From Brachionus koreanus (Eukaryota; Rotifera; Eurotatoria; Ploima; Brachionidae): a DNA stretch of 64,000 nt. The DNA is taken from contig PJRA01000303.1 of NCBI GenBank assembly GCA_016987375.1, positions 130,201 to 194,200 on the forward strand. The letters run 5' to 3'. Position numbers and translations under genes: made by a program. Under the pieces are notes generated by a model, which saw only the letters and a program-made list of their open reading frames with translations, made no database searches and was not told where the DNA came from. Positions 1 to 64,000 of this stretch are shown piece by piece (position 1 is the stretch's first letter; every line of letters starts with the position of its first letter).

Positions 1-993
1 TCATTTAAATTCATTCATTAAAGTAAGTGATCTATTAAAATATTCTATAATTTCAATACTCTTTCAAAAGAAAATATCTTTTTGTGAAAAAAAAATTTTT
101 TTGAAAAAATGAAAAAATTCACAAATTTGCTATAAAAATCCAAGAATTTAATCATGACTTTCAAAACTAAAAATTTGACTTTTTAACACTGCATCAAAAA
201 CAAAAATAAACAATTTTTAAATTGATATTGTTAGTTTTTGTTCCTTATTTTTTCAAAAGTCAAATTTTCAATTCCAAAATTTCAAAATTGGGTTTTATTT
301 CTGGGATAACAAATTAAAACTTTAGAAACACAAAAAGCACTTGCTAAAAGATGATTTTAACAGTTAACGAATGCTAATGCGATGTTTCATGCACTAAATT
401 TTTTAAAAAATAATTCAAATCATTTATTTAATTCATTTAAATCAAAATTTCGAACACTGACACTGACTCCCAAATTTTGAAAATTTTCTGACCTCCATTT
501 TTTAAAAAGCAAAAATATTTCTAAGAATAATATGTCCTTAGTTTGAAATTTTCTTTACCTTATGATAAATTTAATTAGTATGTTTCCAAGATATTTATTC
601 ACATTTAAGGAAGTCATTTTTTTCAAAGTTTGAAACGAAATTTTTGTCCGCTTTTGACAAAATTTAATTTTAATAAAAATTCAAAAAAATTTAAATTCTT
701 TTATAAAATACTAATTAGAAAATTTCAAACCAAAAGACATATTGAAATATTTAGAATTATTTTTTTTTGTAAAAAAATGGCCTTAGGGACTAAATTAAAG
801 GACCAAAAATTATATGTTAATTCATTTTCTCTATTTTATTTTAATTTAAATATAAAAAGTATTCAGTAAACTATAGATTTTATCAATTATCAGTCTTAAA
901 CCATATTTAAATTTTCATTTAACGAAACAGGAAAAATTAAATGTACTAAATTTTAAAATTTGATTTAAAAAATACTCTAATAATTAAGATTAC
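1..993. other. No gene seen; probable 3' intron or flank of the kinesin gene
   Basis: Very AT-rich sequence with no reading frame that looks coding on either strand. The kinesin exon ending at 994 finishes with a good GT donor in phase 0, so this stretch is probably intron and the C-terminal exons lie beyond the left edge. A 79-codon plus-strand frame at 630-869 is Lys/Phe/Asn-rich and looks like chance. Confidence 0.6.
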
Positions 994-3900
994 TTTGTAG
1001 TCACTAATGTAAGCTTTGTCTTCAAAATCCATGGAATAAGACAAGCTTTGAAGAAAAAAATTACTCAATCCTATGAATAAATCCTCAGCAGGCTCCCAGA
1101 ATGGGTCCTCTTCTTTTTTCATTCGTAATAAAAAGTCTTCTCCTTCCAAATAACGCTGATACAAGTCTTGCATCAAATATTTTCTATTCATAAGTTTGCC
1201 TTTGTCCCAAAGCCAAATATTCATAGTTTGAAGATTGGTCATCTTTATCATTACCCTTTAAAAAATATTGTCTAATTTATTATTTCATTATTTTAAAATT
1301 TACTTTTGTCCATTAGAAGATTTCAGATTATAATCTTCGAAAGCTAATGCAGGCACTATAATTATTTCGAATAGCCTATGTCTGTTTAATTCATCTGATA
1401 TGGCATTCACTTCACTCACAGTTGGGAGAAGTTCAATAATTTCTTCTTGTATCAATTTTTGTTCTTTGGTTAAAGCTGTATTTTTGGTTGAGTATCCTTT
1501 AGCTTCAGCTATTTCTTTCTGAGCTTGCTCCCATGTAACATGTTTTTCTTTCGATCCAGCTTTACTTGGATTAATGAAAACGTAGAAATTTGATGATCCT
1601 TTTTAAAATTAAGTCTCAATATAATTTTTCTTAAATTATTAATTTTACCAAAAAGAATTCGGTCATTATGATTAAGCTCAATTTCATGTTGAACATTGAT
1701 GCCATTTACTTTTATTTTGGCACCAATTTGAGAAGAACTTAGAGTGAAGTTGTTTTTTTTGTTAAAAATAACTGCGTGATCACTCATAATTCCCAGTCCT
1801 GTTAGCTTAATTTTTGAGTTTTCTGATCTACCTATCTTGGTCTCTTTGTTGTCCAAAAAATGGCATATAACATACGACAAAATAGGGTCTTCATTTAAGT
1901 TAGTCAAATAGGAAATTTTGTGTTTTCGTTCTTCTTTTAATTGATTCTCTTTTGTTTCTGTAGCAGTTTCTAGTTGTGCTTTTTCAAGCTATTAAAAAAT
2001 TAAAATATTTGTTCTTTTTCTAAATTTTCTAATCGATTTTACCCGTTCTTTAAAACTTATATTTGTATCCTTGATTATCTGTTGATTAACTTCCATTTGA
2101 GCTTTAATTTCTTCAAACATTTTTTTCTTTAGTTCTTCAATTTCTGACAAAGTTATTAAAAAAAAGCAATTTTTAATTCAATTAATTTATTTTTTATCTT
2201 GCGATTGCAGAAAGAAGCTTCTACTGATTGAACAAAAAAATTTTATTTAATTTAAGAGGTTCTTGAATTTAATTTAATTTAATGGTTGGGTATTATGTAG
2301 GGTTTAGGGGTCCTGTGACCGCCACTAACGGTCACAGGACCGCCAAAAATGGGGCTGGCCATTTTGATGGCCGTGTTCAAAAATAAAATTTAAAAAATTT
2401 TAAATATAAAAATTTGATAAGAGAATTCAGTATGAGAAAAAAAGTTGAAATATAGTTAGAAAAAAATATTTTTTTTCCCCGGGGCCATCAAAACGACCAA
2501 CATTAAGTTATGGCGGTCGACACTGACGTTACCCAACACTAGTATTATGGTATTTTTTGTTTTAAGCTTAATTTTACCAAAGATCAATCATAGGTTCAAA
2601 AAATGACTCAAATTTAGCATTTTTCAAGAAAAATAGGTTTTGAAAAAATTCAAATGTTCATTTTGGTAGCCGAATATATGAATTTAGGATATATAGCTAT
2701 TGTCAAAGACGTGAATCAAGAATCAAGCCTTCCTAGATATAATTTTTTACAAATAGAGTCGTAAATAGGTGGAATAAACTCCCGCAAAATGTGGTAAAAG
2801 CAAAAAATTTGAATAGTTTCAAAGCCAAACTATATGGTTGGATTGTGAAACAAAAAGAAGCGACTGCCGCTTTAAATTATTGAAAATTAATAGTGGAATA
2901 AACTAAATTAATCTTCTATTTTTCTTGGCTTGCCTCACTCAAAAATGTTCGAGTGAAAAAACTGAAAAAAAAATAGAATTTTTAATTTCAAATCTCAAAA
3001 TATCAATTAAATGAAGAAAAAATAAAGATTCACCTTCTTTATTGTAAGAAGTACCAGACTTTTGATCAATATTGACAGATAATTTTCCACTTTCAATCAT
3101 CGCTTTCAATTTTTCATTTTCTTCCTTTAAAAAAATATTTTTCAAAATCATATTTAGAAATCAATTTCATTCTACTTTTAATTGCCTGATTAGTTTATCT
3201 ACAGGATTTTCATTAACCACAGCTTTTGTTTTAATTCTTTTTGCTCTATCTGCATAACGCAATGTTGATAAAGTTTCACCATAATTTATATCAGCCGGTG
3301 AAAGAGCAGCAATCATAATTGTTTTACTTTATTAAACTCTAAAACAAACAGAAAAGATATTTAAATGAATAAACCTATTTCCTCCAAGAGCATTTTGTAG
3401 CAATTTAGTCAAAACTGAATCTCTGTAAGGCACGACAATTTTCTTTTTTGATCCCATGGAGATATCAGCCAATGCCTTATTTAATTAGAATTTAAATAAA
3501 AAAAATTTTTTTCTTTCATTTACTGATATGACATTTCCAAGAGCTGATAAAGATTTATTAATATTTGCACCTTCCTTAAGTCTATCACCAGTAGCACCAG
3601 TACTGTCTGCTCTTTCCGAGCCTGCCAAATCGACCAAATTAATAACACTGCTTTTTTTAGTTTCACCTCCAGCAGAATTTAATATTTGATCAAACGTTAT
3701 TGTCACAATGGTATGAGCTCTAGAACTTGTAGCGTTCATGTGAGTTGACGCTACTGTTCGATTAGCTGTTCCTTCTTCAATTCTTCTCTCAATTTCTTTG
3801 TAACTGCCAACTGGTATACGTTTCAAATCTTGTGCATAAAAATATCCCTGACTCGGATGTTGTCTAACTTGAAGGCCTCCTTTTTGATTATTTTTGTTCA

Positions 3901-6584
3901 GTAAATCGTTTACTTGTTCATTATAAATTTCGAGCATTGAAAAAGTGACTTCGAACTTTTTCTAATTTAAAAATTTAAAAAAATGTTAAAAATATAGAAT
4001 TTTAATAATAACCTCTTGATTTTTGGATATTTTATCAAAAAGAGCCTCACATGTTATAGGAACAATGCCCCTTAAGAAGAGATTTGAAAGTGATATGAAA
4101 AATTAGCTCAAATTTAATACTTGTTAATGCCATAGCCAACCATTGAATAAGACTTTCCAGAGCCAGTTTGCCCGTATGCAAACAGAGAGCAATTAAAACC
4201 TTCGAATGCGTTTTGGAGAACGCCAGTGCCCAAATCATCAAAAACTTTTTGTTGTGAAGCATAATTGGAATTTGAAGAGTCAGGAGCCAGCAATCCGTCA
4301 GGTCTTTCGATAAATCCATCATGAGACCTTGGAATTTTTAGAAATATTTCAAATAACCCAATATTTGTGATTTATATAAAATTACCAATACGAATGATCA
4401 AATGAAAACTGGAATAAAGGGTAAAAAAATTAAAATTGTGATTAAAATTGTGTAAATTAATATTTGTAGTCTCTTTTCAAGAATAAGTTTACTTGAGAAA
4501 TCTCAATAACTTATACTACTATTTGCTACATATTAAAAATTGAAAAAAGAAAAAGACAAAACTCTGAATATGTTTTAAAAAGTTAAAATGAAATCAATTA
4601 ATTGATTTGAAAATTTTTTTATTAATTAAACTCTAAATAAATATCTACTTTCTTTTAATTGTCTTATTTTTTGCTTAAAAATTTAAAATTCATTTCATTC
4701 AATATGTTATTTAATATTATTAACGTAATTGCTTGATTTTTAAGACTTATGAGAAATAAAATTAAGACATGTATTTTTATGTCAAACGCTTGTTTAAAAC
4801 TTTTAACCTGTGACATGAACTAAAAGTTGAAAATGCATTTAAATATGCTCAAAAAAGCTGGACTTTCGATATTAAGAACATGTCTTAAGTCAAAAATTTT
4901 AAACAGTGTTCTTAACATGTCAATATTGTGCATTATGCCATAAAATTACATTAAATAAAAAGAAAAAGAACACATACTTATCATTACACATAAACTAATA
5001 TAAAATTTAATAAAATTAAACAAAATAGCTTATTACCACTTTATTTTGACGAAGTAGTTCCTTTCATCAGTAGTGATAATAAACATGAGAACAAGGACAA
5101 AGTTGAGATCAATCTTTACTCCGATAATTGATAATAAGGTAAGTGCAATTGGAGAGAATTTGCCAAAAATTATATTTTCAGTTTTATCTTGGTCTTGTAT
5201 TATCGTTATATTCTTTTATATGTTTTGAAAAGAAGCGAAAACTATTTCAATCGGTCAGATACACAAAAGAAAAAGACCAAATAAGCAATTGAAATATTTT
5301 ATTTTTCAATTTCTGATAATGATTGACGAATCCTTTCTAGATGATAAGGTATTAGTTGTTGAAGCAACAATTGCTGATATTGATTTACCCAGAAAACCAA
5401 GATGGCATTAAAATATACAGTAAAAAAACTGTGGAAAAATTGATAATTTTTTTTATACTTTTTTTTTATGAGGCAATAAAATCTATTTTTCATTTAAATA
5501 AATAATTTAGTTAATTATCACTAAATTATTTAATTCTGTCGAATAAAACAGGTTTTAGTTTGTCAGTCAAAAAATATGAAAAAGTCATTCTAACAAAATT
5601 GTTTGTCAACCAATTTGTTTTTTGGTTGTCTGATAAAGTTTAAACCTTAATCAATATCACAACATAATAAAAAGGCAAAATGAAAATAATTTTAAATTTT
5701 GTACATTTTCATATTTTTAGATTTTTTGTGCAATATTTGAGAAATTTTTTAATTTTATTTTTGTTCACCAAATAATTTGATAGAGTGTTTTAATTTTCTG
5801 AAAAATTGCACAAAATCTAAAAATAAGAAAATTTAAAAATGTAAAATTATTTTCATTTGCCAATAAAAACTATTTTAGATTTAAAAAAATCGATCTAGAT
5901 CTTTTTATCTTTAAAATAATTATTTCCCAAAAAAATCTAAAAATTAAGTAATCATAAAAGCAATAAAAATAAATAATTTATTAATAATTTTTTGTTCTTA
6001 GAGTCAATATTTTTAAGTTCAATAATAGAAAATTAAGATCAACTTACGTCAACAAGAACGAAAATAATTTTTTATTTGAAAAAAAAATTCATTTCGATAA
6101 CTTTTTCTTAAATTTAATAAACTTTTTCTATTTAACAAAATGTAAATCGTGTAAAAACTGGAAAAAAAAGGCATCCAAAACGCAACAAAAATTGAAAAAT
6201 TTTTAAAAATTAATAAACAAGCTTAATAATTTTTGCTAAAACAAATTGACAATTTCAAATTAATAAGGTTTAAATTACCGATTTTGGTTGCTCAGCTTAA
6301 ATTAAAAATTTTCAGAAATAAAAGTTAAATATTTTGGTCTTCTACTTGGCTCATCAGGATTTTCGATTGTTGTTACTTGTCCTTTCATTTTAACAACCAA
6401 CTTAGCTCCTCTATCTTTCTCTCTACACACATTTTATATTAGAAAAATTTATTTTTTTTAAATAAAAATTACCTTTGATTAAAAGGACGACATCTCACTG
6501 CTACCTTAACCCTTTTAAAATTTTCAAAGTAAAACTTGCGTTTTTGACATGTCTGATAAAAAAAAATTACGATTCCTCAGTCAT
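994..6584 (-). CDS. Kinesin-3 family motor, KIF28/KLP-6-like (5' complete, 3' end off the window)
   Basis: Plus-end microtubule motor of the kinesin-3 class; the closest relative I recognise is KIF28/KLP-6 (KLP-6 is a ciliary motor in C. elegans). Exons, from the 5' end: 6571-6584, 6473-6511, about 6330-6422, 4386-4408, 4121-4327, 4013-4070, 3524-3961, 3375-3475, 3176-3326, 3034-3124, 2043-2143, 1649-1988, 1304-1598, 994-1255. The start reads [18 protein letters not shown] across the first splice. Visible motifs are P-loop GQTGSGKS, switch I NATSSRAH, switch II DLAGSE, and the neck [12 protein letters not shown] short coiled coil follows, then an FHA domain opening with NLNEDPILS and a KIF1B-type segment containing DPFWEP. 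All junctions keep frame except the donor of exon 3, where no in-frame GT is seen (see findings). The exon 3 to 4 intron is about 1.9 kb. The tail, including any cargo domain, is outside the window. Confidence 0.9.
2284..2540. mobile_element. GC-rich foldback/TIR element inside a kinesin intron
   Basis: A sharply GC-richer island in AT-rich intron. Its ends are imperfect inverted repeats: GTTGGGTA at the left and TACCCAAC at the right, with further inverted matches GACCGCC and TTTTGATGGCC farther in. Inside lies a perfect 13-bp palindrome, arms 2309-2321 and 2329-2341 (GGTCCTGTGACCG and its complement) with a 7-nt loop. No coding sequence and no clear target-site duplication. Probably a non-autonomous DNA transposon; superfamily not assigned. 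Confidence 0.6.
2670..2883 (+). mobile_element. LINE reverse-transcriptase 3'-end fragment
   Basis: Read on the plus strand, antisense to the kinesin gene, the end of this stretch encodes [15 protein letters not shown] followed by [11 protein letters not shown] and a stop. That is the typical C-terminal tail of ORF2 in non-LTR retrotransposons. Just upstream, broken frames match the preceding part of the same tail (a basic RRES segment before TNRVV). It is a dead 5'-truncated fragment in the kinesin intron 2144-3033. A related fragment with nearly the same ending lies at 27340-27831. Confidence 0.75.
4409..6329. other. Large kinesin intron (about 1.9 kb)
   Basis: Lies between the exon encoding the start of the motor domain and the small exon ending in FDHSYW. 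It holds the MITE at 5674-5861. An open minus-strand frame at 5033-5218 (about 60 codons, hydrophobic, no Met) is unassigned. A missing kinesin micro-exon might also be here, because the neighbouring exon lacks a clear donor. Confidence 0.6.
5674..5861. mobile_element. 188-bp MITE with long TIRs and 8-bp target duplication (hAT-like)
   Basis: The left end starts GGCAAAATGAAAATAATTTTA-like and the right end is its inverted match finishing CATTTGCC. The inverted similarity extends about 65-70 bp per arm, so the element folds back almost completely. It is flanked by identical octamers AATAAAAA at 5666-5673 and 5862-5869. An 8-bp duplication is the hallmark of hAT transposons. There is no coding capacity, so it would need a transposase in trans. 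Confidence 0.75.
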
Positions 6585-7046
6585 TTTCAAAGCTAAACTT
6601 GAATTTTTTTAAAGCTATGGAAAAAATCTAAATAATTCAAAATTAAAAAGTAGCTTTAGTTTTTATTTGCTTTAGGAAATCGATTTTTTGACTTGAGAAA
6701 ATTTTTAATAATCAAATAATTTTATTGAAAAAAAAATAATTTTTAAATGAAAGAAAAAAAATTGATCTTTTACAATACATTACCAAGCAACGTAAGGAAA
6801 AAAAAAAAAAATTCACGTAATTTAAATTTAGCACTTGAAATCAGTAAATTAATATTTTAACTAAGACTGAGAAGAGAAAAGAATGAAAAAAAATTTTTCA
6901 AGAAGGCATCGCCTAGGCGACAACTTAATAAATTTTACAAGTTTATAATCATAGATTTGTTGTGTTCGCACTATATTCTTAGCTAACTTGACTATCATTA
7001 ATAAACAAAAATTATTTTTGTGTAAGATCTAAGCATTTTTGTCAAT
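6585..7046. promoter_or_regulatory. Divergent promoter region shared by the kinesin and EFHC2-like genes
   Basis: 462 bp separates two start codons facing away from each other. No coding frame. It is AT-rich apart from a short GC-rich core around 6905-6922 that contains the X-box. A common regulatory region for two cilium-associated genes is the simplest reading. Confidence 0.65.
6908..6921. promoter_or_regulatory. RFX X-box candidate (ATCGCC-TA-GGCGAC)
   Basis: Matches the X-box consensus RYYNYY-N(1-3)-RRNRAC at every constrained position, with a 2-nt AT-type spacer. The core TCGCCTAGGCGA is a perfect palindrome. It sits 125 bp before the EFHC2-like ATG and about 323 bp before the kinesin ATG. 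RFX factors binding X-boxes drive ciliary genes in animals. Confidence 0.7.
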
Positions 7047-9405
7047 ATGTCTTTGCCGTTTCTACCAGGAAATAGCTTCGATAGGAGAGTAATCCTAGCA
7101 CCATTATTTACCTAAACATAAATGTAAACATTTTATTTTAAGATTGGTCAAACGAAGCACCATTTATCGCACCATTTCGACAAATACAATGGAATTAACA
7201 TGATGGTGGGTGAAAAAAAGCCTGGAATAGGCGGCGAACCATTGAGAGGTCAAGACTTGAGAAACCTAAATTCGCTGTATCCACGTGGAGAGGGCTCGGA
7301 CAAACCGGCCTGGGTCGCTTTCGACAAGCAAGTTCTCTGCTTTGATGCCTACTTTCAGGAGTCTGTTGTTGAAAGACATGCTGAGCAATTTCGTATCAGA
7401 TATGTTAAAGTTTATTTCTATCTAGAGGATGACACAATACAAGTGACTGAGCCAAGGACCAAAAATGCCGGCTACAACCAAGGAACAATTATAAACCGAC
7501 ACAGAATACCAAGACCGCCACCTTATGACGATACATTTTACACTATTGAAGACTTCAATGTTCAAAAAGAGATTACTTTTTATGGCAAAAAGTTTAAACT
7601 AATTAATTGCGATTCGTTTACTGCAAATTTTTTGACCAAAATTGGTGTACGTGTGGCCGACCCGATTGAAGCACCCAATGATCCGTACAAAGGACTGCGC
7701 GATTTGCAGGACGGCGCTCAAAACCCTCTCCGTCCTTACGAAAGAGTTGACACCTTAAAGCAATTTTTGGATCATGACAGACAAGTATTGCGCTTCACTT
7801 GCATATGGGATGACAGAGACACCAAATTTGGCGAATTAAGACGGTTTAGACTGCACTACTATTTGGCTGATGACACTATTGAGATAATTGAAATAAGACC
7901 ACCCAATAGTGGTCGAGATTCGACAGCTACATTTTTGAGCAGACAAAAGCTGCCAATGGAAATAATTCAAATGGGAAAACCGGGCGACAAACCGACAAGA
8001 ACTGTTCTTAATGTGATTGGTAATTTTTTTGATGGTGGCAGATACATTTTGGATAATTTGAAAACTGGAGCAATGAATATTTCCTACTACAAAGACAGCG
8101 ATCTAATGATCGGAAGAGTGATTAATGTGTTTGGAAGAAAAATTTTACTCACCGATTGCGATGAATTTACCAAGGATTTTTATAGAAATAAATATGGTGT
8201 TGACAGTTTTACTCAAGTTCAATACGATTCGGGCAATACAATGAGAAGAGTTGAAAGAATGAATCCACCCTATAATGGCTTTGGCTCGGAAGAGGATTCA
8301 TTGGCATCATGTCAAAAAATGTTGCCCGAACCGCCTAGAAAAGACTTTATAAAATGGATGGCCTACGACAGAAACGGTCTAGAGTCAAATACCCTTAGAT
8401 TTTTGGCCAGAATACTTACCAAAGATCCGATTCAAGCCGATAGACGATTTATTATCTCTTACTTTTTGTCTGATGATTCAATAATGGTACATGAGCCGCC
8501 AGTAAGAAACTCTGGAATAAGTGGTGGGCGATTTTTGGAAAGAGGAAGAGTTAAAGTACCAGGCCAGCCACCTTATTCTACTAAATTGCCTGAATACTAC
8601 AATTATAGAGACATGTTTGTAGGTAATGTACTTCAATTGAACAATTTTCATTTTGTTCTCTTCGATGCTGATGATTATTGCTACAAATTTATGGAAAAAA
8701 ATCCAAATATGTTTCAGTATTCTAATTTGACTAATGTTTTAAGAAAATTTAGATCGTTGAATAAAGATGAATTAGTTGCTAATTTGGAAGCTAATTTTAA
8801 GAAAAATGATAGTTTTAATTCAGGAATTGTTGGATTTACGGGATTTTTTTCTGCTTTGAAAAATGTGCTCGGAGACCAATTGAATGAACAAGAGATAATT
8901 ACTTTGGCCAGAGCGTTTAGTCTTGAGACTAAAAAAGAATACGACTTCCAATCGATTTCAGCTGTTGTACAAGAACATTTGAGAAAAAATAATTTTGAAT
9001 TGTTCACCAGACTTCGAGAATCATTTCAAGAGTCCGATTCTTTCAATGCAGAAGAGCAAACCTTGTCTCTTAATGACACAAGATCAGTGCTAAAAGGATT
9101 CAGGATACCATTGCCCGATTATTTATTAGACATGCTGTTGCAATAGTAATATTTTTGAGTTTTTTAAATGTAGAATTTTTTTAATTTTCTAAATCTTTGC
9201 TAGTACTCGACTTGAAAATGGAAATACTTGCTTGAGAAAATTGATGAGTACTCTCAATTGGAGAGAAAATCCAGTGGCACCACCAAAAGAGTCTCTGGAC
9301 AATTTGAAAACTGATGATTCGAGAATTTTTGAAACTTCAACACTCGAAAGACAACAATTAAGAGTCAACTACTCGGCTCTAATCAGTGAACTAAGTGGAA
9401 ATTAG
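7047..9405 (+). CDS. EFHC2-like protein with three DM10 domains
   Basis: Axonemal protein of the EFHC (Rib72-related) family, expected in ciliary doublet microtubules. Exons 7047-7088, 7143-9145 and 9204-9405 give 748 residues, essentially the length of vertebrate EFHC2. The start reads MSLPFLPGNSFDRR, then KTKHH-type and KPGIGGEPL segments typical of EFHC2. Three DM10 domains lie near residues 80-180, 220-370 and 428-530; each contains a YxxDDTI-like core (YLEDDTIQV, YLADDTIEI, FLSDDSIMV). A degenerate EF-hand-like C-terminal part follows, and the last exon carries LNWRENPV, also an EFHC2 trait. The 2-kb central exon is unusually long for this window and GC-richer than its surroundings. It is divergent from the kinesin gene and preceded by an X-box. 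Confidence 0.93.
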
Positions 9406-10940
9406 AATTTTTATTTTATTTGGCTTTTCTAAACTCAAAAAAAAATTAAAAATTTAAAAAAAAAATTATTTGTATTTAATCGAATAAAAAAATTATTTTT
9501 TTTTATTTTAAAATTTTTTGTTCGAAATAAAAATTAAATTATTTTAGTTTTTCCAAAATTTTTGTTTGAAAACAAAAATCATTTAATCAAGATAAAAAAC
9601 AATATTTTTTTGAAATAAAAAGAAAAAATTAGACTTTTTTTCTTAAGTCATTAAAAAATATATATATAGAGAGAAAGCAAAGCAATTCACTGTATAAGCT
9701 TAAATTGTTTCCAATAAAATGTTACATTTCGGAGAACTAAAATTTGAAGAAGTAGACTTAATTTTACTAAAATAAAAAATGATAGACTAAAAATTGAGTT
9801 GAGATGCAGTTTTTTTCAATGGTTCTCTGTACTAGAAAGTTTTTTTGAAAAATTTAGACAAATTGAATAAACATGTCAACATTTTTTGACAAGATTAAAA
9901 TAATTTTAGATTATCACATTTTGTATAATATTTCAGAAAATTAATAGCTCTTTCAAATTAATTAGAAAACATTATGAAAAACTATATTTCTGAATTATAT
10001 AGTACAATACAAGTCGATTGTCACAGCAAGTTCAACCAATCAGTTCAAAAACAGATTGGACAATGTCGGTAGAAACAAAAAAAACGAAAAGTCTACTATA
10101 GCGGGAACTAAACTTGAACGTAGAATATTAACTATTATTATTAATAAAACTAGAAAAATAAAAATGTAAAATTCATTACATTATGTCCATTTTTTGATTA
10201 AAAAAACCCTGATGCGATCACAAAAATTTTAGATGCAAAGCAAGAATAAAACGAAAACAGATCAAAAAAAATATCAAAGCACAAAAAACTCAAGTATAGC
10301 CTTTAATTCAAAAATACTTTCAAATCTACATTCAAATCAAAATCAGCATTTATAGCAGTATATTATTGTATTTTGAAAATCAATTATTTTGAAATTTGAA
10401 CAATAATAAATAATACATATTGAATAAACTTTATAACAAATTAAATTTTAATCTAATTGCAAAACAAATATTTAATCATTTCTAAATATTTTTTCGTTTT
10501 TTTATACATGCTCTATACCAACTACAAATTGTAAATTTACTCATTCCAAGTATAAATTTATTCCTGGCATATACCAAATCTAAAGTTTTATTTTTTTAAA
10601 TTTTACAAAATGCATGAATCAATATCAAATTTAAAAAATGATTAAGTAGCGAATTTATAAAATTTTCATACAAAATAAAATATTAAATATCTAAATTTGC
10701 ACATCACAATTGAAATACACTTTGAAAAGCACATAAGTGAGCCTTTCTGCGGTGGACTTCAATTTTTGAATCAACTTGATTCGTAGTTAAACTATAGCTC
10801 ATTTCAATTTAGAATTAAGCAATTTGAAAAATTAATTAAGAATTTTTAATTTGCATTTGGCTTATGTCAGGGATAAATTAATACCTGACATGACAATGCC
10901 TGGCATGATAGAATTTACAAATTGTTTTTCTTTTTAGTTT

Positions 10941-11138
10941 TTATAGAACATATATATCGTTATAACGATTCGGTTCGTTTGGTGAAATTGGATGAACAAA
11001 ATTGAAAGTTTTCGTCTTGCTCATGTAAAGATTACCTTTAAGATTACATGTGTCAACATATTTTTGTTGTGTTGTTGTCAAAAAAGTTAATTCAAGTTCC
11101 AGAAAAGTATTTAGATTCGGTAATTGGTTGTAAACCAT
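10941..11138 (-). CDS. Unassigned 65-codon open frame, possibly an exon or relic
   Basis: The frame opens MVYNQLPNLNTF and ends NRYNDIYVL before a stop; it stays open upstream of the ATG for about 20 more codons. Its composition (Pro, Thr and Asn with varied residues) looks more coding-like than most chance frames here. There is an internal GT after the codons for CNLK that could be a donor. I recognise no domain. It may be an isolated exon, a pseudogene piece or chance. Confidence 0.2.
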   Translation of the reverse strand: MVYNQLPNLNTFLELELTFLTTTQQKYVDTCNLKGNLYMSKTKTFNFVHPISPNEPNRYNDIYVL

Positions 11139-11619
11139 GACAAGAAGGAAAAAATCAATGTCTTGGAATGCTAAGCAATAAATAATTATTTTTTATTAAT
11201 TTAGTTAAAATAAAGAAAAACTAGTTGTAAGCTTGATTTTTATAATAAATCTTTATTTTTATATCAATAAAAAATTTTATGAAAAAAAAGGTAATTGTAT
11301 ATTCATCAAGTAAATTTGGTGAAAAATCAGTAATTTTAGCTAATGAATTAGCACACGCCGAAATTATTTATCAATTTGTCCATGGAACTTAGTACTTTTA
11401 TTAAATAAGTTACAATACAATTTGCTATAAAATTATGAATATTTAAAAAATCTAACCGAAAATAAGTGAAAAAATTCTGAAAATGTGAAAAATAAATATA
11501 TTAGGGTTAATGATTCAAAAACGCCAGCTGATAGATTGAAGCAAAGAATTTTACAATTTTTATTTATAAAAAAAAAAGCAATAGTTAGCTTATCTTTAAA
11601 ATATAAAAATTAAACTCTA

Positions 11620-11715
11620 TAGTCTTTAGCCATCTATATTCGATTCTTCTCTTGTACCATTGACGGCTTTTGGACTCAAAAAGATCAATACATCCTCTTC
11701 GAGCTTGATCTTGAT
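11620..11715 (-). repeat. Diverged copy D of a dispersed repeat with a coding-like tail
   Basis: Read on the minus strand it encodes CIDLFESKSRQWYKRR, clearly related to CIELFGTKSRKWYNRG in copy A (ending at 17693) and copy B (23253-23899). The flanking CTCTATAG-CTTT-CATCTAT string is also shared with the edge of copy B. Only this short end is recognisable. Confidence 0.5.
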
Positions 11716-12454
11716 TAGTAAAAATTATTTTGCTGAATCATAGTAGATTTAATTAAACGCTCATTTAACTTTACAGATAAAAAATTTTTTAATATATTTT
11801 TTTAAATTTAATTTATAATTTTTAGTAAAGAAGTGATTGGAATTGTAAACACGCTGTTAAAAACGTTTGATTGAAATGCAAAATTATTTTTAAAGCAGTT
11901 TTTCTCTCAAATAGAATTTTGAAATTTCTTTTTAATTTAATTTTCAAGAGAAGGTGAATCTTTGCTTAGTAAAGAAGTTTTTTCTTAAGCAACTGCATGA
12001 ATAATATCATTAAATATTTAATTTATCTTGACCATATAAATTAAATGTTTTATTTTTTTCACTTAGGATTTATTTCTTTTTTGTATTTTACCATTTCTTA
12101 ACAGCATCATGGTCTGAATATATTAAAACGAATAAAATATTTTTTAAATTTTAATCAATTCTTTTTCAAAGAAAAAGACAATTTTTTTGACATTGAAGGA
12201 AATTTTAATTTTGTATTAGTTTTTAAAAAATTAAAAATTCGAAAATGAGACAATTTTAAACTTCTCTTATTTTATTTATTTTTTGTTATTAGTTTTACAC
12301 AGAAAAGCTTTAAAAAATATTGAAACAAAATTTAATTCTCTTATAAGAATATTTAATCATTAAAAAAATGAACTATTTTAAAATATTTAAGTTATAAGAT
12401 TGAAGCCTTACTAAATTTTTTTAAGTGTCTCAATACTTAGATGAAATAAGTATT

Positions 12455-15271
12455 ATGGAAGAAGAAGTTTATACATCTAATATTGAAAATACAACTGGGC
12501 AGTGTTTCGTAGCTTTACATATTGGAGCCGGCTATCACTCAGCTTCAAAAACAGGTGCATATAGACATTTGTGTGAAAAAATTTGCTCAGATGTAATCAA
12601 ATTACTAAAACAAGGTTATAATGCTCGAACAGCATGTGCAACTGCAGTTGCCTTACTAGAAGTATTTTTACTAAAACAAGAATTATTTATTTTCGATTTT
12701 TTCTATTCAAAAGCAAGAACAGTCCTTTGACAAATGCTGGAATCGGTTCAAATCTTACATTAGATGAAAAAATAGAGTGTGATTCAAGTATAATGGATAA
12801 AACAGGCTTTGGCTCAGTAGGTGCAATATCTAATATCAAAAATCCGATTATGGTTTCTTTGTCTTTGCTTGATGCCCAGTCCAAAGGAACTCTTTCACTC
12901 GGTCGCATAGTTCCATGGTAATTAAAGACTTAATTTTATTAATTGATTAATTAATACAATTGTTTTGATAGTATGCTGGTCGGAGAAGGAGCCAAAAAAT
13001 GGGCCATTGAACAAAACTTTGAGCAAGTTTCACAAGAAAGCATGAAAACAGGTATTCTGAATTAAATTTTATCTGAATAAATTTTTTAATTTAATTCTAG
13101 AATCAATGATTAAATCACATAGACACTATAAGCAGAAATTAGACGATTTTCATCAAAATAATTTAGTACAGCTAAATGCCAAAAATAGAAGTGATGAAGA
13201 AGCTCTTCTGGATACAGTTGGAGCTGTTTGTATAGACAGAGATGGAAATTTAGCAAGTGCAGCCTCTTCTGGTGGAATATTACTCAAACATCCTGGTCGA
13301 GTTGGTCACGCAAGTAGAAATTTAAAAATATATCTCAATGAAGTTAGTATTAATCTAAATTTAGGTTTTTTCGGATGTGGTTGTTGGGTTGAACAAGACA
13401 TTAAAACAAGTGAAGAAGAAACTAATTCAATTGGCATTTGCACTACTGGATGTGGTGAGTACATAATAAAGACACTTTTTGCTAAAGAATGTGCCCAGCA
13501 TATTCTCAAATATTCAGACAAGACTGACTATGATTTGAATGCATTTTTTAAAAAAAAATTTTTTGGTAATTTAATTTTTTTTCAGACTTGTTCTAAAGTA
13601 AAAATTACAGTGATTTTAATCGGAGTCTAATGCATTATGTGATCAAGAATTATGTACCTAAAAAAAAAAATTTTAAAAATTATGTGGTCAGAAAATAGAT
13701 GATTAGATTGTTTGAAATTAAATATTTAATTTTTTTTTAAATCTATTCTGTTAGGCGCACGCAATGGCAAATTTTAATGATGATTTTTGTCAAAATTTAT
13801 TATTAATATAAAATTAAATAATTTATATAAAATAAAAAATATTGGTGCAAAAAAAAAATTAAGTAAGGTATAAAGATTTAGTTATTAAATCATGTAAAAA
13901 TTAGTCTCGTATACAATAAAAAGTTAAGCATAAAATAAAAATTATACCATAAACCAAGTCTAAAATAAATCTTTTTTTTAAGTTTTCAGCTCTTTAAAAA
14001 TAATTTCGATTTCTAATTGAATCCTCAAAAACTCTCTTTTTGTAAAAAACTTCTTTGTAAGGCCATTAAAGCTCTCTAAAGTATTATTTGTTGAAGCAAA
14101 GTCGGAAACTTAAACGAATATTCGCCAATTATTCCATTCACTTTCAATACATTATTTTTAAAAAAGTCACCAAATGATTTAACATCAGACTCTTTGTCCT
14201 ATCGACTAAAGACTTTGATCTTGATTCAAAGAAATTCAGGTTCACTTTTTATGCTTTCCGAAGATTTATATGCAAAAAAAAAAATCTTGAGCTTTTATTT
14301 ATAATGCGATGGTTTAATTTTTTATGCTTTATTATTTTTTTAATGCATTCAATTTGATCATCAAGTTAATTATTATATTGATTCTTTAGTTTTTTCGAAC
14401 TGGGTTATCATCATTTACAATATTTTGTAGACTGTTATCTAGGGTTTTGTGAAACTTAGTAAAATAGAACAGAAAAAAATGTTAAAATTCTTATACTTTT
14501 ATTTTAAAAGGCAAAAGCAAGTTCTGTAAATGCAACATTCAAAGTTGCACTATTGATATCTCTAGAAAAATCTGGATATTTGGCATAATTTTGGACAAAT
14601 TTGGCTGAAATGATTTTGCAAAGACTTTGCACATCATTTGCAGACTTTTTCTTATGGTGCAGCTAAGTCTCATCTAGTCAAATTGGTTACATAATAAAAT
14701 TGACTCTTTATTTGAACTAAATAAAAATAATTTTGGAAAATAATTTAATTTTAATTAATAGTTTGTAATTTTTAAACAAATATAAAACAAGTCTGAATTT
14801 ATTAATTGTAACAATTTTGATATAATTGTATTTAAGGTGCCCCTTTGTTAAAAAATTTTGACGATAAGTTGATCGGCGCGCTTATTTGTAAATTGAGTAC
14901 CTTTGAAAATAACAAAAAAAATTGTAATTAGTAATTGTAATTAAAACTAATTAAAGTATAAAAAATTTTTTGTTTAAAGTAGAATTAATTGTAGCTCATA
15001 CAACTCCATCGATGTGCTTTGGATATATGTCGACAAATATGAATAGACCGACTGTAAAAATAACGTTTAAATTTTTAAAAATTTATTTATTCATTTTTTT
15101 ACCTAAATTAAGTCGGTAATGTCACGAATGAATGAAAATTCTTTTTCAATCAAAGAATCAGTTCAAATTACAAATTTTAATATTCACTTTGGAAATGAAT
15201 TAGAAAAAAAAATCGTAAGTCATGAGGAACATCATGAGGAACAAAGGAGTTGTAAGAAACAAAAACTTTAG
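12455..15271 (+). CDS. TASP1: Taspase-1 (threonine aspartase)
   Basis: Ntn-hydrolase that cleaves itself and then cuts nuclear regulators such as MLL/Trithorax and TFIIA after Asp. Exons 12455-12661, 12718-12917, 12972-13051, 13101-13313, 13365-13565, 14837-14923, 14980-15053 and 15113-15271 splice in frame to 406 residues (human about 420). Visible family features are HIGAGYHS near the N-terminus, LENSPLTNAGIGSN across the first junction, and LLDTVGAV, in which Thr201 would be the new N-terminal nucleophile. Others are SGGILLKHPGRVG, FGCGCWVE, CTTGCGEYI, and HTTPSMCFGYMS near the C-terminus. I chose ATG 12455 as start; the frame stays open slightly upstream but has no earlier ATG. A strong GTAAGT within the last exon (near 15215) leaves the exact C-terminus a little uncertain. 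Intron 5 is 1.27 kb and carries a transposase relic. Confidence 0.92.
13978..14645 (-). mobile_element. DDE transposase relic (MULE-like) within a taspase intron
   Basis: Antisense to taspase. The frame ending at 13978 encodes FASTNNTLESFNGLTKKF followed by a Thr-Lys-Arg-Glu motif. The TNNxLESxN signature near the C-terminus is characteristic of Mutator-like transposases. Farther upstream (14504-14645) another open piece reads ANDVQSLCKIISAKF and on to a stop. The pieces are in different frames with stops between, so the element is dead. Family assignment rests on the TNN-LESFN motif only. Confidence 0.5.
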
Positions 15272-16398
15272 ACATAAAAAATATTATTTTATAAAGACAA
15301 TGTTCGATTAAATTTTCATAATTTTTAGAACTTGAATTCGAGTGTAAATTTTTCTATTATTGATTTTTTATAAATAAAGTAAATTTTATTTTTTGCTAGT
15401 TTTTTAAACACAAAAATATCAACTATTTTTAAAAATAATGAAAAATAATCTATAATTTTTTTAATTAATCTAATTTTCATTTTTATTTTGAAATCAGTCA
15501 GATATTCAGTTAGAGAAATGAGCTAAAAAAGGACTGATTTTATTAGAAAGTTTGGTTCAATTTAAAGCTTTTCTAGATTTTGTTAAACAATGATAATTTT
15601 ACGGAAAAAGAACTTGGATTTCTAATGAATTTTACTACTTAGTATACTATATAATCAATAATGAAAATTTTTAAAGGAAAAAAATTCTTTATATTCGGTA
15701 AATTCAGTTTATTTATAAATGTTTTTAGATATTTATTTTCTTTTTACACAAATTTCTGATTGTATCACTAGAAATTCTGAAAATATAAATTATTTTTCGT
15801 AATTTTTTGTAATTTAAAAGATTTCTAGTTTTATTTTTTGTAGAGTATTGCTTGATAGCTCGATAAGCGAATAAATAAATAAACAGAGATTTAATCAATT
15901 AATTATAGAGGCATCTAATTTAATTTAGATTCAAGAGAAATGGGATTTTTTTTCCCAAGCAGGAGCGATAGTATTACTTTATTAATTATTATGAAATTTG
16001 GTGAAATCGAGAATTTTGCTGATACTGCTAAATATTTAATTAAACAAGATTTTATAAAATCTAATGATTTAAAAAGATTTAGTGATTTAAAATTAGTTAT
16101 GTTAACAGTAAATTTAGCTATGGAAAATTTTGATAAACAGATAAAAAAAAGTAACCTCTTTTAATCCATAAGCAATATAACATGTAATAATAATAAAAAT
16201 TTTAATTTTTGACTATATTTTCTTCTTTTTTGTTTTCGAGTATACCCAAATCTCGATCGAAGTCCAGTCAAAGTTTGAGCAACATCGATCATCAATCTTC
16301 ATCATGTAACTCCATTCAATCAGAAATATTCATAAATTAAATTAGAATTAAAATAACTTTTGGTTTAATTAATGGAAAGGTTCTAGCGGAATATAAAC
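15272..16398. other. Non-coding AT-rich stretch
   Basis: 3' flank of taspase followed by featureless sequence. A 74-codon plus-strand frame at 15940-16164 has no recognisable domain and low-complexity composition; I do not call it. Confidence 0.55.
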
Positions 16399-16448
16399 CA
16401 AGAGTTTATTCTGATGAATATTATTACGTTGAGTCATGAAATTTTTGG

Positions 16449-16476
16449 TTTTAATAAATGTTTGATATTTTTAGAT
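16449..16476 (+). repeat. Left 28-bp target-site duplication of the LINE fragment
   Basis: Identical to 16919-16946. The same 28 bp occurs once, uninterrupted, in the paralogous copy B (around 23824-23851, complement), which therefore represents the empty site. Confidence 0.8.
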
Positions 16477-16918
16477 ATTCCCTTTTATTACAGTACTATC
16501 TCCTTGAATATTTTCATTCTTTTTCTTCGCCTCCTCTCTCAAGCATCTATCAAACTATCTCTCAGCTGGCATTCTATCTTTGTTGACATAAATTCTGCTG
16601 AAACCATCAACTCTTTTAAGATTTCTTGTTTTCTTCAGAGCCGTATCTCGATGACTATTTTCATTAAACTCTACCAAAACTAAGCTAGGAACAGCTCGCT
16701 CTTGAGCATTGACATTATTTTGATCAAGAGGAGTATTTTTTTTCTTAAGCCTTTTGTGACTCTTGACATCAGAATACTGTAAACCCAAGTTTTCAACCAA
16801 TTTAGTAATTGATTGCTTCTCAGAATTTTTTCTCTCTTCTTCAGTACCAGTATTTGATTCAACAAGACCAGTTACAATAACATTATTTTCCTTGCGACTT
16901 ATGGAAGTTTATATTTTT
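16477..16918 (-). mobile_element. LINE ORF1 fragment (RRM-like region), inserted in repeat copy A
   Basis: On the minus strand the insert encodes RKENNVIVTGLVES, then LVENLGLQYSDV, a VPSLVLVEF strand, and IYVNKDRMPAER before a frameshift/stop. Beyond the shift it reads DRCLREEAKKKNE. This order (NVIVxGLxES, xVxF, IYVNxDxxxxER, basic tail) is the ORF1 protein of CR1/L2-like non-LTR retrotransposons. It is 442 bp, lacks both element ends and a poly-A tail, and is bounded by 28-bp direct repeats. Confidence 0.75.
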
Positions 16919-16946
16919 TTTTAATAAATGTTTGATATTTTTAGAT
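16919..16946 (+). repeat. Right 28-bp target-site duplication of the LINE fragment
   Basis: Exact second copy of 16449-16476; immediately after it the similarity to repeat copy B resumes with CAAGCATCTTTAAAATTC. Confidence 0.8.
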
Positions 16947-17693
16947 CAAGCATCTTTAAAATTCTTTAGACCATATTATATGTTAAATCAACAGAATTGA
17001 AAGCCATTCAAAATTAATAATATGCCTAATTAATTGTTTGTTTGATACTAAAAAATTTTAAAATTAAAGATTTAGAATTTAGCGCTGTAATTAAATTAAA
17101 GACAAAGGCTTATCAGCAACTCTAAAAATGAAAATCATGTAACTTAAATTTGATAAATAAAGCTAACAAATTGAAATTTCAAAGGTATTATTATTTGTGA
17201 TTAGATGTGAATCCGTTTTCGAAATTTTGTAGACAGAAATCAATGGTTGTATCAATCTCAACCAGTCATGAAAATATAACACTTTTATAAAAAGGTGATG
17301 TTGTGTGTTTGGTTGAATTTCCATGGGGTACAATGCACTTTGGGATTATACCAGACGGTCCATCTATATAAATTCAGAACTTTATTCTAAACAATAAAAA
17401 CGAATGCATGATTCACTTAAAAAAAACCTTCTTTGGTCAGCCAAAAGCTAGGTTTGTTTCTTCAAGAAAACATTGGATCTCATATAACTAGAAGAACGAA
17501 CTTTTTCCTCATCCAGCATATAGCCAAGATCTTTCTCTCTCTCTCTTTGATTCTCATCTTTTTTCGTTAAATGGCTCATTTTCTTAGAAGACGGCATTTA
17601 ACTTACCAAGACATAGTTAAAGAAAGATGTATTGAGCTTTTTGGCACCAAAAGCCGTAAATGGTACAACAGAGGAATGAAACAACTCGCTGAT

Positions 17694-19657
17694 TCATCCT
17701 AACAAAATTCGAATAATAATTTTACATAAAATTTAAGTTTTTTTCCAAATGATATCTTTATTTTTATTTTAAAATTTGTTAAATTAAAGAGATTCTTAAG
17801 AGAATGTATAGAAAATCTACAAAAAATCTTTAAAATTTTTTGTCTGGGAAACCAGCATTTATAGAACATGATATGACAAGTTTATTTTTAATACAAATAG
17901 AAACTTATAAGACATCTTATAAGCTTAATCGAAATATTTCTTTAGAATACAAAAAGACCTTTCTTTTCTGTCGTTATCAATAAATTCTGATATTTGAGTA
18001 AATTCACCATTTAAATTTAGCTGAAAATATATTTTATCAAATATTTTTATTAATTAAATAATTAAAAATATATAAATATAATTAAATTGATTATAAAAAT
18101 TAGTTGTATAACTAGTATTAATTTTGTCTTTAATGCAAAATTTTTGAGTAAATGTATGCATCTATTAATTTATTTTTAAGCGCTTATCTACAATGTATTT
18201 AACAAAAATATTTAAAGCAAAATGACTTAAATGATCTAAAGTATATCATTTATGTACACGCAAGCCACAATAAGCATAATCAACAAATACAAATCCACCA
18301 TTCGGCAAATATTTAGAAAAGTCCGCAAAAAATATTTATTTGTATTCGGATTAGATTTAAGATTATTCTATTATTTCAATTTTGGATTTTTTTTAATTAT
18401 ATTTGAGCATTTTTAAGATTATTTAGACAAAAAAACTTAACTAGAATAGAAGATTAAAGTTAGATTTTGTTTTGTACAAAAAATAAACACTTCGTCTTGT
18501 CCGATCATTTAGACTAGTAAAATTGAGATTATTTAGTTGAATATTTGAGACTGCCTTAAATATAAACAAAATAAATGATAATTTTAAATAATTTAAAGTA
18601 TTCTAAATAAATATTCATCTAAGGTGTGCTTAGATTTACTTATTAGCAAAAAGAAAAACGTTTAATTAAAAGAAAGAGAAACACAAATAGAATGCAGTAT
18701 GGACAATAGGAATTTTGGCCCGATATTTTATCGGCCGTCTCTACAAAAGTTCTTGACAAACTAAAACTTGTTCAACGTGTTCGTCTTTTTTTAAATTAAT
18801 TCTTTAAACGTTTCAATTTAGCATGATCTTGAATTTTTTTTCTAGATTAAAAGCTCTTAGAGCAAAATTTCAAGTGCAATTTATTAAAGGCATTTTTCTA
18901 AAATGTTCAAATTATCAAAAACTATAAATACATATTTTAAAAAAAGTGTCTTAAAAAATTAAAACAAAAATTTTCTTTTTACAAATTTAGGTGAATTTCT
19001 CTGATTTTTTATGCATCTAAATTCAATTTCGAAAAATATTGTTTAATATAGAAAGAGTGAAGTTTCCTTTTGGCATTTATAATCAAGTTCAAGTGATGTT
19101 TAATCCCGTTTGCAATTAGTAATCTTAATCAAATAATAGCTTAGGGATTAATAGAATAGCCATAAGAGTCCAATAATTTATAATGAATGAAAAAATATTT
19201 TTGTCTTTAATATTCTGTCAAATAGAGTTTTAATGCTAGAGCAAACTCAAATCAATCTAATTGTTACTACTAAGATTTACAATTTTAATTTTTGACCGAA
19301 AGATAGTCTTTTATCTCAAACTTAGAAATAAAAACTCTCTTTAAGTAACCAAGACTCTATTGTTGTGACATGACGCCGGTTTGTATTTGATTTAAATCGA
19401 TTAATTCAATTTCTTTATGCAGAGTTTTAATTAAAAACGAAAACTTATTAAAAAATTTGTTTTTCTTTTTCTTTTTTTATTTTTTGAGCCTCAAGTAATT
19501 GAGTTGTATTAAGGAAAATACTCGAAAGTAAGCAAAAGCAAAAAATTAATTAAGGGTCAGTAAATTTTAGAATAATTTAGAATTTCTGAATAGGTAAATA
19601 AACAAACTGTAACTGATTTGAAATTTTCTACAAAAATAATTTAACCTAAATTTTATA
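17694..19657. other. Gene-poor AT-rich stretch
   Basis: No gene model supported. A short minus-strand open piece around 18255-18335 reads NGGFVFVDYAYCGLRVHK and might be a relic, but it has no partner exons. No ligand-binding-domain exon for the downstream receptor was found here. Confidence 0.5.
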
Positions 19658-19970
19658 ATGATAGAATTTGCTTTTCACCTGTTTTCAAAATTAGTGTGTT
19701 TGTCTATTGGCTTAAGAGTAATCGTAGCCTGTTCAATGCCTGTAGGTAAGGCTTTTACAAAAATTTAATCAAAATAGATCGATACGTTTGCCTCAAGTCA
19801 TTTAATTTTAATTTTCACTAATAACTTATTTATATCTTTTTTTAGAAGCTTTTTTGATCAATAAACATTATTATCGAACTTTTCGAACATACAAATTAAC
19901 ACAATACAATTACCAAAAGTACCATAAGCGATGGAATTTTTTTCCTAATCAAATTAATCAAACAATTTAA
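19658..19970 (+). CDS. Possible two-exon small secreted peptide (70 aa)
   Basis: Exon 19658-19745 encodes a basic-then-hydrophobic start, MIEFAFHLFSKLVCLSIG, followed by VIVACS, which resembles a signal peptide. A GTAAGG donor and TTTTTTTAG acceptor join it in frame to 19846-19970, giving a Tyr/Lys/Asn-rich mature part (HYYRTFRTYK, YQKYHKRW) and a stop. The total is 70 residues. It ends 43 bp before the receptor start codon. It may be a real small gene, an upstream open frame in the receptor leader, or chance. An alternative donor (GTAGGT at 19742) could splice the signal peptide onto the receptor exon in frame. Confidence 0.35.
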
Positions 19971-20013
19971 ATAAAACTGGTCAAAGTAAAAGAATCAGTT
20001 ATTTGGCGTAATA

Positions 20014-23000
20014 ATGGATGATCTAAAACAATTCTACTTGCTTGAATACGAAATTAAGCGTTTACAACCAACTATCGCAATCATCACGATTCTGTTAAGT
20101 TCTTTAGGAATTTTTTTATCAATTTTATTTTTTGTTTTCAACATAAAAAATCGAAATTTTCGGTAAATATTTTATTTCAATTATACACTTGCTTTTAAAT
20201 TTTGCCTCAGATAACTTGAATGAAATATTTTGATAATATTCCCTGTTATTAGGATTGTTCTTAATAAGCCAAAGTCAATATTAAAAGATAAGAAGCTTAA
20301 AAAAAAAACAGTTAAAAAAATCTAGCCATTTTTTCATGCATTCGATTTTTTTATTAAAGAAAACAAAAAACATTTTTATTCTTATTTAACAAAAGTGAAA
20401 AATTTAAAGAATTTGATTCAAATTTGAATAAATTCATTTTCTTGCCTAAATTAATTTGAAAAAAATTTTTTTTTGTTCATGTTTTCGTCTATTTTTACTA
20501 ATATTTAGACAATTTTGAAAATTTTTTAATTACAATATTTTTACTTAATACATTCAAATATTCAATAGCACTGTGGCAAGTACAAGATAAGATCTTAGAA
20601 AAATATATTTTATTCTTCAAGCTACTGTTGTTTGTCTTTCACTGCTTCATTTCAACTGTTCATAAAATTTAACCTCACTTGCAACCAAGATCCCAAAATG
20701 GCACGTTTATGCAAGAGCATGTTCACTCTTAAGAATTAATTTTAAATAACTTTTTGTCTGCTTCGAAATGCACGATAATCTAAACCTTCATTTTAAAAAT
20801 AAATTAATTAATTTTTTTTCAGTTCATTTGATTTCAAAGTTCATTTCGTTTTTTTCTTAACACTCAAAAATCGGAGGGCTCTTTTGAACCCCTTTTGTAA
20901 CTTCCTTTATTTGTNNNNNNNNNNNNNNNNNNNNNNNNNNNNNNNNNNNNNNNNNNNNNNNNNNNNNNNNNNNNNNNNNNNNNNNNNNNNNNNNNNNNNN
21001 NNNNNNNNNNNNNNNNNNNNNNNNATGTTGATTATTTAAATTTTTTATTAATTTTTTAATTAAATAATTTAAAAAGGCTGTATCGGCATTTTATTAAATT
21101 TTTTTTCATGGAAAAAGTTTTTTTTTTTATTTCAAAAGCATAGCACAGTATTTTATCATCTGGATTAGCAATATTTTGTGATAAATTTAGCCTCAAAGTT
21201 TAAAAGTATATTCAGAGTTGTTCAAAAATCAAAAAGTCAAAGTCAAGTCAAAAGACTGCAATTTGAAAAAATTTAAGATTTAAAATGACTTCTTTTTTTT
21301 GTTGACTTTTACACAAGTCTAACCATATCAAATGAAGTTTAGAATGCAAATAATTAAAGTCAATCTAAATCAAAATGATTTATTTGGGCTGCAGAATTGA
21401 GACCATTTGAAAACGAACATATCAAAATCCTTAGAAACTTAGAGAAAAAACAAGTTAAACAAAACACATTTTTCAAAAGAGAATATTTAAAAATTAATTA
21501 AGTTTTTTAAAAAAATATATTTTCAGCTTAATTAATTAAAATTTAAAAATATCAATTTATCCAAATCTTCATGTCCTTTTATTACTTTTTTGTTTTTTTA
21601 TTAAATTAGTTTAGGCTGTAAAATTTTAGAGAATTTTCAGAATAATTTTTTAACTTGATTTATTTTAAAAAATCAAAAAATAAAATTGACAGGCTCTTAA
21701 ACAATAAATCCTTAACTTATTTAGATAATTAAAATCAAGTTCAATGAATCAGTAATAAAAGTGTTTTTTTTTATTGATTTTATTTTATTTTATCCGTACC
21801 AAGCTTAGGCTCCTTCTGATTAAATTAATATAAAAAAAATAATTTTTAAAGGTTTGAATTTAGAAGAAAATTAAAAAAAAAGATATAATTAAAAAGTGCG
21901 TAAAATTATTTTCTGTTGGTATTTTTTAAATTTGATCTTGAATAAAGCTAAAAATTGAAATTATTTTGTTAAAAATTCTCGTTTTATATTTAAATAGAGC
22001 AAGTGGTGACAATTATTAAAATTTAATTTTAATCTCAATTTGTTTTTAAGTCTAATCAAAATGTCAAGTCCTAATATAAATAATATAATTAATATTAATT
22101 GTACATTGTTATACATATGCCCGATACTAAATAGTGTCAAAGGATTATATATTACAAATGAAATAATTGCTAATATAATGTGTCAGGTAAATTTTCAAAA
22201 TAAGAATTTAGATTGAATATTTTTTATTCTAAATTTAGCTTAATACCTGGATAATTCCTCTGAGTTCGACAGCAGTTTACGCAGCAATGTTGGCTAAAGC
22301 ATGGCGAATTTTCAAAATATTCGACACTTCTCCACAGAATAAAAAAATTGTCATCAAAGATATTCGACTTGTTATTTATATAATAATTATAATGCTTGTT
22401 GATTTGATAATACTGTCTGTATGGCAATTTTCGGATTCGGTAAAATTAAGAGCTCGTTACGTTTATGAGGCCACGTCTCAGCCTACTCGACTGTTTGTTC
22501 CAATAAAACAAACAAAGAATTGGACAGACACTGAGCTGCCAAATAGCGATATTTCGCTCATAAAAAATTTATCACATCAAACAAATCAGTTAAAATTAGT
22601 GTTTGAATGCAATTCAAATCTCAATGAAGTATGGATAACGATTTTGACTATGTATAAAATTATTCTACTGATGTACGGCATTTACTTGGCATGGATTATT
22701 CGAAATATCAATGTACCTTCAATGAACGACTCCAAATATCTTCTATTAAGCACTTATACCATCATTATATGCGGACTTGGCTCTATGACTTTAATGCAAT
22801 TGCTTAAAGATTGGCCAGATGTTGTTCAAGCATTTTTCACAATTGGTATCATAATATCTACATGCACAACACAATGCCTCCTTTTTATACCAAAAGTAAT
22901 TTTTTTTATTTTTTTTAAAACTAACTTTTTTGGGTGAAGAAAAAAAAAAGATTTTGATACTCTAGAAATATTTAAATTTGTTAAAATTAAAAAAGAATTT

Positions 23001-25888
23001 TTTATTGCAAATTTAGAATTCAAATATTAGTTTTTCCTTAAAAAATTTCTAAAAGTCTAATCAAAAAAAATTTGAATCGTAATAACTTTTTATTAAAATT
23101 TGAATTTATTGGGTATTTTTTTTGAAAAAAAATCTATATTTTTTAAATTTTGCGATTTATTTTTAATTTTTTTATAATTTATCAATAAAAAAAGCAAAAG
23201 TAAGCCTACCTACAAAATATGAACAATTATGCTCTATAGACTTTGATCATCTATCAGCGAGTTGTTTCATTCCTCTGTTGTACCATTCACGGCTTTTGGT
23301 GCCAAAAAGCTCAATACATCTTTCTTTAACTATGTCTTGGTAAGTTAAATGCCGTCTTCTAAGAAAATGAGCCATTTAACGAAAAAAGATGAGAATCAAA
23401 GAGAGAGAGAGAAAGATCTTGGCTATATGCTGGATGAGGAAAAAGTTTGTTCTTCTAGTTATATGAGATCTAATGCTTTCTTGAAGTGAAGCATACATTC
23501 GTTTTTATTTTTTAGAATAAAGTTCTGCATTTATAGATTGACCGTCTGGTAAAACGGATTCACTTCTAATCACAAATAATGGTGCCTTAACTTGATAATT
23601 TGTTAGCTTTATTTATCAAATTTAAGTTACAAGATTTTCATTTTTAGAGTTGCTGATAAGCCTTTGTCTTTAATTTAATACAGCCCTAATTTCTAAATCT
23701 TTAATTTTAAAATTTTTTAGTATCAAACAAACAATTATTTAGGCATATTATTAATTTTGTATGGCTTTCAATTCTGTTGATTTAACATATAATATGGTCT
23801 AAAGAATTTTAAAGATGCTTGATCTAAAAATATCAAACATTTATTAAAACGAAAAATTTCGTGACTCAACGTAATAATATTCATGAGCATAAACTCTTGA
23901 ACTGATAATTACGTTGAAGTTAAAAATATTTTAAATGAAGCATGCATTCGTTCTAATTGTCTAGAATTAAGTTCTGCATTAATATCATAACCGTCTGAAA
24001 TCAGCTCAAAGTGTATTACCTGTTGTTTGAACTAGCTGAGATACACCCAACCATTGATTTATGTTATCATAATTTCGAAAATGGATTCATTTCTAATCAC
24101 AAATAATGATTCCTCTGAAAAAATCACTAATCTATAAAATTTTAAAGTAGTTTCATACAAATTTTAATGAGCCGTTGATTATCGAAATCTGTAAAAATAA
24201 AAGGAAAAATGCAGTACTATGTGTTAGCTTTGTTTATCAAATTAAGTTACAAGTTACAAGACACCGTCAATTCCGATGTTAAAAGTTTATTTGGCGAGTA
24301 CTAAGCTTTGAAATCCTTTCAATTCTGTTTGAGAATAATTGTTCTAGTTGACCCTATCTTCCTCTGAAGGATTTTATTACCACTTATAAATTTTCTTGAC
24401 CAATCTTTTACCACAATTACTTTAAACAAATTTTCAATTTGAAGACAACAAAAAAATCTTTTTATCATATCAATAAATTATATCAGCCAATTTCCCAAAA
24501 TTAGAATTAACCTGAGTTAAATTAGGATTTAGTGTATTTCAAATTTTTAGTGTAAAAAAATAACCAAATTATTAAAGAATATTTTATCTTCTTTTTTAAG
24601 ATTTATTAATTTAATTTTTCAAAGATACGCTTATGGTTTAAACGTAGAAATGATGACAGCTTTAAAATATCGTTGTCACAAATATTTCTGCAATCTTCAT
24701 CATCTTCATCTTATTTCAATGATACAAGCACTAATGCTAATGTGAAAAATGGAAAAAAATTGAGCCTCGAAGATGAATTGTGTGAACTTCTACAAGAGAA
24801 TAGTCAGCTTAAAAATTTTCTGAAAGAAGTAAGAGATTTTTAATTGTTGAATAAATTAAAATAATAAATATGTTTGGTTTAGAAAGAGGACATTATTAAA
24901 ATTTTACAAGATAAAATTCGAACCGCAAAAAAAAATTTGTCAAAATTGTATCAAGATAGTTATTCTGAGGAGAAAAAAAAAGAAAATTTGGATACAAATA
25001 TGCATCAAAATGAAGAGTCGGCACTCTATTTTAGTCCTTCGATAGATCAAAGTCAAACTTTTCAAACTCGTAATCCAATTTTGAATCCACTTGATTCAGG
25101 CTTTGAAATAAACTCTACTACTACAAGTACAGCAACAACAACAAGTAGACCTATATTAAAAATTTTAAAGCTAGCATTAATTTATTTTTAAAGCTGATAC
25201 ATTCAGAACTAACGATTCAAGTTTAAAGGCTTTCAAAAGCTTAAATTTACTTTCACCAGACACAGAAAAATTGAGAAATGATTTGGATGAAGTTGAAGAA
25301 CTGACAACAAGAGTGCGTGATTCAATATCATTAGACTTATCAAATACTAGAAGATATTCACCATTATTGTATGAATATTACAGAAAACAAATCGATTTGG
25401 CAAAATCAATTCAGTGCACTTACAATATCCAATGTAATACCCTATTTGATGCGATGACTTTGATGAGAAAATGTTTAAAAGACTACTGCAAAACGGTTCA
25501 TAATCCGGAATACTTGGCAATAGATGAAATAGATAAGCCTAATTCAAATCAGTATACTTATGAAGATTTTCTAGCAAAAAATACTGACCCAAAGCTTGTA
25601 AGTCAGCCTATATTTAAGATGGACATGAAAACTGACAATCAAGAATTTAATGTGTACAGTTCAGTAAATAATTTAAGCAAAACATGTTTTTTAATTGGGA
25701 ATTCTTTTAATCAGCAAGCGAAGCAAAACTATAATAGGCAAATTATAGAAGCTTGCACTCCAAGTACCGAATCAACTCAAACCACTGCAGCACCTTCTTC
25801 TTCTACTTCAGCAATTTCCCTATCAAACGATGTGAAAACAACTGAACCAGTTAATCCAAAAAAAGATAACAAACAAACTTATGTATAA
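20014..25888 (+). CDS. GABA-B-type class C receptor, 7TM plus coiled-coil tail
   Basis: G-protein-coupled receptor of the metabotropic GABA family. Exons 20014-20162, 22051-22186, 22239-22895, 24625-24828, 24883-25144 and 25194-25888 splice in frame to 700 residues. Transmembrane helix 1 is at about residues 19-42, ending NIKNRNFR, followed by LIKMSSPNINN as in GABA-B subunits. The conserved Cys94 (MCQLNTW) and Cys219 (FECNSN) could form the usual extracellular disulfide. TWIIPLSSTAVYAAMLAKAWR and the PSMNDSKY segment before helix 6 are class signatures. After helix 7 (LLFIPK) comes a coiled coil (LEDELCELLQENSQL) and a long Ser/Thr-rich cytoplasmic tail. No Venus-flytrap ligand domain is encoded after the ATG, and none was seen upstream. 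Intron 1 includes a 110-N gap, and intron 3 holds inverted repeats. Confidence 0.88.
20163..22050. other. Receptor intron 1 (1.9 kb)
   Basis: Joins CG|T to make an Arg codon, with GTAAAT donor and TTTTTAAG acceptor. It contains an assembly gap; the rest is AT-rich with no coding sequence seen. Confidence 0.75.
20915..21024. other. Assembly gap (110 N)
   Basis: Run of N inside receptor intron 1. True length and content unknown. Confidence 1.
23253..23899 (-). repeat. Dispersed repeat copy B (inverted relative to copy A)
   Basis: Complement of copy A with few mismatches across the shared parts, including the CT-rich tract and the MAHFLRRRHLTYQD frame. It lacks both the LINE insert and the internal stretch containing the VEFPWG frame. 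Together with copy A it brackets the first three receptor exons as a 5.6-kb-spaced inverted pair. Confidence 0.75.
23935..24265 (-). repeat. Diverged copy C of the dispersed repeat, next to copy B
   Basis: On the minus strand it repeats ATTATTTGTGATTAGAA-type sequence and the segment before DGxxINAEL (here SDGYDINAEL then RMHASF), matching the internal part of copy A. It is more diverged than B and lies in the same orientation, so it looks like an older tandem copy. Confidence 0.55.
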
Positions 25889-28040
25889 TGAATTTTTTAT
25901 CCGACCGATCTTCCTTTTTATTCACTTTAATTAACTTATATGAAAAATTTCAAACATAATAAAAATTTTTGCTAAATATTTGAAAAATTTTTTAAAACCA
26001 AAACAATGTATAAAAATTTTTGAATACTTTTTTAATTAGGAATCAATTTTTAAGAAAAAATACATGTCAAAAGTTCAAAGGTATAAAGAAAATTAATTTT
26101 TTTTGCACTTCCCTATCTTTCATTCTAACGTTTTTTAACTTTTCCTTGGTCTTTCTAAGGATATATCATCAAAAAATGATAAAAAAGTAGATAATTTGAG
26201 TATTTTTTGTTTTGTTGTTGTTACATAAGTTCTGTTCATGCATTTTTTGAAATCCTATCTTAAAAATAGTTAATTTGATTTTAATCTTGAAATTTTTACT
26301 TTACCTTTGGAAATATTTTAAATCATGTTCCCGACAATGTCATAACTAAAATATTTTTTAAATTATCAATAAGATTTGCTAAAAATAAATAAAGACTTTA
26401 TTTTAAGTAGTATCTGCATCTATTATCCTTTGAAGATTAGCTAACTATTTATATTTATTTATTAATTAAAAATGTTTAAAACAATGAAAAATGTTTTGAC
26501 TCATCCTAACAAATCAAATTTCTATTTTAATAACTTATTTTCGTAATTTTTAATAGTATTTTTTATTAATCTGTACATTTTTTATTAGACTATTCTTTCT
26601 AAAAGTCAAAAAGTCAGGAGAAAAAGTCTTAACAAGTCATTAAAAAGATAAAATCATGAATTTGTCTTGTTGAAAAAAATAAAAAAAGTACATGACTAGC
26701 AAATGACTTTTTTTGAAGAATCTGAACAAGACTAAACTTTTCTCATCCTTTATTAATCTGTAAATAAGTTTATGTACAAAAATTTGTATCTGTATCTTTT
26801 TAATTGTATTAAACATTTTTATAATCGCATGCGGGTTGAAAAGAAGGTTTTAGACCATTCTGAACTTCACAAGGGCCCTTAAATAAAAAAAAAATTTAAA
26901 AATTTTATAATGCAAATAATGTATTGACAAAAATTTGATTGTAAATTAAACTGGATCTCAGATTTAAATTAATTAATGAAAAAATAAAAAACATAAGAAA
27001 AGTTAATTCGGTATTAACACTAGAAAATCAAAGGTTCTTAAGATAACATTTAAAAAAATTTAAACTTAAATATTTTTAATTAATAGTGATAAATTTTTAC
27101 AAAACAGCTTTTAAAAATTAAGCATTTTGTTATTAATTCTTAAAATTTAATTTGTTCACATTACATAATTTACAATTTATATATAAAATTTTAAAATTAA
27201 AAAAAATATCACATTTTTTTATAATATATTTTTGAATTAAAAAAACACGAAAAATGCTTGGTGCTTCTAGTTTTAAGCAAATAGAATTTTATATTTAATT
27301 AACAAAGCAATTAATATCCTTCAGCAAGATTATTAGATTATTGCATTGTTCAATGGTTAAAACGCACTTTGAATATACTGTCAATGTATGGCGCCCTTAT
27401 TTGGAAAAAGAAATAAACGAGCTTGAGAAATTTCAATATAATAAAGTTGGTTTCAAAAGTATATGATTTGGATTATCAACATTGTTTGTTAAGGCTAGAT
27501 TTAACTTCTTGAATTCAAGAAAATTAAGAAGCAATCTATTTAAGATGTCCAAATTGGTAAACAGTTATCAACTATTTTAATAGTTAAATTTAATAAAGAA
27601 ATCAATTACAGTCTCAACACCAGTACCCGAAGATGAATTCAGGATAAATTGTTATTGTCTAAGACGTCAACGAATAAAGAATTTTCGAAATAATTTTTTT
27701 ACAAAAATAGTCGTAATTAGGTGGAATTATAATCTGCAAAATGTGGTATAAGCAAAGAATCTGAGTAGTTTCAAAGCGAAACTTCACAGTTGGATGGTGA
27801 AACAAAAAGAAGCGACTGTCATTGCTCTCTAGGGCTATGCCAAGATAACCTCTAAGCTCCAGTTTAAAGTACTACTACTAATGTAAATAATTTTGGAGTT
27901 CTAGATCTGTGCATCTATTAATATTTATTTTTTCATTGAAACACATAGTGATTGAAAATATTAATTTTTAATTTTTTAAATTAATTTTATTTTAAATAAA
28001 AAAGGATTTACATTGTTTTATTTTTATTTATAAAATTAAT
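25889..28040. other. Intergenic DNA with a LINE relic
   Basis: Separates the convergent ends of the receptor and coiled-coil genes. Apart from the LINE piece at 27340-27831, I see only AT-rich sequence; AATAAA-type signals near 25960 could serve the receptor. Confidence 0.6.
27340..27831 (+). mobile_element. LINE reverse-transcriptase C-terminal relic
   Basis: An early part reads FEYTVNVWRPYLEKEINELEKFQ-like sequence, the EYxxxVWxPYxxKxIxxLExxQ block found downstream of the RT catalytic core in non-LTR elements. After frame changes it continues LRRQRIKNFRNNFF, then TKIVVIRWNYNLQNVV, a stop, and SSFKAKLHSWMVKQKEATV. The final segment is nearly the same as the fragment at 2670-2883, so both derive from one LINE family. 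Several stops and shifts show it is inactive. Confidence 0.75.
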
Positions 28041-29370
28041 TTATTGAAGCGAATTAAGCTTTTCCATAACTCGTTGCTGATGAGTGCTTCGAACTTTTTT
28101 CAAATCTTCAGCATACTTAATTTCATTTATCAGTTCAAGTTTTTGCTTTTCAAGTTTATCTTTTTGATCATTTATTTGCTTTGTTTGTTCAATAAGTTCG
28201 AATAATTCTCTTCTTAATTGTTGGTTTTCCATTTTTATTTTATATGTATTTTCACTTAAACATTCGCGTGCCTCTCGGTTGGCCACTTTGACAATGGCTG
28301 CTATACGATTATCAGCTTCTCTTTTATGCTCAGTTTTTTCTTTTATAAAATCAGCTCTTAGTTCACTAATGATTTTTGTTTGCTCTCGTCGAGCCTCAAC
28401 TATATCATTTTCCAGTTGTTCAATTTCTTCTAATTGTTTCTGCTTTAATTCTTTATACTCTGACATTTCCTCTATTTCACCCTTAACTTTGTTTAGCATG
28501 TTTTGCTTTTGTATCAAGTTGTTCTGAAGGGCTATATTTTTTTTTTAAAATAATCATTTAGTTTATATAGAATTATAAACCTCAATACCTAGCTTTTTTT
28601 CTTCGTAATCTTTAATAATTTGTTCTCTCTGAACTTTTAACTTTTCGATTTCCTCTTTGTTGTGATCGGTTAAAGTAATGATGGAATTTTGACGCATGTT
28701 TGCTTTTTTGGCCATAAAATTCAGATATTCATGCTTTAAAACAAAAATAAATTTAGAATAACGGAAAAGTTTGACAATTAAAAAAATATTTGCTCTAAAA
28801 TAAAATTTAAGAAGACCGTATTAATTTTATAAAGCTTGAAGATATAAATTCTACATTTTTATTTAATGGATTTTAAAATTATTTAAAAATATTTTCAAAA
28901 AATTCAATAGAGTATCTTCATTTTTTATCTCTAAAATGATTGCAATTTTTTGATTTTTATTTTAAAAAATGTTTGAATTTTAATTATTTGTTAAATATTC
29001 AAAAAATATCATATTTTTTTCAATCTTAAATTTAATACAATAAAAACCTACACTTTCTTCACTAATTCTTTGAGCTTCTTGTTCCAACCATTCATTCTCA
29101 TCTTTTCTAGACAAAAAATTATCCTATCTATTCAATTTTGTGAATTTATAAATTTACAGGCTCTGAACTCGATATTTTACTTCGTCAAGTTCTTTAGTAA
29201 CTGATTCTAATCTAAATTTAAAAAAGCTTAAGAAAAAATTTACTTTACACAATTAATTCTTACTCATTCACAAGTTGTGTATCTTGATCTATATCACGAT
29301 CCTCTCCTTTATCTTTTTTTTTTGACTCGCTTTTTTTTTTGCCTTTTTTATCACCTTTTTTAGGAGGCAT
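28041..29370 (-). CDS. Coiled-coil protein, CCDC166/DUF4515-like
   Basis: Exons, 5' to 3': 29264-29370, 29158-29211, 29052-29106, 28589-28733 and 28041-28531, spliced in frame to 283 residues. The N-terminus is a Lys-rich stretch (MPPKKGDKKGKKK) and the rest is almost continuous coiled coil. The segment HEYLNFMAKKANMRQNSII followed by TLTDHN is the part I recognise from the DUF4515 family that includes CCDC166 and relatives of the basal-body protein BBOF1. No enzyme motif. An X-box lies 67 bp upstream, which supports a ciliary or basal-body role by inference. Confidence 0.85.
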
Positions 29371-31098
29371 TTTTAATTTAGCTTAAATCAAAATTTTACT
29401 TTTACAAGGCAAATTGCAAAAAAATAATTAATTCATATTGCTTAGCAACAATTCATTAGATTTATTCTTAGAATATATAAAAGCTTTTGCTTTGAACATT
29501 TTGTTAAGCTCATATTGTCAGAAAGATTTAACTAAAATTCTCAACTAGCATGAATCAAAAAATTTATTTATTTTGTGTATTTTAAAAACTTATTTATTAA
29601 TAATTAAAATTATAACAAAAAAAAAAGATAATAAATTATTAAAGTTAAATCTTGGAATAACGAAAGATTGATATTCGTTAAATCAAAATTAAATTTGAAA
29701 AAATCAGGAAAGAATAATTAAAAAAGTTGTCGTTATCTATTTTTTTTTTAACAAAATATATGAAAAAATTAATTTTTAAAAAAAATTATTTGATTTTTTT
29801 TATCCGGTCCGATCATATTTTTTTCGTTATTGCGAACAAAATCGCAATAATGAATTAATTTTTATTTACTAGCAAGTATGGATTAGTAAATAAATTGTAG
29901 GGTTGACATTCAATTCTTTAGCTATTTCTTAAGTGTTTTTTTTGTTCCATATGTTTCAAGCATAACGAGAGTTCAACTTTATATAGACCTTCAAAAAATA
30001 AAAAATAGAATTTTAAATTCAATTAAATACTTCCCTTCGAGAATCGAGTTTCAAAAACTTGATTGAACCAATGACAAAATCTAATAATGGAGAAAAAACA
30101 TTTGGATTTTTTTACTCTAGATCGATAAATAGTTTTGTGATAAAGAGATCAATTTTGAAATTCTCTACATTCAAGCTTTCCATTTGTAATAATATAAATT
30201 TAATCTTTAAAGATTTTGTTAAAAAATTTAAAAGATTTGATTTAAATTTTTGAATGTTGTATTTTTCTTTATTAATCAAAAATTCTATATTATTTTTAAT
30301 AGTATTTAATGTTTTATATAAAATTTAAATAAATGAGGTGTTAATCAGTCTATTAGACAAGGTCACTAGCCGTTGATTAGCCTTGAAACAGAAAAATTCC
30401 CTTCGAGAATCAAAATTTCAAAAGTATTTTAATTTTTTATGTTTCGAATATTTAAGAAAAATGAGATACTAGTTTTTGGAATTTTTACTATTTTAATTTT
30501 CTCTTGGATTTATTATTTAAATTAATTTTAAAATTCGAATTAACTTTTATTTAATTAAATTTATTTAACAAATTTTTTGTTTGAAAATAAAATTTTATTT
30601 TTATTTTTATGAAGCAATTATATTTAATATATTTTGTTATAAAAGTTTTAGATTAGTGTCTAATATTTCTTAAATAAATATATATCTTTTTGTATAAAAA
30701 TTAAAGATGTAAATTTTTATATAAATTGTGTATAAATTTTTTCATTGAAGTGATAAAACTAAGAACTGTTTAATTCAATTTAATTTTGTAAAACTTTATT
30801 GTTAAAATTAAAAAAAAAAGTGATGACAGTTTTTAGGGTCAATAATTTAAAAATTTTAAAAAATTGAAAATAAAAACTAAAATTAATATAAAAAATCAGA
30901 TAATTTGGCGTAACTTTAGATAAAATTTGTAATAAATTGATTATAAAATAAATAAAATATTGATCAGCAATAATTTGGTTAAAGTAATTTAAGCCAAATA
31001 TTGCTTGACGATGTTGGTTTTAATTTTGCTGTATTCCACTGTTGAGGACAAAAACAAATAAGAATTAACAAAAATTTTTGGTTTAAATAATTAAGCTA
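29371..31098. other. Intergenic DNA upstream of the coiled-coil gene
   Basis: Contains the X-box at 29437-29449 and otherwise AT-rich sequence. A short string TTCCCTTCGAGAATC occurs twice, near 30031 and 30398, in similar context, about 370 bp apart; it may mark the ends of an old small element. Confidence 0.5.
29437..29449. promoter_or_regulatory. RFX X-box candidate (ATTGCT-T-AGCAAC)
   Basis: Fits RYYNYY-N(1-3)-RRNRAC with a 1-nt spacer and is nearly palindromic. Its distance to the start codon of the CCDC166-like gene is 66 bp, within the range typical for X-boxes of ciliary genes. Confidence 0.65.
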
Positions 31099-34000
31099 CT
31101 ATAAACTAGTTGAATTGTTTATATTTGAATTAACGTTTTTCGAAGGCTCAATTACTATTGTTGGTATTGAGCTTTGAGAAGTATTTGCATTTTTCTCCAT
31201 TAGTGGAACATGAGCCTCCTCGTTAATATGCTTATCTATTACAGAAGTTCGTGCTCTATCGACACTTGGCTTCTTTCTTTTTATTAATGACTCACGTTCA
31301 CCAGCTAGCTGTTTATCACTGTTAACTAATTCTTGCCAAATATGAGTTCGTGATAGCTCTGTTGATATGTTGATTGAATCTTGCTTAAACTATTTTTTTT
31401 ATAAAAAAGAATAATTCATCATTATTTTTAATAGCTAAAAATCTTACAATTTGTTTGCTGTTTTGACTCTCGAGATCATCGCTGCCTTTTCCATCCTCTT
31501 TTGAACGTTTGGTCACTTCAGGCATGATATCATCCAGATAAGACAATTCTTTCTGGGTGAATATATAGTCCATTATTTTTCTGATTCCTACTAAGCCCAA
31601 AACCTGATAAACGATAAAAAGCAAAATTATTTAAAATATGTTATTTTAAATAAATGAATATTTTACCATCACTGGAAACAGAATGCTTATTTTTTTATTC
31701 ATTTTAATAACAAAAAGTAAGACCAAACAACCAATTTGGAAGAGAGTAAAAAAATGCACTCTCCAAGTGCGAACATGTCTCAAAAATATCAAATCTGGCT
31801 GGTGTTTTTCGGGCATGAAAAATATGAATATACGTTGCATTAATTGTATTCCATTTAATGATGAAATACCCATGTATAAAAATATTCCGTACAAAACAGG
31901 CATTGGAATTCTCTGAAGAAAAAAACAATTAAATATATTTTTAAATTACTTAAATAATTTTATTACTCTAAGTATAGTCGAAAGAAATACGGATGAACCA
32001 ATTAAGATGAAAACTACCGTACCAGTCAATCGCTGCTCTAATACGCCAAGAAATCTAAATAAAATAGTTTTATTCATTTATTAAAAGGAAAAAAATGAAT
32101 TAATTATTAAATTTTGTATATTTTAAAAACAAAGCTTAATAGATTATTTTATTTTGTTACTTGAAAAATTCAATTTAAAATTCAATTGCAAAGCATTCAA
32201 AACAATTTGTAAATTTTTTTTTTATTTTAAATTTTAAAATTTTATATGAAATTTTAAAGAATTTAGTTTTTTTTATAATTTTTTTTTTTCATTTAACACT
32301 CGTAAGTCCGAAGAATTTCTAGGCTCTTTATTTAAAAATTTAAACTTGAATTTTATTTTTAAAAAAAATTAATTATTAAAAGTGATACCATAAAAAATTT
32401 TTTACACTTATTTGATTAAAATTTTTTATTAATAATTGAATTCTAATTTAAAACAAAGTATTCCATATACTTATCTTTGATAGTTTTTATTAATTGAATT
32501 TTCTTTAAATTAATGTAATTTTGGAAATATAAGAAAGCAGGTTCTTTTTAAAAAAACAAGGGAAATTAAAATAAATTATTGTTAGTTCAGTCAGCATTTT
32601 AGAAAACTAATTTAATATACAGCCGAAGACGCTGAAGCATTACCAAAAAACAAGTCTATTTTCATACAACCAATAGACTCAATAAACATCGATAAACATG
32701 TCAATAACTGTAAACATAGAAAAAGGGATGCAAAAAAAAACATTCATTTTAATTAAAAACGATGAGACAAGTGGCAAAATTTACGTATCTGATAACGAAC
32801 CCTCAAGTCTTCCGGTAGAACAAGACTTACTGGGCTTGTTTCAACAAAAGAAAAAATTTAGTGTCACAAGTAAAAAAAAGAAATTTTTTAAATTTTTTGT
32901 CATTCTAATCAGATTGGTGTCAATTAAAACAAATTGATATCAAAATATAATAAAAGTTTTTTTTTAATTTTTATGCATTTTTTTATTTTTAGTAAAATTT
33001 TGGTTTTTTTATTAAAAATTTGTTGGTGGTATTCTAACTAAATTTCTCATAAAGAATAAAGTTTTAAAATTGGCTCAAATAAACTAAAATTAAACCTTTA
33101 ATCCCTAAAAAATTTTATTCTTTTAAAATAAATTTGATAATTTTTGAGTGTTAAATTTCATTCAAGTGTTATCTTATTCATATCAGCCAGCTCTTTCAAG
33201 TGTTAAATGAGCCAAATTTTAGACATGAAGATATTAGAATATTAAAATTTCAAAGAAATCAAGATAATTTATATTTTTCTTAAACAATAAAAAGATAATT
33301 AGCCCAAATTTAATCAAACTTACTTTGGCTTTTCACCAGGAGCACTAGCTTCCGATTCTTTTTTTAAACTTAGAACATGATTAATTGATAAAACAGTTGC
33401 GGCCACAAACCAAGGAATTCTAGAAAAATAATATTATTTAACTTTTTTACATAAATATAAATATTCTAATAAATTATTAACCCTAGTAATGAGTTGATTC
33501 CAATTGCTATACCGACTATAAGTAAATCCAAATGATATCCAGCTCCTTTCTTAATAAAAAAAAATTTCAAAATTCACTCATTTAGATAAATATTTTAAAT
33601 TACTTTTAACTTGTTTTCTTTTCTGTTAACAATTACCGCTGTAATATGCTGATCCATAAATATTAGAATAGTTGCTAAAAGTGCAGGGATTATTGCTGCT
33701 ACAGATAGCCAAAGTTTGTCCTTATTACGCTCTATGGGATTAATAAACCAGCCCCTTGTTGGAATTGTTGTCTGAATTATTAAATATTTAATATTTTTTA
33801 AAGGTTGTATTTATAGATTTTTTACTTGGAACTTTAAAGGAACCATTAGCTTAGGGGTGTCAAAGCCAAGATAGACATCAACCAAAACTGCCACAACTAT
33901 AGTGATAACAACACCGAAATCTGCTATTTTTGATCTTAAGAATGAGGGAAAAAACGGACTTGTTCTGAATGTTCTAAGTCCCATGGCAAGTATAAATGTA

Positions 34001-37000
34001 AAAAGATAGAGGAAAACTGACACGAAGAAAATATCCGGTGAATATGTGCACTCTCTGTGATATTCATAGTACGAGCCCAAAGCTTCGCATTGCTCTTTGG
34101 TCAGTATATCCATGTCATGAACTGATTCGTTAAGCAAATTAATGCATCTACCACAAGTGTTATTTTGAAGAATTTCTTCGAAATAAACATTCGGATTGTT
34201 GGAAAACTGGTATGATTCTCGTATGCCAAACAGCTTAGCAACAGATTCTTTGATAAAAATTAAAGCTATCAGCGTCGCAAAACTTTCCTCTTGACAAAAA
34301 ATTCAAGTTATTAATTAATGATTTAAACTTAGATATTGAATTTTGCTTTATACCAGTAAATCTTGTTATATATTTCACCAAAGCACTGCAGTCTGTTATA
34401 ACTATTGTAGTCAATATCACGAATGTCCATAAACCAACATAAGCTCTAAAACCCATATAATCAATACCATTATCTCTTAAAAAAAATACTTCATTAATTA
34501 TCATTAACTTGAATCGAATTAGAAGATCGTCAAGGTTGACCGTCAAATTCACCAAAAAAAATTTTTAATTAATAAATTTATTTATAAAATTAAAAAAAGT
34601 ACAAATTTTTTGAATTTATTATACTTTTGGTTTGAACTTAAAAATATAATTAAAAATAAATATCTAAAAACACTCAAAATATTTAATATTATTCTTTTAT
34701 TTTTTAAAATAAAACTTCTAGAAACGATGCTAATTTTATTGTAAAAATTTAATCAAGTCAAGTTAAAAAGGAGATTTTTAACAATAAAACATGACAAAAA
34801 AATAGAAAATCTAGAAAAAGGCATAGGAAAAAAAATAAGTAAACTGTTCCTTCAAAATTTTCTAAAAGTCGTTCTTTTCTATTCCAAAACTATCAATTTT
34901 TTCTGACTAAAAACCAAAAAAATTGTCTAATTTGGAATAGAAACTATAAATTTTAAATTAAAATTTTCTTTGGTCTAAAATTTGTTTCGTAAAATGTATC
35001 GGCTGATGCAAAAATTTAGACTTAAGCAAAAAAGGCCATAATTGGCAACTTTCTTAAATCCTAGATATTAAATTTTATTCAATGAATACATGTTTTATTG
35101 ATTCATTTAATTTGCATTTTTTCCCATTTTTTATGCTTTGTAAAATTTATTTTATCCTAAATAAAAGCTTTTTTTATTAAAATACTCAAAAGTGAACATC
35201 CATTTAAAAATCGTTTTAATCATTTTTATTACAAAATAAAATTACTTTGAAAACTGGTTTAGAATTGTCTCAAATACAAGAACTGGCCCAGTGCTACCAA
35301 GTATAGTCATTGGCTGACCAGAAAAGACACTATAAAGTATTCCACAAATCGCGCCAGATAGTAAACTTTCAATTGCAGACTTAAGAAAAAATAAATGTCA
35401 AGTAATATTTCTTGATAAAAATTTTTGATGCTAAATTTACCATATTTTGATCAGTAGCAGAGCCAAGCAGACCTCCAAAAGTAATTATTGGAGCCAAGCA
35501 AGCAAAATACATAAACATTATTGAAGACAAGCACTGAAAATTAAGACCATCTTTAAAATCGCTCAAAAACCATGGATATTTTCTTTTAATGTCATCAATC
35601 AAGCCTCCACAGAATCTGCCAGTAAATTCTAAACCAGGTCCCATATCATGAGGCTGAGCCTCTTCATCATGTTTTTTAAAGCCATTCGTAACTGATCCAT
35701 TTACTTTGGTCACTTCGGCCAGTTTATCCAACCTTTCTTGCTAAAAAAAAATTATCGAATTTTATATTTTGTTAATTTTAGATTTTAATTAAAATTTAGA
35801 AAAAAAAACACCATTTGAAAAAAAATTTTCTTTTTAATAAAATTAAAAGAAAAAATACTTTTAATGGAAGCTTATTAGGTGGGTCTAATCGAATGCTTGG
35901 ATCCCACTCGCCTGGTGGTAGTACGGTCACTTGATCCAAAAACACATCAAATGCGCTCAAAATATCATGTTTGCTTTTAGCTTTATAAGCCACATCGTGA
36001 AATATCTAAAAAATTAATAAAATTTCATTTCAATTTATAATAAATATTTGATATTTTGGTCTAAATTTACTTCGTCACTCATAATTGTGGCTATGGAGCG
36101 TCCAATTTCGTGATATCGCTGCAAATTGCCCTTTGGACCGAGTATGATAAACAAAAATCGAGTGGGCACTGGTACCTCAGTAAAATCACCGAGTATAACC
36201 GCTTTGGACAATCTCACAAAAGCGGTAAATTGATAGTCCAAAAAGTCCACTTCCCCGACCAAAACATTCGAGGCTTCAGCACCAAGTGGGATTTTTCTCA
36301 TAAAATGTTGATTCATCTAAATAGATTTTTTTTTAGATTTCAAAAATGTTCTTTTAATTTAACATCACTATGCCAGTGATATTTCTGTTGTATAATTTTG
36401 GATAGTCATGCAAATCTTACATTAAGGATGAGTCACACTCAAAAGATGGTTTCATGCCAAATACAATATTTTTTTTATTTTTAATTTAAAAAAAACTTAA
36501 ACAAGCTATCTTAGTACCTTATATGTGCTGACATTAGACGCAATGGATACATTTGAACCAATTTGAGTCAAAAAATCCTTTCAATTTTACAACAGAAAAT
36601 AAATATTTTTGTTTAGAAACAAAAAATTGTGAGCATGTGTGCCTTATATGCCTAATGCGGAATTTAAATTTAAAATTTACTTTGGCCTTTGAGTCAATTT
36701 TGCTAATGCGAGCCGAAGAGCCGCCAAGTTCAAAAATGGGCTGTGTTGGCGATTGCTTCAGATTGGCCGAGCTGGTGTTCGAAGCAAGAAATGCCGAAGA
36801 AGGATTATGCGGCAAACTGCCCAAGTCAATGTGCGAGGCTTTCTTGCCCATATCAGCTAGGGATTTTATAAGAGGAAAAGGCTTTTTTTCGCCAGTGTTT
36901 ATTTGCTTTTGAAATTCTTTTTCATGCTGATGGACATGCTTCAGTAGCAAGGCATTTCGCACCGCTTCTTTATGATCTTCATTCAAGAAACGATGTCTAA

Positions 37001-37422
37001 CCACAGAGTCCATGATGCCATCTGAAAAAAAAAATTATTCAAGCAAAATATTTTAATTTTTTTAAATAAAACTATTAAAAAATTAAAAATCAGTCGTTTT
37101 AAATACCAATAATTGTTGGCAAATCTTCACCAGGAAAGTCTAGTAAGATGGCTCCATTTAGCAAACAACTTCTTAGCTCGAAAAGAGAATGAAGAGAAAG
37201 AGTGGCTACATGTGGTTTGGACCAGCGGCCTCCATTTTCCACTTCTTCTTCAAATTTAAGCCATCTGGCGGCCTCACGCCATTCCATGTTCTCTTGTAGT
37301 TCATCCATTTCGCAAAACAGATGATGAGGTTTGTGCTCTTCGTCTGGCTCATTTTCCCCAATGGAAAATTTGACCGCATCGGACTCGTCAATTATCGGAT
37401 TAGAAGGCTTAAAATTACTCAT
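31099..37422 (-). CDS. SLC4 sodium-bicarbonate cotransporter-like protein, paralog 1
   Basis: Membrane transporter of bicarbonate, most like the NBC/NDCBE branch of SLC4. Fifteen exons from the 5' end: 37107-37422, 36681-37021, 36071-36316, 35859-36005, 35441-35740, 35246-35379, 34354-34475, 33826-34289, 33604-33771, 33482-33549, 33324-33419, 31967-32054, 31667-31912, 31448-31603, 31099-31389. Together they encode 1060 residues. The cytoplasmic N-terminal domain has [36 protein letters not shown] and [13 protein letters not shown]. The membrane domain starts near residue 415 with [13 protein letters not shown] and [16 protein letters not shown]. The large third extracellular loop keeps four Cys. 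[15 protein letters not shown] marks the late helices. The C-terminus ends STSL, a class I PDZ ligand like the ETSL of NBCn1. Introns of 0.77 kb (34476-35245) and 1.27 kb (32055-33323) are the largest. Confidence 0.94.
32055..33323. other. SLC4 paralog 1 intron (1.27 kb)
   Basis: Holds a GC-richer patch at about 32622-32880 with open frames on the plus strand (listed separately); the remainder is AT-rich. Confidence 0.6.
32622..32937 (+). pseudogene. Possible nested gene or retro-fragment, antisense within the SLC4 intron
   Basis: Two overlapping plus-strand frames look coding in turn. The first (from about 32622) reads [19 protein letters not shown]. The second (ATG 32698, 79 codons) contains [19 protein letters not shown] and [14 protein letters not shown] before degenerating into Lys/Phe. 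The switch of good composition from one frame to the other suggests a frameshifted relic or a spliced gene. No family recognised. Confidence 0.3.
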
Positions 37423-40400
37423 ATTTTGCTCTATTAATTAATCATCAAAATCTTATACTTTTAAAACCTTAATAAATCATTTTATTTGAATAGGACGAAA
37501 GAGTTTGAATAAAAAAATACTAGCTGTTGATTTTTTAAAAGCTAATATTCATGTGATTGTGCGTAAATTAATTATCTAAAATTTAATAATTAACTAAAAA
37601 ATGATATAATTTGATCATAATAAAATAGACTGGCACAATAAAAAATAATTTATTGAATTAAAGCTTTAAAAAAATAAGAGAAAAAAAAAGAAAAACAAAA
37701 TGACAAAAAATAAAATAGAAATTTATTTTTTGTTTTAAATGCATTTTAATTTTTTAAAACGCGCACTCGTTTGATTGTTTCTCTTGATAAATGGCTAATA
37801 GTAGTCGAGATGTGCCGTTCTCTGACGAGAAATTTTGTTTAAAAAAAAATCTTAAGATAACACAAACTAAATTTATCATTGAAAAATTGCACTTGACTCA
37901 ATTTTTTGACACTTTAAAATAAAATAAATAAATAAATCTCAAGTAAATCAAAACAGTAGTAGATTCTAGCTAAATTTTCTTGCATAATTATTGCTAGTTT
38001 ATTACACGAGCTTATCACATTGCTAGTAGTTGAGTTATGAAATTTACAATAACAAAATTTTATCACTATTTTTTCATTTTAAAAATATAAAAATCAATGT
38101 TATTTGAGCATATGTTTTATACTACACAATAAAATGCCATTTAATCTAACTGTTTACGCCTCAGAGCTGCATTCTATCTAAATTGATTACGGCATCATCA
38201 GCACGTAATGCAAAAATGTAAGAAAAATCCGGCCCTTTTTTTTGTTTCAAAAACAGATAACTAACTGACACCGAATAATTTTCAGACATCCTTAAAAATA
38301 ATTTCTTTCAGTTAGCTTAGGATCATAATTTATGTACTAGCATACAATTAACTAGACAAAAATATATACAAAAAAGTTCTTCCTCTAGATTCAATAAAAT
38401 GGCATTTAATATGTTTATTTAGGAAACTATTGATTATTTTTCCCAATTGGTTTGGCTTGCTTGCTTGCTTTCGATCAGTTCACTAAATTGTTTTGTGTAA
38501 ATCAAATTTTCTCAATGAGTGAGGCTTTATCAAAAGTGATTATGATTTTATTGATTTTCAAAAAAAATAAATTAAAGTAAAATTTAAATAAATTAAGAAA
38601 AAAAATTAAGTAAACCTGGTGCTTATTATAGTATTAGAAAATCCCTTTTAAGCGTGCTTAAAATGGTGAAAAGTGAACTTTTTTATTAAAATTATAAAAT
38701 ATCAATATATCTAAAATAGTTGGTTTTATTTTGAATAATTTAATATGGTATAGAGTAATTGCAGCGTTGTTTAGCTAAGAATAAACTCAACAAAAAACAA
38801 AAATAACTAACAGATATTATAGCTTGATTTTTTTTGTTTTGTTTGATAGCTTTGTATTCGTGATTGTATATTCTAAATTCAAATTATGATAATAAAATCT
38901 ATGCTCATAACCAATTTTCTATGAATGCTTAAAATAAAAAATTTAAAAATATAAATCTTTAAAAGCGTTTCTCCTAAAACATTTAACATTATTTAATCTT
39001 TTTAGAAAAAATTCAATTTTCACTATTGTAAAATTTATTGCTTCGCTCACCTTTTATCATTCTAAACATAGCTTTGATTTGATATCAAATTTATTGCAAA
39101 TCCTAAATCGAAATAAAACAGTGTTCACATTTATCGAACAAGCCTTGTGTTTTTGAAAAAGTAAATTTTTACTATTTATCAAAGTAAACATTTGAAAAAA
39201 TATCTTTATAGAAGACAATTTGCGTCAAGTATTACTAATTTTATAAAAAACGCATGAGTAAATGCATGCTTTTATAAAACAAATTGACAATCTTAAGAGT
39301 CTCACTCTAAATGACCATAAATTTCTTATTTGTTTTATCAATAATAAAGTAATCTAAAAGAGAAATTAAATTTTGTTACCAAGAGCAACTGAGATTATTT
39401 ATTTGTTAGGTGTAAATCTAGGAGATACAAACAAAAATTTGCTTTAAATTACATTTACCTTTTTAAATTAATCTAATTTTTTTCTAAAACTAATCAAGTC
39501 TTGGAATTTAAGCTGCTTAGGAATAAATAAATTTATTTTCACAAGTCACATTTTCAAAAAATGATCATTTGGTAAAATAATTTTCATGAAAAATGTCAGA
39601 AATATTTTTTTATCCAAGACTTAAATTAATACTTTAATTAAACTTATTGAAAAATAAAAATCTACTTGAATAAAGACGCTTAAACTATTTTAAATAGACT
39701 GATAAATCTAAAATTATTTTAAGATTAGATTCTTTATGTGCACAGTTTACAGCTCTTAGTTTGACAAAATACAAGGCTTCGAGCGTGTTTTATGTAATTG
39801 TTATTATTGTTGAAGAAAAAAAGCAAGCATGAAACGCAATGGAGAGGAAGCTCCTAATTATTGTTGCATAATTTAAAAATTTTTTAAAATAAAATATTTA
39901 TACTTCAAATACTCCAAACAAAATTAAAAAAATCGATTAATAAACTCACTCTTAAATTAGTTATTATTTTTCCAATAAAAATTATCTACGAAAGAACACA
40001 ATTTATCTTCATCTTGAAATAATTTTTTAACATTTAAATGACTCAGAGCTCAATTAATTTGCGATCTAAAATCTAAAATTATTTACAACTAAATTTGAGA
40101 AAAATTTAAATTCTTGAATTTTAACTTTGAAATTTGCTTATATTTTATTTTTAAATTTTAAATTTAAACAACAATCTTTGAAATTATATAGCTAAAACTT
40201 ATCAACTATTTAGATTTTGTTCTAAAAACGGTCTAACAAAAAAAGTTGCAACTAATGATTGGTAATCAAATTTTTTAATTTAAAAATTAATTTTAGGCGT
40301 TTTTTTTGTTGTTGTTAATCATAATCAAAAGCAAAATTTTTAAATTTTTTATGCCATTAACCAAATACATGGCAACTTCGTACCAATCGCGTAACGCCAA

Positions 40401-41032
40401 CCTATTGCAAAATTTCTATTTTGATTAATTTTTTTTAATTTAAACAACATAAATCTTTTTGCTTTTGCTTGAAAAAAATATACGAAACAACGCTGTTAAA
40501 TCAAGTCTGTGCAGGAAATTTGATTAAATTTGCTAGAAAAAACTAAAAATTGGTGCAAATAACGCTCTATTAAAATTATTCATTAAACTTGTAGGAAATA
40601 TATCTCTGTTTAATATTTAAATACTTGAACAAAAAAAAATATAACTGATTAAATTTTTACTTAGTAAAATAATAAAATTTTAATTTAAGATTTAAAAATA
40701 AGAGTGAAATAGAGAGAGAGCTAGAAACATGCCATCAATTGAAACAAAACAAAGGAAAAAAAATAAACTTAAATATGAGCCATTATTTGAATAGAAAACA
40801 TAACTATTTGTATTTACATAAAAAAAAATAAAAAAGGTTTTTTATTAAGTCAATTTTCTTTAAAATTCAATTAAATTTCTTTATTCTGAAAAAAAAAATT
40901 GCATAATAAAATCGATTTTAACAAAAGCTCTCTCGCAAGTTTTATACACATTCCAATCTTTTAAATGAGCCTTGACTTTTCCATTCAATTGAAACCGAGT
41001 AGGCCAAATTTGCTGATATTCAGAAAAAAATT
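37423..41032. other. Intergenic DNA between the two SLC4 genes
   Basis: 3.6 kb of AT-rich sequence. A 43-residue plus-strand frame at 37791-37922 (MANSSRDVPFSDEKFC...) stands out slightly in composition but has no recognisable domain. Promoter of paralog 1 and 3' flank of paralog 2 must lie here. Confidence 0.55.
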
Positions 41033-44000
41033 CTAAGCATCTGTGTCTACAACAACTATTTGTGGCGGCGGAGGGCGGTTCTTGTTCGAGCCAACAATAT
41101 TTTTCAATAAAAAAGGCTCTTTTATTTTGTCTTTAACACTAAAACGTGTTGCATATTTGTCTAAAGTGTATAAATCATTTTTAGAATTTCTTTTGGCATC
41201 TAGCATCACTTTGTCGATTTCACATTTTGACTTCTTTTTTGACTCTAGCAACTGATCTAAATAGTAAAGTTCTTTTTGAGTAAAAACATAGTCTAGCAGC
41301 TGGCGTATTCCGACCAACGCAAGCACCATAACAGGAAATAATATGCTAATGGTTTTGTTTGTCTTTATCAAAAATAGGACTATTAGACATAAAATTTGAA
41401 TTAGGGTAAACGTGTGAACTTTGTATGTGCGGACAAATCTGAGAAATGGATAGTCCGGTTGATGCTTTTCGGGCATCAAAATTATCATAAGTCTTTGCAT
41501 AAACTGCATGCCATTAAGCGAAGCTATACCCATGTATAAAAATATTCCATATAAAACTGGCATCGGAATTCTCTTTAAAATAAATTTCAAGTATTTATAT
41601 GTTAACATATTCAAATAGTTAAAATACTTGTAGATATTTTGCCAAAAAAACTGATGATCCGATCAGAGCAAAGACTACTACACCAGTCAAGCGCTGTTCT
41701 ATAACTCCCAAGAACCTTCAATATTTTCAAATATTTTCAAATAGTTTTTTTTTAAATTTTTTTACTTGGGCTTTTCACCCGGAACACTTGAATCGGACTC
41801 TTTACGCAAACTATTGATATTATTAATAGATAAAACTGTTGCAGCAACAAACCAAGGTATGCTTTACAAAAAAATGCATTTTATTCAAATTTATGTGATT
41901 TCTTTTTTATTATTTTACCCTAATAGAGAATTAATGACAATGGTAATTGCAATAATGAGCAAGTCTAAATGATAGCCAAATGATTTCTAAAAAAATTTAA
42001 TTAGTAATAGTTTTTATTAATTAATTTAAGTATTAATAGTTCCTATAAGTCTCAACAAAGTGATCAACTATTAGATAAAATTTCAAATGAATCAAATATT
42101 TTGTTAGATAAGAGACTTTGTGTTATAATTATTGCAAGATATTTAAATAAAATTAAATTGGTCTTGAAAAATAATTGAAAAATTTTCCAAGTTTTAAAAG
42201 AACTGTTCAGTCTATTTTGCTGATTGTGAAAATAAAGTGTGTTTGAATTATCTTCGTGTTTCTAAGACTTATCAAAAGCCTAGTTGATAAAAAACTAATA
42301 ATTTTTGGATTTTATTCGATTTTTTCGTATTTTTTATAGCAATAATTCATTCTGTGCACTAGATGTTTTTTAAATTTAGGAGTAAATAATTATCAAAAAT
42401 AATTTTTAGCTAAAAAAAATTGCGTTGATTGAAATTTTGAATGATTATGTAGTTTTCTACTTCTGAATAGCTAAAAGATAAAAAATAATTAGATAAACTC
42501 TAATTCAAAAAGACACTAAATCTTATTTAAAATTTCAAAGTTTTTAAAATGGGAGTCATCAGTCTTTCAATTTTCGAATTTTCATTTACAAATCAATGTT
42601 GAATTTTATTCTATCCTTAATGATGTTTAGCATGAAATAAATTCTAAATAAAAACATAACCTTTTGGTTTCATTTAAAAAATCTAAAGTGAAACAATACT
42701 AGAAAAAAATGCTGAAAATCAACTTGATAACAACAAAAAACCACTCTAATCTAAAACAAGAAGAAAATAGATTTTCAAACAACTCCATTTAATAGGAAAT
42801 TATATCTATTTGCAAAGCAAATTATATAAATAATTTTTTACTTATTACCGATTATTAATTATAATTCTTGAAAACTAAACTTTTTGCTTTTGTTTTTTAA
42901 ATTAATAAATTATTTAAATTTTTAAAGTTTAAATAAGAACAATCTACCGAATTTTTTCAATATGAATGTTTTAAATTGAGCTTTGAAATTTTCAAATTAA
43001 ATTTTCCAAAAGTCTTACGATAGCAATTACACATCTAATTTGATATGCTTATCGTGAGAATTTTTTAATCTAATCAAAAAATTAAAAATATAGAAAAATC
43101 ATCTTAGATATTTTTAGTCTTAAATCTTATCAAAAACCATACTTTTAGTTTATGCTCTTTTCTGTTCATTATTACGGCTGTAATATGCTGGTCCATAAAA
43201 ATTAGAATTGAAGATAGCATAGCAGGTACACTGGCCATTAAAATCAACCATTTTTTATCGCTAACGCGCTCTAAAGGATATATAAACCAGCCTCGATTTG
43301 AAATAGTTGTCTGTTTTTTAATTATTAATTATTTAAATTAGTCAAAAAAATTTTTTTTTCTAATTTTACCTCAAACTTAAGAGGAACTGCCAATTTTGGT
43401 GTATTTAAATTCAAATAACTATCTAATAGAACATTAATTAAAATTGTAAAAATGACTCCAAAATCACTGATTTTTGTTCGAATCTAAAAATTTTTATCTA
43501 TCAAAGAGTAAATAACATCATAAAAAATTAATACAGTAGATGGAAAAAAGCTTGTAAACTTAAAACTTTTGAAACTCATTGCCATCAAAAATGTTGAGAT
43601 GAATAAAAATACAGAAAAAAAGAACACATCAGGTACATAATTGCAATTAGCTATTGACTTGTTAATTTCACACTAAAGAATAAAAATTAAAAAAATCAAT
43701 TTAATTTTTTAATTTTGATTTACTTGAGTAAGATTGGTTTCAGTTGAATTTCTACACTTGCTACAAATTAAATAATTTTGCAAATATGTCACCGGATTGT
43801 TTGAATATTTATATGATTTATTTATTTTTACCAATTGCATTATTGACTCTTGAATGAAAATGAAAGCAATCAAAGCAGCAAAGCTTTCCTCTATTGATTT
43901 TGATTTTAAATAAGCATTTTTCACAAGTTTATTCATAAAAATTACCAGTGAATCTAGTTATATATTTTACAAAGGCACTTATGTCAAAGCAAACAATTAG

Positions 44001-45992
44001 TATGAGAAAAAAAGCCATCCATAAGCCGACCCAAGCACGAAAGCCCATGTAGTCTATTTCGTATTGTCTTTAATTAAAAATTTGAAATTAAAATTTTCTT
44101 CTTAATCTAAATTTAAGCCTACTTGCAAACATTGTTTAAAATTTTTTCTAAAATTTAAAATAAAAACCTAAAAATGTTTAATTTTATTTGATGGTTTACC
44201 GAAAACAAGTACAGGTCCAGTACTTCCCAAAATACTGAGAGGTTGGCCTGAAAACAAACTAAACAAAATGCCACATATTGCACCGGACACTAAGCTTTCA
44301 ATGGCTGACTAAAACAATTAATTTTTGATAAAATTAATTCAAATTTAAATCCAAAAAATTACCATATTGTTATCAGTTGCCGCACCCAAAAGTCCTAAAG
44401 TTTATTTTTGAAAATTATTATAAAAATTGATCTTGATTTAGAAATAATTACCTCCAAATGTTATAATCGGTGCTAAACAAGCAAAATACATGAACATAAT
44501 TGATGATAGACACTGAATATTAAGTCCATTTTTAAAATCACTTACATACCATGGTATCTTGCGTTTCAAGTCATCCATTAGTCCGCCACAAAATCTTAAA
44601 GTTATTTTCATGTAATAGAGAATGCATCATTTGCTTAATTTTAGTTTACTTTCCGGTAAATTTGAGTTCTGATCCAATTTCATTTATTTCTATTTCCGAA
44701 ATTGTGGGATTCAATTCTGAAGATTCATTTATTTTGTTAATTTGAGCAATTCTTTCTAAGCGTTCTTCTTTAATGGGGGTCTTTTCTGGCGGTTCTAGTC
44801 TCATATTTGGATCCCATTCACCAGGCGGTATCACCGTAAGCTGATCTAAAAATTGATCAAAACCTTTGAGCAATTGAACTTTACTCTTTGATGAATAGGC
44901 AACTTCCAGAAAAATCTAAATTTTCAAATTAAATTTTAAGAAAAATATAAATTTATAAATAAAGTACTTCATCGCTCATCAAGGTAGCCATAGATCTTCC
45001 CATTTCACGGTACCGTTCTATATTTCCCTTGGGACCTAGGAGTATGAACAAAAAGCGTGTGGGAACAGACACTTCAGTTAGGTCTCCGAGAATTGCTGAT
45101 TTTGAAAGTCGAATAAAAATAGAGAATTGATAGTCAAGTAAATCCACTTCTCCCACTAGAACATTTGCAGCTTCGCTTTCTTCGGGAATTTTTCTCAAAA
45201 AAGATTGATTGGCTTTGAATGCATGTCTACTTGAATTAGACATTGAAGATGATGAACCAAATTGACTTGACATATCCTTTTTTAAAAGTTAAATCATAAT
45301 TAAAAAAAAAAAGCATTTTATTTACTTTTGGCTTTGAATCATTTTTTTTTATTTTGGCCTCTGAATCGTCAAAAATAAAAATATCCGAGTTTTTTTTTTC
45401 ACTATTTTGATTAATTGATGCCAATTTAGTTCCATTTGAGCTTGAATGCGATTTATTTTCAGCTTAGAAGTTTTTATAGAAAAAGAAAAAAATTTTTAAA
45501 AATATTTACTTACAATGACTTTCGTGCATTATTTTTGTAAAATCACTTATTGATTTAACTATTGACAAAGTTTTTTTTTCACCCAAATCAAGCTGTTTTT
45601 TGTAGTCTTTTTCATGTTGATGCACATGCTTGGCTAGCAAAATTGATTTGACATGCTCAAAGTCGGACTCTTTTAAAACATTTGCCTGGACCAAAAACAT
45701 TAACACTTTGTCTAAAATGAGAAAATTTTGTAATAATTTAAAAAAAAAATTATAGAAAAATCTATTAACCAATTATAGTTATCATATTGTTTCCGGAAAT
45801 ATCAAAAAATATCGGATTAGATGACAAACATTTTCTTAATTCGAATAAAGCATGCAATGATAGAGTAGCTACATGGGGTTTGGACCATCGACCACCTTGT
45901 TCCACATCTTCTTCATATTTGAGCCATCTAGCCACCTCCTTCCATTCCGAGTTGTGAAATTCATTAACTTCACAGAATATGTGCTTTGACAT
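41033..45992 (-). CDS. SLC4 sodium-bicarbonate cotransporter-like protein, paralog 2
   Basis: Tandem duplicate of the neighbouring SLC4 gene in the same orientation. Eighteen exons from the 5' end: 45770-45992, 45514-45711, 45326-45462, 44968-45276, 44650-44915, 44452-44594, 44363-44394, 44200-44308, 44123-44147, 43946-44067, 43724-43890, 43535-43672, 43370-43483, 43143-43310, 41919-41986, 41766-41861, 41628-41715, 41033-41572. These give 980 residues. Signatures include [52 protein letters not shown] and [15 protein letters not shown]. The third extracellular loop has four Cys and N-glycosylation sites (NST, NLT). The N-terminus is shorter than in paralog 1 and the C-terminus (QIVVVDTDA) has no PDZ ligand of the STSL type. 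Micro-exons of 32 and 25 nt are present. One 1.16-kb intron separates 41986 from 43143. Confidence 0.93.
41987..43142. other. SLC4 paralog 2 long intron
   Basis: AT-rich intron of 1.16 kb between the exons ending KEHKLK and starting KSFGYHLD. Nothing recognisable inside. Confidence 0.7.
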
Positions 45993-48900
45993 AGCTTAGC
46001 TTTGCACCGATTCTTTTTCTATAATAACCTTTTTCGGTTAGAAATGAGAAAAAAAATATTGCGTTCTTTATACTTTGAAGATTGGCAAATTAATAAATTT
46101 CTAAAAAAGAATGCAATTATTCAAGTAAATGCTGAAAAGCTTATAATCTTGATAATATTTTCGACTATTAGATTCTTAATTATATAACGAATAAATCAGT
46201 TCACTAGCAATTGATTATATCTTAAAGTATTAAATTATTTTGTTTTATGCAATCGATTTAGAATCGATTTTTTAGTAAGACATGGAATAAATGTTGTATA
46301 AATGATAGCTGATGATTTTAGTGTTACAGATTTGCAAATTCTCAGGGAAGCTCTCAATTTAAAAAATCACAGTGCCTTCTTAGCATGCAATTTTTATGTT
46401 TCATTTAAATAAAAGATATATTTGCTTAAAAACATTCTAAATAAACATAAATTATTTTTTTTTCAAATAAAATTTTTAAATTTAAACAAATTAAATCAAT
46501 ACTTTATCAAAATGATACTCTTTAATTAAACAAAACTCTAATTTATGGAGATATTTAACAAGATAAAAGAAATGAATGTTTGTATCCGCTCTAGCTCGAA
46601 AATAAAATTAATAGAAAAATCAATTAATTTTATTAGTTTTTTTTTCTTTTCTTTAGGGACGCAAGTCTTGGGGTGCTTTCGGGAATATATTCTAATCCAA
46701 AAACATGTCATATGATTCAGTTTATAAATAAAAATCTACATAACACCAATTTAGAAAAAAAGTTAACTTATGATGCCAGTTTTTTAGTATTTTTAAATAA
46801 TTACTTTTTGAATTTATTTTTTATGATTTATTATTGTTATAAATAGAATAATTAAATCTGTTATTTAGCTCTTAGGCATTAATTGCCGCTAGATTTGAAC
46901 AAAAAATTTTAGAATAAAAAGAAAAATATGAAAATTTTAGAAAATAGTGGAAAAAAAGTTCAAAAATGACTCGAAGTAATAAATTCTGCCGACGCTCAGC
47001 CTAGAAAATGCCAAAATTTCAACTAAAACTAATTGCATTGATTATTATAGTTTTTTGTTGTTTATTAATAAAGAGTGATGTATAGAAATTTTCAAACAAA
47101 TGCAATCATCTGTCATTTTTTAACCTTAAAAAACTTTTATATAAATTAGAAAAATCAATTCGGATTAGTTAAAATCATGTTTTAAAAATTTCTAATAGAT
47201 ACTTAAAATTTGATTAAATATATTAGTCTGAAGAGATCTAAAAGTTTTTTATAATTTATTTAAAATGGAAAAAAATGTCGTTTCGCTAATACTAAATCTT
47301 AAAGCCTATTTAAAATATTCTCAATTATTAGTTCATTATTTAATTATCAGCAATAAAATCATGAAATACAGTCACACACTCTTTTATAGTGTTTTTTTAG
47401 AATGAAGTCTTTTCATCAGACTTTGAGATTCCAATTTAATAAAACTCGATAATTAAAAAACTAACTGGCAAAATTTTCTAGTATTTAAAAAGAACCCAAA
47501 AATCATATGTAAATGACTGTTTTTTTTTTAATTGAAAACAAAAAATGGAATAATTAATCTTAAAGGAAGAATAATAAATTTTTCTAAATTAAAATTACTA
47601 TGAAATAAACATGCAATACAGATACCCTGAAACGATATACTTTATAAATTCATTTTTGCTAGTTTGATAATTAAAAATACTTGTTTTGCCTGACTTTTTA
47701 TAATATCCTAAATATATTTGAAATTCTGAAATTTTAAAATAAAAATTTTCTTGATCTCTTTTATTTTTTTTTAATTAAATTGGAAACATAGCTAAATGAG
47801 TTAAATTAAAATAATAGAATTGAGCAGTTCTTCCTATAATTAAGGTTTCTTTTATTTTTTTTTTAAATTTAATTTCTGTTTAGGAAATTTAATTTTTTTC
47901 TTATTCTTGGGCATAACAATTATTGATTAATATAATTATACGGGTAAAATTGTTCACTTAGATGAGAAATTTTTTTAAATTTATTAACTAAAATTAAAAA
48001 AAAAAAAAGAAATCATCCTCTTTTAATTAAGTGAAAAATAATTTTTTAAACATGCATTTATTGTTATTACATTTTTTAATTTTGATCAATTTTTATCTAA
48101 ATAATTTATGGTCTAGAAAATTTTTGGCATCAATGCAAATGATAATTAATATATACATTTTAAAAAATCTATTTTTGTTGAATATTAGAAGAAATGCATA
48201 TTTTTGGCTAATTGACCAAACTAATAAACTCTGATTTAAATTTAATTAATTCTCTTATTTTAAATCAATTTTTATAAAGCTATTGCAATCTTATTTAAAA
48301 AAAAAAGAATAAACCTACCTTAGCGTTTTTATAATTTAAATCATTTTTATTATTAAGGAATCAACAGAGTTTTTAATCACAATAACTTTTAATTTTTAAT
48401 TGAATATGAAAACATTTTTTCAAAAATAAAAGTAATCAATAAGAAAAAATAACTATTTTAACTTTTTAAATAACTTGCAAATGTTTTAACAATTATATAG
48501 CAAATATAATTTTTTTGTGTTATTTTTTTAAATACATTAAATAAGTCATTTTTGATTAAGATGTTACGTTCATATGTTCTAATAAAGCAAATCTACGAAC
48601 AAAGTGATCAAAATGTAAGTTTGGCTTTAAAGTTATGATACAATTTTAAAGCATGCAAAAGATCTTTAAGTTAATCTTACAAAGAACAAATAATTACGCT
48701 TCATATAATAAATTTGATTGCTATGTAAGCGTTTGGAAACCTAATAAATTCTCTAATAAATGACTTAAAAATTTTAATATATTAAATGGCTTTTAATTTA
48801 TTTTAGATAACTATTTAAATAATTTTTGTAAAAAGATAATTTTTTTTATAATAAATGATGGTAAATAACTTGAAATTTACTAAAAAAGTTTTATCTTAGT

Positions 48901-49513
48901 TTTACAGTTAAAGTTTTACAGATATTCAAACCAAATATCTTAGAGAAAAAAATAACTTTTTAATTAAATTAAATCAAGTTGACTGAATAACACTGCTAAG
49001 AGTAAAAGATTGATAATTTTTTTGATAACTAAAGAAAAAAATTTTAAAAAAATATTAAATATAAAATTTAATTTTTAAAATATTTAAAAAGCTTTTTTTT
49101 TATATATATTTTTTCAGTTAATAAAAACAAATCGATTTTTAAGAGTGCTTGAAAACGAATTCAATATAACTAATAGAAAAAGGTTCTTGAAAATGCCGAC
49201 GTTAAAATAAAATTTCAAGATTTCCCTAAACACTCAAACTTCTTATATTTGATAATGTTAATTTTATCAAATGATCTAAGAATTGTGATGGTTTATCTAA
49301 AATAAACAATGCAAGCTAATTTAACTTTAATTTCTCCAATTTCACTTATTATAAAATCAATAAGAAAATATATATTCGTTTATAAAAATTAATCTTTTTT
49401 CAAAAATATTAAATTTAATTTCATCATTTATTTATTAATTAAAAAAGATTTTTTAATTATCGGAAAATTTAGTTTTAAATTTAAATTTTTAAATTAAATT
49501 AAAAGTAAAGAAT
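45993..49513. other. Intergenic DNA, no gene seen
   Basis: 3.5 kb AT-rich sequence between the SLC4 paralog 2 start and the aminopeptidase 3' end. Open frames at 46002-46187 and 48031-48234 are Lys/Ile/Leu-rich and look like chance. Confidence 0.6.
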
Positions 49514-52500
49514 TTAAGCACTCAAGAAATTTTTTAATTTTTGCTCGTCTCTTTCCAACCAAGCTTGATTAACTTGGATGCTTTCAAGCCCTTGCTGAAT
49601 GCTTCGCTGTGCAGCTGGCACAGGATGAGCCTTGAAAAATGCTTGTACATCTTGGTAGTCTTTTTGAGTAGCAAAATTTTCGGTAACAGTCTAAAAAGAA
49701 TTCATTTAATTTTTCATATAAATAAATTCATTTTTCTAAAATTCACCTTGCACAAACGAGTGATTAAAAATCCTGATGAATATCTTTCATAAATGGTATT
49801 CCAATTTTCTTTGACAAATTGCCAAGTCAAATCGGAAGACAATTTTGTAGATGTATTCGAGCAAACTGCACAAATAACAGTCACTGAATCTTGTGATCTG
49901 ACTGATGGCTATTTAGATTAAGAAAAATTTTTTAATTATTAAAAATAAGTACTTAAAAAAAAACTAACAGAAAGAGCAAAATTAAGGACTTTTTTGATCA
50001 AAGACTCAGATCTAACCGATCCTAGAGAAGTGGCTATTCTCATTTTTTCCTCCTGTAAATCAGATCTATTGTGTAAATCAATTAGTCTGTCCAAAAGAGC
50101 TTCTTGACTGTCATACAACGCAGACGAATAGACGGCAGATCTAAGATCAGCTGGGACCAAGTTTCCATTAAAATGAGCCTCAAGTCTTCTTTTAGCTTCA
50201 TCGATTGTTTCACGATCACCATTTATTCCCAAAGTGCGCAAAACAGTTGCGCGACACATACCTTGTAGACCGCTCTCGCCTGGAATCGGGTCCCATCCGA
50301 GTTTTTTCGAAATTGGCTTCAACAATTTGACAACAAAAGCTTGAAATTGTGGCTGAAAGTCAGTATTAAGCAATGTGTGTGACAAGCTCATTAAATTAGA
50401 AATAAGATCACGCCAAACAGTAACATTTTCTTCGGTTGAATAGCCCTCCAAAAATTTAAGAACATCAGCAGCAGACAACAGACCAGCTTGAGACAAAGCA
50501 AACACATCGCTCTGAAGACCAAGTCTATCAGTGGGATGTAAAGTTTGTTCGCGAATAACATTTGAAAGTTTAAGTAAAAGTTCTGGTGAATAGTTAGATC
50601 TATAAATTCCAATAGTATTCTTATTCAATTTAATCCATTCATCAGAAGCCAATACACCTAGATTTACTTCATCTGTTCTATTCTCGAGCACAATTTCTTT
50701 ATGAATATTTGGATATGATGATTTTGTTACAATTGTTATTGGTACTTTCCATAAAAAGTTTTCTTGTTCGGCCGGTTTAGCTCCATTAGAAAAAAATCGT
50801 TCTTGACTAAGCTTCAAAACAGTTTCGCCATTTGAATTGACCAAGTGTGAAATGTTGATGTAAGGATAGCCAGTTTGACTGGTCCATAGTTGCATAAGTT
50901 CATTGACCGGCTTTTTGGAGGCTTCGGTCAACGCTTCCCACAAGTCTTCAGTAACAGCGTTTCTGTATTTGAACTTTTCCAAATAGTTGTGCAAACCAGT
51001 TCGGAATGCATCATCGCCAATGTAACTGTGTAACATTCGGATAGCAGTAGCACCTTTACTGTAAGAAATGGCATCAAAAATTTCATCAACTTCGGATGGA
51101 GGCCCAACTGGCACTTCAATCGGATGACTATTCTTTAAACTGTCCAATTCAAGAGCTCTGCAATAGTCGCTGTTTACAAAATGCGTCCAAATGTCCAGCT
51201 CAGGCAAACAGTGATCTACGCATAAATACTCAATCCACGAAGCAAAGCCTTCGTTCAGCCATAAGTGAGTCCACCATTCCATAGTAACTATATTTCCGAA
51301 CCATTGATGTGCTAGCTCATGTCCTACCACAATGGCTACAGTTTGTTTGGACATTAAAGAAGAATTTTTCGGATCTACCAGCAATGCTGTTTCTCTATAA
51401 GTAACCAGACCCCAGTTTTCCATTGCACCTTTAAAAAAAAAAAACAAAATTAACATTTTATTTTTTAAGCATAAATCTTGGCATCGATTCATTACCTGCT
51501 GCAAAATCGGCTATGGCTATTAAATCAAGCTTTGGCAATGGATAGCTAATTCGGAAATAGTCCGTATAAAATGGAAGGGTTTTAACAGCAACCTGATTTT
51601 TAAAAATAAAAAAATAAAAATTTTATAACTTTTTTTTGTTGGCTTAATTTCAAAAAATTTAATTAAAGAAAAAAACGAATCGATTCAAGATTTCTTCTAT
51701 ATAAAATCAAAAATACCGAAAATTATCAATAGATTTTTTTTTTTCAATAAAATAAATAAAATTTTTGATAACTTTTTTTAAATGGCATTTTTGTTTTAAT
51801 ATTTATCCTAGACTCACCAAAGCTTAAATGAGTTACAGCAATCATGTCCAATTTAGGCAAGTTAAATTTAATGCCAAAAAAATCAGCATAAAATGGCAAG
51901 CATTTACAAGCTATCTGTTTTTTTCTTAATTAAATTATTTTTTTTTTTGGAAAAAAAATTGTACCTCAAGGGCAAATCTACCAAGTTCTTGTTTACCCAA
52001 AGGGGTGTACACTCGGATAAGGACTCCATTTCTATCTTTATCCTCAATGTAGTCATATTCACCCACAACAAAAGCCAAAAGGTAAGTTGACATAATTGGA
52101 GTTCGATCAAATCTGAATCGCTTTAAGTTTTGGCTTCCTTCAACTCGGTTGGCATCGAGCAGAGGCATGTTAGACAGGACTGTTTTGTTCTCTTCGGCAA
52201 TTATTGTCACATCAAATGTTGCTTTTAGAGCTGGCTCGTCCCAACATGGCAGAGCTCGTCTAGCATCAGCAGCTTCGAATTGTGTCGTAGCTGCATATCT
52301 TTCTTCACCCGATGGATGAACATATTTACTTCTATAGAAGCCTTTGAGTTTATCATTTAAAATGCCTGTGTAGGAAATGTGAAGTCGTCCTGTTCCAAGT
52401 GGCAGCGCTTGTGGAAAGGTAATGGTGCCTAGTTCATTTTGATCGTCTAATTTAACGCTTGAACTTGTCATCTTTGTGCCATTCGAGGTTTCGAATACTG

Positions 52501-53033
52501 CTTCTTTGAAGGACAGTTCTGCACTGTTCAACAAGACTGTGTTAGTTTCTGAATTAACCTAAAATTAAAATCAATTAATTTTCATCTAAAAATTAAATTA
52601 GCATGTTTTTACTTTGACATCGATGACAACTTGACCATTGAATGTAAAATTTTTAAAATCAGGCTCAAGCTCTAAAGCGTAATTGACCGGAAGAACGCTT
52701 TTTGGCAAACGAACAAATTCAGTAGTGCTCATTTTGGAAGAATTTTTTTCTGAATAAATATTTCTGATTTTTTTTTAAATTGAAAAATTTTAAAATAAAT
52801 TTTTTGAAATTTTTTTACCTAAAATTTAAACTTTTGCATATTAAATTCGATTTAGGGAAGACATTATCCCGAACCAAAACCTGAGAGCGCTCAATTGAAC
52901 CAAGTCTGCTATTTGTCAGTATTTTGTAGCTTTGTATTGAGCTACGAGAATAATTTTTGGTCTTCTGAATAACAGACTTGCTTAATAAATTCCTAAAAGA
53001 AAGCACCTTATTTGAGCCAAGTAGTTTAAACAT
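49514..53033 (-). CDS. NPEPPS: Puromycin-sensitive aminopeptidase (M1 zinc metallopeptidase)
   Basis: Removes N-terminal residues from peptides in the cytosol. Exons from the 5' end: 52819-53033, 52613-52763, 51965-52558, one of 51818-51914 or 51496-51592, 49969-51428, 49747-49908, 49514-49690. With either alternative exon the product is 951 residues (vertebrate PSA about 919). Motifs: GAMENWG at 353-359; zinc site HELAH with His389, Glu390 and His393, and Glu412 in LWLNEG; the SYSKG tyrosine region; KGFYRSKY and FPCWDEP-like LPCWDEP in the N-terminal domain. The first exon encodes a Ser/Arg/Lys-rich leader resembling a mitochondrial presequence; an internal Met ([10 protein letters not shown]) in exon 2 would give a shorter cytosolic form, as in vertebrates. 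The exon 1-2 junction needs the acceptor ATCAG at 52764-52765 to keep frame. Confidence 0.94.
51496..51592 (-). CDS. NPEPPS: Aminopeptidase alternative exon, canonical version
   Basis: 97 nt, phase 0 in and phase 1 out. It encodes [20 protein letters not shown] then [13 protein letters not shown], matching the near-universal sequence before GAMEN in PSA-type enzymes. Donor GTAATG, acceptor AAATCAG. Proximal to the catalytic exon. Confidence 0.88.
51818..51914 (-). CDS. NPEPPS: Aminopeptidase alternative exon, divergent duplicate
   Basis: Also exactly 97 nt with the same phases. It encodes [20 protein letters not shown] then [13 protein letters not shown], clearly homologous to the exon at 51496-51592 but with IADFAAG changed to VTHLSFG and an added Cys pair. 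Its GTGAGT donor is strong and the acceptor is AAAACAG. No stops or indels, so it appears to be under constraint. Including both exons would shift the frame, which points to mutually exclusive use. Confidence 0.85.
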
Positions 53034-55947
53034 TTTGTTGAAATTTTAAATTGTTCGATTTGTTGAACAGCATGTGTTTGGCTCATTTAGAATCAAATAT
53101 AAGTTCCGAATTAAATGCAAAAGTTATTTGGTTTTTTGTCACTTTTTCTTTCAAGTTAAGCTAAAAGTATTCAAAAAGCGTTTTAAAATAGAAAATGATA
53201 AGACCCGTTCCTAAATATTTATTTTTGAACACTTAATCGTTTAATGGCTGCATATCAAATAACAAAAAAGTCAAGTATAAATCATATGCGTCAAATTTAT
53301 CAACTAGCATATACATTTCTATAGTTATACTTTAATTTAAATTATTAAATCACGTGATTTATTTAACATGAAGCAAGATGTTAATGTCGTTTTGAATTGA
53401 CAAAATTTTGAATAAAAAATTGATTAATTTTATTTAAATACTTTTACTATTTAATTAGTAATTTTTGTTTGTTTGTAGGTCTAAGCTAAATTAGTATTTT
53501 TTTTTTAATTTTTAAAATTCATTTGAATAAGAATAAAAATAGATAGAATAGATTTTTTAATTTTTGAAAAATAGGGTTTCGTTTAAAATTGAATTAAATT
53601 AGCATTGTGGACACCTGCTTTAAAAGAAAATAATTTATATTGATTTAAATTAATATTGACATAGTGTGTCTCAAATAAAAATATTTTATTGACAAAGTAA
53701 TAATTCAAATCAAAAGATAATTCATTTTTTCAGTACAATTTTTGAAATAGAATAAAAAGTTCGTTTTTTTAATCAAATTTTGTTCTTTTAAATTCAATGA
53801 ATCTGAGTTTGTTTTTTCGAATTAGCTGATTTATTTTTTATTAAGGAATCTTTAAAAGCTTAATTTTTATTTTCAAGATTAAATGTTTTATTTGTGGGCA
53901 AAGATTTAAACTGTTTATTTCAAGTAATTTTAACATATAGATAGATGATGATTGATAAGTTTTTGATTAACTTGCAAAAATGTTTTTTTTGAAGGCTTTT
54001 TTCTACTTGGTAACTTGATATTAAGCAGAAATTATTTTATATAACTTCTCTTATTTTTTAATTAAACATCAATTATAGACAAAGATGCTAGCAAAAGAAA
54101 AAAGTATTAAATTCTCTAAAAATAACATTTTTTAAATCTTAGGTCAAAAGTTTTGTCTGAAAAAAGTAGTAGAAGTCTTCACAAGCCATAGAAATTTTGC
54201 TAAATCTAGTTTTTTTAGAAGCTTAATTAATCTAATTTTGTTGAAATTTTTTTATTAAGTAAAATAAAATTTGATTAACTGAAAAATTAATCGCTCTGGA
54301 CAGCATATCAATTAAGGAATAGAATAAATTTATCCAAAAGCTAGTTTACAATCAAAAATTAAATCCGATTTATTTTGATTATCTTAAAACAATTGCTACA
54401 AAATATTTCTTATGCAAAAAATTTATCCTCAAGTAAAAATTGAACTATTCAAGCCTATAAAAAGGCATAATTTTTGATTGAGCATTCATTTATGCATTTT
54501 AGGTTGTTTTCTAATCAAATTGATAGCAGAATTTTTTCATCTGCTCATGCTAATAATTATTTTCATTGTTGTTTGTTCAAGAGCTTTTCACAAAATATGG
54601 ACACAATTTTCTTTTTAAGAATTTTCTTGTTTTTTTTTTTCTGCTTGCCTTTTTTAACTTGAGACTATAAACAACATAACTATTCATTCATCAATTGAAT
54701 GAGAAATAAAATCAGTAAAAAATGATTTTATTTCTCAATTAAAATGATTTTAAGACTCCAATATCATATTTTATTAATTAAAACTTTAAAAAAAAAATTT
54801 TTTATTTTTTTTAAGTTAAAAAAAGTAAATATTTTACGAAAAAAATTTTATATCTAATCTATTTTTGTTATACCATTTAGCACAATAATTTTAATTGAGA
54901 GTCATTAAGCTTTTATAAAATTTTTAAGTTCATTTTTTTAATGATACTTACTACGAATAGACCTATTTAAATTTAAGGACTCGATCAATTTAAATTTAAA
55001 TTTTTTTACTAATAATTTGTAACAAAAATTGCTAATTAGTTGGACAAAATTTGAAATAAAATAAAACTAGAAATATGGATATAAATTAGCATTAAGTTAT
55101 TGTCCAACATGTTCAACATTGATGTGATTTTTTTTAAATGAAGCTGATTTTATATATTTGCGCACTTGACTTAATTTTACCAGAGTTTTCATTCAAGTCA
55201 GATTTGTTTGCTCATAAATGATTAATGATGTTGGAAAAAGATCTGTCAATCAATCAATTACGGTTCTGTTTAGAAATCATTCGGGTTAGAAATCCTTATC
55301 CTTTGTGAATACAGATAATTTAGGCTTTGCTTAATCGGTTTACTTATTGTTTTCAAAGTGTCCCTAATCTCCGCTTGTTTTATTTTTTTTTTAATTCAGG
55401 TAAATTTAAAAAAAAATTCAAATAATCATCAAGTTACAAGATTTCAATAAAGCATTGAGCAAGGGCTTAAAATCTCGGTAAACGAGCATAATAAAAAAAA
55501 TAGTAAACCTTATGAGAAAGAGATATTTAAAAATGATTTCTATCTCGGTCTAAAAATGCAAAATTAGCATAATAAAAACGCGTTTAAAAAAAAAATTGAG
55601 GCTAATTTTTTCAAATTTTAAAATTGTTTCACTTAGTTAAATTCAAACGCTGCAAAATATGTTCACATATATCACTTAGTTTAGATTCGCAGCGTGGTCT
55701 TTACCAATTATGGACTTAATATTCATAAGGCTTTTAAATTGCACGATCAAATTTCACTATTTGAATTATGGCAAATACATAATTTAAGAATTTTGATTTT
55801 TTTTGTTGTTTTAATTAAAGTTGTTTTATTTATGTTTTTCATCAAAATTTCTATCAATAAATAAATAGCCTGGTCAAATCTTTAAGCAAATAGTTGCTTT
55901 TTATGTTCAATGAGCTTTTGTTGTTCGATTGTCTTAAATAGTGTTAT

Positions 55948-56127
55948 ATGCTGCGAACTAAAAGAAAAACACATAAGACGTACGTGTGTGCTTGTAAAGC
56001 CAGTCTTGGCCCGAATCTAAAGGAAGTACAGGCTAGAGCGAGGTGTGAGCTCTTAATCAATTTAAATAGGCCAAATTATCTTTGTATTTCAACGCCACAG
56101 GAAGGTTGCTTTATCATCAATATTTAG
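55948..56127 (+). CDS. Possible small Cys-containing protein (59 aa)
   Basis: Continuous frame from ATG to TAG: MLRTKRKTHKTYVCACKASL, then GPNLKEVQARARCELL and NRPNYLCISTPQEGCF to the end. Five Cys, varied composition and a base content far GC-richer than the surroundings set it apart from chance frames here. It has no hydrophobic leader. It could be a small gene, an exon of something larger, or a transposon relic. Confidence 0.3.
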   Translation: MLRTKRKTHKTYVCACKASLGPNLKEVQARARCELLINLNRPNYLCISTPQEGCFIINI

Positions 56128-59100
56128 ATCTATTTTCCAAGACACAAGATCTTGAGTTGATTTGTTCAAAAAAGGATCAATAGATTTTTCATAAGAAATA
56201 GAATGCCCTAGTCATTCTACTATAAAATTAGAAGCTTTATTTCAAGCATTTATTTATAAAACAGAAAAAAAAATCAACTCGGATTTAGTTATTTTTTCAA
56301 GGTTTTTCTATGTAAATTTAATTTATTTTTACCTTTAATGTTGATCATAAAATACATTTAGAACAACAAAAACATCAAAATGGCAATTAAAGTTGTTTCT
56401 TAGCATTTGAAGAATGGATTAGGAAAAATTTGTTTTTTTTTTTGTTCTTTTTTCTTTTTTCATCTTAAGAATCAGGTGCTTCTGATCTAATTTGTATCAA
56501 TTTTAGAGTAATTTATCTTCCAAAGTATTCATCATTCGGGCCCAATAAAGCTGTCTAGATCAAAATTTTTCAATTATTAGATTTAAGTGTTGATAAAATC
56601 AGCCAGTGTTCATAATTTTACGAGCTTTTACTTTTTACTGAGTATAATTATGCATATTTTTTTTTGAAACAAAAAAGATCTTAAAATAATTAAAATTTTA
56701 TTTTCATTAAAAAAATCTTTATGAACCACTTTGACAGTTTGGAGTGATCTAAGTTCTTTTTAAAGCGAGGATTTACATTAAGACAAAGATTTTTGTGTTG
56801 ATAAAATCAGTCAATTTTTCGTTCTATCGGCCAAATTTGATTTTCTAAATTAAAGAGAAATTTGAGTAGAGTAAATGCTGATTTAAAAAAAAAATTATTA
56901 TCAGCTAGTGTTTAAAATTTCTTTAATAATTTTATTTTTATTATAAAAAAAATGTAATGTAAAAATTTAAGCTTATACTACTAAATTAAGAGCAAAAGAA
57001 GGAATTTAATATTTAGATATCTAGATGATATTAATTATTTAATTTTTCGTAAAATTGATGTAAATATTTTAAGACTTAAGTCGGAAATATGCCGAGTGCA
57101 TAAAATTATACTCAGAAAAACAAGTTAATTTTTTCCGAGCTCATAAATTTTATATGCCTGATAAGCTGAGATAAAAGCAATTACGTAAGCTAAGATAACA
57201 TTAGTTTATTCAACTTAAAGCACACTAAATACAGAATAATGAAGATACATAATTGAAGATAGAGTCTTTTAGAATGGGTTTTTTTTACTACATACTAGAA
57301 AATATTTGAAAAATTTAAATTTATGATAAAGCTAGCCAATTTAAATTACAAAAATAAAAGCCACTCGAACCGATTGTAGATAAGATAATCGATAGTTTTC
57401 AATCTAATAAACAAAAATTGGCTAGTACTAAAGATTAAAGAAGCAAAATTTAATTTATTTATAGCAAGCAAATTTTTATGGGTTATTTTGAGCATTAGAT
57501 CGATAGCCGAATCGCAGCACTATGCCATTTATTGAACAAAACTAAGATATGCATGTTTTTAATTGTTTTATAAGTTAATCGTTAATTTGCAGTGAAAGAT
57601 TATAAATCATTTAGGTAAATGATTTAGAACTGGCAATATAAATCATTAGATGAGTTCGAGCTGTTCGCTGGGGATGCCAATTTTGATTTTGATACAAATC
57701 CCTATTCATTGAGCTTAGTTTGATTCAATTTTTCAAAGTCATATTTTTTAGAATTAATTTCCAAAGAGCTCTCTCAATAAAAGCATATATTGAATCAAAA
57801 TAAATCACTCAATCGCTCAATATAGCCCCATCGATTAATTTTTTATATCGGATAGTGAGTCTTTTTTTTGGCTCGGGATAGAAAAATTTTGCCTCAAAAA
57901 AATTTCCCTCAATTTTTTAAAATTATCAAATAGACTTGTTTTGATCATTGTCTTATTTATGTTTCCAATAGTTACTTTTATTTCCTAAGAGACAATATTT
58001 TTCATATCGAAAATTAAGTTGTATCTTTTTTTTAGCGTTTTCATGTCTCATAAAATTTTTCAAACTAAAAAAAATGGTTCAAATCTATTTGTTTTTTATT
58101 TTTAGAATTTTTTTTTTATATTAAGGAAAAGACTAATAAATTTTAAATTTTTAAAAAATTTTATTTATTTAAATTTAATGCCATTGTTGATTTAAAATCT
58201 ATTTATAATGATAAAATAATTTAATAATGGAATATTTTTTATTTAGCTCAAAGTAGCACAATTGAATATTTTTGAGTTAATATTGCAGACACTTCTTGTA
58301 CAAGTATTTTCATAGCAATGCATTTTTAAAGAAGCACAGAAAGGTGTCTAAATTTAGGAGTGGGCATTCATTCGATCAGCTGAATATTGCGCAGACTAAA
58401 TTTATTTGAATAAATTTATTTTTTTAATTTAGAAAAAAAAATTAAATATTGAAATTGAGAATAGGAAGACCAGCGAGGGCTTCAGTTATAATTACAATTT
58501 AATATTCAAGAGCATAATTTTTGTGACAAAAAATTTCGAAAAAAAAAAAAACTGGGCCTAGAAGCCATTACGAGCTTTTGAAATAAATTGAAAAATTTTA
58601 AGATTTGTAATTCGGAAATATGTGTTTATTGACATAAATAAACAATTTAAACTTGTAAGAATTTATCATTTAGCCAAGTCTAAAAAACCTTAGTAAATGG
58701 GACGAATAGATTTTAAATCCGTTCCTCAAGCTCTAAACGCTAATTTAAAACTATTTTGTTTTTATGCCTATCCTATAAACACGCATTATGAGCTCGGATT
58801 AACTTTCTTGTTTATAATGCCGAGATTAGAGTGGTGTAAAATTTGGCAAAATTAAATTACAATTTGCTTTTGGATAAAGCTTATTTGAGTTACATTTTTT
58901 CTTTGAGTATATTTTGGCCAAATTTGATTGACATTTAAATACAATAGTAAACAATTTAAACTCTTTACAAGAGGAAATAAATGACAAGCATAATACATTC
59001 AATTAAGGTCTAGTTCAACAACTACTTGATTGTGTATTTGGTAATTTTTTTGTGCCGAATCCGACCCGGCAATTTAAAATAAGTTTTGGCTTTTAATATT

Positions 59101-60347
59101 TTTTTATACCTATTTTAAACTCTAAGTTTATTTTATTATTGCTTAAATAGGTTAATTTAAAGCCGATTCTCTTCTTGTTTTATTTTGCTCGTTTGTGCTC
59201 AGAGTTAAATTTATATTTCACAAAAAAAAATTTTAATTTTTCATTTTTTTTATGGATTTGAGACCGATTTTTCGACTCTTGAATAAAATAAAATCGGATT
59301 AGTTTTTTAGTCTCTGACTCAATAAGAAAATAGCTCTCAGAGCTATGATTTTTAGCAAGATTATCTTTAATTTTGCGTAATAATAGGAAAACTAAAAAAG
59401 GACGGTAACTAACCGATTTTTCACGAAATGCAACAATTAGTCAGCAAAATGAAAAAAAATAAAAAAATAAATGAAATTAATTTTTAAAGTGAAAATTGCC
59501 CAAAGGTTTCATTCTAAAGTTTGCATGTCTGGCTTAAACTCCATTTAATTTTTGCTCATTAGAGCCGACGGCGTTAACAAGAGCGTAAAATTTGTGACAT
59601 ATTTTTAATTTATTTTTCAAAAGTTGTAAATGTTGGTGAAAGTTATATTAATAAATTATAATTTCTTATCTATATTGATTATTACTTAGTTAAGATTGGG
59701 TCAATATTTGTTTCCTCAAGTAATTAGAAGAAAAATCTGGCCGTCATGCATTATTAAATACGAGCTAATTGCTAATAAATCACTTTACGGCAAATTGGAG
59801 GAATTTTGCGAAATTTCGATCAATAAATTGTGCAAAGCCAAGTGAAGCATACAAGAAATTTAGAAAATATTTTAGGTTAGTAAGTGACACAGAGCCAATT
59901 TGATAATCTTTATTGGCATTAAAACAAGATAAAATTTGAACCGGTTCTCAAGTAGAAACTATTTAGCCTTTGGTCTAAATTAGAAAGAAAAACTTTTTCT
60001 TTTATTTTAATATACAAATTGTCCAAGATAGAATTCTGGTTAAAATTTCAATAGCTAATTTTGTTTTTTAAATTTCGTCTAGAAAAAGTCTAAACACTCT
60101 AAACTAAATAGGTTTTTGATTATTTTATTTGATTCTATAGTATGCCTGTTTGACTGGCAAGCACCGCTTTCAATTCTTTTTTTTTTTAAATCAAGAATAA
60201 AATTTAATTAATTTGTAAAATTAATTTGCTTTTTAAAAATTTATTTTTAATTAATCAAAAAAAAAATTTAGAGCTCAATAAGCATTATCTATCTATTTCA
60301 CGGCAATCTCGTTTTCTCGTTAACTCTCACTCCCCTTAATTGAAATC

Positions 60348-60500
60348 ATGCTACGAAAAAATCAATTACTTTTATTTATTTTTATAATATTTTTCTTGTT
60401 ATTGGGTTCTGTTGATAAACAAATAAATATAGGTATAGATCAAATTTTAGTTGAGTTGAACTCGTTTTCTCGAGCAAAAACTTTCCCTCCAAAGAATTGA
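60348..60500 (+). CDS. Possible signal-peptide exon or 50-aa secreted peptide
   Basis: The frame starts MLRKNQLLLFIFIIFFLLLG and then SVDKQINIG, a convincing signal-peptide profile (basic n-region, long hydrophobic core, small residues). It can run on to a stop at 60500, or splice at GTATAG after the codons for QINI. In DNA this AT-rich, hydrophobic runs arise by chance, so confidence is low. Confidence 0.25.
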   Translation: MLRKNQLLLFIFIIFFLLLGSVDKQINIGIDQILVELNSFSRAKTFPPKN

Positions 60501-63500
60501 AATAAACAGATTTTAGCTTAGCTCGGCTTTAAGATGGAATCATAATTTTTGCTTTTCAACAAAAAGTTTATCTTCAAAATCATAATAAATGATCGCTAGT
60601 ATTTTGCTAATAGCATCTAAATTGCTTTAAACTTAATCTAAATAAGAATTCAAGGCGAGAAGTTGCGTAAGCAGTTAAAAGTCTAATAGTTCACTTGTTT
60701 ACTAAATCTCCCGGGAACAACAGCTTTGTAGCAATGTGAATATAAAATCACATTCAAACATTACCTTTTTTTGTTGTTGCATACCTTCATACAATACATC
60801 TATTTTGGCATAAATTTCTTTGGTCTATTTTTAAAGTGTGTTTGTTTATTAATTGAATTAGAAGAATGAAATTTTGAGATGAAAAACAAAAAAAAAATTT
60901 TGGACTGAGAATTTAATTATGTGGTTAGCAAAGGATATGAATTGAAGGCTTTGAATAGTTCTAGTTTGGAAAAAAGCTAATATCGACTAAGCGATACCAA
61001 AAATTTCTAATTATCATTATGTTTAACCTTTTTATTTTTTGTATTATGGGCTCTATTGCATTCATCTGCATAGTTGCCATGTTTTTTTCTTTTGTTATTC
61101 ATCTTATGATTAAACAATATTTATTATTTAATATTATTAATCATTCGCTTCTTAAGAGAGTATAAATCAAAATAAAAACTTTTCCTAAAATTTTACAATT
61201 TATTTTGTTGTTTCGTTTAAACTCCCACTGATTCTAGCTTGGTATCTTAACAATAGATGTTATTTTCGTTAGCAAACTCATTTAAGAAAGTATTTCAAGT
61301 GATTCATTAACTTTTGAAAGTTCGTCAAAAATTTGCTAGCCCCCCTCCCAATTTAGTAACCATTTTTTTTTTATAAAAATAAATTAAAAATTTGCAATTT
61401 TTAAGTCTGGATTTTTCTTTATGTGAATTATTTAGATTAAAAATGGTGTTATTATTTAGGTCTTTTATATAAATCGACCACTCGGAAATTTTTTTTTAAA
61501 TAGTGTTGATCAATTTTCTATAAGAAAAAAGCTTTTAATTCGAATTACAAATTAAATACTAAAAGACCAGTGGGAATTTTTATTCTAAGTGAAAAATAAA
61601 TAGATTGACACCGTAAATTATTGATTGGAATTTTTTTAATTTGTTTATCAGTGATTTTAAAGTTTATGGTTTTAGTAATGGTTGGCTTACTGATATTAAT
61701 AAATATAATTAGTCTACGATTTCCGATGTAACTCATAAGCCAGTGGGTCTTCCGATTCGTTAGATAAAGGTCTAGTTCGCTCAAGCGAATATAAAATAGG
61801 TGCTATTCATTAACTTGGATTTTCTCTAACTTTTTTGTTTGATTTAAAATTTTTACAAGATATAGAGAAAAATAGCATTTTAACAATTTAAACCAAAACA
61901 ATTTAAACCAGGCAATTTAGCTTTCAAAAGTTTCCTCTAAATTAAACAAAGCTTCAAAGTCATTAGATTTTAATTTTAGAAATTAAATATCTATTTTAAA
62001 TAAATTATTTTTTCTAGTCATAATCAAAAATATTTTTGGTTCTTTAATATAAAACAAAAATATTTTTCTTGTTTCTTTTTTTTATGTTGGATTTTTCCGT
62101 CTTAATTAAATATTTAACTTGAAAATCAGGTCTAAAAACTATAACGAGTTAAATTAAAATTGAATTCTTAGTCAAATTGAAAACCCGAACTATGGGACTA
62201 GATTTATTTATAATCAAATATTTGAAAAATAATAAAAATACAATTTAATTTTCAATTTTGTGTATTAGGATGTTAGTGGACTATTTTGAAATTTTTTAAA
62301 TATATTTTAAGGTAATTTTAAACCGAGAAAATATTAATTTTAAGTCTAAATTTGAAGTTACTATTATCGTTAATTAAAGTAATGAAAGCATAAGTGATTA
62401 AAATTTTCTAAAAAAAAATTCGATTAAAAATAGAAATAGGTGCACATAAATAAAAGTATATCATTTCATTAGCAACTAGGATTTTTTTTCATTAAAGCTT
62501 TCGGACTTTTTGAGGTTATTTAAAAATTTAAAATCCGTAATTGTGCTAATAATATTAAAATAAGATTTTTCCTATTTTTAATAATACAGATTTAATTACA
62601 AAACCTTTTAAGAATTCAGAATCAATCATTAGGTTTGTTGATTATGCCTATTTGAGACTTAATTTTAAATATTCAGAATTCAATTCAAAATTAAGTAAAC
62701 AAACCAGGATTATTTAAAACTTGAAAAAGATGTTGGCTTTAGAAGTAAAATTAGTAGTTATATTTTTAGTATATTATTCAGATGGTTAACCCTAAATGCA
62801 AGTTAAGAAATGTAGACTTATTCAAAAGCTTTACCTTTTTTAAATAGACTTTAGTTGCTTGTTAAGAAAATTTTAGGATTATGAAGTTCTAATTTTTTTT
62901 TTATTTTCAAAACTTTATTTAAAAATTCAAACGAATTTGTAAAAAAAAATACAAAAGTCTTGCCAAACATAATTTATAATTTTTATTCCATATTTTTCTA
63001 AACTCTTATTATCGAGTCGATTAAAATTTTCAGATTATTTTATTTAAAATTAATCATTTAAAGAAAAATGACAATTTCTTTAAATATCAAATAAAATAAT
63101 AAAGAAATATTTTTATTCAATAAATATAATAAGATTGCATTTTAAAATTATTCTATCATTAAAGCTAGAAGCATCGAGCATTTTTCATTCATTTTCTAGG
63201 TCAATCATAATTCCAATGGATAAAAAAATGAATTAACATGGCTTGTTGAAGTTTATTATCAAAATTTAATTATCATGCTCATAAATTTTTTTTTTATTTT
63301 TTTAATTGGAAAATTTGATGCAAAAACTAATTTTTATAGGTAGCAAAACACGTTAAACTGTGGCGAAATATTGCGTAATTCTGCATTGATAAAATTTTTG
63401 CAGAAATTTGCAGAAATCTGAAAATCTGAAATAGATTTTTCCTCAAAAATTGTTAAAAAACCTAATGGTAATGATAATTTTTAGACTTCAGTTAGCCTGT

Positions 63501-64000
63501 AGAAATTTGTTTCGAAGGATTGATTTATTAATCGCTGATTAGCTTAGTACTTGTTGAATTAAGTAATAATATTTATCTATTATTATTAAATGGCCATAAT
63601 TGGTGCTAATTGAATAGATAAATAAATAAAATATTTATTTATTATTTAGATTAGAGAAAAATTTTCTAAAATATTTTAAATTTATAAAATTATGAAATCA
63701 ATTTAAAGAAAAAATAAATAATTTAAACATTTTTTTTTCCAAAAAATTTTCAGAAAAAAAATTCAAAATATTTTCCAAGAAAATTTCTACTTAGTAAAAT
63801 CTTCTTACAATTTTTTTAATATTGTATTTTGTTCAAGTCTACTAGTAAGTCTATTTTTTCAGAATTTAAAATCAAAATAAGAACAAAAATACTTATTGAC
63901 ATTTATTATTAAAAAGCCTTTAGTCTATTTCATACTTTAATGTTTATCTAAATTTCGGCTCTACTTTTTTGTTAGATTTTAATTTCTGAGAATTTTTTTT

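Follow-up and report, generated by a model that had tools for sequence, protein, structure and literature searches.

Can a single aminopeptidase gene provide two peptidases by exchanging one short exon beside its active site? A gene for PSA, an M1 aminopeptidase, in the rotifer Brachionus koreanus raises this question, as an earlier note had described in it two tandem, homologous 97-nt exons of the same phase, either of which would complete the enzyme, the swapped residues ending right before the motif GAMEN. The window analyzed here, a stretch of 64,000 nucleotides, is part of contig C53 (PJRA01000303.1) of an 83-Mb genome, and the PSA gene lies complete on its minus strand.

The tandem exon pair and its age

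The coding parts of the gene were located as follows, with GT at the start and AG at the end of the introns used:

52613..52732, minus strand: PSA coding exon 1, with the ATG start at 52732 and the donor GTAAAA
51965..52558, minus strand: PSA coding exon 2, ending in phase 0 ahead of the alternative pair
51818..51914, minus strand: exon A, 97 nt, phase 0 in and 1 out, with Phe at the S1 gatekeeper position
51496..51592, minus strand: exon B, 97 nt, phase 0 in and 1 out, the canonical PSA exon, with Ala at the gatekeeper position
49969..51428, minus strand: PSA exon 4, starting within the Gly codon of GAMEN and containing the HELAH-18-E zinc site
49747..49908, minus strand: PSA exon 5, from the spliced translation
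49514..49690, minus strand: PSA exon 6 with the stop codon, from the spliced translation

Both GAMEN and HEXXH-18-E were found in the translated product, placing it among the PSA / M1 aminopeptidases. Among the best 120 of 7990 scored proteins, the closest named relative of the gene is the PSA of Brachionus plicatilis (90% identity, 100% query coverage). The isoform with exon A is collinear with human PSA (PDB 8sw0, 9o5k) over residues 5-867 with 997-998 bits, the next family being ERAP1 with 474 bits.

Exons A and B lie where the earlier note had placed them, each with an AG ahead and a GT behind. They are identical at 56 of 97 nt, and their peptides at 16 of 32 residues (17 of 33 counting the common Gly). 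Either exon alone gives an open product of 869 residues, whereas inclusion of both leads to a stop after 273 residues and omission of both to a stop after 255, confirming that one exon completes the enzyme and that two break the frame. The exchange also ends at GAMEN, as had been described, and comprises 32 residues plus a split Gly codon; leaving this Gly aside, the last five residues ahead of GAMEN are THLSF in A and ADFAA in B. Across all 869 residues, 16 positions distinguish the isoform with A from the one with B. We consider it fairly probable that A and B are mutually exclusive exons, that the A isoform is a PSA with a reshaped S1 pocket, and that the choice between the exons is made by intron stems together with the logic of the reading frame.

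Several simpler accounts of the pair could be set aside. Mutual exclusion due to too short an intron is ruled out, the A-B intron being 225 nt long as compared to 50-67 nt for the others of this gene. A third alternative exon was rejected, as a comparison of both exon peptides with the PSA loci gave, apart from A and B themselves, no match within the gene region with an E below 0.6. Exon A is not an assembly artefact, since it was found on two contigs, C53 and C5; on C5 it belongs to a collinear copy with 89-98% identity in three sampled stretches over about 51 kb of C53, which is probably the other, uncollapsed haplotype, the alternative being a recent duplicate. Regarding exon A elsewhere in the genome, a diverged PSA paralogue located on contig C4 (L037, 3720-6757; 49% identity over 314 residues) has a single exon here, with NDVEI ahead of GAMEN and hence Ile at the gatekeeper position.

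Comparison with the listed PSAs identified exon B as the canonical form and exon A as the divergent one. The comparison set consisted of 118 of the best 120 proteins listed (7990 scored), P0027 and P0057 being without the stretch before GAMEN. Exon A retains eight of the ten positions that are invariant among the 118 PSAs, the remaining two being changes from Tyr to Phe, and nine of its 32 residues are absent from all 118, four of these nine falling within the last five positions. Between A and B, synonymous sites are saturated (pS 0.75) while pN is 0.34 and dN 0.45, and the differences by codon position (14, 8, and 19) lean weakly to coding constraint.

Neutral decay was simulated from exon B up to the 41 differences seen in exon A, under three settings with 3000 runs each; these simulations cover decay from the duplication onward and do not bear on recent disuse. 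The frame was still open in 15-18% of runs. Per setting, 1, 6, and 25 runs attained the observed identity, 2, 4, and 6 attained the invariant residues, and 0, 0, and 0 attained open frame, identity and invariant residues jointly. Since the simulations never meet all three criteria, and in view of pS versus pN, exon A was kept as protein long after the duplication, and a chance open frame is ruled out. Both exons are under selection as coding sequence. We propose that an old tandem duplication would have given rise to exon A, which would then have been retained as protein while changing strongly just ahead of GAMEN.

The S1 gatekeeper residue and the expected enzyme

Excerpts of the structural literature place Ala315 of human PSA directly ahead of GAMEN (316 on) in the S1 subsite, where E. 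coli PepN has Met260 and LTA4H a Tyr; the proposal made there is that broad P1 acceptance in human PSA is permitted by the small size of this Ala (PMC10343166). The excerpted text of an M1 inhibitor study names this variable residue the 'gatekeeper' and describes a narrow S1 tunnel resulting from Tyr267 in LTA4H (PMC6222927). In the stretch before GAMEN, the alignment of isoform A with human PSA is gap-free, and the Phe of isoform A therefore falls on the S1 gatekeeper position. Conservation of this position is very high, the residue ahead of GAMEN being Ala in 114 of the 118 PSAs and Ser, Pro or Gly in the other four; a small gatekeeper residue, which is a usual and not a defining feature of PSA, is present in isoform B (Ala) and absent from isoform A (Phe).

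Joining exon 2 to B would give an ordinary PSA of broad specificity. Joining exon 2 to A would give an equally long isoform, its zinc site and GAMEN intact and ADFAA exchanged for THLSF, in which Phe instead of the small Ala would narrow or reshape the S1 pocket and restrict or shift the P1 preference. The suggestion of two specificities in one gene thereby gains a concrete basis in the change from Ala to Phe at the S1 residue adjoining GAMEN, given the putative use of exon A. The earlier note had further stressed that the swap lies next to the motif binding the substrate N-terminus; it does end at GAMEN, but GAMEN itself is within the common exon 4, so that the change would be expected in the S1 side-chain pocket and not in recognition of the substrate N-terminus. 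An effect of isoform A outside P1 is also possible, as the equivalent residue of PfA-M1, Val459, is assigned in excerpted text to the estimated S2' pocket (PMC8286833).

Phe at this place occurs in natural M1 sequences. We found 134 bacterial PSA-like enzymes from MAGs and kept 80, of which 66 could be read by the motif pattern and 14 gave no pattern match; three of the 66 loci (L097, L111, and L123) have Phe ahead of GAMEN, as PDFAF-GAMEN, and are natural comparators for isoform A. The same holds for P0001, a bacterial match from a protein search centered on exon A, and for an M1 gene of the present genome (L041, contig C16, 4573-5364) with PTFPF-GGMEN, which we presume from the GGMEN motif to be LTA4H-like. 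The occurrence of Phe in these sequences indicates that it is compatible with the M1 fold. Position -4 differs in this respect: it is Asp in 117 of the 118 PSAs (Glu in one) and in all 66 bacterial relatives, and His in exon A, and isoform A could hence be impaired. On sequence grounds, we expect isoform A to have a changed P1 preference, the main alternative being a loss of activity.

That alternative would make isoform A a spliced but catalytically dead or dominant-negative PSA, binding peptides or partners without trimming them. The most altered run of exon A adjoins the active site and includes the change of the near-invariant Asp as well as four of the nine residues seen in none of the 118 PSAs, all of which is in line with a dead isoform. 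On the other hand, the zinc site and GAMEN are encoded by the common exon 4, the gatekeeper Phe is found in natural M1 sequences, and eight of ten invariant residues are retained, and we therefore regard a dead isoform as unlikely and a PSA with a reshaped S1 pocket as the better reading of exon A.

Intron pairing and exon use

Complementary stretches were found in the introns around A and B:

51918..51940, minus strand: arm a, purine-rich, just upstream of the AG of exon A; its pairing with arm a'' (87% complementarity over 23 nt) would leave exon A in the loop
51652..51674, minus strand: arm a'', pyrimidine-rich, the partner of arm a within the A-B intron; pairing in the full duplex from 51676
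51674..51693, minus strand: arm b'', in the A-B intron; 19 bp with arm b, core -19.8 kcal/mol; would loop out exon B
51473..51493, minus strand: arm b, in the post-B intron from donor +3; pairs with arm b'' over the exon B donor

Duplex energies of the 15 pairs formed by the six PSA introns were compared to dinucleotide shuffles, in a test that was post hoc and on sequence that is very AT-rich. The A-B and post-B introns gave the strongest of the 15 pairs (-33.7 kcal/mol, z -4.7), with one of 2000 shuffles as good in C53 and two of 500 in the C5 copy. Second came the pre-A and A-B introns (z -2.1, the next pair having z -1.3), a duplex that is AT-rich and modestly significant, with 23 of 500 shuffles as good in C53 and two of 500 in C5. 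Taken by itself, the longest perfect complement shared by the A-B and post-B introns is not unusual (153 of 1000 shuffles), and only the whole duplex stands out. The core arms b'' and b are unchanged between C53 and C5, which are two closely related copies.

In the full duplexes, arms a'' and b'' overlap by 3 nt. The order of the stems is crossing, one looping out B and the other looping out A, and both position and order fit a bidirectional model. According to this computed prediction, two crossing intron stems are probably the basis of exon choice. At a first level, formation of one stem or the other would decide between A and B, the stem that loops out B taking in part of the B donor; at a second level, the logic of the frame would act, as inclusion of both exons or of neither would lead to an early stop.

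Folding of longer stretches gave a more varied picture. When 51429-51700 or 51429-51817 is folded, the best structure contains the stem around exon B. For 51429-51964 the best structure lacks this stem, and over a 562-nt stretch its pairing probability in the ensemble is 0. None of 100 shuffles was as stable as the best structure of 51429-51964 (z -2.84), in which exon B is instead joined by 36 pairs to the latter half of exon A together with the donor of A (51806-51860 with 51496-51542), so that this donor would be hidden. Exons A and B also hold a 9-nt perfect complement, AAGCTTTGG / CCAAAGCTT. Pairing between the two exons is possibly a further control on the exon A donor, or else due to chance.

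With respect to exon use, all 24 rotifer-like PSA representatives (P0003-P0026) among the best 120 of 7990 proteins are closer to B than to A, and none is of A-type. One of them is from B. plicatilis and 23 are without a species name, with 59-85% identity, as compared to at most 55% for named molluscs and others; the 23 records lie on contigs of 2.1-3.2 kb, a size in keeping with transcripts, which they may be. Since the proteins were clustered at 90% identity and 16 of 869 residues set the two isoforms apart, A forms could hide behind B representatives. Two protein searches centered on exon A returned no A-type protein, with little power, as no rotifer protein of either type was among the matches listed, and no relative was found on viral contigs.

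These records, together with the early stops caused by A plus B or by neither exon, would suit a mainly regulatory role of exon A as a 'poison' exon, which lowers PSA expression through the frameshift without yielding a functional A protein. So would the acceptor of exon A, which is purine-rich and looks weak, pyrimidines occupying 5 of the 16 positions from -5 to -20, whereas the five other acceptors of the gene have 9-15. Such an exon, however, needs neither an open frame in the phase of PSA nor amino acid constraint, and exon A has both, making a purely regulatory role improbable. The earlier reading of A and B as mutually exclusive exons, in contrast, is well supported by the anatomy of the locus (length, phase, homology, frame, constraint, presence in both copies and introns paired in the order of the published model), and it is from this anatomy that we infer splicing of exon A.

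The second copy and comparable systems

The earlier note had named absence or frame disruption of the duplicate in close relatives as evidence against its proposal. This was checked on the C5 copy of the same genome, in which the duplicate is present and intact; the C5 and C53 copies have a common history, and C5 is not independent evidence from another species. Between the copies, exon A is changed at one of 97 nt and exon B at three of 97, all synonymous and without any amino acid change, and the whole isoform shows 44-46 synonymous versus 8 nonsynonymous nucleotide changes (dS 0.085, dN 0.004). With indels left out, approximately 4-11.1% of positions differ in five introns and 1.8% in the sixth, as do 10.6% in the 3' flank and 3.3% in the 5' flank, while the last 40 bases ahead of exon A and the first 12 behind it are identical. 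With synonymous sites between A and B at saturation, the two exons arose by duplication long before C53 and C5 separated. That exon A is a recently disused relic of a former mutually exclusive exon, its frame still unbroken, is very improbable, for although no A-type protein was found in the low-power searches or among the 24 listed rotifer-like PSAs, the acceptor is pyrimidine-poor and the neutral simulations address decay since duplication only, the single synonymous change in exon A compared to the divergence of introns and flanks, and the identical bases on both its sides, speak against recent disuse.

With A and B taken as mutually exclusive exons, we tentatively extend the proposal to one PSA gene producing two peptidases by regulated splicing via the crossing stems, a broad B form and an A form whose S1 would be partly filled by Phe in an LTA4H-like manner and which might process other N-termini depending on stage, sex or stress. 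LTA4H-type M1 enzymes resemble isoform A in their bulky aromatic gatekeeper, which is Phe in the LTA4H-like gene of this genome and Tyr267 in human LTA4H according to the excerpted text (PMC6222927). They differ in being encoded by separate genes and in having GGMEN for GAMEN, whereas the change in isoform A would come about by splicing.

The remark of the earlier note that no such case is known for PSA agrees with the literature on mutually exclusive exons, splice variants and exon duplication in PSA and aminopeptidases, which shows none in titles and abstract beginnings, most subscription journals being outside this scope. Titles and abstract beginnings of the rotifer literature on mutually exclusive exons or alternative splicing likewise contain no such case. 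Human PSA (NPEPPS) is a collinear orthologue with GAMEN, the same zinc site and, like exon B, Ala at S1, but no mutually exclusive exon was found for it, judging from titles and abstract beginnings; a human NPEPPS isoform that, in the excerpted text, joins exon 10 to exon 17 represents an event of another type (PMC2654914).

A close likeness was found in COQ-2 of C. elegans, where, in the excerpts covered, exons 6a and 6e of coq-2 are equal in length (134 nt there, 97 nt here) and mutually exclusive, the swap affects the enzyme core, and one form is canonical while the other is limited to some lineages (PMC7434440). COQ-2, however, is a prenyltransferase whose substrate switch is proven by transcripts and genetics (PMC7434440, same excerpts), whereas the rotifer PSA is a peptidase and its case is read from the anatomy of the gene. 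The authors of that study describe exon swaps that change the substrate as rare (PMC7434440, in the excerpted text). In CYP4F3, a single splice swap similarly alters the substrate specificity of an enzyme, although this is a tissue-specific P450 and the present enzyme a rotifer M1 zinc aminopeptidase (cited in the excerpted part of PMC7434440). Substrate-changing exon swaps are thus already known, and new here, pending transcripts, is the enzyme family, for which no M1 counterpart was found in the literature portions covered.

As to the choice of exon, srp, RIC-3, MRP1, and Dscam are similar in having two crossing pairs of complementary intron sequences, the simultaneous formation of which is impeded and each of which loops out one exon, according to excerpted text (PMC6071210). 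Those are described cases (same part of PMC6071210), whereas the rotifer PSA is a prediction from one genome with two copies, in which one of the stems is only modestly significant. If the proposal is true, peptidases would join COQ-2 and CYP4F3 among the few enzymes that owe their choice of substrate to splicing. A canonical form kept beside a constrained alternative exon would then be a natural test of the role of the S1 gatekeeper with the rest of the protein constant, and the rotifer PSA locus would be a compact example, open to testing, of two exons flanked by paired introns.

At the other end of the gene, a Met-initiated open stretch upstream of PSA exon 1 (52819-53033, minus strand) could be spliced in frame to that exon. 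By eye it resembles a mitochondrial presequence, and it may provide a second, targeted N-terminus of PSA.
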